DNA of 64,000 bases from assembly GCF_002222655.1 (NCBI RefSeq), contig NZ_CP022423.1:1426001-1490000 (forward strand), read 5' to 3'. Shown piece after piece: positions 1-64,000 of the stretch; the stretch's first letter is position 1, and the number at the start of each line of letters is the position of its first letter. This stretch comes from Vitreoscilla filiformis (lineage in GTDB: Bacteria > Pseudomonadota > Gammaproteobacteria > Burkholderiales > Burkholderiaceae_C). Both the position numbers and the translations under genes were made by a program. The notes below the pieces were generated by a model. That model was not told where the DNA came from. It worked only from the letters and a program-made list of their open reading frames with translations, and did no database searches.

Positions 1-2
1 AC

Positions 3-1034
<1,032 letters not shown>

Positions 1035-3170
1035 TCAACGCACGATCAAGCGCCGAATCCAGATGTCGTTGTTCACCGGGCGCACACGCACCACGCTGAG
1101 CCCGGCGGGCAGGGCGGCCTTGATGACGGGGCTGGTGGCATAAGCATTGTCGGCACAAATCCCGCCGCAGGTGCCGGGGATGTTGAAGGTGCCAGCCAGC
1201 TCACCGTTGATCATCAGTTCCACTTGGGTGTCGGCTTCCGGGTACATGGCCAAGCTGAAACGGTAAGTGCCGGCTTGTTCGGCGCGGATCGGAATCAGCG
1301 CCATGCCGGAAAACGCCTTGCCACCCGTGCCCGTGGTGACAGGCAACCGGATGGCCTGGCCGTTGTAACGCCAGTTGGCCGCCCCGTCGAACTGCACGCC
1401 CACCGAACCGCCGTTCGGAAACCACACCGTGCCTGGCACCGCTGTGCCCAAAGTGGGCGCGGCCTTGGGGGCCATGCGAATGGTGTCGATGGTGCGCAGT
1501 TTTACCGTGGAGGTGTCGGACACCACGCCGGGGTTCAGGTCGTTGACAAAATCCCAAGGCGGGGAGCCGCTGTAAACGTAGTAATTCAACAGCTCGCCGC
1601 CGTTGGCGGTGTAAATCTGGTGGGCGGCTTTCATGCGGGCCCACATGCGCGAATCGGCGTTGTAGGTGGCAGCCAATTCAACGCTGCCCGTGGCCGAACC
1701 CGACGAGCTGCCCCCCGGCCCCGGCCCGCCTTCATAGGCCACGGATTTCAGCCCATACCCCCGCGACCAAGTGGCATCAATGGCGGTATTGCTGGCAAAT
1801 TCGGCACTGGGCAAACCGGCAAAATAGGCGCGCATGGTGGCGGCGCTGGTGTCGGTGGGGGCGGTGGTGGAATCGTAGTAAGCTGCGCCTCCCGCGCCCC
1901 ACCACAGTTGATTCACCTGGCGCGCAACGCTGTTGGCCGGGCTGGTGCGCACTTGACCATAAAAGCCTTCGGCCCATTTCAGCCCCTCACTCAAATACAC
2001 GTTGGCATTGCCGACTTGGCTGGCCAACACGGGGCGCACGGTGCCCATCATCGCGGCATCGCCGAACACCTGGCGGAAAATCAAACCGATGCTGGCCGAG
2101 CGGTAAGCGATCCAGCGGCGATGGGCCAAATAGGTGTCGGTGAGTGCGCCGTCGTAGGCGATGGGGTGGGTGGTGTCGGCCATGTATTTGGTGGCCAAAT
2201 TGAGTGACCAGCCGAAACCATAAAACCCCGGGCCAGAATTCCACAACTCATTGCCATATTCCACATACACCCGCAAACCGGCTTTGAGGGGAGCATAAAC
2301 CGGGTTGGTTTGTGTGCGAGAGTAAGGGGTGACGCCGTCCGAACCGTAGCGAATCAGGCCGGCCAAATTGCGGATGTAGGCATCATTGGCCTGCACGGGG
2401 ACGTTGATCCACAGATCTCGATCGGTGGCGTTGGCCAGTTGTACCAACAATTCCCAAGGCTGTCCTTTGCTGCCGACGTACCCTTGGAAATTCATGTCGG
2501 TGCGATCTGACCAATTCACGCTGGCATTGCTGTTGGCCGAAACAAAATCCATGCCCCGGATGACATGGAATTTTTTCATGGCCTTTACAAACTCTTGGGT
2601 GAAGAGCACGGAGCCATCGGCAGGATAACCAGGGCGCCAGAAGTGGAGGTTGCTCAGGCCATCGGAGCGGGTGGACGCACTGGTGCGCCGGGTTTGGTTG
2701 AAATTGAACCAACAGTTACCGGTGAGTGTGTTGGGAACGACCACGTCGGCGGTGGTGGTGTTGGTGATTTTGTTGTAACGCTTGTTGGTGATGTAGGGGC
2801 CAGCGCCGCCGTTCTCCGCTGCACCTGAAACGCCGACATTGGCCCAGCCTTGGAAGACCAGGGTGTAGGTGCCTGCGGCGAAGCGGTTGGAGGAAAAAAT
2901 CAGGATGAAGTCTTGGGTGGGGTTGCCGTGGGCGTCCACGCTGGGGGTTTCGCTCCAATCGGTGCCGCGAAACTGGCTTTCGCGCACCACGTCGGCCATG
3001 GCTTGGGCGCCGTCAAAGTAGCTGAGTTGGTTGATGCCGATGCCGAGGTAAGGGGTGGTGCTGTCTACATCCACGCCGCTGGCGCTGTGGGCGGGTGCCC
3101 AAGCGGCCCAAGCGAGGCAGACGCCCAAGCTCCAGCGCAGCCAGGGGGAACGAAGGGGGAAAGGTGTCAT
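1035..3170 (-). CDS. Secreted glycoside-hydrolase-like protein
   Basis: About 711 residues, starting with a typical signal peptide (MTPFPLRSPWLRWSLGVCLA, then cleavage near AHSA). The segment VYVEYGNELWNSG about 300 residues in resembles the beta-4 strand acid/base motif (NE) of clan GH-A TIM-barrel glycosidases. The last 130 residues, rich in beta-strand pattern, look like a carbohydrate-binding module with a Cys pair (TCGGIC). No precise GH family can be named. The frame extends upstream to ATG 3185 and TTG 3206; 3170 was chosen because the signal peptide begins there, but no start has a good ribosome-binding site. Likely acts outside the cell on a polysaccharide. Confidence 0.7.
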   Translation of the reverse strand: MTPFPLRSPWLRWSLGVCLAWAAWAPAHSASGVDVDSTTPYLGIGINQLSYFDGAQAMADVVRESQFRGTDWSETPSVDAHGNPTQDFILIFSSNRFAAGTYTLVFQGWANVGVSGAAENGGAGPYITNKRYNKITNTTTADVVVPNTLTGNCWFNFNQTRRTSASTRSDGLSNLHFWRPGYPADGSVLFTQEFVKAMKKFHVIRGMDFVSANSNASVNWSDRTDMNFQGYVGSKGQPWELLVQLANATDRDLWINVPVQANDAYIRNLAGLIRYGSDGVTPYSRTQTNPVYAPLKAGLRVYVEYGNELWNSGPGFYGFGWSLNLATKYMADTTHPIAYDGALTDTYLAHRRWIAYRSASIGLIFRQVFGDAAMMGTVRPVLASQVGNANVYLSEGLKWAEGFYGQVRTSPANSVARQVNQLWWGAGGAAYYDSTTAPTDTSAATMRAYFAGLPSAEFASNTAIDATWSRGYGLKSVAYEGGPGPGGSSSGSATGSVELAATYNADSRMWARMKAAHQIYTANGGELLNYYVYSGSPPWDFVNDLNPGVVSDTSTVKLRTIDTIRMAPKAAPTLGTAVPGTVWFPNGGSVGVQFDGAANWRYNGQAIRLPVTTGTGGKAFSGMALIPIRAEQAGTYRFSLAMYPEADTQVELMINGELAGTFNIPGTCGGICADNAYATSPVIKAALPAGLSVVRVRPVNNDIWIRRLIVR

Positions 3171-3285
3171 GGAGAATCCATTCATTCGGTGCAGCACCGG
3201 GTTCAAAAGGGTGAAGGTATCAGAAGGGTATTTTGTTGAGTTTGATAAAGGCTGGAAAAGTCCTCTCCTCGATTGAACTGAAAGG

Positions 3286-3317
3286 AATTGTAAAATTACA
3301 ATTAATTACGTTATATT
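3286..3317 (+). promoter_or_regulatory. AT-rich promoter with embedded inverted repeat
   Basis: An inverted repeat AATTGTAA-aa-TTACAATT occupies 3286-3303. Its left arm supplies a -35-like TTGTAA (3288-3293), followed after 18 bp by a -10-like TATATT (3312-3317) reading rightward toward the gene at 3461. It lies between the divergent secreted-hydrolase gene and that gene. A repressor site overlapping a promoter is an inference from this arrangement. Confidence 0.5.
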
Positions 3318-3460
3318 CAATTCTGCACATTAAATCATCTGGGCCGAGGCCCTGCTCGCCAAAACGCACAGCCGGAACACCTCACGTTGTGCGTGTGCAA
3401 GGCGATTGTTGGGTGGCACCTGGAAAATGGCGTGTTCCATGTGATGTGCAGGGGTGTGAC

Positions 3461-4222
3461 ATGCAAGCAGATCGATTCCTCAAGGCCGTGGTGGTGGCCT
3501 GTGCAGCGGCGCTGTCGGTGGCGGGTGTGGGGGCGACGGAAGCGCCGCTGTCGGAGGCCGAGGCGCGGCCGGTGCTGGTGTTTCCGGCGGATGTGGCGGT
3601 GGCGCGGTTTTCGGTGGCGTTGCCGAATTTTGATGCGGTGTCGGCGGTGCGGTTGGTGTCGGTGCCGGAGAGGCTGCGGGGGTGTGTGGGGGTGGCGTCG
3701 GTGGTGTTCGGGGCGAAGACGCACCGGGCCAAAATTGCGGTTCGGTTGAAGGATCGGGGGATGTTTTTATCGGAGGGGGATGAGCCGATCGTGGGGGCGG
3801 TCAAATTTCAGTTTGTGGATCCCGCTGGCGTGAAGAAAAATTATTTCGCGAAACTCGAAGTCCAACCCGCAGCCCAAACCCTCCCGACGAGCATGAAGCT
3901 CCCTGGGAATCAGTACGGGGTGGTGTTCCTGAGTGTGCAGCATGGGCCGAATGTGCAGTTCTTCGTCGGTAGTGGGTTCGATCCACGAGGGGATTACTTT
4001 ATCAAAGAAGGTAGTGCACCAACAGTAGTATCTAAGAACGATTTTTCTCTAATATCAGATGGTTCAGGATGGTCAGTCAAGGTTGATGTCAATGGAAATA
4101 TGTACCTCAAGCCTCGTGCCGATGCAATCGTAGGTGGAGGTGTTCGTGGGACGATGATCATCACGTCAGAGCAGATGAATGGTCAGATGCAACTCCAGTA
4201 CGATATTCGCCCAGCGTTTTAG
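3461..4222 (+). CDS. Hypothetical exported protein
   Basis: Predicted 253 residues, not recognised as any family. The start at ATG 3461 is chosen because a GGGG-containing ribosome-binding site lies just upstream and the N-terminus (MQADRFLKAVVVACAAALSV...GVGA) is a clear signal peptide; the frame is open further upstream but that part does not look like protein. The body is rich in Val and Gly with beta-strand character. Codon use is GC-rich and repetitive in the first half, and clearly AT-richer after about 4000. A strong terminator follows at 4325-4350. Function unknown. Confidence 0.6.
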   Translation: MQADRFLKAVVVACAAALSVAGVGATEAPLSEAEARPVLVFPADVAVARFSVALPNFDAVSAVRLVSVPERLRGCVGVASVVFGAKTHRAKIAVRLKDRGMFLSEGDEPIVGAVKFQFVDPAGVKKNYFAKLEVQPAAQTLPTSMKLPGNQYGVVFLSVQHGPNVQFFVGSGFDPRGDYFIKEGSAPTVVSKNDFSLISDGSGWSVKVDVNGNMYLKPRADAIVGGGVRGTMIITSEQMNGQMQLQYDIRPAF

Positions 4223-4585
4223 TCGGCAGAAATGCGAGCGTCGAGATTTTTTCTCCACTCATCCCTCGGCTCAGTACTCATAAGAAAATAATATAAAGCA
4301 CAGTAGAGCGAGAGTCTATATCATAAAATCCCTCAAAGCGAGGGATTTTTCTTTTTTGTATTTCTATGGTGTAGTGCTATAGAATAGTATGTCAGTCACG
4401 TTGGTTGGGTCGATTGTCACGGTGGAGAATCAGTCGGTGAAATCGTCGGTTGTGGAAATGCGGGAAGGGAGAGATGATAATTGTTTCCAAAAAATTAAAT
4501 AAGTAGCTCCATTTTTTATGATGGATTGATTATTTGTTTTTGATTTTATGGTGATGAGGTTTTCTGAGGTTCGTGAAGTGCTTGC
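4223..4585. other. Non-coding AT-rich stretch
   Basis: No convincing gene is seen here. It contains the terminator of the upstream exported protein and otherwise AT-rich sequence with several A and T runs, in contrast with the GC-rich surroundings. It separates two poorly conserved genes that converge on it. Confidence 0.5.
4325..4357 (+). terminator. Intrinsic terminator
   Basis: A perfect 10-bp stem (AAAATCCCTC / GAGGGATTTT, 4325-4334 and 4340-4349) with a 5-base loop is followed by a T-rich tract to 4357. It stands about 100 bp after the stop of the exported-protein gene at 4222. The A-run on the left arm means it could also work leftward. Confidence 0.85.
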
Positions 4586-5155
4586 TCAATTTTCGCTTAT
4601 GCTAATGGATTTCACATTTGTGAAGGCGGTATCAGATTTATATCCTCTATAATCTTTGTCAGGTCGCGTAAGTTCTCCATCGATCACGCCATCTGGGGTA
4701 TAGATTTTTGTTTCGTTTTTTGCTTGGTTATAGAGGGCGATGAGGTCGGTGGGGTGACATTCGGCGAGGGATGACCAGTAGGTTTGGTTTGCGGGGCAGA
4801 TGCTTGTTTTCTCGTCGGGTGTTTTGGGTTCGGTGGCGGAGAACTCACGGGCGATTTGGGCGGATTTGGTCGCATCGGTCGCCGTGATGCCCGTCAGATA
4901 CGCCAGATCGGTGAGGGTGTTTTCTCGATACCACGCGGTGGCGTAGAACTGTGCGAGCGATTGGGGCGCGCCCACCTTCGGACAGGCGTCCCCCTTTTTC
5001 GTATAGAGCGTCCCCGTCGATGCGACGATGATCGGCTCACCCTCACAGGTGATCTCAGCGACCGCTGCGGACTTCTGCGAGTGGACGATGGCGAGTGTCG
5101 TCTGCGGCGTGCCTGCGGTGGGGATGTGCCATGCAAACCAAGCAGAATCCAACAC
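4586..5155 (-). CDS. Hypothetical protein, start unclear (possibly truncated)
   Basis: About 190 residues, not recognised. The frame has protein-like composition only up to roughly 5155; beyond that it is antisense to the glycosyltransferase. The only nearby starts are GTG 5155 and TTG 5152, which have no clear ribosome-binding site, and no ATG exists in the plausible part. Four cysteines (ITCEG, DACPK, SICPA, AECHP) suggest disulfides and hence an exported protein, yet no signal peptide is visible, so the 5' end may have been lost. It is AT-richer than its neighbours toward its 3' end. It may be a decaying gene. Confidence 0.4.
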   Translation of the reverse strand: MLDSAWFAWHIPTAGTPQTTLAIVHSQKSAAVAEITCEGEPIIVASTGTLYTKKGDACPKVGAPQSLAQFYATAWYRENTLTDLAYLTGITATDATKSAQIAREFSATEPKTPDEKTSICPANQTYWSSLAECHPTDLIALYNQAKNETKIYTPDGVIDGELTRPDKDYRGYKSDTAFTNVKSISISEN

Positions 5156-6277
5156 ATGGCAGATGCGATCCCCCCGCGCCCCGGCGCCGCAACCCGTGTG
5201 CAAACCATCAACATCCCATCGAACACGCCCCCGCATCGGGTGGTGATGGTCAGCCCCAGCCCGATCTTGGGCGGCATCGAAAACCACGTCCTGCGCTTGG
5301 CCCAAGGCTTGCGCGAACGCGGGCACACCGTCGCCTATGCCAGCCCCGGCGCCGGCTGGCTGGCCCAACAAATGCGCGCCCAAGGCTTCGAAGGCATCGA
5401 CCTGCGCCTGCGCGGCATGTACGACGCCTGGGGCACCTGGTGCCTGGCCCGCTTCGCCCGTCGCTGGGGCGCCACCGTGCTGCACGGCCACGCCCAACGC
5501 GGCGGACGCTACGCCCATTGGGCCGCCCGCTGGAGCGGCGTGCCGGACGTGGTCACCGCCCACTCCACCAACAGTTTCCGCTGGTTCCGACCGGGCATGC
5601 GCTTGCTGGCGGTGTCCCACGCCGTGCGGAATTTTTTGCTCGCCCAACACCTGCCGCCCGAGCGCGTGGCCGTGGTCTACAACGGCATGCCCGACCCCGG
5701 TGAACCCGTCGCGCCCACGCCTTCGGCCACGCTGCGCTTGGGGTTGATTGGCCGGCTCGAAGAAGTCAAAGGCCAAGATGTGGCCTTAGAAGCCCTGGCC
5801 CGCTTGCCCGCCGATCGGCCCGTGCAGTTGCAGTTGGTCGGCGCGGACAGCACCGCTTGGGCCGCGCACCTGCGCACCCAAGTGCAGCGCCTGGGATTGG
5901 CCGACCGCGTGCAGTTCCTCGGCCAGCGCTCGGACGTGGCGGCGTTGCTGACCCAGATGGACGCGGTGCTGGCCCCGTCGCGGCGCGAAGCGCTGTCCCT
6001 CACGCTGGTGGAGGCCGCCGCAGCGGGGCGCCCGGCCATTGCGAGCCACGTCGGCGGCATTCCCGAAGTGGTGCGGGATGGGGTCAGCGGCTGGTTGGTG
6101 CCGCCGGACGATCCGCCCGCGCTGGCCCAGGCCATCGCACGTTTGGCCGCCCTGCCGGCACCCGAACGCGCCGCGATGGGCGCTGCCGCTCGGCGGCATT
6201 ACCTCGAACACTTCACCCAGGCGGCGATGGTCAGCCAGGTGATTTCCCACTACGACGCAGCGCGGGCCACGGCATGA
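5156..6277 (+). CDS. Glycosyltransferase, GT4-like (group 1)
   Basis: GT-B fold retaining glycosyltransferase of about 373 residues. The N-terminal half shows PSPILGGIENHVLRLAQGL, typical of the acceptor domain of this superfamily; the C-terminal half has LGLIGRLEEVKGQDVALEAL and the EX7E motif in EALSLTLVEAAAAGRP, which binds the nucleotide sugar. Start chosen at ATG 5156; ATG 5244, closer to the first beta strand, is an alternative. Its stop overlaps the next gene's start (ATGA), so the pair is translationally coupled. It probably builds a surface glycan or lipopolysaccharide; acceptor and donor cannot be told from sequence. Confidence 0.85.
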   Translation: MADAIPPRPGAATRVQTINIPSNTPPHRVVMVSPSPILGGIENHVLRLAQGLRERGHTVAYASPGAGWLAQQMRAQGFEGIDLRLRGMYDAWGTWCLARFARRWGATVLHGHAQRGGRYAHWAARWSGVPDVVTAHSTNSFRWFRPGMRLLAVSHAVRNFLLAQHLPPERVAVVYNGMPDPGEPVAPTPSATLRLGLIGRLEEVKGQDVALEALARLPADRPVQLQLVGADSTAWAAHLRTQVQRLGLADRVQFLGQRSDVAALLTQMDAVLAPSRREALSLTLVEAAAAGRPAIASHVGGIPEVVRDGVSGWLVPPDDPPALAQAIARLAALPAPERAAMGAAARRHYLEHFTQAAMVSQVISHYDAARATA

Positions 6278-7020
6278 GCGGCATTTCCATCCTGATGTAT
6301 CACCAAGTCGGCCATTTCGCGCCGATGCAAACGCACCGCGCGGTGTATTGCGACGTGGGCCGGTTTCGGATGCAGATGCGCGCCTTGCGGGCGTTGCGGG
6401 TGCCGGTGCTGTCCATGGGCCAAGCGGTAGCGGCCCTCAGCGGCCAAGCGCCGATGCCCGAACGCGCTGTGGTGCTGACTTTTGACGATGGCTGCGAAAA
6501 CTTCTACGAACACGCCCTGCCGGTGCTGCAAGAGATGGGTTTTCCGGCCATCGTGTACGCCATCGCCGGTTTGACGGGTGGCGTGGCCCGCTGGATGGCC
6601 ACGCACGATCATCCGACGCCACCGCTGATGAGCTGGGCGCGGCTGCGCGAGCTGGCGGGCTTGGGCGTGGAGATTGGCAGCCATGCGTGGAGCCACATTC
6701 GTTTGGCCGATCAACCCGCCGAAGTGCAACACCGCGAGCTGTGGGAGAGCCGCCAACGCCTGCAAGACGAGTTGGGGCGCGAAGTGCCGCACGTCTGTTA
6801 CCCCTACGGCTCGCACGACGAGCGCACCTTGGAAGCCGCCGCCCAAGCCGGCTACACCAGCGGCGTGACCTGCCAACGCGGCGCCGCCACACCCGCCTTC
6901 GACCGGCTGGCTCTGCCCCGCAAAGCGATTTCTTACGGGGACAACGTGGCGGGTTTTCTGTGGAAGCTGTACGCCAAGGATGCGCCGAAGGGCCAGGCGC
7001 TGCGTCGCCCTGGGTGTTAA
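6274..7020 (+). CDS. Polysaccharide deacetylase (NodB domain)
   Basis: Carbohydrate esterase family 4 type protein, 248 residues. Motif 1 is LTFDDG with the metal and catalytic Asp pair at 71-72; motif 2 is SHAWSH with metal-binding His 137 and His 141; CYPYGSHD supplies the motif-3-like turn. It removes acetyl (or formyl) groups from sugars, usually N-acetylhexosamines. No signal peptide is evident, so a cytoplasmic role on a glycolipid intermediate fits the overlap with the glycosyltransferase gene. The stop overlaps the convergent DUF2905 gene by 4 bp. Confidence 0.88.
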   Translation: MSGISILMYHQVGHFAPMQTHRAVYCDVGRFRMQMRALRALRVPVLSMGQAVAALSGQAPMPERAVVLTFDDGCENFYEHALPVLQEMGFPAIVYAIAGLTGGVARWMATHDHPTPPLMSWARLRELAGLGVEIGSHAWSHIRLADQPAEVQHRELWESRQRLQDELGREVPHVCYPYGSHDERTLEAAAQAGYTSGVTCQRGAATPAFDRLALPRKAISYGDNVAGFLWKLYAKDAPKGQALRRPGC

Positions 7021-7208
7021 AGCCAGCGCCCCAACGCCAGCAGTAAAAAGCTCATCAGCAAACTGCTGGCGAACGGCAAAAACACGTTGCGCCCGAACAG
7101 GCGCAGCCGCACATCCCCCGGCAACCGACCCAGGCCGAAGCGTTCCAGCCAGGTGCCAAAACGGTTGAACACCAGCAAAAACACCAGCAGGATGATGAAC
7201 CAGCGCAT
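7017..7208 (-). CDS. DUF2905 small membrane protein
   Basis: A 63-residue protein with a transmembrane segment at each end (FIILLVFLLVF and FASSLLMSFLLLALG) flanking the conserved centre GLGRLPGDVRLRLFGR, diagnostic of DUF2905. The family is widespread in bacteria and has no assigned function. It lies 20 bp downstream of the methyltransferase gene on the same strand and is probably cotranscribed with it. Confidence 0.88.
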   Translation of the reverse strand: MRWFIILLVFLLVFNRFGTWLERFGLGRLPGDVRLRLFGRNVFLPFASSLLMSFLLLALGRWL

Positions 7209-7228
7209 GGGGCCGTGCCTTTCGCGGG

Positions 7229-8371
7229 TCAGAGGCGGTGGATGCGGTCGCCGACGGCAAACCCGCGCAAATCGGGCGTGAAACCGGGCGCGCCCAAGGC
7301 GATCACCTTGAACAACTCGCCCATTTCGTGCTCGGTATAAAGCTTGTTGGCCAGGCTGCGCTCACGCAGGTCGGCGGCTTGTAGCAGCGGGATCAGGCCG
7401 CAGTTGATCAGAAACCGCGCTTGGCTGGTATAGCCCAGCACTTCCAGGCCCGCGTCTTGCGCCGCCAGCGCGATGCCGGTGAAGTTGACGTGCGCGGTGA
7501 TGTCCTTCTCGCCCACCAGCACCAGTGGGTTGTCATCGGCTTGGTGCTGGTGATGGCACATCAGCGTGCCCCGGTAGCGTTGCGGGTGGTAGTACTCGGC
7601 TTCTGGGAAACCGTAATCGAGGAAGAAGGCCGCGCCGCGTTTCAAATGTTGCGCCAGCGTGCGGATGAAGGCTTCGGCTTGCGGGTGAATTTCCGTCACC
7701 ATGCCGGGCAGCACCGGGCCTTCGCAGGGGATGGTGAGATCGCTGTCCCGATCGGCAAACACCAGCTCGCCAGCCGCGTCGAGGGTGACGCCGCGTTCCA
7801 GCCAGCCACGTTCATCGTTGCGGCGCACCAGGAGTTGCACCGGCATGGCGTCCAGCACCTCGTTGCCGATCACCACCGCTTCCAGCGTGTCGGGCAGGCG
7901 ATCCAGCCAGCGCACGCGCTCGCCAAAACGCGCCAGCCGCTGCTGTTGGCGCTCGCGCAAACGGGCCGACAGTTCGACGATGGCGTAACGCACGGCTGGG
8001 CCGCCATCGGCGTCCAGCGCGTCGAGCACCTGTTCGGCCAGCGCACCCGAGCCGGCGCCGAATTCGATCACCTCGGTGGTGTCACTCAACGTCAAGGCTT
8101 CGCGCACTTGCACCGCCAGCGTGCGACCAAACAGGGCGGAGAGTTCCGGCGCGGTCACAAAGTCACTGCCGCTGCGCGGGCCGTGGCCGAACTTGCGCCG
8201 GTCGTTGGCGTAGTAGCCCAGACCGGGCGCGTACAGCGCCAGCGCCATGAATTGATCGAAAGGCAGCCAACCGCCTGCCGCTGCCAGCGCGGCGTGGAGA
8301 TGCGCCAGCATCGGGGAAATGGGGTTCGGCGGGGTGTCGGCCGATACACTGTCGGGTTGGCTCTTTTCCAT
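7229..8371 (-). CDS. SAM-dependent methyltransferase, MidA/NDUFAF7 family
   Basis: 380 residues matching the COG1565 family, whose mitochondrial member NDUFAF7 methylates an arginine of a complex I subunit. Family marks seen: PFDQFMALALYAPGLGYY near the N-terminus, then GSDFVTAPELSALFGR, the SAM-binding EFGAGSGALAEQVL, and IGNEVLDAMPV. Start ATG 8371 fits the family start; the frame beyond it is antisense to the SDR gene. Only 18 bp separate this start from the divergent SDR start. The bacterial substrate is not known from sequence, though an arginine on a respiratory subunit is the obvious analogy. Confidence 0.88.
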   Translation of the reverse strand: MEKSQPDSVSADTPPNPISPMLAHLHAALAAAGGWLPFDQFMALALYAPGLGYYANDRRKFGHGPRSGSDFVTAPELSALFGRTLAVQVREALTLSDTTEVIEFGAGSGALAEQVLDALDADGGPAVRYAIVELSARLRERQQQRLARFGERVRWLDRLPDTLEAVVIGNEVLDAMPVQLLVRRNDERGWLERGVTLDAAGELVFADRDSDLTIPCEGPVLPGMVTEIHPQAEAFIRTLAQHLKRGAAFFLDYGFPEAEYYHPQRYRGTLMCHHQHQADDNPLVLVGEKDITAHVNFTGIALAAQDAGLEVLGYTSQARFLINCGLIPLLQAADLRERSLANKLYTEHEMGELFKVIALGAPGFTPDLRGFAVGDRIHRL

Positions 8372-8389
8372 CCGAAGATTGTAGGTTTC

Positions 8390-9175
8390 ATGGTTGCGTC
8401 CGCTTTGAACGCTTCGCGCCCCGTGGTGTTGGTGACGGGCGCGGCCAAGCGCCTGGGCCGTCATATCAGTTTGCACCTGGCGGCGCAGGGCTGGGATGTG
8501 GCGATCCACTGCCACCGTTCCACCACCGAGGCCGACGCCACGTCCGCCGAACTGCACGCCCGGGGTGCCCGCACCGCCGTGCTGTGCGCCGATCTGGCCG
8601 ACGAAGCCGCCACCCGCGCTTTGCTGCCCGCTGCCGTGGCGCAGCTCGGGCGCGTCGATGCGGTGGTGAACAACGCCAGCCTGTTCGAGTACGACGATGC
8701 GCGCAGCAGCACGCCCGCCAGTTTGGAACGCCATTGGCGCCCCAACACCGCCGCGCCGCTGCTGTTGGCGCAGGCGCTGGCGGCGCATTTGGAGGCACGC
8801 GGCGCGGCGCCAGGCTGTGTCGTCAATCTGCTGGATCAAAAGCTCTACAACCCGAACCCGGATCACTTCGCCTACACCCTCAGCAAAGCTGCGCTGTTGG
8901 AGGCCACCCGCTTGCTGGCCCAGGCGCTGGCGCCGCGTGTGCGCGTGGTCGGCGTGGCGCCGGGGCTGACGCTCACCAGCGATCAGATCGACCCGGCCCA
9001 GCTCGCCCGCTTGCAAGCGGCCACGCCCTTGGGCCACGGGGTTCACCCCGACGACATCGCCGAGGCTGTGGCCTACTTGCTGCGCGCCCGCAGCGTCACC
9101 GGCCATGTGCTGGTGGTGGATGCGGGCAGCCACCTGGCCCCGGCTGCCCGGGATTTCGCCTTCCAGTCCGCCTAG
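8390..9175 (+). CDS. SDR family oxidoreductase, pteridine-reductase/FolM-like
   Basis: 261-residue Rossmann-fold short-chain dehydrogenase. It has the nucleotide motif TGAAKRLGR, whose KR after the glycine run suggests NADPH; NNAS; and a YTLSKAA active-site Tyr/Lys. This pattern, together with folB immediately downstream, points to dihydrofolate/dihydromonapterin reductase (FolM) or a pteridine reductase. Its role in folate or monapterin metabolism is inferred from neighbourhood. The gap to folB is 17 bp. The start codon lies 18 bp from the divergent methyltransferase start. Confidence 0.82.
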   Translation: MVASALNASRPVVLVTGAAKRLGRHISLHLAAQGWDVAIHCHRSTTEADATSAELHARGARTAVLCADLADEAATRALLPAAVAQLGRVDAVVNNASLFEYDDARSSTPASLERHWRPNTAAPLLLAQALAAHLEARGAAPGCVVNLLDQKLYNPNPDHFAYTLSKAALLEATRLLAQALAPRVRVVGVAPGLTLTSDQIDPAQLARLQAATPLGHGVHPDDIAEAVAYLLRARSVTGHVLVVDAGSHLAPAARDFAFQSA

Positions 9176-9192
9176 CTGTTGCTTGCCCCGAC

Positions 9193-9579
9193 ATGAGAAC
9201 CCTTTATTTGGAGCGCCTGCGCGTTCACGCCAGCGTCGGCATCCTCGACTATGAATTGCGCTCGCGCCAGCAAGTGCTGATCTCGATGCGCGTGGAAATG
9301 CACGGCGTGCCCGACATTCCCTCCGCCGACGAGGTGGACGAGGTGCTGGACTACCGCGCCATGCGCGAAATCGCCAAACAAGAGGCCGAAAGCGGCCACA
9401 TCAACATGCTGGAGACGCTCACTGGCCGCATCGCCCAACGCCTGCTGGCGCTGCCGGGCGTGGACGTGGCGATGGTGCGCGTCACCAAACCGAACATCTT
9501 CCCGGATTGCGACGGCGTCACCGTGGAAGTGCTGTCCCGCCGCTCTGACCGCTCCGACGATTGCCCGACCTCGCCATGA
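9193..9579 (+). CDS. folB: Dihydroneopterin aldolase
   Basis: 128 residues. The N-terminus [20 protein letters not shown] with GI-x-x-x-E, the [10 protein letters not shown] segment and the terminal [17 protein letters not shown], with the catalytic Lys, are characteristic of FolB. It splits 7,8-dihydroneopterin to 6-hydroxymethyl-dihydropterin and glycolaldehyde in folate synthesis. Its stop overlaps the ttcA start as ATGA, so FolM-like SDR, folB and ttcA form one operon. The C-terminal tail is slightly longer than usual. Confidence 0.93.
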
Positions 9580-10526
9580 ACACCGCTGCCCCCGATACCT
9601 CTGCCGCTCCCCTGTCCGAAGCCGAGGCCGAAGCCCAACGCGCCGCCAAGCGGGCCGCGTACGAAGCCAACAAACTGAGCAAGCGTCTGCACCGCCAAGT
9701 GGGCCAGGCCATCGCCGACTTCAACATGATTGAAGCGGGCGACAAGGTCATGGTCTGCCTCTCCGGTGGCAAAGACAGCTATTCGATGCTCGACATCCTG
9801 CTGAACCTGCAAAAGCGCGCCCCGATCCAGTTCGAGATCGTGGCCGTGAACCTGGATCAGAAACAACCCGGTTTCCCTGCCGATGTGCTGCCCAACTACC
9901 TGAAAGGTTTGGGCATTCCGTTCCACATCGAGACGCAAGACACCTACACCATCGTCAAAAAGCACATCCCCGAGGGCAAGACGATGTGCAGCCTGTGCTC
10001 GCGGCTGCGCCGGGGCATCCTCTACCGTGTGGCGCGTGAGCTAGGGTGTACCAAGATCGCCCTGGGCCATCACCGCGATGACATGGTGGTGACGCTGCTG
10101 ATGAACATGTTCTTCGGCTCGCGCATGAAGGGCATGCCGCCCAAGCTGGTGAGTGACAACGGCGAATTCGTGGTGATTCGCCCCTTGGCCTATGTCGCCG
10201 AACCGGATTTGGAGAAATGGGCCGCGCACCGCGAGTTCCCCATCATCCCGTGCAGCCTGTGCGGCAGCCAGGAAAACCTCCAGCGCGTGCTCACCAAGAA
10301 AATGATCCGCGAGTGGGACAAGCAGTACCCGGGCCGCATCGACAACATGTTCACCGCGATGGGCAACATCACCCTGTCGCACATGATGGATCGCAGCCTG
10401 TTCCCGTTCACCGAGATCAAGGCCACCGGCAAGCCCGATCCGATGGGCGACAAAGCCTTCGATGAGGACGACGAAGACGACTGCGGCACCCCCGCCGTGC
10501 AGACCGTGCGCTTGGTGCGCGATTGA
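9576..10526 (+). CDS. ttcA: tRNA 2-thiocytidine biosynthesis protein
   Basis: 316 residues. It is an ATP pyrophosphatase with PP-loop SGGKDS at about 63-68, CSLC at 138-141 and a second CSLC at 226-229; family members coordinate a [4Fe-4S] cluster through cysteines in these regions. It thiolates cytidine 32 in a subset of tRNAs. The start at ATG 9576 overlaps the folB stop; a TTG upstream at 9561 is less likely. The C-terminal acidic tail (DEDDEDD) is a common extension in Burkholderiales. Confidence 0.95.
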
Positions 10527-10543
10527 TGTTGGGAGAGCGTGAG

Positions 10544-11923
10544 ATGGCGTTGAATGTGGTGATCATGGCAGCGGGCAAGGGCACGCGGATGCGCTCGGCT
10601 TTGCCCAAGGTGTTGCACAAGCTGGCCGGGCGCTCGTTGTTGAGCCATGTGCTGGGCCGGGCGGCGGAGTTGGGTGCGCAGCGCACCTTGGTGGTCACGG
10701 GCCACGGGGCCGAACAGGTGGAAGCGCATGTCGGCGCGGCGGCCACCTGCGTGCGCCAAGAGCCGCAGTTGGGCACCGGCCACGCCGTGCAGCAAACCGT
10801 GCCGGCGTTGGACACGGCTCACGCCACCACCCTCATCCTCAATGGCGATGTGCCGTTGATCGAACCGGCCACCGCCGCCGCGTTGGCCGCTGCTTGCGGT
10901 GGCGAGCGCCTGGCGCTGCTGACGGTGGTGCTTCAGGATGCCACGGGCTACGGTCGCATCGTGCGGGAGGCGTCGGGCGAGCGCGTGTTGGCCATCGTGG
11001 AGCACAAAGACGCCAGCGCCGAGCAGCGCGCCATCCGCGAGGTCTACACCGGCATGATGGCCGCGCCGACGGCGTTGCTTCAAAAATGGGTGATGGCGCT
11101 GAACAACCAGAACGCCCAGGGGGAGTACTACCTCACCGACATCGTCGCCATGGCCGCCGCCGAAGGGGTGCCCGTGGTGGCGACGCAAGCCGCCGACGAA
11201 GTGGAAGTGCTGGGCGTGAACAGCCCGGCGCAGTTGGCGGATTTGGAGCGGCGTTTCCAACGTCGCCAAGCCGAGGCGCTGATGAACGCGGGCGTGCGGT
11301 TGGCCGACCCGGCGCGTTTCGATCTGCGCGGCACGCTCACCTGTGGGCAGGATGTGGAGATCGACGTCAATTGCGTGTTTGAAGGCGCGGTGACGTTGGG
11401 TGATGGCGTGAAGATCGGTGCCCACTGCGTGCTGCGCAACGCGGTGATCGCCGAGGGTGTGGTGATTCACCCGTTTTGCCACATCGATGGGGACAAAGAC
11501 GGGGTGAGCGTGGGCGCGGGCTCGCTGATCGGCCCGTATGCGCGTTTGCGGCCCGGGGCGCAGTTGGGCGCCGAGGTTCACATCGGTAACTTCGTCGAAG
11601 TGAAAAACTCAACCCTGGCGGACGGGGCCAAGGCGAACCACTTGGCTTACCTGGGCGATGCGACGGTGGGCGAGCGCGTGAACTTCGGCGCGGGCAGCAT
11701 CACGGCCAACTATGACGGCGCGAACAAACACCGCACCGTGATCGGCCACGATGTGCATGTGGGCAGCAACTGCGTGCTCATCGCCCCGGTGACGCTGGGC
11801 GACGGCGGCACGATCGGCGGTGGTTCCACCATCGCCAAGAACACGCCGCCGGATCAGCTCACGGTGGCGCGGGCCAAGCAGGTGTCGCTGGCGGGGTGGA
11901 AGCGGCCGCAGAAGAAGCGGTGA
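10544..11923 (+). CDS. glmU: Bifunctional GlmU: GlcN-1-P acetyltransferase / GlcNAc-1-P uridyltransferase
   Basis: 459 residues, close to the 456 of E. coli. The N-terminal pyrophosphorylase domain starts MAAGKGTRMRSALPKVLH with NGDVPL further on; the C-terminal half is a left-handed beta helix of hexapeptide repeats ending in HLAYLGDATVGERVNFGAG and GSNCVLIAPV. It makes UDP-GlcNAc for peptidoglycan and LPS in the cytosol. ATG 10544 is preferred over ATG 10526 because GGGAGAG lies just upstream at the right spacing. It follows ttcA by 17 bp. Confidence 0.96.
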   Translation: MALNVVIMAAGKGTRMRSALPKVLHKLAGRSLLSHVLGRAAELGAQRTLVVTGHGAEQVEAHVGAAATCVRQEPQLGTGHAVQQTVPALDTAHATTLILNGDVPLIEPATAAALAAACGGERLALLTVVLQDATGYGRIVREASGERVLAIVEHKDASAEQRAIREVYTGMMAAPTALLQKWVMALNNQNAQGEYYLTDIVAMAAAEGVPVVATQAADEVEVLGVNSPAQLADLERRFQRRQAEALMNAGVRLADPARFDLRGTLTCGQDVEIDVNCVFEGAVTLGDGVKIGAHCVLRNAVIAEGVVIHPFCHIDGDKDGVSVGAGSLIGPYARLRPGAQLGAEVHIGNFVEVKNSTLADGAKANHLAYLGDATVGERVNFGAGSITANYDGANKHRTVIGHDVHVGSNCVLIAPVTLGDGGTIGGGSTIAKNTPPDQLTVARAKQVSLAGWKRPQKKR

Positions 11924-12000
11924 GGGTGGCGTGTGCTGCCTTGCTGCCCGCGCTACGGCATGTACTTGAATTGCGTGCTCTGAACTGAACGGCTTGCGCC

Positions 12001-12204
12001 ATGACGACCGCTGCTCTCGCGTTCCGCTACGTCACCGGGGGCACGATGCCGCCGGCGCAGCTGACGGATTTCGGCGCCGAGGAAGCGCGGCCCTTGCTGG
12101 CGGGTTTGGTGGGAGAGGGTGCCGAAGCGTTGTTGGCGCGAGTGGATTTCTCCCGATTTCCCTACATGGAACAGTGCCCCGGCTTGCCGGTGCCGGCGGA
12201 TTGA
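12001..12204 (+). CDS. Hypothetical small protein
   Basis: 67 residues, unknown. The codons show the strong third-position GC preference of the neighbouring genes, which supports real coding. The sequence is slightly acidic and Ala/Leu-rich, without membrane segments or recognisable motifs, and ends in PGLPVPAD. No clear ribosome-binding site is visible before the ATG. It lies between glmU and the MNT/HEPN unit; its stop codon is 15 bp before the promoter of that unit. Confidence 0.45.
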   Translation: MTTAALAFRYVTGGTMPPAQLTDFGAEEARPLLAGLVGEGAEALLARVDFSRFPYMEQCPGLPVPAD

Positions 12205-12218
12205 GCGTGGCCCACCGT

Positions 12219-12249
12219 TTGACACAAGTGATTCATTTTTTGCAACAAT
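12219..12249 (+). promoter_or_regulatory. Promoter of the MNT/HEPN unit
   Basis: A consensus -35 TTGACA (12219-12224) is followed after 19 bp by AACAAT (12244-12249), a moderate -10. The start point would fall near 12256, only a few bases before the ATG at 12261, and no Shine-Dalgarno sequence is present. The transcript may therefore be leaderless. Confidence 0.5.
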
Positions 12250-12269
12250 CGTCGCCAAAAATGAATCAC
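12228..12269. repeat. 13-bp perfect inverted repeat across promoter and start codon
   Basis: GTGATTCATTTTT at 12228-12240 and AAAAATGAATCAC at 12257-12269 are exact reverse complements separated by 16 bp. The left arm lies between -35 and -10, and the right arm contains the ATG of the following winged-helix gene. This is the geometry expected of an autoregulatory operator. Binding by the winged-helix protein is an inference. Confidence 0.75.
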
Positions 12270-12857
12270 CCTCTTCTTTCCCTGCTCCTGCCAGAGTACC
12301 GACTGCAAGTGCTGGCCCTGCTGCTGCTTCACCCCGAAGAAGCCCTGCACGGTCGTGAGGTGGCGCGGCGCACGGGGCTGTCCCCCGGCACCGTCACCCG
12401 TGAGCTGGTGCGGCTGGCCGAAGCCGGGCTGCTGCGCCGCCAACAGCGCGGTAACCAGCAGGTTTACAGCGCCCAGACGCAGTGCCTCATCTACCCGGAG
12501 TTGGCCTCCCTGCTGCGCAAAACCACCGGCGTGGCCCAAGCCCTGCGCCTGGCCTTGCAACCCGTGGCGGAACAAGTGCGCGTGGCTTTTGTGTTCGGCT
12601 CCGTCGCACAAGGCCGAGAAACCGCCGGCAGTGACGTGGACGTGATGCTCATCGGCACGCCCAGCTTCATCCAAGTGGTGGAACTGTTGTACCCGGTGCA
12701 GTTGGAGTTGGGGCGCGAGATCAACCCCAAAATTTTCACGCCCGACGAATGGGTTGCCCTCCGCGCGCAGGACGAGCCCTTCATCCGCGACGTGCTGGCC
12801 AAACCCCAACTCTTTCTGATCGGAACCGCCGATGACCTTGCACAACTTGCTCGGTAG
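12261..12857 (+). CDS. Winged-helix / MNT-type nucleotidyltransferase (putative antitoxin)
   Basis: 198 residues. The first 75 form a winged helix-turn-helix (REVARRTGLSPGTVTRELVRLAEAGLL). The second half is a minimal nucleotidyltransferase with GSVAQGRETAGSDVDV, matching the GS-X10-DXD active site of the MNT family. MNT proteins paired with HEPN proteins act as antitoxins that AMPylate the toxin; that is known for MntA-HepT and is inferred here from pairing with the next gene. The fused winged helix suggests autoregulation through the inverted repeat at its own start. The start ATG 12261 lacks a Shine-Dalgarno sequence. The 3' end overlaps the HEPN-like gene by 26 bp. Confidence 0.8.
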   Translation: MNHPLLSLLLPEYRLQVLALLLLHPEEALHGREVARRTGLSPGTVTRELVRLAEAGLLRRQQRGNQQVYSAQTQCLIYPELASLLRKTTGVAQALRLALQPVAEQVRVAFVFGSVAQGRETAGSDVDVMLIGTPSFIQVVELLYPVQLELGREINPKIFTPDEWVALRAQDEPFIRDVLAKPQLFLIGTADDLAQLAR

Positions 12858-13257
12858 AACGCTGGAGGCCTTGCCGCCGGACAAAGGCCAAATTGCCAAA
12901 CTGTTGGCCGCTGCCCAGCGCAACATCACCGACGCCCAATTGGCCGCTCTCAGTGCCGAAAACCGCTTTGATGCGGCTTACAAAGCCATCATGCAACTGG
13001 CGATGGTGGCGCTCAATGCCAACGGCTACCGCACACTCACCAGCAAACCAGGGCACCACCAAACGGCCATTCAGACCTTGCCACTGACCGTTGGGCTGCC
13101 CATGAGCCAGGTCATCGTGCTGGATGCATTGCGCAAACAACGCAACCTGAGTGACTACTCGGGCGACTTGGTGCCCGAATCCGCCGCCGCAGCCTGCTTG
13201 GCTGCCGCGCAGCACTTGCTCAGGCATGTGCAAACTTGGCTGAACAACCATCCGTAG
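12832..13257 (+). CDS. HEPN-like protein (putative toxin partner of MNT)
   Basis: 141 residues, mostly alpha-helical. The region around residues 101-111 (RKQRNLSDYSG) sits where HEPN proteins carry their R-X4-6-H ribonuclease motif, but the histidine is replaced: Tyr 109 follows Arg 104. The helix before it and a Lys/Ala-rich N-terminal helix (residues 42-62) fit a HEPN four-helix bundle. The assignment rests on this motif and on tight overlap with the MNT gene. Without the His it may be a catalytically weak RNase or act by another means. Could also be a non-toxic substrate-binding HEPN partner. Confidence 0.65.
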   Translation: MTLHNLLGRTLEALPPDKGQIAKLLAAAQRNITDAQLAALSAENRFDAAYKAIMQLAMVALNANGYRTLTSKPGHHQTAIQTLPLTVGLPMSQVIVLDALRKQRNLSDYSGDLVPESAAAACLAAAQHLLRHVQTWLNNHP

Positions 13258-13306
13258 GCAGACAGGTGACGCGCGGCCATCGCCCTTGCGTTACTGCGCT
13301 TTACTG

Positions 13307-13323
13307 AATACCAAAAAGGTATT
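13307..13323. promoter_or_regulatory. LysR-type recognition site upstream of lower-pathway operon
   Basis: AATACC-aaaaa-GGTATT is a perfect palindrome and contains ATAC-N7-GTAT, the core reported for CatM/BenM-type LysR regulators. It is centred about 64 bp before the predicted transcription start, the classic position for a LysR recognition site. A matching site with identical spacing stands before the gene at 29176. Confidence 0.72.
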
Positions 13324-13343
13324 GAATCGACTCTATTCGGTAT

Positions 13344-13372
13344 TGGACAGTATCGCCACCCGCCCCTATCGT
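13344..13372 (+). promoter_or_regulatory. Sigma-70-type promoter of lower-pathway operon
   Basis: -35 TGGACA (13344-13349), 17-bp spacer, -10 TATCGT (13367-13372). GTATTGGACAGTAT, which spans the -35 box, recurs exactly in front of the ferredoxin/dioxygenase operon at 29084-29097, as do the -10 box and the spacing. The repeated GTAT around the -35 may be the activation site for the LysR protein. Confidence 0.7.
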
Positions 13373-13415
13373 CCCGTCCAGTTGTTCCCACCTCCCCAGG
13401 TTTTGCAGGAATTCC

Positions 13416-14198
13416 ATGGACGCGCACAAGATCCAGCACTACGGAGACGAGCTGTACCAGGCCCTCCTCAGCCGCAGCACCGTCGAGCCGCTCACCAACC
13501 GTGAGGCCGACATCACCATTGAAGACGCCTACCAAATCCAGTTGCGCATGATCCAGCGCCGCTTGGACGCGGGCGAAGTGGTCATCGGCAAGAAGATCGG
13601 CGTCACCAGCAAGGTGGTGATGGACATGCTGGGCGTCAATCAGCCGGACTTCGGCCACCTGCTCTCCGGCATGGTGTTCAACGAAGGCGAGCCGGTGGAC
13701 ATGAGCAAACTCATCGCCCCCAAGGCCGAAGCCGAAGTGGCCTTCATCCTGAACAAGGATTTGACCGGCCCCGGCGTCACCGCTGCCGACGTGCTGCGCG
13801 CCACCGATTGCGTCATGCCCTGCTTCGAGATCGTGGACAGCCGCATCCGCGATTGGAAGATCAAGATTCAAGACACCGTGGCGGACAACGCCTCCTGCGG
13901 CGTGCTCACGCTCGGCGGCACCCGCCGCAGCCCGCGTGACCTCGATCTGGCCCTGGCCGGCATGGTGCTGGAAAAGAACGGCGAGATCATCAGCACCTCC
14001 TGCGGTGCCTCGGTGCAAGGCTCGCCGGTGAACGCCGTGGCGTGGCTGGCCAACACGCTCGGGCGTTTGGGCATCAGCTTGAAGGCGGGCGACCTGATTT
14101 TGTCGGGTTCGCAATCGCCCCTCGTGGCCGTGAAGGCAGGCGACAGCCTCACCTGTTCGGTGGGCGGCCTGGGCAGCACTTCGGTGCGCTTCATCTGA
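13416..14198 (+). CDS. dmpE: 2-oxopent-4-enoate hydratase
   Basis: 260 residues of the hydratase/decarboxylase fold shared with fumarylacetoacetate hydrolases. It adds water to 2-hydroxypenta-2,4-dienoate to give 4-hydroxy-2-oxovalerate. Features seen: [26 protein letters not shown] near residue 50, the metal-binding region [10 protein letters not shown], and [25 protein letters not shown]. It resembles the downstream decarboxylase but the [11 protein letters not shown] segment marks the hydratase. First gene of the lower-pathway operon; AGGA lies 6 bp before the ATG. The two enzymes are thought to form a complex. Confidence 0.93.
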
Positions 14199-14218
14199 CC
14201 CACAGGGAGAACCGCAGC

Positions 14219-15007
14219 ATGCAACTCGACCGCGCCACGATTGAACAGCTCGCCGCCCATGTGGAATCCGCCGAGCTGGAAGCCCGCGACATCACCAAAA
14301 TCACCGACGACTTCCCGCAGATGGATTGGGAAGACGCCTACGCGATTCAAGACGAAATCCGCCGCCGCAAGGAAGCGCGGGGCAACAAGACGGTGGGCTT
14401 GAAAGCCGGCCTGACCTCGTTTGCCAAGATGAAGCAAATGGGTGTGGAAACGCCGTGCTTCGGTTTCGTCTCCGACTACATGGCCCGCCCGGATGGCGGT
14501 GAGATCAAGACCTCCGAGCTGATCCACCCCAAGGTGGAGGCCGAAATTTGCATCGTCACCAAGGCGCCGTTGAAGGGGCCGGGTTGCCACGTCGGCACCG
14601 TGATGGCGGCAATTGATTTCGTGCTGCCCGCAGTGGAAATCATCGACAGCCGTTACCGCGACTTCAAGTTCGACCTGAAGAGCGTGATTGCCGACAACAC
14701 CTCGGCCAGCCGCTTCGTCATCGGCGGGCGCCCGCGCAACGTCGAGGCGCTGGACTTGCGCACGCTGGGCGTGGTGCTGGAAAAGAACGGTCAGATCGTG
14801 GCGATGGCCGCTGGCGCTGCCGTGCTCGGCCACCCCGCCGCTGCCGTGGCGATGATGGCGAATCACCTGGGCGCACGCGGCCAGGAAATCCCGGCCGGCA
14901 CCTTCATCATGACCGGTGGCGTGACCGAAGCCATCGCCGTGGCCGCTGGGGACAGCGTGAACGTGCGCTTCCAGGATCTGGGCAGCGTGTCCATGCGTTT
15001 CGTCTGA
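14219..15007 (+). CDS. dmpH: 4-oxalocrotonate decarboxylase
   Basis: 262 residues, paralogous to the preceding hydratase. It converts 2-oxo-3-hexenedioate (the tautomerised oxalocrotonate) to 2-hydroxypenta-2,4-dienoate with loss of CO2, in the dehydrogenative branch. TVGLKAGLTSFAKMKQMGV, KVEAEICIV and EIIDSRYRDFKFDLKSVIADN are diagnostic. A GGGAGA site precedes the ATG at 14219, 20 bp after dmpE. Confidence 0.93.
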   Translation: MQLDRATIEQLAAHVESAELEARDITKITDDFPQMDWEDAYAIQDEIRRRKEARGNKTVGLKAGLTSFAKMKQMGVETPCFGFVSDYMARPDGGEIKTSELIHPKVEAEICIVTKAPLKGPGCHVGTVMAAIDFVLPAVEIIDSRYRDFKFDLKSVIADNTSASRFVIGGRPRNVEALDLRTLGVVLEKNGQIVAMAAGAAVLGHPAAAVAMMANHLGARGQEIPAGTFIMTGGVTEAIAVAAGDSVNVRFQDLGSVSMRFV

Positions 15008-15022
15008 CCATCGAGGCTGGCC

Positions 15023-15937
15023 ATGACTGCTTGCGTGTCCACCGCGCCGGCCAGCCCGGCGGGGGCGCCTGTTGCGCCGTTTCCTTCGCCGCGCCGTGTG
15101 CCAACCGGCGGCTTTTTGACGCTGACGCACGACCAAGGCCGCTGCACCGAGGTCGCCCCCGTGCCGGTGTTGATGCTGCACGGCTCCGGCCCCGGCGTCA
15201 GCGCCTGGGCCAACTGGCGGCTGGTGATGCCGCACCTGGCGCAACAGCGCCGCGTGCTGGCGCCGGACATGGTGGGCTTTGGTGACACCGAACGCCCCGC
15301 AGGCATCCGCTACAGCATGGCCACCTGGGTGCAGCAAACGCTGGATCTGCTGGACGCTTTGAATCTGCCGCAGGTGGATTTGGTGGGCAACTCGTTCGGC
15401 GGCGCTTTGGCGCTGGCCACGGCGATTCGCGCTCCGCAGCGCGTGCGCCGGCTGGTGTTGATGGGCAGCGTGGGCGTGCCGTTCACGATCACGCCGGGGC
15501 TGGATGCGGTGTGGGGCTACGAGCCGTCCATCGAAGCCATGCGCGGCCTGCTCGACTTGTTCGCCTACGACCGGGGCTTGGTGAACGATGAATTGGCCGA
15601 GCTGCGTTGGCGCGCCAGCATCCAGCCGGGCTACCAAGAAGCGTTTGCCGCCATGTTCCCCGCCCCGCGCCAGCGCTGGGTGGACGCGATGTGCAGTGCC
15701 GAAAGCGACATCCGCGCCCTGCCGCACGAAACGCTGGTGATCCACGGCCGCGAGGATCGCATCATCCCCTTGCAGAACTCGCTCACGCTGGCGGACTGGA
15801 TCGCCAAGAGCCAATTGCATGTGTTCGGCCAGTGCGGCCACTGGACGCAGATCGAGCACAGCGCCCGCTTCACCCGCCTGCTGGCTGATTTTTTCGCTGA
15901 AGCCGATGTGGCGGATGTCGCCCGGAGCGCGGCATGA
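15023..15937 (+). CDS. dmpD: 2-hydroxymuconic semialdehyde hydrolase
   Basis: 304-residue alpha/beta hydrolase that cleaves 2-hydroxymuconic semialdehyde (ring-fission product of catechol) to formate and 2-hydroxypentadienoate. Oxyanion region LHGSGPGVSAWANW, nucleophile Ser 124 in GNSFGG, acid Asp 245 in HGREDRIIP and His 273 in GQCGHWTQIEH are all present. Residues 1-28 form an unusual Ala/Pro-rich extension relative to DmpD/XylF. Its stop overlaps the next start (ATGA). Confidence 0.92.
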   Translation: MTACVSTAPASPAGAPVAPFPSPRRVPTGGFLTLTHDQGRCTEVAPVPVLMLHGSGPGVSAWANWRLVMPHLAQQRRVLAPDMVGFGDTERPAGIRYSMATWVQQTLDLLDALNLPQVDLVGNSFGGALALATAIRAPQRVRRLVLMGSVGVPFTITPGLDAVWGYEPSIEAMRGLLDLFAYDRGLVNDELAELRWRASIQPGYQEAFAAMFPAPRQRWVDAMCSAESDIRALPHETLVIHGREDRIIPLQNSLTLADWIAKSQLHVFGQCGHWTQIEHSARFTRLLADFFAEADVADVARSAA

Positions 15938-16548
15938 GCGCACCCGCCACCGCTGCGCTGCGCAACCCCGTCACCGTGCTGGTGACGCGGCGCGTCAAGC
16001 CCGGCCACGCCCCAGCCTTCGAGCAAACGATGGGCCGGATGATCGAAGCCGCCGCCGGTTTCCCGGGCCATTTGGGCGGCCACCTCATCCGCCCCGGCGA
16101 GGGCACCGAGGGCGGCGACGGCACGGGCGAGCCCGATCTGTGGCACGTCATCTTCGCTTTCGACACACCCGAGCACCTGCAAGCCTGGCAAGCCTCGCCG
16201 GCGCGGGCGCTGGGTTTGGCCGCTGTCGCGCCGCACACCGAGGGCGAACAGCAAGTGCGCCAACTCACCGGCCTGGGTCACTGGTTTGCTGAACCGCTGG
16301 GGGCCAAAGGCCCGTCGCAAACCCCGCCGCCGCGCTGGAAGGTGGCGGTGGTGACGTGGCTAGGCATCTGCCCCACGGTGTTCGCGCTGTTCCTGCTGCT
16401 GGGCGAACTGTTGGCGCCGTGGCCGCTGCTGCCGCGTGTGATGGTGCTCACCGCGCTGGTGGTGGTGTTGATGACCTGGGTGGTGGCCCCGCGCCTGACC
16501 GCCTGGCTCAAACCCTGGCTCTACCCGACACCTGTTTCTGCCCCCTAA
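15934..16548 (+). CDS. ABM-domain protein with C-terminal membrane hairpin
   Basis: 204 residues. Residues 10-110 form an antibiotic-biosynthesis-monooxygenase-type ferredoxin-like domain (VTVLVTRRVKPGHAPAFEQ, LWHVIFAFDTPEHLQAW). Residues 130-195 contain two hydrophobic helices (VTWLGICPTVFALFLLLGEL and MVLTALVVVLMTWVV). The combination matches the COG3224 type. ABM domains can oxidise quinones or phenols without cofactor, but many have no known activity. Its place inside the meta-cleavage operon, overlapping dmpD, suggests a role with aromatic or quinone intermediates at the membrane. It has no counterpart in the classic dmp operon. Confidence 0.82.
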   Translation: MSAPATAALRNPVTVLVTRRVKPGHAPAFEQTMGRMIEAAAGFPGHLGGHLIRPGEGTEGGDGTGEPDLWHVIFAFDTPEHLQAWQASPARALGLAAVAPHTEGEQQVRQLTGLGHWFAEPLGAKGPSQTPPPRWKVAVVTWLGICPTVFALFLLLGELLAPWPLLPRVMVLTALVVVLMTWVVAPRLTAWLKPWLYPTPVSAP

Positions 16549-16566
16549 CCGGCCCACAACACACCC

Positions 16567-17361
16567 ATGAACCTGCAACTCCAAGGCAAGCTCGCGCTGG
16601 TCACGGGATCCACCGCTGGCATCGGTTACGCCATCGCCAAGGTGCTGGCGGCGGAAGGCGCCCACGTCACGCTCAACGGGCGCAGCCCAGAGCGCGTGGT
16701 GGCTGCCGTCACCCAACTGCAAGCCGAATTCCCCGAGGCGACGATTCACGGCGTGGCCGCCGACTTGGCCAGCGCCGAAGGCGTGGCCGCGCTGGTGGCC
16801 GCCTGCCCGGAGGCCGACATCCTGGTGAACAACCTCGGCATCTTCAACCCGCAGCCCTTCGAGCAAATCGAGGATGCGGAATGGCAGCGCTTCTTTGACG
16901 TGAACGTCATGAGCGGCGTGCGCCTGACGCGTGCGCTGCTGCCGGGTATGAAGGCACGCAACTGGGGCCGCGTGGTGTTCATCTCCAGCGAATCGGGCAT
17001 CTGCCCGCCGGCGGAGATGGTGCATTACGGCATGACGAAATCGGCGCAACTGTCCATCGCACGCGGCTTGGCGGAAACCTGCGCCGGCACGGGGGTGACG
17101 GTGAACAGCGTGCTGCCCGGCCCGACGCTCACCGAAGGCGCCGGCGAATTTTTCGCCACCTTGGCGCGAACCAACGGCCAAACCTTTGACGAAGCCGCCC
17201 GCGACTTCTTCGCCCACGCCCGCCCCACGTCCCTCATCCAGCGCTTCATCCAGCCGACCGAAGTGGCCGCGCTGGTGGCCTATGTGTGCAGCCCGCTGGC
17301 GGCGGCCACCACCGGCGCCGCCCTGCGCGCCGATGGCGGCGTGGTGCGCAGCCTGATCTGA
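16567..17361 (+). CDS. SDR family oxidoreductase in meta-cleavage operon
   Basis: 264-residue classical short-chain dehydrogenase: [12 protein letters not shown] cofactor loop, NNLGIF instead of the usual NNAG, catalytic Ser in ISSES, YGMTK active-site pair. The long loop after [12 protein letters not shown] resembles the SDR oxidoreductases seen near aromatic catabolic genes. The Asp-free end of beta-2 ([10 protein letters not shown]) suggests NADP(H). Substrate unknown; perhaps a dihydrodiol or a semialdehyde side product. It is not part of the canonical dmp pathway. 18 bp after the ABM gene and 23 bp before dmpF. Confidence 0.85.
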
Positions 17362-17384
17362 CTTTGCAACGGAGACACGACCCC

Positions 17385-18284
17385 ATGAGCGAAAAAATCA
17401 AGTGTGCCCTGATCGGGCCCGGCAACATCGGCACCGATCTGCTGGCCAAACTCAAGCGCAGCCCGGTGTTGGAACCGGTGTGGATGGTGGGCATCGACCC
17501 GGAATCCGACGGCCTGAAGCGTGCCCGCGAAATGGGCATCAAGACCACGGCGGAAGGCGTCGATGGCCTGGTGCCGCACATGAAGGCCGATGGCGTGCAG
17601 ATCGTGTTCGATGCCACTTCGGCCTACGTTCACGCGGAAAACTCGCGCAAGGTGAACGAGCAAGGCGCACTGATGATCGACCTCACGCCCGCCGCCATCG
17701 GCCCGTACTGCGTGCCGCCGGTCAACCTGCTGCAACACGTCGGCCAGCGTGAAATGAACGTCAACATGGTGACCTGCGGCGGCCAAGCCACCATCCCGAT
17801 GGTGAACGCGGTCAGCCGCGTGCAGCCGGTGGCGTATGGCGAGATCGTGGCGACGGTGTCGTCACGCTCGGTCGGCCCCGGCACGCGCAAGAACATCGAC
17901 GAGTTCACCCGCACCACAGCAGGCGCGGTGGAAAAGGTGGGCGGCGCCAAGAAGGGCAAGGCCATCATCATCATCAACCCCGCCGAGCCGCCGCTCATCA
18001 TGCGGGACACGGTGCATTGCCTCACCGAAACCGAGCCGGATCGGGACGCCATCACCGCCAGCGTCCACGCCATGATCAAGGACGTGCAGAAGTACGTGCC
18101 GGGTTATCGCTTGGTGAACGGGCCGGTGTTTGACGGTAACCGCGTCTCCGTCTTCATGGAGGTGGAGGGCCTGGGCGACTACCTGCCCAAGTACGCCGGC
18201 AACCTGGACATCATGACCGCCGCCGCCTGCCGCACCGCCGAGATGTTTGCCGAAGAGATGCTCGCCGGGCGTCTTACGTTCTAA
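17385..18284 (+). CDS. dmpF: Acetaldehyde dehydrogenase (acylating)
   Basis: 299 residues. It takes acetaldehyde channelled from the aldolase DmpG and forms acetyl-CoA with NAD+ and CoA. NAD fold [10 protein letters not shown], catalytic Cys 131 in [11 protein letters not shown], and the dimer/aldolase interface segment near the C-terminus are visible. GGAGA precedes the ATG at 17385. Unusually, 152 bp including a large inverted repeat separate it from its partner dmpG. Confidence 0.95.
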
Positions 18285-18301
18285 CTTGTTGGCGCTATTC
18301 C

Positions 18302-18406
18302 CCCCCTCTCCCCAACCCCTCTCCCGCAAGGGGAGAGGGGCTTGAAGGCACCGCCCCTGTAGGGCTCCCCTCTCCCCTCGCGGGAGAGGGGCCGGGGGAG
18401 AGGGGG
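18302..18406. repeat. REP-like nested GC-rich inverted repeat
   Basis: Two roughly 39-bp arms (18302-18340 and 18367-18406) are near-perfect reverse complements, separated by 26 bp. Each arm is itself a small hairpin built from CCCCTCTCCC and GGGAGAGGGG. It sits between dmpF and dmpG inside one operon. Such C/T-G/A palindromic elements are dispersed through many proteobacterial genomes; here only one copy is visible. It could stabilise the upstream mRNA or reduce readthrough. Confidence 0.85.
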
Positions 18407-18436
18407 CACACCGCACCCCCACACGGAAAAAACACC

Positions 18437-19468
18437 ATGACTCTGCAAGGCAAGAAGATCACCGTCCACGACATGACCCTGCGGGACGGCATGCACCCCA
18501 AGCGCCACTTGATGACGCTGGAGCAGATGAAAACCATCGCCTGCGGGCTGGACGCTGCCGGCGTGCCGCTGATTGAGGTCACCCACGGCGATGGCTTGGG
18601 CGGCTCGTCGGTGAACTACGGCTTTCCGGCGCACACCGATGAGGAATACCTCGGCACGGTGATTCCGCTGATGAAGCAGGCCAAAGTGTCGGCGCTGCTG
18701 CTGCCGGGCATCGGCACCGTCGATCACCTGAAGATGGCGCGGGAACTGGGTGTGAACACCATCCGCGTGGCCACGCATTGCACCGAAGCGGATGTGAGCG
18801 AACAGCACATCACCTTCGCCCGCAAGCTCGGCATGGACACCGTGGGCTTCCTCATGATGGCCCACATGAACAGCGCCGAAGGCTTGGTGAAACAAGCCAA
18901 GCTGATGGAAAGCTACGGCGCGAATTGCATCTACGTCACCGATTCGGCGGGCTACCTGCTGCCCGATGGCGTGAAAGAACGCCTGACCGCCGTGCGCCAA
19001 GCCCTGAACCCGGAAACCGAGCTGGGTTTCCACGGCCACCACAACCTGGCAATGGGCATTGCCAACAGCATCGCCGCCATCGAGTGCGGTGCCACGCGCA
19101 TTGACGCCGCCGCCGCCGGCCTGGGCGCGGGCGCGGGCAACACGCCGATGGAAGTGCTCGTCGCCGTGTGCGACCGCATGGGCATCGAAACCGGCGTGGA
19201 CGTGTGGAAGATCCAAGACGTGGCCGAAGACCTCGTCTTCCCGATCATGGATTTTCCGATCCGCATCGACCGCGACGCGCTCACCCTGGGTTACGCCGGC
19301 GTGTATGGCAGCTTCTTGCTGTTCGCCAAGCGGGCGGCGGCCAAGTATGGGCTGTCGGCGCGAGACATCCTGGTGGAGCTGGGCCGCAAGAAGATGGTCG
19401 GCGGCCAAGAAGACATGATCGAAGACACCGCCATGACGATGGCGCGTGAACGCGGTTTGTTGGTCTGA
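18437..19468 (+). CDS. dmpG: 4-hydroxy-2-oxovalerate aldolase
   Basis: 343 residues, an HMG-CoA-lyase-like TIM barrel that cleaves 4-hydroxy-2-oxovalerate to pyruvate and acetaldehyde with a divalent metal. [12 protein letters not shown] at the N-terminus holds the catalytic Arg/Asp, and HGHHNLAMG supplies the metal-binding His pair. The C-terminal region binds DmpF to pass acetaldehyde through a tunnel. The ribosome-binding site is weak (GGAAAA), and the REP-like element lies directly upstream, so expression may be set apart from dmpF. Confidence 0.95.
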
Positions 19469-19487
19469 TCACGCAAGGAGCACGGCC

Positions 19488-19679
19488 ATGCCTTTCGCCC
19501 AAATTTATTTGCTGGAAGGTCGCACCGAGGAGCAAAAACGCGCGGTGATCGAAAAGGTCACCGCCGCGTTGGTGGAGGCACTCGGTGCGCCGCAGCAAAA
19601 CGTGCGCGTTTGGATTCACGACATGCCCAAAGAAAACTGGGGCATCGGCGGCCAAACCGCCAAAGACCTGGGGCGCTGA
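19488..19679 (+). CDS. dmpI: 4-oxalocrotonate tautomerase
   Basis: 63 residues. After removal of Met the N-terminal Pro is the catalytic base; PFAQIYLLEGRTEEQKRAVI with Arg 12 (Met counted as residue 1), and VRVWIHDMPKENWGIGG are diagnostic. It isomerises 2-hydroxymuconate to 2-oxo-3-hexenedioate ahead of DmpH. AAGGAG lies 9 bp before ATG 19488. Cytosolic, usually a hexamer. Confidence 0.95.
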   Translation: MPFAQIYLLEGRTEEQKRAVIEKVTAALVEALGAPQQNVRVWIHDMPKENWGIGGQTAKDLGR

Positions 19680-19747
19680 CACCACAGCGCCCCACCACCC
19701 GAGAGGCGCCCCCAGATGGCGCCCTTTCATCCAATGGAGACAACCCC

Positions 19748-20638
19748 ATGACCGCGATTTTTCGCTGGGCCACCGTGGCCCTGGCGGCTTCGGCCTGCCT
19801 GAACGCTTCTGCCACCGAGGGCGGCGGCTCGATTTACCCGCACGGCGTTGAAAACTTCATGGCCGGCGCACTGCCGCCGCCGGGGGTGTACGGCATCGTG
19901 TATGGCGAGTCCTACAGCGCCGATCGTGTCAACGATGCGCAGGGCAACAACCTGCACGTCCCCGATTTCAAGGTGACCGCCAATGTGATCGCCCTGCGGC
20001 CCGTGTGGGTCACGGGGGCCAAGCTGGGCGGCGGGGATGTGGTGCTGCACTCCATCGTCCCGCTGGTGGATTTGGATGTGAAAGTCGCCGGGGTGAGTCA
20101 GAACAAAACCGGCGTGGGTGACATCACGGTGGGCGCCGGCGTCGGGTTTCACCACAGCGCCAACTTGCACAGCATCGTGGCGCTGGATGTGATTTTGCCG
20201 ACCGGCGGCTACACCCAGGGCGATCAAGCCAACATCGGGCGCAACTACCGTTCGTTTGAACCGGTGTTGGCCGTGAGCTGGGTCGATCCGGGTGGGTTCA
20301 ATGCGGACGCGAAATTCGGCTACCTCATCAACAGCCGCAACAAGGACACGGATTACCGCTCTGGCCGCGAATTCCACTTCGACTACTCGCTCGGCTGGGG
20401 CCTGGGTTCGGGCTGGACAGCCGGTGTGGGCGGCTACTACTACCGCCAGATGACTGACGACAACGTCGCGGGGGCCGATGTGGCCAACTCACGCGGCAAG
20501 GCCCTGGCCTTCGGCCCATCGGTGAAGTACGACAGCGGCCAAGGCTGGTTCGTCACCGCCAAGTGGCAGAAGGAAACCGGCGTCGAGAACCGCGCCCAGG
20601 GGCGGGCGCTGTGGCTTAAGGCGGTGTTCCCGTTCTGA
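19748..20638 (+). CDS. Outer-membrane protein, phenol MetA-pathway family
   Basis: 296 residues with a signal peptide (ATVALAASACLNASA). The remainder is a beta-barrel pattern of alternating hydrophobic strands ending in KAVFPF with terminal Phe, the usual outer-membrane signature. It resembles the Phenol_MetA_deg family (PF13557) encoded in aromatic degradation operons and thought to be an uptake channel. GGAGACA precedes the ATG. Last gene of the operon; its TGA abuts the convergent GntR gene's stop with no gap. Confidence 0.88.
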   Translation: MTAIFRWATVALAASACLNASATEGGGSIYPHGVENFMAGALPPPGVYGIVYGESYSADRVNDAQGNNLHVPDFKVTANVIALRPVWVTGAKLGGGDVVLHSIVPLVDLDVKVAGVSQNKTGVGDITVGAGVGFHHSANLHSIVALDVILPTGGYTQGDQANIGRNYRSFEPVLAVSWVDPGGFNADAKFGYLINSRNKDTDYRSGREFHFDYSLGWGLGSGWTAGVGGYYYRQMTDDNVAGADVANSRGKALAFGPSVKYDSGQGWFVTAKWQKETGVENRAQGRALWLKAVFPF

Positions 20639-21331
20639 TCACGGTGTGAAGTGCCCGCTGGTGCGCAACACATCCAGCGTGGCACGCACATGGTCTTCCA
20701 ACACCAGCGCGGCGCGGGCTTCGCGGCGTTGCACGGCGGCGTGGTAAAGCGCCTCGTGCTCGGCGGACACATCCCGTGGCGGATGGGGCACATGGGCCAA
20801 GCGCAACGCCACGTAGCGATAACGGGCAGCGTGGCGGTAAAGGATGTCCAGAAAATGCCGCGTCCAGTTCGACGGATCGGCGGCGATCAGCGCCGCATGG
20901 AAATGCTGGTTCAGCGTTTCCCACTCCGGCGGATAAGGGCGGGGATGGTGTCGCTCCACTGTCGCCAGTGCCTCGTAAGCCCGCGTGAGGTCGTGCGCCC
21001 ACGCGGCGGTGCCCAGCCGGATCGATTGGCGCAGGGCCTCGGTTTCCAGCATCACGCGCAGCCGGGTCACATCTTCCAGATCGGCCAAGGAGGCTGTGGC
21101 GACGCGAAAACCACGCTGCCCTTCCGCCGTCACCAGCGCGTCCGACACCAGCAGCGACAGCGCCTCGCGCAGCGTGCCGGCGCCCACTTCGTAGCGGTCT
21201 TTCAGGTGTTCGACACGCAGTTTTTCACCCGGCGGCAAATCTCCCTGGACGATGTCTTGACGCAGCGCGAGGTAAGCGCGCTCCACCTGGGTGCGCGGGG
21301 AGGTGGATTCGGTGGCGGCCAGCGTGTTCAT
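20639..21331 (-). CDS. GntR-family (FadR-type) regulator, AphS-like
   Basis: 230 residues. The N-terminal winged helix has QVERAYLALRQDIVQGDLPP and GTLREALSLLVSDALVTAEG; the C-terminal all-helical FCD domain (residues 85-225) carries the expected Asp/His positions (DLEDVTRLR, H in LNQHFH, SAEHEAL). In Comamonas testosteroni the GntR protein AphS represses the phenol genes, and this gene lies in the matching neighbourhood. Start ATG 21331 overlaps the dmpR stop (ATGA), so it is cotranscribed with dmpR. A repressor role is inferred; candidate operators are the 13-bp motifs at 23076 and 23290. Confidence 0.88.
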   Translation of the reverse strand: MNTLAATESTSPRTQVERAYLALRQDIVQGDLPPGEKLRVEHLKDRYEVGAGTLREALSLLVSDALVTAEGQRGFRVATASLADLEDVTRLRVMLETEALRQSIRLGTAAWAHDLTRAYEALATVERHHPRPYPPEWETLNQHFHAALIAADPSNWTRHFLDILYRHAARYRYVALRLAHVPHPPRDVSAEHEALYHAAVQRREARAALVLEDHVRATLDVLRTSGHFTP

Positions 21332-23037
21332 GGGTCGGTGGACGAAGGGGTCGCCGTGGGGGCGTGACGCAAACGATACGCCAACTGGGGCCGCGTCAGC
21401 CCCAAGCTGCGGGCCGCTGCCGACAGGTTGCCTTTGGCGCGGCGTACGGCCTGCTCTAGCAACTGCTGTTCCAGCATCTCCAAGGACACGCCTTGCGCCA
21501 GCAACTGTTCGCACAGTTCTGAGGGCAGCGGCGGCTCGGCCACGGGGGCGAGTTGGCCGTGTCGATTCAAGCCGGTGGCGGCACAAGCGGCGTCGCTGGC
21601 CGGACGCTGGGCGAACAGGTGCTCCACCTCAACCGACTCGCCTTGAGCCGCCAAGATCACCCCGCGTTCGACCAAATTTTCCAGCTCGCGCACGTTGCCT
21701 GGCCAATCGTGTTCGGCCAGGGCGCGCTGGGCGCGGTCGCTGAAACCGGCCAGGCGCTTGCCGTGTAAAGCGCCGAAGCGCTGGAGCAGGTGCTGGGCCA
21801 GCAGCATCACATCGCCGGCGCGCTCACGCAGCGGCGGCAGGCGGATGGGGTAGACGTTGAGGCGGTACAGCAAATCACGCCGAAAGCGCCCTTCGCGCAC
21901 AGCGGCATCCAGATCGACGTTGGTGGCGGCCACCAAGCGCACGTTCACTTTGCGCGGGGTGTCGCTGCCCAAACGCTCAATTTCGCCTTCTTGCAGGGCG
22001 CGCAGCAGTTTGGCTTGCAGGGGCAGGGGCAAGTCGCCGATTTCGTCGAGGAACAGCGTGCCTTGGTCGGCCCGCTCGAAGCGTCCGGCGCGGGCTGCGT
22101 GCGCCCCGGTGTAGGCGCCGCGCTCCACGCCGAACAGCTCGGCTTCGATCAACTCCGCTGGCAAGGCAGCGCAGTTCACCGCCACAAACGGGCCGTGGCG
22201 ACGTTGGCTTTGCTCGTGCAGGCTGCGGGCGAAACGCTCCTTGCCCACGCCGGTTTCCCCGGTCAGCAGCACGGTGACTTGCGTCCCCGCCGCGCGTTGC
22301 AGCAGATCGCCGGCGCGGCGAAACGCCGGGGATTGGCCGATCATTTCGCGCCCGGGGTTGTCCGGCACCGTGAGGCTGGAGCGCAGGGCTTCGACTTGTT
22401 GGCTCAGGGCGTCGATGCGATCCAGCAGCGCGTCGGGCTCGAAATACACCCGATGCTCTTCCCCGTCCGGCCACGCCTCGATCGGGCGCCCGACGATCAA
22501 ACAATGGTCATGGCCGCAGGCGGCGCACTGCACCTCCTTGAACAAAATCATGCGGCCCATGAACGCCGAGGTGTAACCGCAAGCGTAGCCGGTGAGGATC
22601 CAGCAGCAGGGTTCGTGCGCCTGGCCGTAGGCCTGTTGGTGGGCGTGGGCTTCCCAAGAATGGTCCCAGCGGAATTCGCCACTGCAATGGCCGCTGGCCA
22701 CGTCAAATTCCATCTGAATCGGCGTGACCCGCGCTGCCCCCTCCAGCATGTGCAACTGGGGGCCGACGAGAAAGCTCTCGCGCAAGTCGCGCCCCGGGCG
22801 GCATTTTTTGGCGAACTCGGCGTCGCGCATGCCGCTGGCGTAGCCCATGCGCGTGAGCACGCGCCGGGCGTGTTCGGGGCCAGCGGAATCGATCAGGTCT
22901 TGGCGCAGCCCCGCCAGCGCGGCGGTGTGCAGCAGCAGCATGCGGCGCTCGCCGAGCCAGATCGAGCCCTCTTCGGGGGCAAAGCGCAGCAAGCGGCGCA
23001 AGTCGCCGTCGGGCGGGTACTTGGGAATGTCGAACAT
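21328..23037 (-). CDS. dmpR: Sigma-54-dependent phenol-sensing activator, DmpR/MopR type
   Basis: 569 residues. Domains: XylR_N sensor (about 15-120), V4R (about 135-190), linker, AAA+ (230-455), Fis-type HTH at the C-terminus. His 96 and Trp 124 align with the phenol-binding His 106/Trp 134 of MopR, and Cys 145, Glu 168, Cys 171 and Cys 179 keep the spacing of its zinc site. Walker A is GETGVGKE (260-267); the sigma-54 contact loop reads GAYTGA (307-312) rather than GAFTGA; DEIGD at 331. It activates the divergent phenol hydroxylase operon when phenol is bound. The next gene overlaps its stop. Confidence 0.94.
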   Translation of the reverse strand: MFDIPKYPPDGDLRRLLRFAPEEGSIWLGERRMLLLHTAALAGLRQDLIDSAGPEHARRVLTRMGYASGMRDAEFAKKCRPGRDLRESFLVGPQLHMLEGAARVTPIQMEFDVASGHCSGEFRWDHSWEAHAHQQAYGQAHEPCCWILTGYACGYTSAFMGRMILFKEVQCAACGHDHCLIVGRPIEAWPDGEEHRVYFEPDALLDRIDALSQQVEALRSSLTVPDNPGREMIGQSPAFRRAGDLLQRAAGTQVTVLLTGETGVGKERFARSLHEQSQRRHGPFVAVNCAALPAELIEAELFGVERGAYTGAHAARAGRFERADQGTLFLDEIGDLPLPLQAKLLRALQEGEIERLGSDTPRKVNVRLVAATNVDLDAAVREGRFRRDLLYRLNVYPIRLPPLRERAGDVMLLAQHLLQRFGALHGKRLAGFSDRAQRALAEHDWPGNVRELENLVERGVILAAQGESVEVEHLFAQRPASDAACAATGLNRHGQLAPVAEPPLPSELCEQLLAQGVSLEMLEQQLLEQAVRRAKGNLSAAARSLGLTRPQLAYRLRHAPTATPSSTDP

Positions 23038-23075
23038 CGGGGCGAGTCTCCAGCGGCGCCGGTGGGCCGGCGCTC

Positions 23076-23088
23076 AATCTCGATATTT
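23076..23088 (-). promoter_or_regulatory. 13-bp motif, copy 1 (candidate GntR operator)
   Basis: Reads AAATATCGAGATT on the minus strand, 38 bp before the dmpR start. It is nearly palindromic about its TCGA centre, as expected of a dimer site. The exact complement recurs at 23290-23302. Regulator not known; the GntR protein encoded with dmpR is the leading candidate. Confidence 0.45.
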
Positions 23089-23154
23089 GACCGTGATCCT
23101 CTGACGTGTGGCTAGCGCCGTTTCATCCGATGGGATCAGGGTTTTTCCATTCAT

Positions 23155-23195
23155 TTCACCAAATGATCAATTCTCCTCGCTGAACAGGTGATCAA
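23155..23195 (+). promoter_or_regulatory. Two DmpR/XylR-type upstream activator sites
   Basis: TTCACCAAATGATCAA (23155-23170) and CTGAACAGGTGATCAA (23180-23195) each fit the 16-bp inverted pattern TTGAxCAxxTGATCAA of DmpR/XylR-family sites, with centres 25 bp apart. They lie about 160-185 bp before the predicted transcription start of the phenol hydroxylase operon, a usual enhancer distance, and about 120-155 bp from the dmpR start. Confidence 0.72.
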
Positions 23196-23289
23196 AAGAT
23201 CAAAACCGGGGTTGTGTGGGCCCAAAACCACCCCGTAGGGCGAGGCGACCGCACCCGGTTAAGCCCATTTTTCTCGGTGTTTACCCTGG

Positions 23290-23302
23290 AAATATCGAGA
23301 TT
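23290..23302 (+). promoter_or_regulatory. 13-bp motif, copy 2 (candidate GntR operator)
   Basis: AAATATCGAGATT on the plus strand, an exact inverted copy of 23076-23088. It lies about 20 bp upstream of the -24 element, where a bound repressor could block looping or polymerase access. Confidence 0.45.
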
Positions 23303-23320
23303 TTTGCCGTTTTTGGGGCA

Positions 23321-23338
23321 TTGGGTCTGGGCTTTGCA
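23321..23338 (+). promoter_or_regulatory. Sigma-54-type (-24/-12) promoter
   Basis: TTGGGTCTGGGCTTTGCA has GG at 23324-23325 and GC at 23336-23337, exactly 10 bases apart, with TTGG and TTTGCA around them. The CAC of the consensus -24 element is replaced by GTC, so it may be moderate. Start of transcription would be near 23348, about 22 bases before dmpK. Confidence 0.68.
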
Positions 23339-23370
23339 ATCTGGTTCGGACATTTGCTGTCCGTGCTGCC

Positions 23371-23637
23371 ATGACCTCCCTGCCTGCCTTTGATCCCCGC
23401 CAGAAGTTCATCCGCGTTGTCGAGCAGCGTGCCGATGGGCTGGTCGAGTTCGAGTTCGCAGTGGGCGAGCCGGAGTTGTTCGTCGAGATGCTGCTGCCGC
23501 GTGCGGCCTTCGAAGATTTTTGTGCCGCGCAGGGCGTGCAGCCCGTGTGGCTGGTGCCGCCCCCGCTCGCACCCGACGACAGCGCCGCCGACCACGCCTG
23601 GACGTGGACGCTGCACGACGCCCTGCGCCGCACCTGA
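23371..23637 (+). CDS. dmpK: Phenol hydroxylase assembly/accessory subunit
   Basis: 88 residues. Small protein of the DmpK/PhcK family needed to make active phenol hydroxylase, probably by helping iron loading of the oxygenase. FDPRQKFIRVVEQRADGLVEFEF and EMLLPRAAFEDFCAAQGV are typical. First gene after the sigma-54-type promoter; no clear ribosome-binding site precedes the ATG. Confidence 0.92.
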   Translation: MTSLPAFDPRQKFIRVVEQRADGLVEFEFAVGEPELFVEMLLPRAAFEDFCAAQGVQPVWLVPPPLAPDDSAADHAWTWTLHDALRRT

Positions 23638-23673
23638 CCCGCCGCCCCATTCCACCAAGAGGAGACACCCCGG

Positions 23674-24672
23674 ATGAGCACCATCGACCTGCGCACCGTC
23701 AGCATCAAGCCGCTGCGCCACACCTTCACCCATGTGGCCAAGCGCATCGGCGGCGACAAGCCCGCCACGCGCTACCAAGAAGGCACCTTCGACATTCAGG
23801 CGACCGAGAATTTCCACTACCGCCCGACGTGGGATCCAGAGCACGAGATTTTTGACCCGCGCCGCACCGCCATTGTCATGAAGGACTGGTACGCGCTGAA
23901 GGATCCGCGCCAGTTCTATTACGGCACCTACACCCAGGCCCGCGCCCGCCAGCAGGAAAACACCGAATCGAACTTCGATTTCGTCGAGTCGCGTGGCTTG
24001 GCCGCTGGCCTGCCGGATGCCACGCGCCAGCTGGCGCTGGACGTGCTGCTGCCGCTGCGCCACCTGGCCTGGGGCGGCAACATGAACAACGCCTATATCT
24101 GCGCCTATGGCTATGGCACCGCCATCACCCAGCCGCACATTTATCAGGCGATGGATCACCTGGGCATTGCGCAGTACCTCACCCGCATCGGTTTGGCGCT
24201 GGCGGACACCGAGGCGCTGCAAACCGCCAAGGCGCAGTGGATGGACGACCCGAAGTGGCAGGGCCTGCGCCGCTACGTCGAGGACTGCTTTGTGCAGCAA
24301 GACTGGTTCGAACTGTTCGTGGCGCAAAACCTGGTGCTGGACGGCGTGCTGTATCCGCTGGTCTACCAAACCATCGTCGATGACGTGCTGGTGAGCCAAG
24401 GCGGCGCGGCGGTGTCGATGCTGACCCAGTTCATGGGCGATTGGCACACCGAAACCGCCAAGTGGGTCGATGCCCAGATCAAGGTGGCGGCGGCGGAATC
24501 GCCGGAAAACAAAGCCAAGTTGGGCGAGTGGACGGCGGCCTGGCTGGCCCGTGCGCTGGAAGCCATCACGCCGCTGGCGCAGCACGCTTTGGGCGACAAG
24601 GCCGAAGCCGCGCTGGACGACGTGACCCGCCAATTCAAGGCCCGCGCCACCAAGGCCGGCTTGGTGCTCTGA
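23674..24672 (+). CDS. dmpL: Phenol hydroxylase oxygenase beta subunit
   Basis: 332 residues, the structural beta subunit of the (alpha-beta-gamma)2 oxygenase. It has the ferritin-like helical fold without metal ligands. MSTIDLRTVSIKPLRHTFTH, RRTAIVMKDWYALKDPRQFY and the central helix NMNNAYICAYGYGTAITQPH match DmpL. AGGAGACA precedes ATG 23674. Confidence 0.94.
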   Translation: MSTIDLRTVSIKPLRHTFTHVAKRIGGDKPATRYQEGTFDIQATENFHYRPTWDPEHEIFDPRRTAIVMKDWYALKDPRQFYYGTYTQARARQQENTESNFDFVESRGLAAGLPDATRQLALDVLLPLRHLAWGGNMNNAYICAYGYGTAITQPHIYQAMDHLGIAQYLTRIGLALADTEALQTAKAQWMDDPKWQGLRRYVEDCFVQQDWFELFVAQNLVLDGVLYPLVYQTIVDDVLVSQGGAAVSMLTQFMGDWHTETAKWVDAQIKVAAAESPENKAKLGEWTAAWLARALEAITPLAQHALGDKAEAALDDVTRQFKARATKAGLVL

Positions 24673-24716
24673 GCCACCCCGCGCATCCCCCTACAAAAAC
24701 ACCTGGAGACACCCGC

Positions 24717-24989
24717 ATGTCCAAAGTTTTTCTGGCGCTGCAACTGACGGATGACAGCCGCGCCATCGTCGAGGCCCTGTTGGCCGACAACCCCCACGCC
24801 ACCCTCGAAGAACAGCCGGCGATGGTGAAGATCAACGCCGAGAACTCGCTCACGCTGAAGCGCGAATCGGTGTCCGAGCGGCTGGGCCGGGACTTCGATC
24901 TGCAAGAGCTGCACCTGAGCCTCATCACCCTGACCGGTCACATCGACGAGACCGACGACGAGTTCACGCTGAGCTGGGGCCGCGCTTAA
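24717..24989 (+). CDS. dmpM: Phenol hydroxylase regulatory (effector) protein
   Basis: 90 residues, cofactorless effector of the MmoB/DmpM family that binds the oxygenase and speeds catalysis. KVFLALQLTDDSRAIVEALL and the C-terminal LITLTGHIDETDDEFTLSW are typical. GGAGACA lies before ATG 24717. Confidence 0.93.
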   Translation: MSKVFLALQLTDDSRAIVEALLADNPHATLEEQPAMVKINAENSLTLKRESVSERLGRDFDLQELHLSLITLTGHIDETDDEFTLSWGRA

Positions 24990-25063
24990 CGGCGCCGCCC
25001 GCAGACGCCCACGCCGCCACCCCAAGCACCGCACACGCCCTGCACACACTGGAGACAACGCTC

Positions 25064-26617
25064 ATGGACATGAACGTCGCCAAGAAAAAGCTCAGCCTGA
25101 AAGAACGCTACGCGCTGATGACGCGTGACCTCGACTGGGAAACCACCTACCAACCGAAGGAAAAGGTGTTCCCGTACGTGGAATACGAAGGCATCAAGAT
25201 CCACGACTGGAACAAGTGGGAAGACCCGTTCCGTCTGACGATGGACGCCTACTGGAAGTACCAGGCCGAGAAGGAAAAGAAGCTCTACGCCATCATCGAT
25301 GCCTTCGCCCAGAACAACGGCCACCTGGGCTTGACCGATGCGCGTTACATCAACACCCTGAAGCTGTTCTTGAACGGCATCAGCCCGCTGGAATACATGG
25401 CGCACCGGGGTTTTGCCCATGTGGGCCGCCAATTCCCGGGGGTGGGCACCCGCGTGGCGTGCTTGATGCAGTCGCTCGATGAGATCCGTCACTCGCAGAC
25501 GCAGATCCACTCGATGTCGAACTACAACAAGTATTACAACGGGCTGCACAGCTTCCCGCAGATGCTGCAACGTGTCTGGTACATGAGCGTGCCGCGTTCG
25601 TTCTTCGACGACGCTGTCACTGCCGGGCCGTTCGAATTCATGGTGGCCATCGGCTTCTCGTTCGAGTATGTGCTGACGAACCTGCTGTTCGTGCCCTTCG
25701 TCTCGGGTGCGGCCTACAACGGCGACATGGGCGCGATGACCTTCGGCTTCTCGGCGCAATCCGATGAAGCGCGTCACATGACGCTGGGCCTGGAAGTCAT
25801 CAAGTTCATCCTGGAGCAAGACCCGGACAACCTGCCCATCGTGCAGCGCTGGATCGACAAGTGGACGTGGCGCGGTTATCGCGTGCTGACCCTGGTCGGC
25901 ATGATGATGGACTACATGCTGCCCAAGCGCGTGATGAGCTGGAAGGAAGCCTGGGAGGTGTACTTCGAGCAGAACGGCGGCGCGCTGTTCAAGGATCTGG
26001 AGCGTTACGGCATCCGCCCGCCGAAGTGGCTGGACCAGATCGAGAAGGACAAGGATCACATCTCGCACCAAGCCTGGGCGACGTTCTACCAATACTCGGC
26101 CGCTTCCAACTTCCACGGCTGGATGCCTTCGGCAGAGGAAATGGACTGGCTTTCGGCCAAGTACCCGAACAGCTTCGACAAGTATTACCGCCCGCGTTTC
26201 GAGCACTGGCGCGACGAAGCGGCCAAGGGCAATCGGCACTACAACACCACGCTGCCGATGCTGTGCCAGACCTGCCAGATCCCGATGATCTTCACCGAGC
26301 CGGACGACCCGACGCAGATCTGCTACCGCGAGTCCACCTACCACGGCATGAAGTTCCACTTCTGCTCGGACGGCTGCAAGGACATCTTCGATCACGAGCC
26401 GGAGAAGTACCAACAAAGCTGGCTGCCGGTGCATCAGATCTACCAAGGCAACTGCTTCAACCCGGGCGTCGATCCGACCGCCGAGGGCTTCCAGCCGCTG
26501 CCCGCCGTGCTCGATTACTACAACGTGCAAATGGGCCGGGACAACATGGATTTCGAAGGCTCGGAAGACCAGAAGAACTTCGCAGCTTGGCGCGGCCAAG
26601 CCACGTCGAACACCTGA
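25064..26617 (+). CDS. dmpN: Phenol hydroxylase oxygenase alpha subunit (di-iron)
   Basis: 517 residues. Catalytic subunit that inserts one oxygen atom into phenol to give catechol. The di-iron carboxylate ligands appear as the pairs around EYMAHRGFAHV / LDEIRHSQTQ (EXXH) and FEYVLTN / SDEARHMTLG (EXXH). The C-terminal third has a YHS-type zinc-binding part with cysteines in MLCQTCQIP and HFCSDGCKDIFDHEP. GGAGACA precedes the ATG. Confidence 0.96.
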   Translation: MDMNVAKKKLSLKERYALMTRDLDWETTYQPKEKVFPYVEYEGIKIHDWNKWEDPFRLTMDAYWKYQAEKEKKLYAIIDAFAQNNGHLGLTDARYINTLKLFLNGISPLEYMAHRGFAHVGRQFPGVGTRVACLMQSLDEIRHSQTQIHSMSNYNKYYNGLHSFPQMLQRVWYMSVPRSFFDDAVTAGPFEFMVAIGFSFEYVLTNLLFVPFVSGAAYNGDMGAMTFGFSAQSDEARHMTLGLEVIKFILEQDPDNLPIVQRWIDKWTWRGYRVLTLVGMMMDYMLPKRVMSWKEAWEVYFEQNGGALFKDLERYGIRPPKWLDQIEKDKDHISHQAWATFYQYSAASNFHGWMPSAEEMDWLSAKYPNSFDKYYRPRFEHWRDEAAKGNRHYNTTLPMLCQTCQIPMIFTEPDDPTQICYRESTYHGMKFHFCSDGCKDIFDHEPEKYQQSWLPVHQIYQGNCFNPGVDPTAEGFQPLPAVLDYYNVQMGRDNMDFEGSEDQKNFAAWRGQATSNT

Positions 26618-26649
26618 CCGCCCGAACCTGAGCCAAGGAGACAACGACC

Positions 26650-27024
26650 ATGACCGTCGCCGCCATCAAGGCATACGACTTTCCGCCCGCCGACAGCCTG
26701 GATAAGTTCCACGGCGCCCAACTGATTTACGTCGGTTGGGATCAGCACTTGCTGTTCTGCGCCCCGTTCTGCTTCCCGCTGCCGCCCTCGATGCCGTTCG
26801 GCGCGTTGGTGGAGCAGGTGCTGCCCGGCGCCTTCGGGTACCACCCGGAGTTCAAGCAGATCGACTGGCGCCAAGTGCAATGGCTGCGCAGCAACGGCAC
26901 CGCTGCGGGTGAGCCGTTCACGCCGGACTTTGCCAAGTCGCTGGCCGAAAACGGGCTGGGGCACAAGGATGCGATCCGCTTCCGCACGCCGGGCTTGAAC
27001 GGCATCCAGGGCAGCGCGTCCTGA
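26650..27024 (+). CDS. dmpO: Phenol hydroxylase oxygenase gamma subunit
   Basis: 124 residues. Small subunit of the phenol hydroxylase oxygenase. DFPPADSLDKFHGAQLIYVGWDQH and PGAFGYHPEFKQIDWRQVQW are characteristic of the DmpO family. AAGGAGACA precedes the ATG at 26650. Confidence 0.93.
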   Translation: MTVAAIKAYDFPPADSLDKFHGAQLIYVGWDQHLLFCAPFCFPLPPSMPFGALVEQVLPGAFGYHPEFKQIDWRQVQWLRSNGTAAGEPFTPDFAKSLAENGLGHKDAIRFRTPGLNGIQGSAS

Positions 27025-27045
27025 AACGGGTGAGGGGTTTTTGAG

Positions 27046-28107
27046 ATGTCGTACCAACTCACCATCGAGCCGCTGGGCCAAACCATCGACGTGGAAGACG
27101 GGCAAACGCTGCTCGATGCCGCCCTGCGCGCCGGCTTCTACCTGCCTCATGCCTGCTGCCACGGCTTGTGCGCCACCTGCAAAGTGACGGTGGTGGATGG
27201 CGAAGTCGATCACGGCGAAGCCTCCAACTTCGCCCTGATGGACTACGAGCGCGAGGAGGGCAAATGCCTGGCCTGCTGCGCCCGCCCGCAAAGCGATGTG
27301 GTGATCGAAGCCGACATCGACGAAGACCCCGACGCCCGCAACCTGCCGGTGCGGGACTTTGCCGGCACCGTCAGCCGCATTGAAGACCTCACGCCCACCA
27401 TCAAGGGCGTGTGGGTTGAGCTGGACGAGCCGATGGACTTCCAGGCCGGCCAGTACGTCAACCTGATGCTGCCGGACGGCTCGGGCTCACGCGCTTTCTC
27501 GCTGGCCAATGCGCCGCAGCAAGCGGGCGAGGTGGAGCTGAACATCCGCTACGTGCCCGGCGGCCAGGCCACGACCTGGGTTCACCAAGCGTTGAAGAAG
27601 GGCGACCGGGTGAAACTGGCCGGGCCGTATGGGCGCTTCTTCGTGCGCAAGTCGGCGGATTCGCCGTCGCTGTTCTTGGCGGGTGGCTCCGGTTTGTCGA
27701 GCCCGAAATCCATGATCTTGGATTTGCTGGCCGAAGGTTCCACCCAGCCGATGACGCTGGTCTACGGCGCCCGCAACCAAGCCGAGCTGTACGACCACGG
27801 TTTGTTCGTGGAACTGGCCGCGCAGCACGCGCACTTCAGTTATGTGCCGGTGCTGTCCAACGAGCCGGACGATTCCGGCTGGACGGGCGCACGCGGCTTC
27901 GTTCACGACGCCGCCAAAGCGCATTTCAACAATGACTTCCGGGGCCGCAAAGCCTACCTGTGCGGCCCGCCGGTGATGATCGAAGCCTGCATCGCCACGC
28001 TGATGCAAGGCCGGCTGTTCGAGCGCGACATCTACACCGAGAAATTCCTCTCAGCGGCGGATGCGAGCCAGCAGCTCACCCGCAGCCCGCTGTTCAAGCG
28101 CCTGTGA
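27046..28107 (+). CDS. dmpP: Phenol hydroxylase NADH reductase (ferredoxin-FAD)
   Basis: 353 residues. N-terminal plant-type [2Fe-2S] domain with CCHGLCATC and a fourth Cys in CLACC; FAD domain with RAFSLAN (RxxS) at about 150; NAD domain with LAGGSGLSSPKSM and CGPPVMIEAC near the C-terminus. It passes electrons from NADH to the di-iron oxygenase. Weak ribosome-binding site (TTTTTGAG). Its 3' end overlaps the convergent LysR gene by 14 bp. Confidence 0.95.
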   Translation: MSYQLTIEPLGQTIDVEDGQTLLDAALRAGFYLPHACCHGLCATCKVTVVDGEVDHGEASNFALMDYEREEGKCLACCARPQSDVVIEADIDEDPDARNLPVRDFAGTVSRIEDLTPTIKGVWVELDEPMDFQAGQYVNLMLPDGSGSRAFSLANAPQQAGEVELNIRYVPGGQATTWVHQALKKGDRVKLAGPYGRFFVRKSADSPSLFLAGGSGLSSPKSMILDLLAEGSTQPMTLVYGARNQAELYDHGLFVELAAQHAHFSYVPVLSNEPDDSGWTGARGFVHDAAKAHFNNDFRGRKAYLCGPPVMIEACIATLMQGRLFERDIYTEKFLSAADASQQLTRSPLFKRL

Positions 28108-29008
28108 GTGGAGGTTGGCCGTGTTCTGCCGCAAAGCCCCGCACCACCGCCAGGAAAGCGGCAAGCACGGGCGACGGGTCGGCGCGGCGGTAGAGGCAAC
28201 TCAGCTCCACCTCGCGCAGATGGCGGCTTTGCAGTGGTCGGTAAGTCACGCCGGGCAATTGCAAACTGGCCGTCGAGGCGGTGGTGATGCACAGCCCAAA
28301 ACCCGAAGCCACCAAGGCAATGCACGTCAGCACGTCTTCGACCTGCTGTTCGACGCGCAGCAACGCGCCTTCTTGGCGAAACGCCGCCATCACTTCTTCC
28401 GCCAGCCCGCGCATGGGAATGTTGGGGTAGAGGATGAGCGGCACGTCGTCCAGATCGCGGATGGTGATGGCGGTCTTTTGTGCCAGCGGATGGCGCACCG
28501 GCAAGCCGACCATCATCGGCTCACGCATCACCTGTTCGACGCACAAGTCATCCTGCGGCGGCACCAGCCGGTTGAAGCCAACGGTGATGCGGCGCTCGCG
28601 CAGCGCGTCGAGCTGTTCGGCTTTGGTGAGGTTGTGCAGCACGATTTTCACCTCGGGCCGCTCGCGGTGAAAACGTGCCAGCACACGCGGAATCGCATCC
28701 AGGATGCCCGAACCAAACGTGGCCACGTCCAGCCGACCGGTGAGGCCCTGCCCGGCGCGTTGGGTGCGTTCCTTGGCGCGCTGCGCCAGGCTGAGCAGGT
28801 TGGGCACTTCGTCCAGCAGGGCTTGGCCGGCTTCGGTCAGCTCCACGCCCTTGGTGGTGCGGATGAACAGCAGCGTGCCCAGCTCCTCCTCCAATGCGCG
28901 GATTTGGCGCGTGAGCGGCGGCTGCGCCATGTGCAGGCGCTCGGCAGCGCGGCCAAAGTTGCGCTCTTCAGCGAGCGCGAGGAAGTAGCGCATGTGGCGC
29001 AGATCCAT
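28094..29008 (-). CDS. LysR-family regulator, CatM/BenM/AphT-like
   Basis: 304 residues. The HTH is RHMRYFLALAEERNFGRAAERLHMAQPPLTRQIRALE-like at 4-45, the CatR/BenM class; the effector domain covers 90-295. Start ATG 29008 has GGAG 8 bp upstream. It is divergent from the ferredoxin/dioxygenase operon, with an ATAC-N7-GTAT site between them, and the same site precedes the operon at 13416. It most likely activates both with a pathway intermediate as inducer; that is inferred from site sharing and from the LysR protein AphT in Comamonas phenol clusters. Confidence 0.9.
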   Translation of the reverse strand: MDLRHMRYFLALAEERNFGRAAERLHMAQPPLTRQIRALEEELGTLLFIRTTKGVELTEAGQALLDEVPNLLSLAQRAKERTQRAGQGLTGRLDVATFGSGILDAIPRVLARFHRERPEVKIVLHNLTKAEQLDALRERRITVGFNRLVPPQDDLCVEQVMREPMMVGLPVRHPLAQKTAITIRDLDDVPLILYPNIPMRGLAEEVMAAFRQEGALLRVEQQVEDVLTCIALVASGFGLCITTASTASLQLPGVTYRPLQSRHLREVELSCLYRRADPSPVLAAFLAVVRGFAAEHGQPPLTGA

Positions 29009-29050
29009 GGTGGAACTCCGGGTTCGGGCCTTTTTGCCCTGGCTCAAGCG

Positions 29051-29067
29051 AATACCTTGAAGGTATC
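29051..29067. promoter_or_regulatory. LysR-type recognition site upstream of ferredoxin/dioxygenase operon
   Basis: AATACC-ttgaa-GGTATC contains ATAC-N7-GTAT at 29052-29066. It lies 44 bp before the divergent LysR start codon and is centred about 64 bp before the predicted transcription start of the plus-strand operon. The same site and spacing occur at 13308-13322. Confidence 0.75.
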
Positions 29068-29087
29068 AAAGCCGCAATTTTCAGTAT

Positions 29088-29116
29088 TGGACAGTATGGC
29101 ACGCGCTGCCTATCGT
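29088..29116 (+). promoter_or_regulatory. Sigma-70-type promoter of ferredoxin/dioxygenase operon
   Basis: -35 TGGACA (29088-29093), 17-bp spacer, -10 TATCGT (29111-29116), in the exact shared context GTATTGGACAGTAT. From the first base of ATAC to the -35 box is 36 bp, as at the 13-kb promoter. Confidence 0.72.
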
Positions 29117-29175
29117 CGCGGGCCACAGGGTCACGGAGCGCACACAAGAACGCCCCGGCCTCAGGAGACACGAGC

Positions 29176-29520
29176 ATGAAATTCCAAGTGCAAATCCAAG
29201 ACACGGGCGAAACCTACCGCTGCGACGAGCGCGACAGCGTGCTCACCGGCATGGAAAACCTCGGGCGCAAGGGCATTCCCGTGGGCTGTCGCAACGGCGG
29301 CTGCGGGGTGTGCAAGGTGGAAGTGGTCGATGGCGACTACGCCGCCCGCGTGATGAGCCGCGAGCACGTCAGCGAGGACGACGAAGCCTGTCGCCGCGTG
29401 CTGGCCTGCCGGGTGCGCCCGCGCAGCGACTTGCAAATCAAGGTGATTGGAAAGATGAAAAAAAGCGTCTGCCGCGTTGTTGAGCCGGCTGGCGCACTTG
29501 CTTCCCCCTGCTCAACCTGA
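29176..29520 (+). CDS. dmpQ: Plant-type [2Fe-2S] ferredoxin, catechol dioxygenase reactivation
   Basis: 114 residues. Cluster cysteines lie in CRNGGCGVCKV and LACRV. Members DmpQ/XylT reduce the oxidised active-site iron of catechol 2,3-dioxygenase and so rescue it from inactivation by substituted catechols; the adjacent dioxygenase gene supports this. AGGAGACA precedes the ATG. The last 20 residues (KKSVCRVVEPAGA...) carry two extra cysteines. Confidence 0.9.
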   Translation: MKFQVQIQDTGETYRCDERDSVLTGMENLGRKGIPVGCRNGGCGVCKVEVVDGDYAARVMSREHVSEDDEACRRVLACRVRPRSDLQIKVIGKMKKSVCRVVEPAGALASPCST

Positions 29521-29547
29521 CGACCAACGACCTACGGAGACAACAAC

Positions 29548-30474
29548 ATGGCAATGACTGGCGTTTTGCGCCCCGGCCACGCAGTGCTGCGCGTGCTGGA
29601 TTTGGACGAATCGGTGAAGTTCTACACCGACGTGATGGGCCTGAAGGAAACGGGCCGCGATGCGTCGGGCCGTGTCTACTTCAAGACGCACGACGAGCGC
29701 GACCACAACAGCTTCATCATCCGCAAAGCCGACACCGCTGGCCTGGATTGCTTCGCCTTCAAGGTGCTGAACAACGCCACCCTGGACGAGCTGGAAGGCA
29801 AGCTGAAAGATTTCGGCGTGACCACCGAGCGCGTGCCTGCCGGTGAAATGCTGGAAACCGGCGAGCGCGTGCGCTTCAAACTGCCGACCGAACACGTCAT
29901 CGAGCTGTACGCCGAAAAGACCGACGTGGGCAACGGCCTGGGCTACACCAATCCCGAAGCTTGGCTGCCGGACACCAAGGGCATCAACCCGATTCGCATG
30001 GATCACTGCCTGATCTACGGCCCGGACATCGACGCCAACAAGAAGCTGTTCGAGGAAGTGCTGGGCTTCACGCTGGTGGAGCGCGTCAAGCTCGAAGACG
30101 GCACCACCGACCTGGCCACCTGGCTGACCTGCTCGGCCAAGGCGCACGACATCGCCATGGTGCGCCACGGCGAGCCGGGCAAGCTGCACCATGTGAGTTT
30201 CCTGCTGCAAAGCTGGGAGCAGGTGCTGCGTGCGGCGGACATCATGTCGATGAACCGCGTCTCCATCGACATCGGCCCGACCCGCCACGGCGTGACACGC
30301 GGCACGACGATCTATTTCTTCGACCCGTCTGGCAACCGCCTGGAAACCTTCTGCGGCGGCTACGACTTCTACCCCGACATGCACCCAACCACCTGGACGT
30401 GGGATGAAGTCGGTGCTGGCGTGTTCTATCACGACCGCAAGCTCAACGAACGCTTCCTGACGGTGGTGACCTGA
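29548..30474 (+). CDS. dmpB: Catechol 2,3-dioxygenase
   Basis: 308 residues, extradiol type I. Iron ligands are His 153 (RMDHCLIYG), His 215 (KLHHVSF) and Glu 266 (NRLETFCGG); the active-site His 200, His 247 and Tyr 256 are also in place. It opens catechol to 2-hydroxymuconic semialdehyde. GGAGACA supports the ATG at 29548, although ATG 29554 is possible. Its TGA overlaps the next gene's ATG by one base. Confidence 0.96.
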   Translation: MAMTGVLRPGHAVLRVLDLDESVKFYTDVMGLKETGRDASGRVYFKTHDERDHNSFIIRKADTAGLDCFAFKVLNNATLDELEGKLKDFGVTTERVPAGEMLETGERVRFKLPTEHVIELYAEKTDVGNGLGYTNPEAWLPDTKGINPIRMDHCLIYGPDIDANKKLFEEVLGFTLVERVKLEDGTTDLATWLTCSAKAHDIAMVRHGEPGKLHHVSFLLQSWEQVLRAADIMSMNRVSIDIGPTRHGVTRGTTIYFFDPSGNRLETFCGGYDFYPDMHPTTWTWDEVGAGVFYHDRKLNERFLTVVT

Positions 30475-30908
30475 TGGGCCAGGCAGCCTCTTCGACCGTG
30501 ATGCACGTCATCACCTCCGAGGCTGCCGCCGCTGCCACCCAGGCAGCGGTGGCACATGCCGAGGCGCTGGGCATACGCATCAACGTCGCCGTCACCGATG
30601 CGTCGGGCGTGCTGATGGCGTTCTTGCGCATGCCCGGCGCCTTTTTGCATTCCATCGACATCGCCATCGACAAGGCTTACACAGCGGCCAGTTTTGGTTT
30701 TCCGACCTCGCAATGGGGCAGCGTCCTCGGGCAAGACGAGTTGTTGCGCATCGGCCTGAACCAGCGGGCGCGCTTGGTGTTGTTTGGCGGCGGGCTGCCG
30801 GTGGTGGAGAACGGGCAGCGCATCGGCGGCATTGGCGTGTCGGGTGGGTCGGCGGAGCAGGACGAGTTGTGCGCGCTGGCCGGGCTGCGAGCCATCGGTT
30901 TGGCGTAG
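30474..30908 (+). CDS. GlcG/HbpS-like (DUF336) protein
   Basis: 144 residues of the GlcG/HbpS fold. MHVITSEAAAAATQAAVAHA, VAVTDASGVLMAFLRMPGA, DIAIDKAYTAASF and GGLPVVENGQRIGGIGVSGG are the four family blocks. Some homologues bind haem or cobalamin-like ligands or sense oxidative stress, and others occur beside catabolic genes with unknown function. It is translationally coupled to the dioxygenase gene, so it probably serves ring cleavage or protects that enzyme; inference only. Confidence 0.85.
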   Translation: MGQAASSTVMHVITSEAAAAATQAAVAHAEALGIRINVAVTDASGVLMAFLRMPGAFLHSIDIAIDKAYTAASFGFPTSQWGSVLGQDELLRIGLNQRARLVLFGGGLPVVENGQRIGGIGVSGGSAEQDELCALAGLRAIGLA

Positions 30909-30946
30909 CCCTCACCCCTCAAGTTTTCACAACCTCTTTGAACACC

Positions 30947-32401
30947 ATGAAACAGTTCCTCAACTTCATCAACGGCGAGTTCGTCGCCACCGGCAAGACG
31001 TTCGAGAAGCGTGCGCCGGTGAACAACCAAGTCATCGGCCAGGTTCACGAAGCCGGCCAGGCCGAGGTGGATGCGGCTGTGGCTGCTGGCCGCGCCGCGC
31101 TCAAAGGCGAATGGGGCAAGATGAGCGTGGTGCGCCGCGCCGAGCTGCTGCACGCCGTGGCCGACGAGATCAACCGCCGCTTCGACGAGTTCCTCGAAGC
31201 TGAGTTGGCCGACACCGGCAAGCCGCGCTCGCTGGCCAGCCACATCGATATTCCACGCGGTGCCGCCAACTTCAAGATCTTTGCGGACATCGTCAAAAAC
31301 GTGCCCACCGAGAGCTTCCAAATGACGACGCCCGATGGTGGCACGGCCATCAGCTATGCGGCCCGCTCGCCGCTGGGCGTGGTCGGCGTGATCTGCCCGT
31401 GGAACCTGCCGCTGTTGCTGATGACCTGGAAGGTCGGCCCGGCGCTGGCGTGCGGCAACGTGGTCATCGTCAAGCCGTCGGAAGAAACCCCGGCCACCGC
31501 CACGCTGCTGGGCGAGGTGATGAACACCGTGGGCATCCCCAAGGGCGTTTATCAAGTGGTGCATGGCTTCGGCCCGAATTCGGCGGGGGAATTCCTCACC
31601 AAGAACCCCGGCGTGAACGGCATCACCTTCACGGGTGAAACCCGCACCGGCGAGGCCATCATGGCCGCTGCCGCCAAGGGCGTGCGCCCGGTGAGTTTTG
31701 AGTTGGGCGGCAAGAACGCCGGCGTGGTGTTTGCCGATGCGGATTTTGAGAAAGCCGTGGCCGGCATCACCCGCAGCGCGTTTGAAAACTGCGGCCAGGT
31801 CTGCCTGGGTACCGAGCGCGTCTATGTGCAGCGCCCGATTTTCGACAAGTTCGTCGCCGCGCTGAAAGCCAAGGCCGAGGCGCTCAAGGTCGGCCCGAGC
31901 CACGAACCGGGCGTGGGCCTGGGGCCGCTGATTTCCGCCGAGCACAAAGCCAAGGTGTTGAGTTACTACGCCAAGGCCCAGGCCGAAGGCGCCACCGTGG
32001 TGACGGGCGGCGGCGTGCCGGAGATGCCGGGTGAGTTTGCCAACGGCCATTTCGTCCAGCCGACGATTTGGACGGGCCTGCCGGAAACCGCCAGCGTGAT
32101 CCGCGAAGAAATTTTCGGCCCGTGCTGCCACATCGCCCCGTTCGACACGGAAGAAGAAGCCGTGGCCCTGGCCAACGCCACCGATTACGGCCTGGCCACC
32201 ACGGTGTGGACGCAGGATCTGGGCACCGCCCACCGCATGGCCTCGGCCATCGACGTGGGGCTGGTGTGGATCAACTCGTGGTTCCTGCGGGATTTGCGCA
32301 CCGCCTTCGGCGGCGCCAAGGCCTCCGGCATTGGTCGCGAAGGCGGCGTGCATTCGCTGGAGTTCTACACCGAGCTGAAGAACGTGATGATCAAGCTCTG
32401 A
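30947..32401 (+). CDS. dmpC: 2-hydroxymuconic semialdehyde dehydrogenase
   Basis: 484 residues, aldehyde dehydrogenase superfamily. Asn 153 (CPWNLP), Glu 252 (FELGGKNAG) and nucleophile Cys 286 (NCGQVCLG) are present. It oxidises the semialdehyde to 2-hydroxymuconate with NAD+, feeding tautomerase DmpI and decarboxylase DmpH encoded in the other block. Start ATG 30947 lacks a strong ribosome-binding site. The last gene of this operon, it faces glcF across a 29-bp gap. Confidence 0.95.
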   Translation: MKQFLNFINGEFVATGKTFEKRAPVNNQVIGQVHEAGQAEVDAAVAAGRAALKGEWGKMSVVRRAELLHAVADEINRRFDEFLEAELADTGKPRSLASHIDIPRGAANFKIFADIVKNVPTESFQMTTPDGGTAISYAARSPLGVVGVICPWNLPLLLMTWKVGPALACGNVVIVKPSEETPATATLLGEVMNTVGIPKGVYQVVHGFGPNSAGEFLTKNPGVNGITFTGETRTGEAIMAAAAKGVRPVSFELGGKNAGVVFADADFEKAVAGITRSAFENCGQVCLGTERVYVQRPIFDKFVAALKAKAEALKVGPSHEPGVGLGPLISAEHKAKVLSYYAKAQAEGATVVTGGGVPEMPGEFANGHFVQPTIWTGLPETASVIREEIFGPCCHIAPFDTEEEAVALANATDYGLATTVWTQDLGTAHRMASAIDVGLVWINSWFLRDLRTAFGGAKASGIGREGGVHSLEFYTELKNVMIKL

Positions 32402-32426
32402 GGTGGCCCCGGGTGAGGCCACCCGG
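32402..32426. repeat. Inverted repeat between convergent dmpC and glcF
   Basis: Two alternative 7-bp stems overlap: GGTGGCC/GGCCACC and CCGGGTG/CACCCGG. There is no T-run on either side, so intrinsic termination is uncertain, but the position between convergent stops fits an end-of-transcript hairpin. Confidence 0.35.
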
Positions 32427-32430
32427 TGGG

Positions 32431-33705
32431 TCAGCGCTTGAGGGCGGCGGAAACGGCCTCATCCAACACCTCAATCCAGTGCTTGACCGGGCGCCCACTG
32501 CCCCCCTGCAAATGCTGAATGCAGCCGATGTTGGCGGACACCAGCACGGCGCCCGGCACGTCTTGCAAACTCGCCAACTTGCGGTCACGCAGTTGGCCGG
32601 CCAGCTCGGGCTGCAACACAGAATACGTGCCCGCTGAACCGCAGCACAGGTGCGCGTCCACCGGCGCGGTGCGCACGGCAAAGCCCAATTCGCCCAGGTG
32701 CTTTTCGACTTGGCCGCGCAGCTTCTGCCCGTGTTGCAGCGTGCAAGGTGGGTGGTAGGCCAGGGGGATGGGCTCGTCGTCCTCATCGCGGGCGGTGGCC
32801 AGCAGCGGGCCCAGCACCGCCACCACATCGGGCAGCAGCTCGGACACATCCCGCGCCAACTCGCTCACCCGGCGGGCTTTGTCGGCGTAACGGGCATCGT
32901 GGGCCAGGTGCAGGCCGTACTCTTTCACGGTCACGCCGCACGCGCTGGCGTTCATGACGATGGCCTCCACCGCCGCTCCCGATGCAGCCTCAATGTGCGG
33001 CCACCAAGCGTCGATGTTGCGCCGCATGTCGGCCAAGCCGCCTTCGTGGTCGGCCAGATGGCTGCGCAGGGCGCCGCAACAACCAGCGGAAGCGGCGATC
33101 ACGGTTTGAATCCCGGCGGCATCCAACACCCGCGCCGTGGCGACGTTGATGTTGGGCATCAGCGTGGGTTGTACGCAACCGGCCAGCATCAGCACTTTGC
33201 GGGCATGGGCACGTTGGGGCCAGCGCTGGGCGGGGACTTTTTCCGCCTGGGCAGGTACCTTGTCGCGCAGCGCTTCGGGGAGCAGGCTGCGCACGCTGCG
33301 CCCCACCGTCATCGCCGGCTTGAACGCTTTGGAGGTCAGCCCTTCTTTGAGCAGCCAGCGCACGGTGCGCTCTTTGTTGGAGCGTGGCACCTTGGCTTCC
33401 ACCAAACGCCGGCCAATGTCCACCAACTGGCCATATTGGACGCCGCTGGGGCAGGTGGTTTCGCAGTTGCGGCAGGTCAGGCAGCGATCCAGGTGGGTTT
33501 GCGTGGTGCTCGTCACCGGGGCGCCTTCGAGCATCTGCTTGATGAGGTAGATGCGACCGCGTGGGCTGTCCAACTCATCGCCCAGCAACTGGTAGGTCGG
33601 GCAGGTGGCGGTGCAGAAACCGCAGTGAACGCACTTGCGCAGGATGGCTTCGGCGGCCTCGCCCTCGGGCGTGCCGGCAAATTCAGGAGCGAGATGGGTT
33701 TGCAT
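32431..33705 (-). CDS. glcF: Glycolate oxidase iron-sulfur subunit
   Basis: 424 residues. Two [4Fe-4S] binding motifs near the N-terminus (CVHCGFCTATCP and CLTCRNCETTCP) are followed by two CCG-type domains (SAGCCGALRSHL and DAHLCCGSAGTYS). It passes electrons from GlcD/GlcE to the quinone pool while glycolate is oxidised to glyoxylate. Last in the operon glcD-glcE-glcF on the minus strand. Confidence 0.94.
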   Translation of the reverse strand: MQTHLAPEFAGTPEGEAAEAILRKCVHCGFCTATCPTYQLLGDELDSPRGRIYLIKQMLEGAPVTSTTQTHLDRCLTCRNCETTCPSGVQYGQLVDIGRRLVEAKVPRSNKERTVRWLLKEGLTSKAFKPAMTVGRSVRSLLPEALRDKVPAQAEKVPAQRWPQRAHARKVLMLAGCVQPTLMPNINVATARVLDAAGIQTVIAASAGCCGALRSHLADHEGGLADMRRNIDAWWPHIEAASGAAVEAIVMNASACGVTVKEYGLHLAHDARYADKARRVSELARDVSELLPDVVAVLGPLLATARDEDDEPIPLAYHPPCTLQHGQKLRGQVEKHLGELGFAVRTAPVDAHLCCGSAGTYSVLQPELAGQLRDRKLASLQDVPGAVLVSANIGCIQHLQGGSGRPVKHWIEVLDEAVSAALKR

Positions 33706-33722
33706 CGGTCAAATTCACGCGC

Positions 33723-34826
33723 TCACAGCGCCGGGTGCAGCCGCTGACGGTTAAAAAGATGGTGCGGATCAAACGCCGCTTTGACTTGGCGGTGCAACCG
33801 CAGCAAGGGCGCCGACAGCGGTGCAGCCACGCTGGCATCCCCGCGAGGCCCGCCTCGGAACAAGGTCGCATGGCCGCGTGCGGCGGCGGCGGCTTCCTGC
33901 AACACCGCCGGCAGCGCCGTGGTCACGACCCAGCGTTGCGCGCCGCCCCATTCGATCAACTGTTCACCCGCCAGGTTGAGGCGCGGGGCCGTCGGCGCCA
34001 CCGACAGCCGCCACAGCGCCGCACCGCTTTCGATGGCCCGCTCGGCGTTGTGGAAAAACTCGTCGCGCTGGTCGCGCAGACCTTCCCAAAAGCCATGGGC
34101 AAATTCTTCCGGGATGATCTCGCCGCCCAGCCGACGGTGTGCGGCTTGCACGGCGGCTTCGGCACCGCGCAGGCGCAGCACCAGCACATCGTCCCACCAC
34201 GCGCTGGCGGACAGCGGCAGCGGTTGCCCCGCCCATTCGTTCAGGCGGCGCAGCGCGGTGGACTGATCCAAGTCGAAACGCAAGGTGAGGGTCATCGGGG
34301 CGATGGGCAGCACCTTGAGCGAGACCTCACAAATCACCCCCAGCGTGCCCATCGAGCCGGCCAACAGGCGGGACACGTCGTAACCCGCCACGTTTTTCAT
34401 CACCTGCCCGCCAAAACTCAGCAACTCCCCCTTGCCGTTGAGCAAGGTGGCGCCGAGCACGTAATCCCGCACGCCCCCCACCACGGCGCGGGCCGGCCCA
34501 GCCAAGCCGGCAGCCACCATGCCGCCCACCGTGGTGTGGCGGCGGTCGCTGCCGTGGCGGGGCGGCTCAAAAGCCAAACACTGGCCGTTTTGCGCCAGCA
34601 GGGCTTCGAGGGAGATCAGCGGCGTGCCTGCGGCCACCGTCACCACCAGCTCGGAGGGCTCGTAGCTCAGGATGCCTTGCAAATCGCGGGTGTCGAGGAT
34701 GTCCCCCACCGGCGTGCCGCCGTAAAAGTCTTTGCTGCCCCCGCCTCGGATGCGCAGGGCGCGGCCATCGCCCGCCGCTTGGCGCACGGTTTCGATCAGG
34801 CTGGACAAGGCCACCGTCATCTTCAT
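33723..34826 (-). CDS. glcE: Glycolate oxidase FAD-binding subunit
   Basis: 367 residues. Truncated FAD-binding domain typical of GlcE: LRIRGGGSKDFYGG, VTVAAGTPL, TVGGMVAAGLAGPARA, GGQVMKNVAGYDVSRL, with a C-terminal FDPHHLFNRQRL. Start is ATG 34826 or 34820; the upstream frame is antisense sequence to the spacer. It lies 16 bp after glcD. Confidence 0.92.
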   Translation of the reverse strand: MKMTVALSSLIETVRQAAGDGRALRIRGGGSKDFYGGTPVGDILDTRDLQGILSYEPSELVVTVAAGTPLISLEALLAQNGQCLAFEPPRHGSDRRHTTVGGMVAAGLAGPARAVVGGVRDYVLGATLLNGKGELLSFGGQVMKNVAGYDVSRLLAGSMGTLGVICEVSLKVLPIAPMTLTLRFDLDQSTALRRLNEWAGQPLPLSASAWWDDVLVLRLRGAEAAVQAAHRRLGGEIIPEEFAHGFWEGLRDQRDEFFHNAERAIESGAALWRLSVAPTAPRLNLAGEQLIEWGGAQRWVVTTALPAVLQEAAAAARGHATLFRGGPRGDASVAAPLSAPLLRLHRQVKAAFDPHHLFNRQRLHPAL

Positions 34827-34842
34827 GGTCTCGTGGCCTCCG

Positions 34843-36345
34843 TCAGAAGCGTTCCAGCTCGGGGAACGCAAGCAACCCACGCTTGACGTGCATCTTGCCG
34901 TACTCGGCGCAGCGGTGCAGCGTGGGGATGACCTTGCCGGGGTTGAGCAATTCTTGCGGGTCGAACGCCCGTTTCAAGGCTTGCATTTGTTCGCGCTCGG
35001 CGGGGCTGAATTGCACACACATGGAATTGAGTTTTTCGATGCCGACGCCGTGTTCACCCGTCACCGTGCCGCCCATGGCGACGCTGGTTTCCAAAATCTC
35101 CGCGCCGAATTGTTCGCAGCGCCGCAGTTGATCCGGGTCGTTGGCATCAAACAGAATCAGCGGGTGCAAGTTACCGTCACCCGCGTGGAACACGTTGCAG
35201 CAGCGCAGGTTGTACTTGCGTTCCATGTCGGCGATGGCCAGCAGGATGTCGGCCAAGCGGCTGCGCGGGATGGTCGAATCCATGCACATGTAATCTGGGC
35301 TGATGCGCCCGGACGCCGGGAAAGCATTTTTGCGCCCACTCCAAAACTTCAGGCGCTGCGCTTCGTCTTGGCTGACCGCCATGCGGGTGGCACCCGCCCG
35401 ACCCAGCACCTGCATCATGTGGGCGATTTCTTCTTCGACCTCTTCGGCGGTGCCATCGCTCTCACACAGCAGGATGGCGGCAGCGTCCAGGTCGTAGCCG
35501 GCGTGAACAAAATCTTCGACGGCGGCGGTCATGGGTTTATCCATCATCTCCAAGCCGGCGGGGATGATGCCGTTGGCGATGATCGCCGCCACCGCTTCAC
35601 CGGCTTGGCGCACATCGGCGAAGCTGGCCATGATGCAGCGCGCCACCTGCGGTTTGGGCGTGAGTTTGACGGTGACTTCGGTCACCACCGCCAACATGCC
35701 CTCGCTGCCGACCACCACGCTGAGCAAATCCAGCCCGGGCCCCTCCAGCGCCTCACTGCCGAATTCCACCGCCTCGCCTTCGACGGTGAAACCGCGCAGT
35801 TTGAGCACGTTGTGCAACGTCAGGCCGTACTTCAGGCAATGCACGCCGCCGGAGTTTTCCGCCACGTTGCCGCCGATGGTGCAAGCGATTTGGCTCGATG
35901 GGTCGGGGGCGTAATACAGCCCATGGGCGGCCACCGCTTCCGAAATCGCCAAGTTGCGCACGCCGCACTGCACGGTGGCGGTGCGGGCCAGGGCGTCGAT
36001 GGCGAGGATGCGGTTGAACTTCGCCAGCCCCAGCGTGACGCCCATCGGGTGCGGCATGGCCCCACCGGACAGGCCCGTGCCCGCCCCCCGCGCCACCACG
36101 GGCACACCGAGCCGGTGGCAGGTTTGCAGCACGGCGGCCACCTGCGCTTCGTTCTCAGGCAGGGCCACGGCCAAGGGGCGCTCTCGGTAGGCGCTCAGGC
36201 CGTCGCATTCGTAGGGGGTGGTGGCTTCGGGCTGCCACAGCACAGCATGGGCCGGCAGCACCGTTTGCAGCGCCGCCACGACGGTCGATTGACGGGCGGC
36301 GCGTTCGCTGGGCGAGGGAGGGGGCGAGGCGGAAGTTGGGTTCAT
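34843..36345 (-). CDS. glcD: Glycolate oxidase catalytic subunit
   Basis: 500 residues, vanillyl-alcohol-oxidase type FAD enzyme. P-loop GAGTGLSGGA, IGGNVAENSGGVHCLKYGLT, and the C-terminal GDGNLHPLILFD and GEHGVGIEKL metal-binding His motifs are clear. It oxidises glycolate (and D-lactate) to the 2-oxo acid. Start at ATG 36345, 10 bp after the FIST gene stop; no Shine-Dalgarno sequence is visible. Confidence 0.94.
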   Translation of the reverse strand: MNPTSASPPPSPSERAARQSTVVAALQTVLPAHAVLWQPEATTPYECDGLSAYRERPLAVALPENEAQVAAVLQTCHRLGVPVVARGAGTGLSGGAMPHPMGVTLGLAKFNRILAIDALARTATVQCGVRNLAISEAVAAHGLYYAPDPSSQIACTIGGNVAENSGGVHCLKYGLTLHNVLKLRGFTVEGEAVEFGSEALEGPGLDLLSVVVGSEGMLAVVTEVTVKLTPKPQVARCIMASFADVRQAGEAVAAIIANGIIPAGLEMMDKPMTAAVEDFVHAGYDLDAAAILLCESDGTAEEVEEEIAHMMQVLGRAGATRMAVSQDEAQRLKFWSGRKNAFPASGRISPDYMCMDSTIPRSRLADILLAIADMERKYNLRCCNVFHAGDGNLHPLILFDANDPDQLRRCEQFGAEILETSVAMGGTVTGEHGVGIEKLNSMCVQFSPAEREQMQALKRAFDPQELLNPGKVIPTLHRCAEYGKMHVKRGLLAFPELERF

Positions 36346-36355
36346 GGGCAGGAGG

Positions 36356-37570
36356 TCATTCTGCGCTGACGAGCACACTGAGCACGCCGCTGTGGCTGTG
36401 CAGTTGCGGGCCGGCGATTTCTCCACCGGCAAAAAAGCCGATGAGCGGCACGTCGCCCAGCGCCTGGCGCACGATGGCCAGTTCAGCCGACGGGCCACCA
36501 AAATGCGCGCCACCGCGCCCCAGGCAACTGACGTAAATCGCGCCCAGCAAACGAGCGGCGGGGGTGGGCACGTCGCTGTCCTCGCCGTTGCCTTCGACTT
36601 CTTCGCGGATCTCGGTACATAAACGCACCAAGTCGCGCCGGGCGGCCTGCGGATCGCGGCGGCAGAAACAGAGTTGCTGGCCGGGCTCCACCAAGTCGGC
36701 CAAGGCCATGGCGCGCCGGCCCGGGTCGATGCCGATGAGCGGGCGCACATGGGTGTCGGCGTTGAGCGAGCCACCGGGGTCGAGCATGGCATGGTGCGCG
36801 GGCGCCACGGCGACGAACACCTGGCGCAAGCGCTGGATCAGCGCCGGATCGGGCGTTTGGTGCGCCTGGATCACCCCGCCACCCGCTTCGGCCAAGAGCA
36901 CGTCGAGGGCGGGCTCATCGTCCAGCGCCAGCACCATTGGGCCGTCCGTGGCAGTGACGGTGAACGGTTCACCCACCGGCCAACAGCCTTGGCTCAAGCG
37001 GGTGATCCATCGCAGCGCTGGTGTGAACGCCACGCCGGACAAGCCCCCTTCCACCGCTTCCCCTGCCCATTGCGCTGGCCGGCCCCGGTGGCTCACCAAC
37101 CCACCGAACAGGCCCACCCCACCCACGCGCTCGGCCAGCTCTTCCACCAGCTCGGGCAAATCGGGCAAGGCCGGATCGGCATGCACCAGGGCGGCGCCCC
37201 AGTCTCGCGTGGCGTCCAGAGGCTGGCGACCATGGAAAGTTCGGAAGTGCGCCGGGGGCACGTCCGTCAACATCAGGGCCAGGGCGGGTTCGTGCAGGTA
37301 TTCGACACCCGTGGCGCACAGCCCGGCCACCGCCGCACCCACCCAGGTCACGCCGGGCCAGCGCTGTTGCGCCTCGGCCAGCACCGCCTCGGCCTGCGGC
37401 ATCAGACGTTCGGACAGGTAGAGCCAACCCAAGGTCGGCACAAAACGGCGCAGGGTGGCCCGGCGGGCTTCGACCTGCGCCGCCGCCAGCGCCAACGCCA
37501 TGTGCGCATCCGGATGGGTGGCGTGGCCCAGCAAGCAAGCGCTGGGCGAGGGGGAGCGGGGATCAGTCAC
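36356..37570 (-). CDS. FIST domain sensory protein
   Basis: 404 residues with FIST_N (WVGAAVAGLCATGVEY, VGGVGLFGGLVS) and FIST_C (CFCRRDPQAARRDL, GAIYVSCLGRGGAHFGG, GFFAGGEIAGPQLH) domains. FIST proteins are proposed small-ligand sensors, often for amino-acid-like compounds. A GTG start at 37570, overlapping the PhaM stop, is chosen; upstream residues are Arg/Pro-rich antisense. It lies just before glcD on the same strand, so it may be linked to glycolate metabolism. Confidence 0.85.
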   Translation of the reverse strand: MTDPRSPSPSACLLGHATHPDAHMALALAAAQVEARRATLRRFVPTLGWLYLSERLMPQAEAVLAEAQQRWPGVTWVGAAVAGLCATGVEYLHEPALALMLTDVPPAHFRTFHGRQPLDATRDWGAALVHADPALPDLPELVEELAERVGGVGLFGGLVSHRGRPAQWAGEAVEGGLSGVAFTPALRWITRLSQGCWPVGEPFTVTATDGPMVLALDDEPALDVLLAEAGGGVIQAHQTPDPALIQRLRQVFVAVAPAHHAMLDPGGSLNADTHVRPLIGIDPGRRAMALADLVEPGQQLCFCRRDPQAARRDLVRLCTEIREEVEGNGEDSDVPTPAARLLGAIYVSCLGRGGAHFGGPSAELAIVRQALGDVPLIGFFAGGEIAGPQLHSHSGVLSVLVSAE

Positions 37571-38345
37571 TGGTCTTGCGCGTGGTGCGGCGCGGCTTGG
37601 CTGCCGGGGCCTCTTCAGCAGCCGGTGGCGGGGTGTCGGAAGCCGCATCGGCAGCCGCGTCGGCAGTCGGGGCAGCGGAGGCCGCCGATTTGCGCGTCCG
37701 TTTGGCGCTCACACTGGCTTGCACGGCGGCGTTGGCCACTTCAGCGGCTTGTTGGGCCACGGCAGCGGGCATGGCCACGGCTTGTTTGAAGGTTTCACCT
37801 GCCGCGTCCAGGGACTGCTTCATCATCGCCCCCATGGTTTCGCGGGCGGCTTCGGCGCGGCCATCCTTCATGGCGCTGCTGGCGATTTCGGTGAATTGTT
37901 GGGTCAACGCCCCCCACCAAGCCATGGGATCGACCACGCCTGGCATCGGGGCTGCCGGGTTGGCGGCGGTGGTGGACGCTGCGGGTGCCGAGGCTGTCGC
38001 GGGAGCCGGGGCCGGCGTTGGCGCGGGGGCAGCGGCCACGGACGGCATCTTCAGCGTCATGGCCTCGCGCAGGTCTTTGGCCGAGACGTTCATGCTCTTG
38101 AGCGTGGACAGTGTCATGCGCTGCACTTCCATCGCTTGGATGGTGGTGCCGATCATGCGGGCGTTTTGCTCCAGCCAGAACTGCACGGTGCGCAGCTCAT
38201 TGATGCGTTTTTCCAGTTCGGCTGGATCGAGCGTCGGGGCCACCCACTGGCCCACATTGGGCAGGGCGGCGCCGGCGTTTTTCACCAGCCCTTGCAGAAA
38301 ATCGAAGCCGGGCACAAAAGCGCCGAAGGGGGAAGCTGTCGTCAT
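37563..38345 (-). CDS. PhaM-family polyhydroxybutyrate granule protein
   Basis: 260 residues. The N-terminus FDFLQGLVKNAGAALPNVGQ, then WVAPTLDPAELEKRINELRTVQFWLEQN and TTIQAMEVQRMTLSTLKSM, match Ralstonia PhaM, which activates PHB synthase and attaches granules to DNA. The middle is an Ala/Pro linker and the tail is Lys/Arg/Ala-rich (SAKRTRKS, KPRRTTRKTSD), the DNA-binding part. The start overlaps the GumN-like gene stop (ATGA). Confidence 0.88.
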   Translation of the reverse strand: MTTASPFGAFVPGFDFLQGLVKNAGAALPNVGQWVAPTLDPAELEKRINELRTVQFWLEQNARMIGTTIQAMEVQRMTLSTLKSMNVSAKDLREAMTLKMPSVAAAPAPTPAPAPATASAPAASTTAANPAAPMPGVVDPMAWWGALTQQFTEIASSAMKDGRAEAARETMGAMMKQSLDAAGETFKQAVAMPAAVAQQAAEVANAAVQASVSAKRTRKSAASAAPTADAAADAASDTPPPAAEEAPAAKPRRTTRKTSD

Positions 38346-39400
38346 GGTCGGTCTCCTGGTTCCGGCATCGGGGATGGCACCGGTTCGAGGCTGGATTGTG
38401 CGCTGGGTGGCGGCACCGGCACCAGCTGGGTGACCCGGAAGCCGCGTGCCGCCAGCAAAGCGGGCAAGCCCTGCGGGCCGGTGAGGTGCAAGCTGCCCAC
38501 GGCCACGAACACCGACAAGCCCGCGTCATGCCACGCCGCGATGCGCTGCACCATGGCCGGATGGCGGGCATCGAGCAGGCGATGCAGCGCGGCGCGTTCG
38601 GCGGGCGTGTCGAGGCACTCGCACCATTCGGCGTAGCGGCTCAGGGCATCGAGGTCGCTGCGGGCCCACGCTTCGCCCAGGCGCCGGCCTTGGCGACGCA
38701 GAGCACCGTTGTCCAGATCGTCCAGCGCGTGGGCCACAGCGTGTTGGCGCTGGGTGGCGTCCGGCGCCAACAGGGCTTGAACTTGCTGCGCGGGGGTTTC
38801 TAAAGCGTCGATGCGTTTGTTCAAACCCCGGGCCAGCCCGGCCAAAAAGCCGTCGATGCCGTAAGCCGGATCCATGCCCTCGCGGCGCAAGGCCAGCAGA
38901 TTCAGCAGCGTGAGTTGAAACTCCGGGCGCAACCCCGTCAGCATCGATCCCGCGCATTCTTGGGTGGCACGCTGGGCCAAGCGCTGTTGCAACGCTGCCG
39001 GCAAAGCAGGGGCATCGGCTGGCACGCTCATCAGGCGTTGGAGCTGGCGCTGGGTGCGTTCATCCAGCGGATCCAGCTCCAGCGCCACCCGCTGCGCCTG
39101 GGCCAAGGCGGCGCGCACTTGCGGGCCGGGGAACATCCAATCGCGCTGGGCGGCGTGAATCGTGCCATAGAGCCACGAGCGACGCCCGTCCTTGTCCAGT
39201 TGCCACAGCAGCCCACGATCCACCGCTTGGCGCCAACCGGCTTGCACCTCGGGTTCGGTCAGTGGAGCGGGCGCGGGGGGGCAGTCCGGCGTGTCAAGCG
39301 CGGGTTCGGCGTGGACGTGCAGCGCACCGGCCAGCAGCCCACTCAGCACCCAGCGCAGACACCGCCCTCCGCGATGCTTCCAACGCGCCATGGGGGTCAT
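38342..39400 (-). CDS. TraB/GumN-family protein
   Basis: 352 residues with a signal peptide (WVLSGLLAGALHVHAEPA). Family marks: LLWQLDKDGRRSWLYGTIHA, VALELDPLD and the C-terminal FVAVGSLHLTGPQGL, the GxxH motifs of the TIKI/TraB metalloprotease-like fold. Members are periplasmic or lipoprotein-like with poorly known function. Start 39400 or ATG 39391. Stop overlaps the phaM start, and its start overlaps the FAH gene end. Confidence 0.85.
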   Translation of the reverse strand: MTPMARWKHRGGRCLRWVLSGLLAGALHVHAEPALDTPDCPPAPAPLTEPEVQAGWRQAVDRGLLWQLDKDGRRSWLYGTIHAAQRDWMFPGPQVRAALAQAQRVALELDPLDERTQRQLQRLMSVPADAPALPAALQQRLAQRATQECAGSMLTGLRPEFQLTLLNLLALRREGMDPAYGIDGFLAGLARGLNKRIDALETPAQQVQALLAPDATQRQHAVAHALDDLDNGALRRQGRRLGEAWARSDLDALSRYAEWCECLDTPAERAALHRLLDARHPAMVQRIAAWHDAGLSVFVAVGSLHLTGPQGLPALLAARGFRVTQLVPVPPPSAQSSLEPVPSPMPEPGDRP

Positions 39401-40275
39401 GCGAGGTTCTCCTCGGGATCATCGCCATCCGCGTCGATCAACTCGGGCGTGATGGCGCCGAACAGGCTGTGGCCATCGGCGCCGGCCATGTCGATGTGAA
39501 CGCGCTCGCCCGCGTGCAGGCCGCTCAGTGCCTCGCAGAGCCCTGGCCGGGGGCCGGTGCCGATGAGCGTCCCCGCTCCCAGCGAATGCCCGCGTGCGGC
39601 CCAAGCCATGAGCTGGCCAGCGTGCCAGTGCATGGCGGGTTCGGGCGGGTTCCGATACGGCGGCGAGCCATCGCGCTGGATCTCTAGAGGGCGCCGCAGT
39701 TGGCCGGCTTGCCAAGCGTCGCCCACTTCGTCGGGCGTGGCCAACACCGGGCTGAAACTGCTGGCCGGCCAAGCGTGCAGCGGATCGGCGCCTTCGGGAA
39801 GTGGTCGAACCCACCACGCAGCGGCCAGCCCCAGCAGACGCACCTGGGCCAAAGCAGACGCGGGCGCGGCATGTGCCGGCACATCGCCGGTCAGCATCAC
39901 CCATTGGGCGTGGCCATCGAGCGAGGCCCCTTCCGGCACGCGCACACGGGCAGCGGGGCCGAGCAGGGCATCGCCTGCGCCGCGTTGCAGCCAGGGGCCA
40001 GCGGCCTCGCGCCACGCCTGCGCCACCATCCAGTGGGTGCAGCGGGCCAGTGGCGCCCGGCAGCGTTTCGGCTCGAACGGGAAGGCATGGCGGGCGCGAC
40101 CGTGGTTCAAGCTGATCGCCAGCTCCTCCAACTGCGGCGCGAGAAAGCCCCAATCGTCCAGCACCTGTTGCAGGCGCGTGGCGATGCCGCTGGCGTAGTG
40201 GGCCATGCTCAGATCGTGGGAGACCACCACGAGGTGGCCATCACGCGAACCATCGTCATAACTGGCGAGTTTCAT
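39397..40275 (-). CDS. Fumarylacetoacetate-hydrolase-family protein
   Basis: 292 residues. Typical N-terminal SASDGSRDG-like segment (KLASYDDGSRDGHLVVV), FVxxP-like parts, and a C-terminal region with GTLIGTGPRPGLCEAL (the GTIxGTG motif) and GERVHIDM. The usual metal-binding EExE/D triad is not obvious, so it may be a degenerate member. Role unknown; 2-oxo acid hydrolysis is the family theme. Confidence 0.8.
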   Translation of the reverse strand: MKLASYDDGSRDGHLVVVSHDLSMAHYASGIATRLQQVLDDWGFLAPQLEELAISLNHGRARHAFPFEPKRCRAPLARCTHWMVAQAWREAAGPWLQRGAGDALLGPAARVRVPEGASLDGHAQWVMLTGDVPAHAAPASALAQVRLLGLAAAWWVRPLPEGADPLHAWPASSFSPVLATPDEVGDAWQAGQLRRPLEIQRDGSPPYRNPPEPAMHWHAGQLMAWAARGHSLGAGTLIGTGPRPGLCEALSGLHAGERVHIDMAGADGHSLFGAITPELIDADGDDPEENLA

Positions 40276-40322
40276 GGGCGAACAAGGCGGGCGTGGCGAA
40301 GCACAAGGGGCAGCATTGTGCG

Positions 40323-41411
40323 ATGTCTCAACCTTCTGAGTGGCCCCCCATTCGGCTGGGTTTGGTATTGGCCGTGCTGGGGGCGCATGTGGTGGCGCTT
40401 CAGGTGTGGAGCACAGCCCACGCGCCACGCGGGCGCACGGCGCCTGCGGCCCGGCCAGTGATGCGTGTCAGCCTGGTGCCGCAGGCGCCGCACCCTGTGC
40501 CTGAATCAACACCCACGCTGGGGCCGCTGACACCCCCACCTGCCACGGCGCCATCGCCACCCCGTCCGGTGCCGACGCTTCGACCTTGGGAAGATCGGGC
40601 CGAACTGCCGCCCGCCGTGCCCGTGGCGCCTGAGTTGGCGGCCCCGCGCCCGGTGGTGGCCGCGCCTGATGTGTCGCCTGCCGAGCTGCCCGCTGCCCAA
40701 GAGGGGCCGTTGCTGCGCGCCTCCTCCGACCCCACGCCCGACCCAGCGAACTGGCCGACCGACCCGCCACCGCGCTACCGCGTCCAGATCCCGGCGACGG
40801 GGAGCTGGTCTTACCACGTAGAGCAAGGGCTGCTGCACGGCCAAGGACGCCTCGACTGGCAGCATGATGCCGGGCGTTACCGCATCGCGCAGCAGGTGAA
40901 CCTCCCTGGCCGGCCGAGCCAAGATTGGGTGAGCCAAGGTGCGGTGCGGACGGACGCGCTGGGCGGCCTGTCCCCCGAACGTTTGCTGGAGCGGCGGCGC
41001 GAACGCCCCCTGCACGCCGTCAATTTTCAGCACGACAAGGGGTTGCTCAGTTTTTCCGACACCCCACTCACCGCCCCCCTGTACGACGGCATGCAAGACC
41101 GCCTCAGCGCCTTGGTGCAGTTGGTGGGCATCGTGCAAGCTTGGCCGACGCCGTGGACGGTGGGAGAACGCATCACCCTGCGCGTTGCAGCGCCGCGTGG
41201 TGGCCTGGCAGATTGGGTGTGGGAGGTGGTGGCCGTGTCCGACGAGGGCTTGCACCTGCGCCGTGAGCCGACCCAGCCTTACGACTGGCGGGTGGAGCTG
41301 TGGTTGGCCTCCTCCCGAGGGCACTGGCCGCAGCGCATGCGCTGGCAACGCTGGCCCGGTGGTGAGCCCATCACCTGGACGTTGCAGGAGAACGCCGGGG
41401 TGGCACACTGA
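40323..41411 (+). CDS. DUF3108 protein with Pro-rich linker
   Basis: 362 residues. One membrane anchor (RLGLVLAVLGAHVVALQVW, residues 11-29), a long Ala/Pro-rich linker (about 35-145), then a DUF3108 domain (YRVQIPATGSWSYHVEQGLLHGQ, SQGAVRTDALGGLSPERLLERR). The layout, an inner-membrane anchor plus a periplasmic beta-rich domain, suggests an envelope role. Divergent from the FAH gene. Confidence 0.8.
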   Translation: MSQPSEWPPIRLGLVLAVLGAHVVALQVWSTAHAPRGRTAPAARPVMRVSLVPQAPHPVPESTPTLGPLTPPPATAPSPPRPVPTLRPWEDRAELPPAVPVAPELAAPRPVVAAPDVSPAELPAAQEGPLLRASSDPTPDPANWPTDPPPRYRVQIPATGSWSYHVEQGLLHGQGRLDWQHDAGRYRIAQQVNLPGRPSQDWVSQGAVRTDALGGLSPERLLERRRERPLHAVNFQHDKGLLSFSDTPLTAPLYDGMQDRLSALVQLVGIVQAWPTPWTVGERITLRVAAPRGGLADWVWEVVAVSDEGLHLRREPTQPYDWRVELWLASSRGHWPQRMRWQRWPGGEPITWTLQENAGVAH

Positions 41412-41450
41412 GCGGCCCGTGTGAACCAGGAAGAACAAGGAAGCGAACCC

Positions 41451-41753
41451 ATGATTCTGGAACTTGCCGACATCCGCATCCAACCCGGCCGCCAAGCCGA
41501 ATTCGACGAAGCCATCCAGCGCGGGCTGACCACGGTCATCGCGCACGCCCAGGGGTTCCGGGGCTACAAGGTGAACAAGGGGATCGAAAGCCCAGAACGC
41601 TATCTGTTGCAGATTTTTTGGGACACGCTGGAAGACCACACCGTGGCCTTCCGGGGTTCCGAAGCGTTCGGGCAATGGCGGGCCATTGTCGGCCCGTTCT
41701 TTGCGGCCCCACCGGTGGTGGAGCACTTTGAGCTGCTGGCCAAATCGGCCTGA
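41451..41753 (+). CDS. ABM-domain (YgiN-like) monooxygenase family protein
   Basis: 100 residues. Antibiotic-biosynthesis-monooxygenase fold: MILELADIRIQPGRQAEFDEAI, ERYLLQIFWDTLEDHTVAFRGSE, VEHFELLA. Family members oxidise quinols or degrade haem, or act as small dimers of unknown activity. AAGGAAG supports ATG 41451 rather than GTG 41421. Confidence 0.85.
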   Translation: MILELADIRIQPGRQAEFDEAIQRGLTTVIAHAQGFRGYKVNKGIESPERYLLQIFWDTLEDHTVAFRGSEAFGQWRAIVGPFFAAPPVVEHFELLAKSA

Positions 41754-41789
41754 GCGCTCACGCCCAGCAGGTGGCGGGCGTCAGACCGG

Positions 41790-42164
41790 TCAGACCGAGA
41801 AGCTGGAGCCGCAGCCGCAGGTGGTCGAAGCGTTCGGGTTCTTGATGACGAACTGCGAACCGCTGAGGTCTTCCTTGTAGTCGATCTCGGCGCCCACCAG
41901 GTATTGCAGGCTCATGGCGTCGATCAGCAGGGTGACGCCGTTTTTGGTCATCGGCGTGTCGTCTTCGTTGACGATTTCATCGAAAGTGAAACCGTACTGG
42001 AAGCCCGAGCAGCCCCCACCCTGCACGAACACGCGCAGCTTCAGGTCGGGGTTGCCTTCTTCGGCCACCAAATCGGCGACTTTGGCAGCAGCCGCATCGG
42101 TGAAGATCAGCGGCGCCGACAGATCCGGGGTTTCGGTGGTGGTGGCTTCTGCAACTGCGGTCAT
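41790..42164 (-). CDS. erpA: Iron-sulfur cluster insertion protein ErpA
   Basis: 124 residues of the A-type carrier family. The three ligand cysteines are in [10 protein letters not shown] and TCGCGSSF at the C-terminus. It delivers [Fe-S] clusters to apoproteins such as those of the isoprenoid and respiratory pathways. ErpA rather than IscA is favoured by [24 protein letters not shown]. Confidence 0.93.
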
Positions 42165-42203
42165 GGCAGGGATTCCTTTGCGTGAATGGCGTCGCCGATG
42201 CGA

Positions 42204-42650
42204 TCACTTGGCCGGGATCGGATCTTTGACGTCTTTGAGGTCTTTGGTGTCTTTGCTGTTCTTGGCCCGGGTGATCGGGGTGTCGTCGATCGTCGGCGGT
42301 GACAAGGGGCGCAGTTCGCCATTGATCGTGGCGCCTTGGTGCATCTCCAGCGCCTGGTAGGACACATTCCCAATGACGCGGGCCTTGGATTGCAATTCCA
42401 GCAACTCGCTGGAGTCCACCGGGCCCAGGATTTGGCCATTGATGATCACATGGCTGGCGATCACCTTGCCGTGGATGCGGGCATTTTCACTGATGACCAG
42501 CAAGCTGGAGGTGCCTTCCTCGGCCAGCACATCGCCACGGATTTCACCGTCGATGCGCAAGCCTTCCGCAAAGCGGATCTCGCCGATCACGGTGGTTCCC
42601 GCGCCGATCAGGCTACGGATGGGGGGCTGCTTCTTGCTTTTGCCGAACAT
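42204..42650 (-). CDS. Bactofilin
   Basis: 148 residues. Central right-handed beta-helix core (EIRFAEGLRIDGEIRGDVLA, RVIGNVSYQALEMHQGATINGEL), with short flanks as usual for bactofilins, the polymerising cytoskeletal scaffold used in cell shape, stalk or polar targeting. GGAGA lies 9 bp before ATG 42650. Lys/Asp-rich C-terminus (SKDTKDLKDVKD). Confidence 0.9.
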   Translation of the reverse strand: MFGKSKKQPPIRSLIGAGTTVIGEIRFAEGLRIDGEIRGDVLAEEGTSSLLVISENARIHGKVIASHVIINGQILGPVDSSELLELQSKARVIGNVSYQALEMHQGATINGELRPLSPPTIDDTPITRAKNSKDTKDLKDVKDPIPAK

Positions 42651-42704
42651 CAAGGGTTCTCCTGCCAACCCACGCGCATGGTGGGCTCCCTAATGGGATG
42701 GACT

Positions 42705-43421
42705 TCACAGTGAGAGGGTTTCGGTGGCGCGCACCGTACCGCCGGGGTCGGTGACGCTGACCTGCACGGTTTTTACCACGGCCTGCGCAGGGTATTCGAG
42801 GTCGACAGAGAAGCGTTGGTACGGTTTGACCTGCACAGGTTGGCGTCCGGCTGGGGGGCTGAGTTTCCAGGGCTTGCCGCCCAGGGTGCCCGAAAGGGTG
42901 ACTTCGTACCGCCCGCTGAAAGCCGGCCCGTTGCGGTTGCCCAACAGCAGCATGAACTGGTAGTGCAAACGACCGGGTTGAGGGGCATCGACTTGCAAAT
43001 CCTTGACAGACAGAGCGGCAACCCCCTTGCCGGCTCCTTGCAGCAAGCGCTCGAACACACTCAAGTCTTCTTTGAGTTTGACGTTGGTGGCCTCAAGCTG
43101 ACTGACCTTTTCAGCCAGTTTGCTTTGGGTGGTGCGTTCGGTGGTGAGCAGACTTTCGGCGGTGTTGGCCACCGCTTGGGCTTTGTCTCGTTCTTGGCGC
43201 AACCGCTCCACTTGGGTTTCGAGTTCTGCAATGCGCTCGTGGCTGTCGCGGTCGAGGCCGGCGATGGTCTTACCAAACTCGAATGTCCACAGCGCCAGCG
43301 CGGCAGAAAGGCCCAGCATCAGCGCGATGCCCGCCCAGCGCAAAGGCCAGGGCAGGCGGCGGCTGATGGTCATGGTCGGAATGGTGGTGGTCCATCGGCG
43401 CCATAAGAACTTCCAGCGCAT
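42705..43421 (-). CDS. DUF6776-family membrane protein
   Basis: 238 residues. One N-terminal membrane helix (WAGIALMLGLSAALALWTF, about 30-50), a coiled coil (about 60-130: DRDSHERIAELETQVERLRQ) and a C-terminal beta domain (QVDAPQPGRLHYQFMLLLGN, VQVSVTDPGG). Genes of this type lie next to bactofilin genes in Burkholderiales, suggesting a shared envelope job. Start 43421. Confidence 0.8.
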   Translation of the reverse strand: MRWKFLWRRWTTTIPTMTISRRLPWPLRWAGIALMLGLSAALALWTFEFGKTIAGLDRDSHERIAELETQVERLRQERDKAQAVANTAESLLTTERTTQSKLAEKVSQLEATNVKLKEDLSVFERLLQGAGKGVAALSVKDLQVDAPQPGRLHYQFMLLLGNRNGPAFSGRYEVTLSGTLGGKPWKLSPPAGRQPVQVKPYQRFSVDLEYPAQAVVKTVQVSVTDPGGTVRATETLSL

Positions 43422-43450
43422 CGACGCTCCTAACAAAACCAGCGGACGTG

Positions 43451-43475
43451 AAAAAGGCCGCACGCGGCGGCCTTT
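43451..43475 (-). terminator. Intrinsic terminator after rpsI
   Basis: On the minus strand an 8-bp stem AAAGGCCG/CGGCCTTT with a 7-base loop runs into TTTTTC. It stands 41 bp after the rpsI stop and before the DUF6776 start, so it ends the rplM-rpsI transcript. Confidence 0.85.
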
Positions 43476-43515
43476 GTATTTTGCATAGACATCCGTGAGG
43501 ATGTCTTGTCGGGGA

Positions 43516-43908
43516 TCAGCGCTTGCTGAATTGCTTGCGACGGCGAGCGCCGTGCAGACCGACCTTCTTACGCTCGACTTCACGCGCATCGCGGGTGACG
43601 TAGCCAGCGCGGCTCAGTTCGGGCTTCAGGGCTGCGTCGTAGTCGATCAGGGCACGGGTGATGCCGTGGCGCACGGCACCGGCTTGGCCGGTTTCACCGC
43701 CGCCGTGTACGTTGACTTGGACGTCAAAAGCTTCGACGTTGGCGGTCAGCACCAGAGGCTGCTTGACGACCATGATCGAGGTTTGACGACCGAAGTAGGC
43801 TTCCAGCGGACGACCGTTGACGGTAATCTGGCCGGTGCCCTTCTTGATGAACACGCGAGCCACAGAAGACTTGCGACGGCCAGTGCCGTAGTTCCAATTG
43901 CCGATCAT
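43516..43908 (-). CDS. rpsI: 30S ribosomal protein S9
   Basis: 130 residues. [13 protein letters not shown] near the N-terminus and the terminal [11 protein letters not shown] tail that reaches the P-site tRNA are diagnostic. Cotranscribed with rplM, 11 bp upstream. Confidence 0.98.
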
Positions 43909-43919
43909 TGCTGCGCTCC

Positions 43920-44348
43920 TCAGATGGCCAGCGGCTTGGGCTGCTGAGCGGTGTGCGGATGGGTGTCACCCGCATAGACCTTCAGCTTCTTGATCATGGC
44001 GTAACCCAGCGGGCCCTTGGGCAGCATGCCCTTGACGGCCTTTTCCAGGGCGCGGCCCGGATGCTTGGCTTGCATGTCCTTGAACTTGGTGCCGTAGATG
44101 CCACCGGGGAAACCGGAATGGCGGTAGTACACCTTGTCGTTGGCCTTGTTGCCGGTCACACGGATTTTGTCGGCGTTCAGAACGACGATGTAATCACCGG
44201 TGTCCACGTGAGGCGTGTAGATGGCCTTGTGCTTGCCGCGCAGACGGAGTGCCACTTCGCTGGCGACACGTCCGAGCACCTTATCGGTGGCGTCAATCAC
44301 AAACCACTCGTGCGTCACCTCGGCCGGCTTGGCGCTGAAGGTCTTCAT
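43920..44348 (-). CDS. rplM: 50S ribosomal protein L13
   Basis: 142 residues. [40 protein letters not shown] and [20 protein letters not shown] are diagnostic. First gene of the rplM-rpsI operon; its leader contains a perfect 9-bp hairpin (44421-44443). Confidence 0.98.
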
Positions 44349-44420
44349 GAGAAGGTCTCTAAATCTGTAAAGTAAACCGGCTGTTTGTTCGCCTGGCGTC
44401 TTCGGAACTGCTTGTGAAGT

Positions 44421-44443
44421 CCGCGCACAAGGTCTGTGCGCGG
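44421..44443 (-). promoter_or_regulatory. Hairpin in rplM leader
   Basis: Perfect 9-bp stem CCGCGCACA/TGTGCGCGG with a 5-base loop, about 73 bp before the rplM ATG. No U-tract follows. It may be an L13-binding feedback structure or a promoter-distal RNA fold; L13 autoregulation is known in other bacteria but this sequence match is not. Confidence 0.45.
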
Positions 44444-44604
44444 CATGCAGCCTCTCAGACTGCCCGGTGCTGTGCGTTGTGCGCCTCAGCTCCGAACTCC
44501 CCGCCGATGACGGGAAAGCCTTCGATTCTATCCCAAATCAGCCCGCAGGGGGAGGATGCTGACTGGGGGCATCGATGTTCATGGGGGTGTCAACCCCAGG
44601 CGGG

Positions 44605-44633
44605 CTGAAACGTTCGTGTAAGAATCGTAAAAT
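44605..44633 (+). promoter_or_regulatory. Possible promoter of the GNAT gene
   Basis: CTGAAA, 17 bp, TAAAAT. The -10 is good and the -35 fair. Transcription would start near 44640, 26 bases before the ATG. Confidence 0.35.
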
Positions 44634-44665
44634 TCAGGGTTAACCCTCATCGTGAGGTGCCTGCC

Positions 44666-45304
44666 ATGCCTGCTTCATCCGATTCTGCTGCTGTGTCTTC
44701 CGTTCTTCGCTGGATTCCCATTCGCTCGCTCGGCGCACGCCATCGCGCCCGGGTGCTGGCGCACTTGTTGGCTCTGACCCCGGCGGATCGGTATCTGCGC
44801 TTTGGCTACTGCGCGACGGACGCCCAGGTGACACGCTACGTCGAACGGCTGGACTTCGAGCAGGATCAACTGTTCGGCATCTTCAACCGCCAGCTTGAAT
44901 TGGTGGCAATGGCTCACCTGGCTTACTTGCCCCAGGGAACGGGCGGCGCACGAATGGCGGAATTTGGGGTGTCGGTGCTGGGCCAAGCACGGGGGGGCGG
45001 ATTGGGTTCACGCCTGTTCGATCACGCGGTTCTGCACGCTCGCAACCGCAACATCGACACGTTGATCATCCACGCCCTCACCGAAAACACCGCCATGCTG
45101 CGCATTGCCCACAACGCGGGGGCCCGCGTCCTGCGCCAAGGCCCGGATGCCGAGGCGCTGCTGCAATTGCCACCCTACACCGTGGCATCGCAAATCGAAG
45201 AGCTGCTGGAAGATCGTGCCGCCGAGGTGGACTACCACTTCAAGCGCCAGGTGCGCCGGGTGGACACGCTGTGGGGCCGCGTCACCGGTCTGCGCGCCGA
45301 CTGA
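44666..45304 (+). CDS. GNAT-family N-acetyltransferase
   Basis: 212 residues. Acetyl-CoA binding motif GQARGGGLGSRLFDHAVLHA (the Q/RxxGxG/A loop) about 110 residues in, followed by LIIHALTENTAMLRIAHNAG, typical of the RimJ/PatZ-C-terminal-like subgroup. GAGGTG precedes ATG 44666; GTG 44657 is less likely. Substrate unknown. Confidence 0.85.
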   Translation: MPASSDSAAVSSVLRWIPIRSLGARHRARVLAHLLALTPADRYLRFGYCATDAQVTRYVERLDFEQDQLFGIFNRQLELVAMAHLAYLPQGTGGARMAEFGVSVLGQARGGGLGSRLFDHAVLHARNRNIDTLIIHALTENTAMLRIAHNAGARVLRQGPDAEALLQLPPYTVASQIEELLEDRAAEVDYHFKRQVRRVDTLWGRVTGLRAD

Positions 45305-45346
45305 GGCCCTGCGCGGGGCGGCGGGGCGTGGGGCTACCATGGCCGC

Positions 45347-46420
45347 ATGTCCGAACATTTCTCTGCTGCCGCGCCGGCGCCCGCTGGGCGGGCCTTCGCT
45401 GACCTCGATCCCGATGCGGTGTTGCAAGCCCTGCACCTGGCGGGGCTGGAGGGCGATGGGCGCCTCCTGCAACTGAATTCCTACGAAAACCGCGTGTGGC
45501 AAGCCCATTTGGACGATGGGCGGGTGGTGGTGGCCAAGTTTTACCGCCCCAGTCGCTGGACGGACGCCCAAATCCGCGAAGAACACGCCTTCGCCCACGC
45601 GCTGGCCGAGCAGGATGTGCCCGTGGTGGCACCGCTGCGTTTGACGCCGGCTTGGCTTTCAGAAGAGTTGCGCGTGGATGCGCTGTGCCCAAGCCTGGCC
45701 CACGTTCGCACCGAGGGCGGTGGGATGTATCGGCTGGCGGTGAGCGAGCGGCGCGTGGGGCATGCCCCGGAGCTGGAATCAGCGGAGGTGCTGGCCCGGT
45801 TGGGGCGCTTGGTCGGGCGCATGCACCGCGTGGGCCGGCAGGCGACGTTTCAGCACCGCCGGCCGCTGTCCGTGCAGACGCTGGGACATGCGGCACGGCA
45901 ACAGCTCATCGACACCGGGGTGGTGCATTCGGATACGGAATCGGCTTGGTTGCGAGCCAGTGCCGAGGCGTTGGCGTGTGCCGAGACCCAGTTTGAGCGC
46001 TTGGCCCCATCGTGCGTGCGTTTGCATGGGGACATGCACCCCGGCAACGTGCTGTGGCGCGACGAGGGCCAGCACGCGGGGCCGAACGTGGTTGATCTGG
46101 ACGATTGCGGCCACGGCCCGGCCATTCAAGATCTGTGGATGCTGCTGCCCGGCGAGCGCGAGGCCGTGGAGGCCAGCCTCTATCACCTGCTGGACGGCTA
46201 CCGCGACGTGATGCCGTTTGACGACCGCGAGTTGCTGCTCATCGAGCCCTTGCGCACGCTGCGCATGATTCACCACAGCGCTTGGATTGCGCGGCGGTGG
46301 CGCGATCCGGCGTTTCCGGTGGCGTTTCCGTGGTTTGCCAGCCCGGCCTACTGGCAGCAGCAGGCCACGGAGTTGTGGGAACAGGTCGAACGGATGCGAT
46401 CAGCCGCCTGCGCGGGGTGA
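45347..46420 (+). CDS. srkA: Stress response kinase A (YihE/RdoA type)
   Basis: 357 residues, protein-kinase-like APH fold. NSYENRVWQAHLDDGRVVVAKFYRP carries the ATP-binding Lys; LHGDMHPGNVLW and DLDDCGHGP are the catalytic loop and metal-binding Asp motifs. In E. coli SrkA counters death from oxidative and cell-wall stress. Its 3' end overlaps the convergent sulfotransferase-like gene. Confidence 0.93.
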   Translation: MSEHFSAAAPAPAGRAFADLDPDAVLQALHLAGLEGDGRLLQLNSYENRVWQAHLDDGRVVVAKFYRPSRWTDAQIREEHAFAHALAEQDVPVVAPLRLTPAWLSEELRVDALCPSLAHVRTEGGGMYRLAVSERRVGHAPELESAEVLARLGRLVGRMHRVGRQATFQHRRPLSVQTLGHAARQQLIDTGVVHSDTESAWLRASAEALACAETQFERLAPSCVRLHGDMHPGNVLWRDEGQHAGPNVVDLDDCGHGPAIQDLWMLLPGEREAVEASLYHLLDGYRDVMPFDDRELLLIEPLRTLRMIHHSAWIARRWRDPAFPVAFPWFASPAYWQQQATELWEQVERMRSAACAG

Positions 46421-47574
46421 GGTCGCAGCGCCAGGTTTGCGCACGGCAAGCGGCGGACGCGCAGGCACCCCAGGCGATAGTTTGACCGGAGGCACACCCA
46501 CGCCCTCGGCCAACACCCGCTCGATGGCCCGTTGGCGCAGGACTTGGAAGGCAGGCAGCAGGTCGGCGGGCTGGGCGGTGGGGGGGGCAGGGCCACACCG
46601 CTGCGTTGGGCCAGCCAATCCAGGGCTTCGGGGCTTAGGCGCAGGATGTCGGCATCGCAGTGGATATCGTCGGCGCTGGCACTGCCCAGGTGGCGCACAT
46701 CGTGGCCGATGCGCTGGCTGATCCAGTCCAGGTCTTCGCCTTTTTGCGCCAAGAAGTCCGCCAGCAATTCGGGGGCAAAGCGCAGCTTGGGGCCGGGAAC
46801 TTGCAGGAAGTCATGCACCATGTAACTCTCGACGCGCAGCACCCCATGCAGCGCAGGATCGAGGGCCGCGCCGTAGCGGGTGTCCATGCCGATCAAACGA
46901 CGGTAATTCACCAGCAGCGCGGTGGCGTTGCGAGACATGCCCTCGTTGGCGCGCAACACCGTGCTCGGATCGATGCGCACGCCCGTGCGCTGGCAGAAAT
47001 CCCGCACCACGCAGCCTTCAGCCAGCGCCGACGTTTGAAACGGCACCAGCGTGACATGCTCGCGGCCAAACGCCAGATCGAACTTCTTCAAAGTGAAACG
47101 GTAGCGTGGGTACAGCACTTCCCAAAGCAAGAGACCTTTGCCGCCGCCTTTGAGCAACTGTTGGTAGATGCTCTCCATGTACCCCTTGGCGTCGCGCACG
47201 TAGGCGATGACGTGGGTTTCTTTGATGTGCTGGCGCAGCAGTTGACGCATGTCCTGCACTTCGGCTGGTTCGAGTCGGCAGGCGTCTTCTCCGGAGAGGA
47301 TGACACACGGCCCACCTTTGGCCACTTCTTGACCCAACTGCTGGCGGCTGACTTGGCGCCGGAAGGCCCGGAACTCCGGCGTGATGGCAGGTCGGAGTGG
47401 GGACGAGTGCATGCGCCACTGCCCAAACGCTTGCATCAGTGCGCCGCTGGCGTTGGGCACGCCCACGTCCACATAGGTGGCGCCTTCGAGGGTGGGGTTG
47501 CGGTACAGCGAGTTCTGGATCGAAGTAGATCCGGTCTTGTGCATACCAGCGTGGAGGATACAGCGGCGGGTCAT
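46400..47574 (-). pseudogene. Sulfotransferase-like P-loop gene with apparent frameshift
   Basis: The N-terminal 5'-phosphosulfate loop HAGMHKTGSTSIQ and ILSGEDACRLEP, HVIAYVRDAKGYMESIYQQ (the 3'-phosphate motif) mark a sulfotransferase-family or related nucleotide-binding protein. In a run of eight G (46580-46587 plus strand) the frame appears to shift by one base: the native frame continues as a Pro/Cys-rich, unnatural tail to 46348 inside srkA, while another frame continues naturally with QPADLLPAFQVLRQRAIERV to a stop at 46400. This may be a sequencing error, slippage or a real mutation. Start ATG 47574, 17 bp after recG. Confidence 0.65.
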
Positions 47575-47591
47575 GAGCACTGATTCTAGGT

Positions 47592-49694
47592 TCAAGCCTT
47601 CAAAAACTCCGCCCGCTGCCCCAACCACCGCGCCACCTGCGCGGCAGCGGCTTGCGGATGCCGATCCAACAACAGCGGGGCGACGTGGCGTGCTTGCGCC
47701 AGCAAGGCGGCATCCTGCGTCACATCGGCGAAGCGCAGCAGGGCATCGCCGGATTGGCGGGCGCCCATGAAATCCCCCGGGCCACGGATCTCCAAATCAC
47801 GCCGGGCAATTTCAAACCCATCGGTGGTTTCGACCATGGCCCGCAGGCGCTGCTTGCCCGTCTCGGACAACGGCCCGCTGTACAGCAGCACGCACACGCT
47901 GGCCACGCTGCCGCGTCCGACCCGGCCACGCAACTGGTGCAGTTGCGCCAAGCCGAAGCGGTCGGCATGCTCGATCACCATCAGGCTAGCGTTGGGCACA
48001 TCGACGCCCACTTCGATCACCGTGGTCGCCACCAACACGCCCAGCACGCCGGCGCTGAAGCCGGCCATCACCGTGGCTTTTTCCACGGGTGGGAGTCGGC
48101 CATGCAGCAGCCCGACTTGCACGCCCGGCAGCGCTTCACTCAGCAGCGCATGGGTTTCGGTGACGTTGCGCAGTTCGGCCATGCTTTTGCCGCTCAAGTC
48201 CTCGCCGTCGCTTTCTTCGATCAGCGGGCACACCCAATACACCTGCCGCCCGCGTGCCACTTCATCGCGGATGCGCTCGATCACCTCCGTGCGGCGCGTG
48301 TCCGCAAACACTTTGGTGACGATGGGGGTGCGACCGGGCGGCAGTTGGTCGAGCGTGGAAACTTCGAGGTCGGCGTAATACGTCATCGCCAGGGTGCGGG
48401 GGATGGGCGTGGCGCTCATCATCAGCAGATGCGGCTCCAGCGTGGCCCGTCCTTCGGCTTGGAGTTTGCGCCGCAGCCGCAAGCGTTGTTCGACGCCAAA
48501 ACGGTGCTGTTCATCGACGATGGCCAAACCCAACCGGGCGAATTGCACATCGTCCTGAATCACCGCATGGGTGCCCACTGCCAGCGCGGCGCCGCCGCTG
48601 GCCAGGGCGTCGAGGGCTTGTTTGCGTGCTTTGCCTTTGCGGCTGCCAGTGAGCCACGCCACTTTCACGCCCAGCGGCTCCAGCCATTGCACCAACTTGG
48701 CGAAGTGCTGTTCGGCCAGGATTTCGGTGGGCGCCATCAGCGCGCATTGCCAGCCCGCATCCATCGCCACGGCGGCGGACAGCGCGGCCACCACGGTTTT
48801 TCCCGCGCCTACGTCGCCTTGCAGCAGGCGGTGCATGGGGCGGCCCGTGGCCAGATCGGCGGCAATTTCGGCACACACCCGCTGCTGCGCGTCGGTGAGG
48901 GCAAAGGGCAGGGCGGCGAGCAGTTGTTCCCGCAACGCGCCTTCCCGGCTGGGCAGTTCGGGCGCTGCCAATTGGGCGCGGGCGCGGCGCGCTTGCATTT
49001 GCGAGAGCTGCTGCGCCAGCAGTTCCTCAAACTTCAGGCGCTGCCAAGCGGGGTGGCTGCGGTCTTCGAGCGGAGCTAAGCGAGCGTCGGCGGGCGGGTG
49101 GTGCAAAAACGCCAGCGCTTGGCGCAGCGGCGGCAGGCCGGCGGGCACCGTGTTGGGGGGCAGGATTTCGGCCAAGTCCGCCCGCTGCAACCCGCTGGCC
49201 ACCGCTTTGCGCAAGTAGGCTTGCGGCAGTTGTGCGCTGCTCGGATACACCGGGGTGAGGCTGTCCGCCAGAGGCGCATCGGCGTCCACCACCTTGAAGG
49301 TCGGGTGGATCATCTCGTGGCCAAAGAAACCGGGGCGCACCTCGCCGTGCGCTCGCACGCGCTGGCCGGGCGCCAAAGTCTTTTGGTGCGAGGGATAGAA
49401 ATGCACGAAGCGCAGGATCAGCCGATCCCCAGCGGCATCGCGCAGCGTCACCAGAAACTGGCGCCGGGGGCGCGACTCCACACGAGCGTCTTCGATCTGA
49501 CCTTCCACCACCACGGCCACGCCGGGCCGCGCACGCGCCACCGGCGTGAGGCGGGTTTCGTCCTCGTAGCGCAGCGGCAGATGCAGCGCCAGGGCTTCGG
49601 GCGTGGTCAAGCCCAGGCGTTCGAGGGCGCGGGCGGGGGCACTCTGGGGCGCCGTGGGGCGCGGGGGGGCTGGCAACGGGTCAGCTTCAGACAT
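47592..49694 (-). CDS. recG: ATP-dependent DNA helicase RecG
   Basis: 700 residues. OB-fold wedge domain in the N-terminal third, then helicase motifs: GDVGAGKTVVA (Walker A), DEQHRFGVEQR (DEQH), MSATPIPRTLAMT, and QLRGRVGRGS (motif VI). It remodels stalled replication forks and Holliday junctions. Start MSEADPLP at 49694 is preferred; 49718 is eight codons upstream. Confidence 0.95.
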   Translation of the reverse strand: MSEADPLPAPPRPTAPQSAPARALERLGLTTPEALALHLPLRYEDETRLTPVARARPGVAVVVEGQIEDARVESRPRRQFLVTLRDAAGDRLILRFVHFYPSHQKTLAPGQRVRAHGEVRPGFFGHEMIHPTFKVVDADAPLADSLTPVYPSSAQLPQAYLRKAVASGLQRADLAEILPPNTVPAGLPPLRQALAFLHHPPADARLAPLEDRSHPAWQRLKFEELLAQQLSQMQARRARAQLAAPELPSREGALREQLLAALPFALTDAQQRVCAEIAADLATGRPMHRLLQGDVGAGKTVVAALSAAVAMDAGWQCALMAPTEILAEQHFAKLVQWLEPLGVKVAWLTGSRKGKARKQALDALASGGAALAVGTHAVIQDDVQFARLGLAIVDEQHRFGVEQRLRLRRKLQAEGRATLEPHLLMMSATPIPRTLAMTYYADLEVSTLDQLPPGRTPIVTKVFADTRRTEVIERIRDEVARGRQVYWVCPLIEESDGEDLSGKSMAELRNVTETHALLSEALPGVQVGLLHGRLPPVEKATVMAGFSAGVLGVLVATTVIEVGVDVPNASLMVIEHADRFGLAQLHQLRGRVGRGSVASVCVLLYSGPLSETGKQRLRAMVETTDGFEIARRDLEIRGPGDFMGARQSGDALLRFADVTQDAALLAQARHVAPLLLDRHPQAAAAQVARWLGQRAEFLKA

Positions 49695-49801
49695 GGCCGG
49701 ATTGTGCGTTTTGCGCATGAGCTAGCGCGTTTTGCTTCGTTTTCCCGCTGGGGGTGGCTGCCTAGCATCGCGCCACTGTCGCTTTTGCTGCTGCTGTTGT
49801 G

Positions 49802-50632
49802 ATGTTGTCCAAGCTGTTGTTACGCCGTCCGTCCGTGCTACCGGGTTTCGACCTGGCGCTGGGCCTGGCGGTGTTCTATTTGTGCCTGATTGTGCTCATC
49901 CCACTGTCGGCGGTGTTCCTCAAAACCTTCACGTTGAGTTGGGACGGTTTCGTCGAAGCGGCGTTCTCGCCGCGTGTGCTGGCCAGTTATCGGCTGACCT
50001 TCGGTGCCTCGTTGGCCGCCGCCCTGCTGAACGGCGTGTGCGGCCTGCTGGTGGCCTGGGTGCTGGTGCGCTACACCTTCCCGTTCAAGCGCATCATCGA
50101 TGCGCTGGTCGATCTGCCCTTTGCCTTGCCAACGGCGGTGGCCGGCATCGCCCTGACGGCGCTTTACGCCCCGAATGGCTGGATCGGTGCTTGGCTGCCC
50201 TTCAAGGTGGCGTTCACCCCGCTGGGCGTGTTTGTAGCGCTGACCTTCATTGGCTTGCCATTCGTGGTGCGGACGGTGCAGCCGATCTTGGAAGACTTGC
50301 AGCATGAGTTGGAAGAGGCCGCCGCCACGTTGGGCGCTTCGCGTTGGCAGACCTTCCGTTTCGTCATCCTGCCGACGCTGATGCCGGCCTTGCTCACCGG
50401 TTTTGCGCTGGCCTTTGCGCGGGCGCTGGGGGAATACGGCTCGGTGATTTTCATCGCCGGCAACATGCCGATGGTCAGTGAAATCACGCCGCTGCTCATC
50501 ATCACCAAGCTGGAGCAGTACGACTATGCCGGCGCCACCGCCATCGCTGTGGTGATGCTGCTGATTGCCTTCACTTTGCTTCTTGCCATCAACCTGCTGC
50601 AAGCCTGGGCGCGTCGGCGCCAAGGTCGCTGA
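49802..50632 (+). CDS. cysT: Sulfate/thiosulfate ABC transporter permease CysT
   Basis: 276 residues with six predicted membrane helices. The EAA loop is EEAAATLGASRWQTFRFVILPTL, and GFALAFARALGEYGSVIFIAGN is typical of sulfate permeases. It forms the channel with CysW. No clear ribosome-binding site is visible, and the sbp gene that commonly stands just upstream is absent; a binding protein lies at 61.8 kb instead. Confidence 0.93.
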   Translation: MLSKLLLRRPSVLPGFDLALGLAVFYLCLIVLIPLSAVFLKTFTLSWDGFVEAAFSPRVLASYRLTFGASLAAALLNGVCGLLVAWVLVRYTFPFKRIIDALVDLPFALPTAVAGIALTALYAPNGWIGAWLPFKVAFTPLGVFVALTFIGLPFVVRTVQPILEDLQHELEEAAATLGASRWQTFRFVILPTLMPALLTGFALAFARALGEYGSVIFIAGNMPMVSEITPLLIITKLEQYDYAGATAIAVVMLLIAFTLLLAINLLQAWARRRQGR

Positions 50633-50638
50633 TACACC

Positions 50639-51505
50639 ATGACCGTGACCGCTGTTGTTGTTTCCGAACCGGCCCGCTCGGCCCTGGCCGCCACGCACGA
50701 ACCGGCCTGGGTGCGGCGCTCGCTCATCGCGGGGGCGCTGCTGTTTTTGGCGCTGTTTTTGTTCACGCCTTTGGTGGCGGTGTTCGTCGAAGCCTTGCGC
50801 AAAGGCTGGGCGACCTACCTCGCCGCGCTGGTCGATGAAGATGCACTTTCCGCCATCCGCCTGACCTTGCTGGCCACTGCGATTGCCGTGCCGTTGAACT
50901 TGGTGTTCGGCGTCAGCGCCGCCTGGGCGATTGCCAAGTTCGACTTTCGGGGCAAAAACCTGCTGCTCACGCTGATCGACTTGCCGTTCTCGGTCAGCCC
51001 GGTGATTGCGGGCTTGATTTACATGCTGGTGTTCGGCCTGCAAGGTTGGTTCGGCGAGTGGCTGCGCGACCACGATTTGAAGATCGTGTTTGCCGTGCCG
51101 GGCATCGTGCTGGCGACGGTGTTCGTGACCTTCCCGTTTGTGGCGCGGGAGCTGATTCCGCTCATGCAAGCCCAAGGCCAAGAGCAAGAAGAAGCCGCCC
51201 GCGTGCTGGGCGCCAGCGGCTGGCAAATTTTCTGGCGCGTCACGCTGCCGAACGTGAAGTGGGCGCTGTTGTACGGCGTGATCCTGTGCAACGCCCGGGC
51301 GATGGGGGAGTTTGGTGCGGTGTCTGTGGTGTCTGGCCACATCCGGGGGCAGACGAACACGCTGCCGCTGCACATCGAGATTCTTTACAACGAGTACCAA
51401 TTCGCGGCGGCGTTCGCGGTGGCCTCGCTGCTGGCCGGGCTGGCGCTGGTGACGCTGGGGCTGAAGTACGTGGTGGAGCAGCGCATGAAAAAGGAACTGA
51501 CATGA
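50639..51505 (+). CDS. cysW: Sulfate/thiosulfate ABC transporter permease CysW
   Basis: 288 residues, six membrane helices. [23 protein letters not shown] is the EAA motif that docks on CysA, and [20 protein letters not shown] is characteristic of CysW. It pairs with CysT. Six bp after cysT; its stop overlaps the cysA start. Confidence 0.93.
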
Positions 51506-52539
51506 GCATCGAAGTCCGCAACCTGGTCAAGCACTTTGGCCGCTTGGCGGTGTGCAACCACTTGAACCTCACCATTCCGTCGGGTGAATTGGTGGCGCTG
51601 TTGGGGCCGTCGGGCTCAGGCAAAACCACGCTGCTGCGCATGATCGCCGGCTTGGAGCAGCCCGACAGCGGCCACGTGCTGTTCCACGGCGAAGACGCCA
51701 CGCACACGACGGTGCGTGAGCGCAACGTCGGGTTTGTGTTCCAGCACTACGCGCTGTTCGGCCACATGACGATTTTTGAGAACGTCGCCTTCGGTCTGCG
51801 GGTGCGTCCGCGTGAGACGCGCCCGAGCGAGGCGCAGATTCGCGCCAAAGTCACCGAGCTGCTCAAGCTGGTGCAGTTGGATTGGATTGCGGAGCGTTAC
51901 CCGCACCAACTCTCCGGCGGACAGCGTCAGCGCGTGGCGCTTGCCCGGGCGTTGGCGGTGGAACCCAAGGTGCTGCTGCTGGATGAGCCCTTCGGTGCGC
52001 TGGACGCCAAAGTGCGCAAAGAGCTGCGCCGCTGGCTGCGGCGCTTGCACGATGAAATGCACGTCACCAGCGTGTTCGTCACCCACGACCAAGAGGAGGC
52101 GATGGAAGTGGCGGATCGCATCGTGGTGATGAACGAAGGCAAGATCGAACAAGAAGGCGCCCCGGACGAGGTGTACGACCATCCGGCCTCGCCCTTCGTT
52201 CTCAAGTTTTTGGGCGATGTGAACCTGTTCCACGGACGGGTGGAGCACGTTCCCGGCGGTGCGCTGGCGGCGCCGGACGAGGAGGTCAGTTATGTGCGCC
52301 CGCACGAGCTGGACATCGTGGCCCAAGCCAGCGCCGACACCTGGACGGTGACGCTGGCCCAAACGCTCACCGTGGGCCCGAACACGCGGCTGGAGTTCCG
52401 GCGCGAGGATGGCAGTTACGTGGACGTCGAACTGCCCCGCGAACAGTGGTTGGATGTGCGCGAACGCCTGCACTTGGCGCCGGGGCGGGAGGCGCATTTG
52501 CGGCCGCGTCGGGTGACGCGGTTTGCGGCGGTGGTTTAA
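51502..52539 (+). CDS. cysA: Sulfate/thiosulfate import ATPase CysA
   Basis: 345 residues. Walker [10 protein letters not shown] (35-43), Q-loop in [12 protein letters not shown], signature [15 protein letters not shown], Walker [12 protein letters not shown], switch His THDQEEAM. C-terminal TOBE-like domain about 240-345. Provides energy for sulfate uptake. Confidence 0.95.
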
Positions 52540-52557
52540 CGCCGACACAACCTGTGG

Positions 52558-52594
52558 TGCCAAAGCCGCCGTGCGAAGCGTGGCAGCTTTGGCA
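52558..52594. repeat. Inverted repeat between cysA and the Mrr gene
   Basis: TGCCAAAGC (52558-52566) and GCTTTGGCA (52586-52594) are exact complements with a 19-bp partly self-complementary loop. No T-run. Located at the junction of cysTWA and the candidate defence cassette. Confidence 0.4.
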
Positions 52595-52614
52595 GCGTCG
52601 GGGTGATGGCCCTG

Positions 52615-53538
52615 TTAGACGCTGTCCTCGTCAAAATAGTCACTGTCTATTTTAGGGATTTTGACTGTTTTTGATGAAATGCCGATTTCATAATCAATCA
52701 TCAATTCAACCAGTTTCGAGCCGTCAACCAGCACGATTTTTTCAACTGATTTTGCGAACTCAATCGCCTGTGTCGTGTAATTGGATGTGGTGATGAAAAC
52801 ACCTTTATTGGCTCGTTGCCCGGCCAGCGCACCGTAGAAGGCTTGAACCTCAGGGCGACCCACTGAATTTTGCCATCTCTTGGCTTGAATATATACTTTC
52901 TCAAGCCCTAATTTATCAAGGGATATGATTCCATCAATCCCGCCGTCGCCTGATCCGCCGACTCGCTGGAGATCTGTGCGGTTGGTTCCGTACCCCATTT
53001 TGTGGAGCAGGTCAAGAACAATGGCTTCAAAAAATGTCGGGCTGACTCTTGATACGGTTTCGAGTAACTCGAGTGCAACTGTATTTCGTATTTCTAGCAG
53101 GGCGTGGTCTAACCGATCCTCAGGTGTTTGCGTTGATTTTTTTTCAACGGACTGAGCAGTGGTAGGAATTTCTGTGGCGTCAGGAATTATTCTTAATCTA
53201 ACGTCGGTGAATTCGGTTGCTAATTTCACTATCTCTGCGTCAGTGAGTTTTTTGGGGTGTTTTTTGATAAAATCCAACCCGTTGCTTGTTATTTTCCAGA
53301 AGCCGCGTCGTGGGCTGTCAGATAGGCCCGCTCTTTTCAGACGATCATGGGCCCAGCCCGCTCGATTTTTATAAATAGCCTGGTTGCCGCTTGCTAAAAG
53401 TTGCTGCTTTTCCGCTTCTGTGATGCCAAGAGATTCGGCAGCAGCTTCGTGTGCATATTTGGCCATGATTCCATCTGGTTGGGTTGCCAAATAGCGGAGT
53501 ATGGGCTCAATGAACTTATCATACGTTGGAATAGGCAT
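52615..53538 (-). CDS. mrr: Mrr-type restriction endonuclease
   Basis: 307 residues. N-terminal Mrr_N winged helix (about 1-95: YDKFIEPILRYLATQPDG, GWAHDRLKRAGL) and C-terminal Mrr_cat PD-(D/E)xK domain: GGSGDGGIDGII with Asp 202, then YIQAKRW with Gln 218 and Lys 220, the Q-x-K variant. Mrr enzymes cut modified foreign DNA, so host defence is likely. It is clearly AT-richer than its surroundings, suggesting transfer. 29 bp after the AlbA_2 gene, and last of a three-gene cassette. Confidence 0.9.
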   Translation of the reverse strand: MPIPTYDKFIEPILRYLATQPDGIMAKYAHEAAAESLGITEAEKQQLLASGNQAIYKNRAGWAHDRLKRAGLSDSPRRGFWKITSNGLDFIKKHPKKLTDAEIVKLATEFTDVRLRIIPDATEIPTTAQSVEKKSTQTPEDRLDHALLEIRNTVALELLETVSRVSPTFFEAIVLDLLHKMGYGTNRTDLQRVGGSGDGGIDGIISLDKLGLEKVYIQAKRWQNSVGRPEVQAFYGALAGQRANKGVFITTSNYTTQAIEFAKSVEKIVLVDGSKLVELMIDYEIGISSKTVKIPKIDSDYFDEDSV

Positions 53539-53567
53539 ATTTTTCTGATTGTTGAATGGTATAAAGT

Positions 53568-54758
53568 CTAACGGCTGGGCGTGCGAGAGTCCGATTCAGC
53601 ATTCTGGGCCGAAGGGCGGGCGACGGTGGCTTTGAACAGGTTCCCACTGCGGTCGTCCGTCAGTTCAATGTGCGGCCAAGCGCGCAGCGCACGCAGCACC
53701 CCACTTCCCAACCCACGATAAGGCAACAGCTTGGCAGCAAACGAAGCCAAGATGGGGTTGCGCATGTTGGAGTTGCCTGCCTTGATGTTCTCGATGGTCA
53801 AGTGGTTGGGCAGGTGGCCGGGGCTGATGATTTCCACACGGTCGGCAAATACCAGTACCCGCACCGGGGCACTGATGAAGTAGTCGCGGTGGATGAGGGC
53901 ATTGACCACCAGCTCTTCCCAAACGATGCGAGCAATTTCCGGTTGCCCCTGGGAGTTGAAGCCCTGATCGCTTTGCTGCGCCCGGGTGTTGGCGATGATG
54001 AAACCCAGTGTCTGCTGGCACACGTCGGCCAATTTGCCAGTGATGTCACGGCTGTCGATGTAGCGCTCGTCTTCGATTTGGGTGCCCACAAAAGCAACCG
54101 CCTTGACGATGAAAGCCGGCAACGCGTATTGCGGTGCCTTGGCAAACAGCAAACTGCCCGCCACATTGAGCCGCCCCTGGTTCATCAGGTTCATGTTGGT
54201 GAGCAACTGCGGCAGCGGCTGGTGATGCTGGGCAAGCGATTCGCCGAATTGCTGGGTGAAGAAGGCTTCGAAATAAGCCATGTCTACATCGCCCGCACCC
54301 AATCCAGCCACGGGCGTTTCATCCGTGTGAACCAAACCGGCCTGCTGGAACAAGCGTTGTAATTCTTCGCGTGAAGTGGCCCGGCGTTTGTCGGAGCCAC
54401 TCTTGACCCAAATGGTGCCGTTTTTATCCATGTAGGGTTTACTGAAACCCTCTGGGAGGGTAATCACCATCACCATGCCGTTGGGGTGCGGCACATTGTC
54501 GGTCAGGGGATTCACGGCTGGCCGCACGTTTTGGGAGGCGCTGTTGGAGACGAGTTGGTTCAAGCGGTCAACGTCCGCGCCCGACAAGCCCCGCACTGTG
54601 CCATCGTTGTGTACTCCGACAAAAATTCTCCCGCCAGCGGTATTGCTGAACGCCACGATTTCAGCGGCCAAAGCATCCGCGTTGGTGAAGTTTTCCTTGA
54701 ATTGCTGGTGGCTGTCCTCACCCCGGCTGAGCAGGTCAATCAGCTCTGTGGTTTCCAT
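53568..54758 (-). CDS. AlbA_2/Schlafen-like ATP-binding protein
   Basis: 396 residues. N-terminal AlbA_2 (Schlafen-type) domain: SRGEDSHQQFKENF, EIVAFSNTAGGRIFVGVHNDGT. C-terminal half matches the RecG-C/HATPase_c_4-like part: VVNALIHRDYFISAPVRVLV, ISPGHLPNHLTIENIK, GLGSGVLRAL. Such proteins occur in DNA or RNA related defence and regulation. Start ATG 54758 (GAGG upstream) overlaps the preceding gene by 19 bp, so it is translationally coupled to the PHP-SMC gene. Confidence 0.87.
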   Translation of the reverse strand: METTELIDLLSRGEDSHQQFKENFTNADALAAEIVAFSNTAGGRIFVGVHNDGTVRGLSGADVDRLNQLVSNSASQNVRPAVNPLTDNVPHPNGMVMVITLPEGFSKPYMDKNGTIWVKSGSDKRRATSREELQRLFQQAGLVHTDETPVAGLGAGDVDMAYFEAFFTQQFGESLAQHHQPLPQLLTNMNLMNQGRLNVAGSLLFAKAPQYALPAFIVKAVAFVGTQIEDERYIDSRDITGKLADVCQQTLGFIIANTRAQQSDQGFNSQGQPEIARIVWEELVVNALIHRDYFISAPVRVLVFADRVEIISPGHLPNHLTIENIKAGNSNMRNPILASFAAKLLPYRGLGSGVLRALRAWPHIELTDDRSGNLFKATVARPSAQNAESDSRTPSR

Positions 54759-57361
54759 AGGTTGTAAACCTCTTTGCGACGGTTAAAGGCTTCCCGGCCA
54801 CCCTCCATGATGCTGATGATGGCGTGTTGGATCGGGCGGGCGTCAATGCTGCCACTTTGCACCGTCACCTGTTCGTCTTGATATTGGCAAGCATGCACCT
54901 GTTCTGCATCACCCAGCACCGGGAAATTGGCGTTGTGGGTGGCAAAGATGAATTGAACGTGAGGTTTCATCTGGCGCAGCAGTTGGATCACATCGTCATA
55001 AATGGTTTGATTGTCCAGATCGTCTTCGGGCTGGTCGATGATGATCACGTCATTTTGCCGTTGGCTGAGCACATAAAGCAACAGCGCCGAAGCCCGCTGC
55101 CCCAGCGAGTGGTGTTTCAATTCTTTGCCGCGATAACGAATCACAAAACGGTTGGGCACCTGCCAAGTGACGAGTTCAGCCAAGTTTTGCATCAAGGTTT
55201 TCTCGAAGCTTTCTGGGCTGCTTCCGGCTTTGACCTTGCCTTCCATCCAGCCGCGCAGCAACCCGCCGAAATCGCTGTAGCCATCCAGCGCAGCGCGTTG
55301 TGTTGCCGCATGAATGCCGCTGCCCTTAAAAAGCTGCTGCATGAAGCTGAAAGCCGCTTCTCGGTCACCCTTGAATTCTGCTTCGATTGTTAAAGCCGTG
55401 CGGCCAGCGTTCACACGATCCAATTCCATTTGAATGGTATTGAACTCGCATAACCAAAGGTCGTTGAGTTTGTTGATTTCGGTCAACAGCGCGTCGCGGA
55501 TGTGGGTCTGCTGGGATTCCTGTTTGGCCAACGCCTCCAGCATTTGCTCTGCTCTGGTTTTGCGCTGTTGCTGGGCCAGGAAATCATCCGGTTGGATGGC
55601 GGCCACACCGGTTTGTTTGAGTTCCTGCGCCAGTTGACGTTCAACCTGCGCAAACTCCTCCTGAAGACTTCTGCGGGTCCCTTCAAATTTACCCTGTTGG
55701 GTGGTGAGATGATCTGTGATTGTGCATGCTGCTTGTTCGATCTGCTTGAGCTGATCGACTTGGGCAATGAGTTTAGAGAACTCAGCGCAGTAGGCCGCAA
55801 AGAAATCAGGATTTTGCTTGGATACGTAGCTGGTGGCGTTGCGCAACTCATCTTCGTGTTCGGCGATCAATGATCCCAGCGCACGGGTGAAGTTTTCTGA
55901 CCGATCCGTCATGCGGGCCAGTGCGGCAGCGTCTTGTTGGAAACCGAGACGCTTTTGGAGCTTGTCAGCGATACCATGTTCCGCGAATTTATTCAGCCGG
56001 AAGTTGGCATCGTGGAGTTGGGTTTCGAAATCGCGCTTTTGTTCGGCGGTGTGGCTGAGTTTGAGCCAGCGTTGAACGGCATCGCTGACACGCTGGCGCT
56101 GGGCTTCGATGTCATCTCGCAGCACGCGAAGTTTTTCACCGACCAGTTTTTCAACCAAATCAGTTTCAAAACCTTCGCCAGTGCTGGACAGGTCTTTTTG
56201 ACCAAAGTAAATCGGGTGGCGCAGCACGGTTTCCCGGATTGAAACGCCAGGTTGCAACTTGCCACCCAGGTAAACGTTGGGAGCTTCCCGGAAAATACGG
56301 GAGATGGTGAACATTTGGCCGTAAATATCGCAGGCCGTCAGCGTCACCTTGCCGCCGCTGCCGAGGGTGTGGCGGATCAGCTCGTCTTTGTATTTCGTGT
56401 CCTGAGATTTTTCGCCTCGTGGAATATCCAGGGCGTAGCGAATGGCTTCTAAAATGGCAGATTTTCCACTGCCGCGAATACCAATCAGCGCGTTCAGTTC
56501 TGGGGAAAAATCCAACGTCTGGCCGTCAAAAATACCACCGTCGAAGTGGATGCTGCGCAGGTGCGATGCCTGGTGTTTGGGTGGTTCCGTGGCAACCCGC
56601 GCAGCGGGATCACTCAAAGCAAACTTCACCGCCTCAAAAGACAGTTCCCCCAGCTTGAGATAGCAAGCTGTTCCTCTCCCGATTTCCTCGATGCGTTTGG
56701 GGTCGCTGCCTTCGAGTTCGGCGGGGTAACAGTCTGGCATCCATGATTTGACCTTGGCGCGGCTGATGGCACCTTTGCCACCTTCATCACGGGTTCGGAC
56801 TTTCTGGAACCCCAGCGTTCGGCGTCTAAAAAACTCGTTTTTCCCCAGTTCGCTCAGGCGCCCTCCCTCTAACTCGTTCCACAAGCCAGACCGCGCTTCA
56901 ACGTGTGCGAACACGAGAAAAAAGTCCCGGTGATAACCTTCCAGTTTCTTGATGGTTTCCAGCAAGGACAACGAGGATCGGCCATTCTCTTGCTCGTACT
57001 CGGCAGGTGCTTTGCCTTCAAAGGCACTGCTCAAAAAAGGGCCGATGTAGTTGTGCTCGTCAATCCATGCGTCTGAGAACACCACCAGCGTGTGAATCCC
57101 GTTGGCACCATCGTTGACCGACAACTCGACGCCCGGCAGCAGCTCAATCCCTTTTTTTTGGGCTGTTTTGCGCAGTGCCTTGAATTCATTCACGTCAAAT
57201 TTATTGTGATTGGTGATGACACCCAGGCGAATCCCCGCCTTCTCCAACGCTTCCACATAAGCACTGTTGTAAAAGCTGTCATCGCCCGTGAACTTGAACT
57301 CACGATCTGCTCGGGTGTGCAGATGGAAATCTGCACGCACCCACTGTGCGCCTTGCGTCAA
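54740..57361 (-). CDS. PHP-domain SMC-like ATPase (TrlF-type)
   Basis: 873 residues. N-terminal PHP phosphoesterase-like domain with metal-ligand candidates His 13/His 15 (DFHLH), His 52 (TNHN), Glu 79 (GVELS), His 90 and His 153. Then an SMC/Rad50-type ATPase: Walker A GIRGSGKS (294-301), a coiled coil of about 250-300 residues, Walker B IIIDQPEDDLDN (about 773) and HNANFP after it. The gene starts with TTG 57361, supported by a perfect GGAGGT 5 bases before it. Probably a nuclease-ATPase; defence role inferred from its operon partners. It lies 16 bp after dbpA. Confidence 0.9.
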   Translation of the reverse strand: MTQGAQWVRADFHLHTRADREFKFTGDDSFYNSAYVEALEKAGIRLGVITNHNKFDVNEFKALRKTAQKKGIELLPGVELSVNDGANGIHTLVVFSDAWIDEHNYIGPFLSSAFEGKAPAEYEQENGRSSLSLLETIKKLEGYHRDFFLVFAHVEARSGLWNELEGGRLSELGKNEFFRRRTLGFQKVRTRDEGGKGAISRAKVKSWMPDCYPAELEGSDPKRIEEIGRGTACYLKLGELSFEAVKFALSDPAARVATEPPKHQASHLRSIHFDGGIFDGQTLDFSPELNALIGIRGSGKSAILEAIRYALDIPRGEKSQDTKYKDELIRHTLGSGGKVTLTACDIYGQMFTISRIFREAPNVYLGGKLQPGVSIRETVLRHPIYFGQKDLSSTGEGFETDLVEKLVGEKLRVLRDDIEAQRQRVSDAVQRWLKLSHTAEQKRDFETQLHDANFRLNKFAEHGIADKLQKRLGFQQDAAALARMTDRSENFTRALGSLIAEHEDELRNATSYVSKQNPDFFAAYCAEFSKLIAQVDQLKQIEQAACTITDHLTTQQGKFEGTRRSLQEEFAQVERQLAQELKQTGVAAIQPDDFLAQQQRKTRAEQMLEALAKQESQQTHIRDALLTEINKLNDLWLCEFNTIQMELDRVNAGRTALTIEAEFKGDREAAFSFMQQLFKGSGIHAATQRAALDGYSDFGGLLRGWMEGKVKAGSSPESFEKTLMQNLAELVTWQVPNRFVIRYRGKELKHHSLGQRASALLLYVLSQRQNDVIIIDQPEDDLDNQTIYDDVIQLLRQMKPHVQFIFATHNANFPVLGDAEQVHACQYQDEQVTVQSGSIDARPIQHAIISIMEGGREAFNRRKEVYNLWKPQS

Positions 57362-57377
57362 GAGAACCTCCGTCGAT

Positions 57378-58790
57378 TTAAAGCCGCCGCACCTTCACAC
57401 TCTTGCCCTTCACGCGCCCACCTTGCAGGCCGCGCAGCGCGGCGTCGGCCACCTCGCGGGTGACGGCCACATAAGTGGAAAAGTCGTTCACGCTGATTTT
57501 GCCGATGTCGCTGCCGGCAAACCCCAGGTCTTTGGTGAGCGCGCCCAGCACGTCGCCGGGGCGGATTTTTTCCTTGCGCCCGCCCAAAATTTGCAGCGTC
57601 ACCATCGGCGGGTGCAGCGGCTCGGCGCTGGTGGCTGTCAAGCTCGCCAGCGGCGCCCATTCAAACGCACTGCCGCGCACCAGCTCCAAGCGGCCCACGC
57701 GCCCCATCTCGTCCAAACTCGCCAGGCTGAAAGCCCAGCCGCTTTCCCCCGCCCGTCCGGTGCGCCCCACGCGGTGGGTGTGAACCTCCACATCCGGCGT
57801 GATGTCCACGTTGATGACGGCTTCCAGTTGCGCGATGTCCAGCCCACGCGCCGCCACGTCGGTGGCCACCAGCACGCTGCAACTGCGGTTGGCAAAACGC
57901 ACCAGCACTTGGTCGCGCTCGCGCTGATCCAGATCGCCGTGCAATTCCAGCGCTTCGATGCCCTGGGCGTGCAGCACGTCCACCAAGTCGCGGCACTGCT
58001 GCTTGGTGTTGCAAAACGCCAGCGTGCTCACCGGGCGGTAGTGGTTCAGCAGTTGGCCCACGGCGTGCAGGCGCTGCTCCTCCGTGACTTCAAAAAAGAG
58101 CTGGCGAATCTGCTGCGGTGCGTGTGCCTCGGCCAGCTTCACGGTTTGCGGTGAGCGCATGAAACGCCCGGCCAGCTTGCCCACGCCCTCGGGGTAGGTG
58201 GCGGAAAACAGCAGCGTTTGGCGCTGCGTCGGGCAGTGTTTCAGCACTTGGTTGATGTCTTCGGCGAAGCCCATGTCGAGCATGCGGTCGGCTTCGTCCA
58301 GCACCAGGGTGTTGAGGGCGCTTAAGTCGAGGGTTTCGCGCCCCAGGTGATCGAGGATGCGCCCCGGCGTGCCCACCACGATGTGCGCACCATGCGCCAG
58401 GCTGGTCATCTGCGGGCGCATCGTGGCGCCGCCGCACAGCGTCAGGATTTTGATGTTGTCCTCGGCGCGGGCCAGGCGGCGGATTTCTTGTGTCACCTGC
58501 TCGGCCAGCTCACGGGTCGGGCACAGCACCAAGGCTTGCACCGCAAAACGCCGGGGGTTGAGGTTGAGCAGCAGCGGCAGCGCAAAAGCGGCGGTTTTGC
58601 CGCTGCCCGTTTTGGCTTGGGCGATCAAATCTTGCCCAGCCAGGCTCAAGGGCAGGCTGGCGGCCTGGATCGGCGTCATGCGCTCGTAGCCCAGGCGTTG
58701 CAGGTTGTCCAGCATCGCCGGCGGCAGGGGCAGGCGGCGGAAATCGTCTGCGCTGGGCGCAGTGGAGGAGGGGAGCGTCGTGTCGGTCAT
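57378..58790 (-). CDS. dbpA: ATP-dependent RNA helicase DbpA
   Basis: 470 residues. DEAD-box motifs AQAKTGSGKTAAF, PTRELAEQV, VLDEADRML, LLFSATYP, HRVGRTGRAGE. The C-terminal domain (KIRPGDVLGALTKDLGFAGSDIGKI) is the DbpA-specific binder of 23S rRNA helix 92; it acts in 50S assembly. Start ATG 58790. Its stop is 16 bp before the PHP-SMC gene on the same strand, so readthrough into the cassette is possible. Confidence 0.95.
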   Translation of the reverse strand: MTDTTLPSSTAPSADDFRRLPLPPAMLDNLQRLGYERMTPIQAASLPLSLAGQDLIAQAKTGSGKTAAFALPLLLNLNPRRFAVQALVLCPTRELAEQVTQEIRRLARAEDNIKILTLCGGATMRPQMTSLAHGAHIVVGTPGRILDHLGRETLDLSALNTLVLDEADRMLDMGFAEDINQVLKHCPTQRQTLLFSATYPEGVGKLAGRFMRSPQTVKLAEAHAPQQIRQLFFEVTEEQRLHAVGQLLNHYRPVSTLAFCNTKQQCRDLVDVLHAQGIEALELHGDLDQRERDQVLVRFANRSCSVLVATDVAARGLDIAQLEAVINVDITPDVEVHTHRVGRTGRAGESGWAFSLASLDEMGRVGRLELVRGSAFEWAPLASLTATSAEPLHPPMVTLQILGGRKEKIRPGDVLGALTKDLGFAGSDIGKISVNDFSTYVAVTREVADAALRGLQGGRVKGKSVKVRRL

Positions 58791-58822
58791 GCCGGATTGT
58801 CGGTGCCTGACCGACTCCCGGC

Positions 58823-59425
58823 TCAACCCGCCAGCGTCCAGCGCCCTTCGGCGACGAGTTCGCTCAAGGGTTTGCGCTGGTTGGGGGTTTCGCGGGCTTG
58901 CAGCGCATCGGGCAAGCGGGCCTTGTCCCCTTGGCGTCCGATGGCGACCACGGCATGCGCGGCCACATCGTCAGGCACTCCCAAACGGGCTTGCAGCGCG
59001 GCAGCGTCAAACCCGCCCATGGCGTGCGTGATCCAGCCTTGGTGATGCGCTTCCAAAGCCAAGCTCATCCACGCGGCGCCTGCGTCGAACGCATGCCACG
59101 GGGCGGGGACGGCGGCATCCTGGCCCGGCGGCGTGGTGGTGCGGGTGGACAGCACCGCGACCAAGGCCGAAGCGTGCTGCGCCCACCCTTGGTTGAACGG
59201 CACCAGCGTGGCCAACAGCGCATCGAACGCCGGGGTGCCGGCCAGGCCGTAGACGAAACGCCAAGGCTGGCTGTTCGACGCGGACGGCGCCCAGCGTGCC
59301 GCCTCAAAACAGGCCATCAAGGTGTCCAGCGGCATCGGTTCACCCGTGAAAGCGCGGGGCGACCAGCGCTCGGTGAATTGCGGGGCGATGGGCAGGGTGG
59401 GGGTGCGGGCGTCGCTCATGGTCAT
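58823..59425 (-). CDS. Nitroreductase-family protein
   Basis: 200 residues. FMN-binding nitroreductase pattern: PQFTERWSPRAFTGEP (R-S-x-R-x-F), CFEAARWAPSASNSQPWRF, and the C-terminal VAIGRQGDKARLPDALQARE. It reduces nitro or quinone compounds with NAD(P)H. Start is ATG 59425 or 59419. Follows cysB on the same strand. Confidence 0.88.
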   Translation of the reverse strand: MTMSDARTPTLPIAPQFTERWSPRAFTGEPMPLDTLMACFEAARWAPSASNSQPWRFVYGLAGTPAFDALLATLVPFNQGWAQHASALVAVLSTRTTTPPGQDAAVPAPWHAFDAGAAWMSLALEAHHQGWITHAMGGFDAAALQARLGVPDDVAAHAVVAIGRQGDKARLPDALQARETPNQRKPLSELVAEGRWTLAG

Positions 59426-59537
59426 CCGTGGCAAAACAAACGATGACCGCAGTGTGCAAGGCTTTGCCGCTCGTAGCGTTGCGGCGTTTTGTGGGCCTGC
59501 GTGCAACGGGGTTGAACGTTGGCCCAGCGGCGCGGCG

Positions 59538-60482
59538 TCAGAGCGGCGCTTGCGTCACGTCTGCGGGTGCAGCTTGGGCGGCGCTGACCACATCCCGCGT
59601 CAGGTGCGAGGCGAAGGTCTGGATGAAATCGTAGGCGTAGCGGCGCAGCAAGCCGCCCCGGCGCACCGCCACGCTGGTGGTGTTGATGGGGAACAACTGG
59701 CGGGCGTCCAGTGCCACCAAGGGCGCGTCGCGCTGCTCATCGAATGCAATGGCGGCGATCACCCCCACCCCAACGCCCAAGCCCACATAGGTTTTGATCA
59801 CATCCGCGTCCATGGCGGTGAGTGCCACTTGCGGGCTCAGGCCAGCGCGGGCGAACGCAGTGTCGATGCTGCTGCGGCCCGTGAAACCGTGCTCGTAGGT
59901 GATGAGTGGATGCTCGGCCAAGCGTTGCAAAGTCAGCGGGCCGTCCAGCAAGGCATGGCCGGGGGGCACGATGATGGAGTGTGTCCAGCGGTAGCACGGC
60001 AAGGCCACCAGATCGGGGTGTTCGGCCAGCTCGTGCGAGGCGATGCCGATGTCGGCTTCACCGCTTTGCAGCATCTGCGCCACTTGGGTCGGTGAACCCT
60101 GGTGCAACTGAAACTGCACCTGCGGGTGGGTGGACAAAAAATCATGCACCGCCGATGGCAAAGCGTAACGCGCTTGCGAGTGCGTGGCAGCGATGCTGAG
60201 GGTGCCACTGTCGCCCTTGAGGAAATCTTCGCTGGCGCGGTGCAGGTTGTCCGCGTCGAGCAACAGCTTTTCCACCCAGGGGACGACGTGTTCACCGGCT
60301 GGCGTCAGGCCGGTGAGACGCTTGCCCACGCGCACAAAAATTTCCAGCCCCAGCTCGTCTTCCAACTCGCGGATTTGGCGACTCACCCCCGGCTGTGAGG
60401 TGTGCAGCACAGTCGCCACGTCGGTCAGGTTGAAACGGCGGCGCACCGCTTCACGCACGGCGCGCAGTTGTTGAAAGTTCAT
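59538..60482 (-). CDS. cysB: CysB-family LysR regulator
   Basis: 314 residues. MNFQQLRAVREAVRRRFNLT and LHTSQPGVSRQIRELEDELG are the CysB-type HTH; the effector domain has the THSQARYALP segment that binds sulfate or O-acetylserine. It activates sulfur assimilation. The divergent operon ends in sbp, and cysTWA lies 7 kb away, both probable targets. No clear Shine-Dalgarno sequence. Confidence 0.93.
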   Translation of the reverse strand: MNFQQLRAVREAVRRRFNLTDVATVLHTSQPGVSRQIRELEDELGLEIFVRVGKRLTGLTPAGEHVVPWVEKLLLDADNLHRASEDFLKGDSGTLSIAATHSQARYALPSAVHDFLSTHPQVQFQLHQGSPTQVAQMLQSGEADIGIASHELAEHPDLVALPCYRWTHSIIVPPGHALLDGPLTLQRLAEHPLITYEHGFTGRSSIDTAFARAGLSPQVALTAMDADVIKTYVGLGVGVGVIAAIAFDEQRDAPLVALDARQLFPINTTSVAVRRGGLLRRYAYDFIQTFASHLTRDVVSAAQAAPADVTQAPL

Positions 60483-60682
60483 GATGTTTTACCGGAAAGA
60501 TGACGATCTATCCGAGCCATTGTCAGCAGCTTGGCCTCTCCCGCCAACGACACAAACCGCAGAACCACAGACGACGTCAGCATAAGCCGCCCAGCAGAGA
60601 TCGATAGACGGTTTTCTTCGTTTTGCATCGCCCGATGGCCTTGCACCATGGCGACATCGTGTGCTGTTGCCGGGAGGTTGCC

Positions 60683-60973
60683 ATGTCGTCTGCTGCGTCG
60701 TTTCGTCGCCCGCTGGTGTTGCCCATGACCGGCCAAGCCCTGCGCCAAGCCGTGGAGCGGCGCGATGGGGCCGTGCTGATGGGCCTGGTGCGCCAACTGC
60801 GCGTGCTGGGCTGCGATGTCAGCCCCGAAGAACTGGCCCAACAGTTGTTGCGCCAGGGCTGCACCCGGGTGCGGGACAGCTTTGGCCGCGAAGTACCGCT
60901 GCATGTGCGTGTGCCCCCGCCTGTTCTGCACCCGTCCACCGTGGTGGACACCCCGTTTCGTTTGGCGTTGTGA
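60683..60973 (+). CDS. Hypothetical small protein in cysB-sbp operon
   Basis: 96 residues, unrecognised. Strong ribosome-binding site GGGAGG 6 bp before ATG 60683 supports it as a real gene. Sequence: a Leu-rich helix pair (TGQALRQAVERRDGAVLMGL, EELAQQLLRQG) followed by a Val/Pro-rich tail; one or two cysteines. First gene of the unit with the Mop protein, 42 bp upstream of it. Possibly sulfur-linked by position only. Confidence 0.6.
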   Translation: MSSAASFRRPLVLPMTGQALRQAVERRDGAVLMGLVRQLRVLGCDVSPEELAQQLLRQGCTRVRDSFGREVPLHVRVPPPVLHPSTVVDTPFRLAL

Positions 60974-61015
60974 ACCCCGCACCGCCTGGCCATCGACTTT
61001 GAAAGGAATCAGACC

Positions 61016-61234
61016 ATGGGCCTTCTTGCTGTCAACGCCCGCAACCAGTTTCGGGGGCACATCCAAGAAATCATCGAAGGGCCGGTGGTGTCCGAGGTGG
61101 ATGTCATCACCCCTTCGGGTTTGGTGGTCACGGCGGTGATCACCACGCGCTCGGTGGATGAGCTGAATTTGTGCGTCGGCCGTGAAGTGGTGGCGCTGGT
61201 GAAATCGACCGAAGTGTCGATTGCGATTTTGTGA
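61016..61234 (+). CDS. Mop-domain molybdopterin/molybdate-binding protein
   Basis: 72 residues, a single Mop (TOBE-type) domain like molbindin: SARNQFRG-like NARNQFRGHI, VVSEVDVITPSGLVVTAVIT, VGREVVALVKSTEVSIA. Binds oxyanions such as molybdate. AAGGA precedes the ATG. Its stop overlaps the next start (GTGA). Confidence 0.9.
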   Translation: MGLLAVNARNQFRGHIQEIIEGPVVSEVDVITPSGLVVTAVITTRSVDELNLCVGREVVALVKSTEVSIAIL

Positions 61235-61818
61235 GCAGCGCCGATTTGTTCCGCGCCGGGCGACGCCAGCGGGTGGTGATCGTGCCGGGATTGCATGGCA
61301 GCGGGCCGGGGCATTGGCAGTCGTGGATGGAAAGTGAGCTGCCCGGCGCGGTGCGCGTGCCGCAAGCGGATTGGGACGACCCCAGCCTCGCCCCGCGTGC
61401 CCAGGCCATCGCCGATGTGCTGGACAGCGATCCCGACGCCGATTGGATCGCCGTGGCCCACAGCCTCGGGTGCTTGGCGGTGGCGCACTGCGTCCAGCAG
61501 CGTGGCCTGCGCCGGGGGCGTTTGCGTGGGGCACTGCTGGTGGCCCCAGCCAGCCCGACGCGCTTTAACGCCCGTTTGGCAGACAGCCCCCGCTTGCCTT
61601 TTTTGGCCCAGACCGTCGCCAGCCGCAACGACCCTTGGTTGCCCTTGGAAGAAGCGTTTGAGCTGAGCCAGCGCTGGGGCTCGCGCCTGATCGACGCGGG
61701 CCCGGTGGGGCATCTGAACGTGGAAGCCGGTTTTGGCCCGTGGCCCTATGGCTTGACGCTGCTGCGGCGCATGCAGCGCGAACTGAACGCCGCCGATTGC
61801 GCTTATCTCGATGATTGA
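61231..61818 (+). CDS. RBBP9/YdeN-type serine hydrolase
   Basis: 195 residues. Alpha/beta-fold hydrolase of the RBBP9 family: [17 protein letters not shown], nucleophile AHSLGCLAV, acid ASRNDPWLP and the final His in GPVGHLN. GTG start overlapping the Mop stop. Substrate unknown; it sits between Mop and sbp, so a sulfur-related role is only positional. Confidence 0.88.
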
Positions 61819-61834
61819 ACTGAAAGGACACTGC

Positions 61835-62860
61835 ATGAACACCCGTCGCCGTACCTTGACCGCCCTGGGCGCTCCGCTGTTGGGCAGTTGGCTGGGGCTG
61901 GGCGCCTCGGTGGCCCACGCCAAGGACGTGAGTTTGCTCAACGTCTCCTACGACCCGACACGCGAGTTGTACCAAGACATCAACAAAGCCTTCGCCGCGC
62001 AATGGAAGGCCAAAACCGGGGACAGTCTGGCCATTAAACAAAGCCATGGTGGTTCGGGCAAGCAGGCCCGTTCGGTCATCGATGGCTTGGAGGCCGACGT
62101 GGTGACGCTGGCGCTGGCTTACGACATCGACGAACTCGCCGCCAAAGCCAAACTGATCCCGGCTGATTGGCAAAAGCGCCTGCCGCACAACAGTTCGCCT
62201 TACAACTCGACCATCGTGTTCTTGGTGCGCAAAGGCAACCCCAAGGGGATCAAGGATTGGCCGGATCTGATCAAACCTGGCGTGCAGGTCATCACACCGA
62301 ACCCGAAAACGTCGGGCGGGGCGCGCTGGAATTATTTGGCCGCATGGGGCTATGCGCTCAAAGCGCCGGGCGGTTCCGAGGCCAGCGCCCAAGCGTTCGT
62401 GAAAGCGCTGTTCAAAAACGTGCCCGTGCTCGATTCGGGCGCACGCGGGGCCACGACCACGTTTGTGGAACGCGGCATCGGGGACGTGTTCATCTCCTGG
62501 GAGAACGAAGCATTCTTGGCAGTGAAAGAACTTGGGCCGGACAAGTTTGAGATCGTCGTGCCGTCAATCAGCATCTTGGCCGAGCCGCCCGTGGCCGTGG
62601 TGGACAAGGTGGTGGACAAACGCGGCACCCGCGCCGTCGCGCAAGCCTATTTGGAGTTTTTGTACACCCCCGAAGGGCAAAAAATCGCGGCTGACAACTG
62701 GTATCGGCCCATCGACCCCAAGGTGTCAGCCCAGTTTGCCAAGGTGTTTCCAGTGGTCAAGCTGTTCACCATCGACAACACCTTCGGCGGGTGGGCCACC
62801 GCGCAGAAGAAACATTTCGCCGACGGCGGGCTGTTCGATCAGATGTACATCGGGCGCTGA
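61835..62860 (+). CDS. sbp: Sulfate-binding periplasmic protein
   Basis: 341 residues with a signal peptide ([20 protein letters not shown]). Mature part has [41 protein letters not shown] and [17 protein letters not shown], the sulfate-binding pattern. It delivers sulfate to CysTWA. AAAGGA precedes ATG 61835. Separated from cysTWA by about 9 kb. Confidence 0.94.
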
Positions 62861-62866
62861 GGCGCT

Positions 62867-63565
62867 TCAACCCCAGCCCAAGACGTCCACCAGCGCCGCC
62901 AGGGTGCCAACTTCCGCCAGCGGTTGCGCTTGGCGTGTGGCAGGCTTGTCTGGATGCCCAGGCCGGCGCACCCACACGCTGGGCAGACCAGCGGCGTGGG
63001 CGCCTTCGATGTCCAAGTGCCAATCGTCGCCGACGTGCAGCACCTCGGCGGGCGCACAGCCCAGGCGCTCGCAGGCCGCAGCGAAAAAATGCGGGGCGGG
63101 TTTGCCGCAGCCGAACTCACGCGCCGTCAACACCCCGACGAAATGTTGCCCCAAGCCCATCGCCTGCACATCGGCATTGCCATTGGTGAGCGCCAGCACT
63201 GGCACGCGTGCTGCCAAAGCGGCCAGTGCCTCGGGCACATCCGGAAACGGTTCGACCTTTTGGCGCTCGGCAAAAAACAGCGTGAATGCCGGCCCGGCCA
63301 GCGCCGGATCGTCCCCACACTGCTGCAACGCCAACGCGATGCTGTGCTGACGCAGCCACGATAAATCGTGCGCCCGCTGCGGATGCGCCCGCCCCACCTG
63401 CTCGCGCAAGCGCCGCAACCCGGCGGTGTCGAACGTGGCGGCGGTGCGGGGGGCGTGTTGTGTCAGCCAAGCGTGCAGCACCTGCTCCGCCCGGTCGATG
63501 ACCGGCCAGATCGGCCACAGCGTTTCATCCAAATCCAGGGTGATGGCGCGGGGCTGCCAGCTCAT
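62867..63565 (-). CDS. HAD-family hydrolase
   Basis: 232 residues. Motif I LDLDETLWP (Asp 11, Asp 13), motif II ALTNGNAD, motif III Lys in GCGKPAPHFF, motif IV VGDDWHLDIEGA. It resembles the YigB FMN-phosphatase type in its subclass IA layout. Overlaps the corA stop (ATGA). Confidence 0.88.
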   Translation of the reverse strand: MSWQPRAITLDLDETLWPIWPVIDRAEQVLHAWLTQHAPRTAATFDTAGLRRLREQVGRAHPQRAHDLSWLRQHSIALALQQCGDDPALAGPAFTLFFAERQKVEPFPDVPEALAALAARVPVLALTNGNADVQAMGLGQHFVGVLTAREFGCGKPAPHFFAAACERLGCAPAEVLHVGDDWHLDIEGAHAAGLPSVWVRRPGHPDKPATRQAQPLAEVGTLAALVDVLGWG

Positions 63566-64000
63566 CGCATCCAGCCCTTGCGGCGGAAGTACAGCAGCGG
63601 CACCGCCACCGAAAACACCATCAACCCCAGCGCAAACGGATAGCCCCAGCGCTGGCTCAATTCCGGCATGTGCTGAAAGTTCATGCCGTAAATGCTGGCG
63701 ATCAGCGTTGGCGGCAGCATCGCCACCGAGGCCACCGAGAAAATCTTGATGATCTTGTTCTGGTTGATGTTGATGAAGCCGACCGTCGCGTCCATGAGGA
63801 AGTTGATTTTGTCGAACAAGAAGGCGGTGTGACTGTCGAGCGAGTCGATGTCGCGCATGATCTGACGCGCTTCTTCGAACTGTTCGGCGTTGAGCATGCG
63901 GCTGCGCATCATGAAACTCACGGCGCGGCGCGTGTCCATGACGTTGCGGCGGATGCGCCCGTTCAAATCCTCCTCGCGGGCGATGGCGGCCAGCGCTTCG
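63562..64000 (-). CDS. corA: CorA-type magnesium/cobalt transporter, 3' part (5' end outside window)
   Basis: About 146 codons from the C-terminus. The long helix (MMRSRMLNAEQFEEARQIMR), first membrane helix with YGMNF (GMN selectivity loop) and second membrane helix (YPFALGLMVFSVAVPLLYF) are seen. The frame remains open to the window's right edge. Passive Mg2+ uptake channel of the inner membrane. Confidence 0.93.
   Translation of the reverse strand, partial: EALAAIAREEDLNGRIRRNVMDTRRAVSFMMRSRMLNAEQFEEARQIMRDIDSLDSHTAFLFDKINFLMDATVGFININQNKIIKIFSVASVAMLPPTLIASIYGMNFQHMPELSQRWGYPFALGLMVFSVAVPLLYFRRKGWMR

Follow-up and report, generated by a model that had tools for sequence, protein, structure and literature searches.

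Three genes lie in a row on the minus strand (trlF, trlG and mrr, spanning 52615-57361) of a 64,000-nucleotide stretch of the Vitreoscilla filiformis genome, which is the window analyzed here, and the locus raises the question of whether these genes constitute one defense system. The first-pass annotation had proposed a three-gene candidate defense cassette with a shared function, for which it could name no described system. Its coordinates, with a 19-bp overlap and a 29-bp gap, and its domain calls (PHP plus SMC-type ATPase, AlbA_2/HATPase, and Mrr with Q-x-K) were confirmed, and the defense company kept by the pair also speaks for a cassette. The trio is not wholly undescribed, since the first two genes are recognized as trlF and trlG, a pair described from the Temperature Restricting Locus (TRL) (PMC7554251), and the idea of one conserved unit did not hold either.

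The TRL of Photorhabdus laumondii is composed of trlR-trlF-trlG and is known to arrest growth once the bacteria are moved to 36 degrees, an effect for which TrlG was shown to be required in that organism; the word "phage" is absent from the text of the paper (PMC7554251). The locus described here resembles it in the TrlF and TrlG families, the gene order, and the domain positions of TrlG, which are 14-127 (Schlafen AlbA_2) and 297-360 (HATPase_c_4) by Pfam, the published ones being 14-128 and 298-365 (PMC7554251). It differs in having an Mrr nuclease downstream of the pair and a DEAD-box helicase gene, instead of the small trlR, directly upstream of trlF. Because no trlR directly precedes trlF, the locus is considered a TRL-type pair and not a whole TRL operon. 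TrlF scored 576.1 bits against NCBIfam NF045780, above its curated cut-off of 350. TrlG possesses 10 of the 11 residues at which missense changes abolished function in Photorhabdus, as placed by two numbering offsets and not by alignment to the Photorhabdus sequence; the best of 200 shuffles reached six.

The trlF gene (54740-57361) overlaps trlG (53568-54758) by 19 bp (54740-54758), and the related loci have overlaps of 19 bp (38 of 54) or 13 bp (12 of 54); the 19-bp overlap may couple the translation of the two genes. The DEAD-box gene, encoding 482 amino acids, lies on the same strand 16 bp upstream of trlF (gap at 57362-57377), with GGAGG five bases ahead of the TTG start of trlF. As this gap is too small for a promoter, trlF is likely transcribed by read-through from the DEAD-box gene. 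A sigma-70 scan of the minus strand from 52400 to 57700 gave no promoter-like site, Rfam gave no match within 50000-60500, and no clear Shine-Dalgarno sequence was seen before mrr in the 29-bp trlG-mrr junction (53539-53567).

TrlF joins a PHP domain (residues 1-260) to a coiled-coil ATPase of the ABC/SMC type (about 265-853). The PHP-type residues H13, H15, H52, E79, H90, H153, and D220 are present in all 53 rows of the TrlF alignment, as are the cores of Walker B (D776-N784) and the H-loop (T808-N810 and N812) and the signature motif, with Walker A, to which K300 belongs, in 52-53 rows. K222 is equally invariant (53/53) and occupies what we take to be the position of the last His of canonical PHP domains, so the activity of this domain may differ. 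The TrlF model matches EndoQ, Smc5/6, RecF, and Rad50, and TrlF is best read as a Ppl-like PHP/SMC ATPase. Ppl is a single-gene anti-phage system that likewise fuses a PHP domain to an SMC-type ATPase, whereas TrlF stays below the curated Ppl cut-off of NCBIfam (162.1 bits against 1000; 7.5e-39 with PADLOC Ppl), is paired with TrlG, and has the invariant Lys222. A divergent TrlF' (in locus L233) aligns to the Ppl model over its full length with 528 bits, the cut-off being 1000. Ppl is described, in the portion of the source consulted, as a 3'-5' exonuclease that needs 3' ends and nucleotide depletion (PMC12904381). Menshen consists of NsnA, NsnB, and NsnC; NsnB matched TrlF weakly (7.3e-5, among the best 25 of 63 matches), and the Nsn proteins of PADLOC-DB 2.0 gave no match for TrlG or Mrr, so that an assignment to Menshen gained no support from these matches. 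No catalogued system with exactly this gene set was among the PADLOC-DB 2.0 matches listed, in agreement with the first-pass annotation.

TrlG, in which AlbA_2 is joined to a histidine-kinase-like domain, matches 3lmm over its full length. The Schlafen RNase triad of Glu/Glu/Asp corresponds to E205, E210, and D248 of rat SLFN13 in the part of the source at hand (PMC5862951). With positions taken from an alignment to SLFN14, TrlG keeps the first glutamate as E14, and the equivalent of E210 is Q19 in all 56 rows. An active Schlafen RNase was rejected by homology on account of Gln19 replacing this Glu, and TrlG is best read as a protein of the Schlafen fold from which a catalytic glutamate has disappeared. 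TRL-type TrlG thus differs from active Schlafens, which have Glu in place of Gln19, and it travels with TrlF.

The third gene, mrr (52615-53538), encodes a winged-helix Mrr_N (2.4e-23) and an Mrr_cat domain (6e-41) by Pfam, and its product matches PADLOC mREase_IV over residues 1-303 (7.8e-119). Its catalytic residues D202 and Q218xK220 are intact, as in Mrr-type (type IV) restriction nucleases, from which it differs in adjoining trlFG. The gene had been noted as visibly AT-richer, and its GC3 of 0.448 does differ sharply from that of trlG and trlF. It is therefore regarded as an intact predicted Mrr-type nuclease that was probably acquired separately.

In related loci, type I, MmeI-type, Eco57I-type, and BREX-like operons incorporate the overlapping trlF-trlG pair. 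In 30 of 54 loci (29 by the neighbor scan and L043 by Pfam), the gene immediately next to the pair on the same strand, within 150 bp, is of the restriction or BREX-like kind, and 19 of those 30 have a 4-bp overlap with it. The usual order in type I operons is hsdR-trlF-trlG-hsdS-prrC-hsdM; a PrrC-like gene shares the type I operon with trlFG in 8 of 65 loci, that of the Azospira locus L015 matching PADLOC PrrC at 1.2e-142, and LC735983 has a gene annotated as anticodon nuclease in the operon with the pair. The partner labels gave 10 changes for eight labels on 31 labelled rows, the least possible being seven, and on this sequence evidence the pair has changed partners. No such neighbor was found in the remaining 24 of 54 loci; in 13 of these the sequence stops no more than 1 kb away from the pair, and in the others it continues further. 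Pairs with no restriction or BREX-like gene next to them occur on Pseudomonas plasmids and in Photorhabdus, so such a neighbor is not required. The distant TrlF family members L255-L257 and L268-L273 have no TrlG match in the stretch covered. The restriction link is new relative to the TRL paper, which did not show such operons; no paper linking TrlFG to restriction systems was found, and none since 2020 joining TrlF, phage, restriction, and ATPase was among the matches listed. The idea of a defense cassette gains from this company of restriction and BREX-like operons and from the Tn7-like genes adjoining the pair in E. coli.

The place of Mrr in this company is less regular. A full-length Mrr was beside the pair in 0 of 65 TrlG loci (tblastn, E up to 1e-5), and trlFG was within 1.5 kb of mrr in 0 of 18 other Mrr loci of the order; together with the differing base composition, these counts led to the rejection of the trio as a conserved three-gene system. 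BLAST with the Mrr query overlooked divergent nucleases with Mrr_cat, which were recovered with profiles and Pfam, and a complete absence of Mrr from the surroundings of the pair in other loci was rejected as well. The order F-G-Mrr_cat recurs once, as a divergent copy in L233 of the same genus (type I-like methylase, a 238-aa protein, TrlF', TrlG', Mrr_cat), so the three families are not adjacent here alone. In L031, an operon with trlFG and prrC has an Mrr_cat gene 9 bp behind its hsdM, and in L057 such a gene is oriented divergently to trlF at a distance of 290 bp. Within the deeper TrlG' clade, Mrr_cat adjoins in G001 but not in the four longer stretches covered from further family genomes (L280-L283) or in L234. 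Among 36 Mrr_cat loci of this genome and its relatives, a TrlG relative lies within 1.5 kb in only two, the locus described here and one in G001, and Mrr genes hence do not as a rule stand in such a position. As partners of the pair, Mrr_cat nucleases are rare.

These data also fit a reading in which trlF-trlG is a complete two-gene arrest or defense module and mrr an unrelated solo gene that entered the same cysA-cysB insertion hot spot, an interval that varies among ten genus genomes. The sharply different composition of mrr, the 0/65 and 0/18 counts, and the existence of pairs without a restriction neighbor all favor it. Against it, mrr is on the same strand with a 29-bp gap to trlG, L233, L031, and L057 again have an Mrr_cat nuclease by the pair, and the count of two in 36 Mrr_cat loci indicates that Mrr genes do not commonly lie near a TrlG relative. 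This reading is a real possibility, though a somewhat doubtful one.

The reading preferred here, tentatively and at a little under an even chance, is that of a TRL-type growth-arrest pair that is often plugged into restriction-type operons, with a separately acquired Mrr as its partner in this genome and an arrest triggered by DNA ends. Mrr of E. coli, which belongs to this family, is known to cut foreign or wrongly modified DNA. By extension, the partner nuclease, here Mrr, would first cut such DNA; the SMC-type ATPase of TrlF would then bind the ends and free the PHP domain onto the DNA, by analogy with Ppl; and TrlG, as a nucleic-acid binder, might switch the cell to arrest through its kinase-like ATP domain. 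Mrr would be an interchangeable DNA-cutting partner, and its coupling to the pair, like the defense activity of TrlFG, is inferred. Points against this reading are the low Ppl score of TrlF, its Lys222, the differing GC3 of mrr, the occurrence of a full-length Mrr next to the pair in this genome only, the loci with no restriction or BREX-like neighbor, and the distant TrlF family members with no TrlG match. No phage test of any TRL pair was found.

In a different arrangement, the restriction enzyme would keep TrlFG latent, and inhibition or degradation of the enzyme by a phage would release growth arrest, as for PrrC. PrrC in type I operons (EcoprrI) is likewise an accessory arrest gene inside hsd operons, and its link to the type I enzyme is established in the excerpts consulted (PMC3874165, PMC12707154); PrrC and RloC have a HEPN nuclease domain with an ABC ATPase, whereas no HEPN domain was detected in TrlF and TrlG, nor in Mrr (E up to 1). 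The position of the pair within type I operons, eight of them also with a PrrC-like gene, suits such guarding, and partners of different kinds could each be a guarded enzyme. However, pairs without an adjacent restriction enzyme exist, several such operons already contain PrrC, and no modification enzyme adjoins the present locus, N6_Mtase matches being elsewhere in the genome (six places). Guarding is thus considered unlikely.

The pair is also mobile in its distribution. It was identified in 49 records of a plasmid collection (E up to 1e-60), and in 38 of 5426 E. coli genomes, and its distribution within the order is patchy, with 8 positive genomes among 399, this one included; on an E. coli chromosome, a type I operon with trlFG lies beside Tn7-like transposition genes. 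Viral contigs gave 38 TrlG-like and three Mrr loci, none with both, and no TrlF match was found at these loci at E up to 1e-8 with the proteins of the window as queries. Three viral TrlG-like loci (L173-L175) are 49-55% identical, phage records hold only distant AlbA_2 relatives (<60% identity, 25 records), and PHROGs gave nothing decisive. A role as a stress or temperature growth regulator and not in defense, with mobility alone behind the restriction link, agrees with the only published phenotype found, the 36-degree arrest of Photorhabdus (PMC7554251), but is very unlikely in view of the restriction genes that overlap the pair by 4 bp (19 of 54 loci), the plasmid records and adjoining Tn7-like genes, the patchy distribution, and the kinship of TrlF with Ppl.

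A bolder form of the preferred reading, which is rather unlikely as it stands, makes trlF-trlG a general plug-in: breaks made by interchangeable enzymes (type I, MmeI-type, Eco57I-type, BREX-like, or Mrr) would lead to DNA degradation and whole-cell arrest, the TRL of Photorhabdus would be such a module firing without phage, and trlF-trlG-mrr would be a minimal version with a modification-dependent nuclease and no adjacent methylase. The growth-temperature locus of Photorhabdus is hereby joined with restriction systems. Should TrlFG be an arrest module linked to restriction, the temperature phenotype would gain a testable cause, and the restriction enzymes of many plasmids and genomes would be supplemented by a layer that is so far uncatalogued. 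The swapping of partners would make it possible to ask whether the common signal of these enzymes is DNA ends or their own inhibition.

The three minus-strand ORFs mrr (52615-53538), trlG (53568-54758) and trlF (54740-57361) were confirmed in the window sequence at the positions of the first-pass annotation. The trlF-trlG pair is already known by name and was described within the Temperature Restricting Locus (TRL) of Photorhabdus laumondii, where growth arrest at 36 degrees is relieved by trlG mutations or operon deletion (PMC7554251). The TrlG domain positions given there differ by only a few residues from those of the window TrlG, which carries the wild-type residue at 10 of the 11 published missense sites with one numbering shift allowed (best of 200 shuffled sequences: six matching sites). 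The word phage is absent from the text of the TRL paper, which reports that on plasmid pYR3 fragments of a type I methylase separate trlR from trlF (PMC7554251).

Scanning 84,980 species, each represented by a single genome, with a TrlG peptide pattern gave 65 loci, 54 of which were kept for having trlF and trlG ORFs on one strand; among the called ORFs, four of the 11 loci left out lacked a TrlG ORF and seven a TrlF ORF. The two genes overlap by 19 bp in 38 of the 54 loci, 13 bp in 12 and 28-31 bp in three, one locus being broken. A restriction or BREX-like gene is the immediate same-strand neighbour (≤150 bp) in 30/54 loci, with a 4-bp overlap with the restriction-type neighbour in 19 of these 30. 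The BREX-like L043 (Eco57I-type methylase; PglZ match of 24.6 bits, just below the cut-off of 25) is counted among the 30, and L023 and L029 hold only a fragment of the neighbour gene. Type I operons are arranged as hsdR-trlF-trlG-hsdS-prrC-hsdM or hsdM-rhuM-hsdS-trlF-trlG, with hsdR after trlG in L008; other arrangements are MmeI-helicase-GIY-YIG-trlF-trlG, the pair beside an Eco57I-type methylase, and the pair beside an N6/N4 methylase and SNF2 helicase. Nucleases lie close to the pair in L041 (YhcG) and L039 (HNH). The remaining 24 loci have no restriction or BREX-like neighbour, 13 of them with the locus end <1 kb from the pair; Pseudomonas plasmids carry the pair without a restriction neighbour.

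In E. coli, trlG matches occur in 38 of 5426 genomes. On one chromosome (L148, NZ_CM132268.1), the type I version adjoins Tn7-like transposition genes, and its trlFG operon is probably cargo of a Tn7-like element; the gene order is hsdR-trlF-trlG-hsdS-AAA ATPase-hsdM. Distant TrlF family members stand without TrlG in nine of 42 extended stretches (L255-L257, L268-L273). TrlF relatives without the PHP part occur in several genomes (model match ~281-307 to 944; e.g., G105:C1:3431654-3433489). Two Sphaerochaeta loci (L054, 6612-7775; L055, 7035-8198) encode TRL-type TrlG (56-57%) with no adjacent TrlF found by BLAST, a different AAA ATPase gene lying directly upstream in L055. The window genome has a second AlbA_2/HATPase-type protein (G000:C1:2985177-2988259; 660-aa frame, 28% identity to TrlG), with a gene for an N6 methylase ~1.2 kb away.

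The window pair forms a separate branch in a tree built from 50 rows in which TrlF and TrlG were concatenated. Over the 31 rows labelled by partner (19 unlabelled rows left out), the label changes 10 times for eight labels, the minimum possible being seven. Clear switches are seen in L008/L047 and L006/L028, and also in L026 and L039 within a type I clade. This small excess supports partner switching in particular places rather than constant exchange.

The first-pass annotation had read the trio as a candidate defence cassette, but that the three genes form one conserved unit is not supported: by tblastn, full-length Mrr lies beside the pair in none of the 65 TrlG loci. Of the 399 genomes searched in the order, 19 have Mrr at E up to 1e-60, and TrlG lies within 1.5 kb of it in the window genome only. 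Genes for Mrr_cat, the Mrr-type catalytic domain, are common (54/100 genomes of V. filiformis and relatives), yet in the 36 Mrr_cat loci fetched, each with 1.5 kb on either side, a TrlG relative is present in just two, that of the window and one of G001, a genome of the same genus. In L233 (G001:C1:1090000-1104000), a type I-like N6 methylase gene is followed by TrlF'-TrlG'-Mrr_cat in exactly this order, with an overlap of 38 bp and a gap of 14 bp; TrlF' scores 656 bits, above the TrlF cut-off, and TrlG' has only 31% identity to the window TrlG. Between the methylase gene and the divergent trlF' lies a gene for a 238-aa protein whose HEPN match is weak and below threshold. Like that of L233, the Mrr_cat nucleases of L031 and L057 (PADLOC PDC-S02 for these two) are of another type than the window Mrr; they lie 9 bp past hsdM of the trlFG operon in L031 and beside trlF, divergently oriented, in L057. 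Among the 42 extended stretches (22 with an adjacent pair) Mrr_cat occurs in L233 only. Mrr-type nucleases are therefore rare yet recurrent partners of the pair; the window, selected for its trio, is not independent evidence of this.

The island has a GC of 0.47-0.56 (surroundings 0.60-0.68) and is bordered by the convergent cysA, ending at 52539, and, upstream of trlF, by a DEAD-box helicase gene (57378-58826), whose GC3 (0.834) is host-like. Because only 16 bp, with GGAGG inside, separate the DEAD-box stop from the trlF start, trlF is probably read from upstream. The deviating GC3 of mrr suggests that it arrived on its own. The cysA region was followed in ten genus genomes, in two of them over short stretches (L171, L172); none showed a homologue of the DEAD-box, trl or mrr genes at >45% identity, and the cysA-cysB spacing differs. 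The site is therefore a variable one.

Ppl, likewise PHP plus ATPase, is described in a review as a 3'-5' exonuclease needing 3' ends and nucleotide depletion (PMC12904381). By analogy, TrlF may work on ends cut by a partner nuclease, with TrlG, which is required for growth arrest in Photorhabdus (PMC7554251), as putative switch or effector. In the window, Mrr would supply DNA ends; E. coli Mrr acts in vivo on modified DNA, as summarized in another review (PMC12707154). TrlFG may instead be a guard, as is PrrC, the anticodon nuclease of type I operons; the operon position fits this equally well, but solo pairs fit it less well than they fit Ppl-like action of TrlF. Whether mrr is coupled to trlFG at all is close to an even call. 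The combination with Mrr is a new version of the known trlF-trlG pair, and in the open-licence literature no paper among the matches listed was found to discuss both TrlF and the regular placement of the pair in restriction operons. The weight of the finding lies in the link of temperature restriction to restriction systems, not in the trio as a unit.
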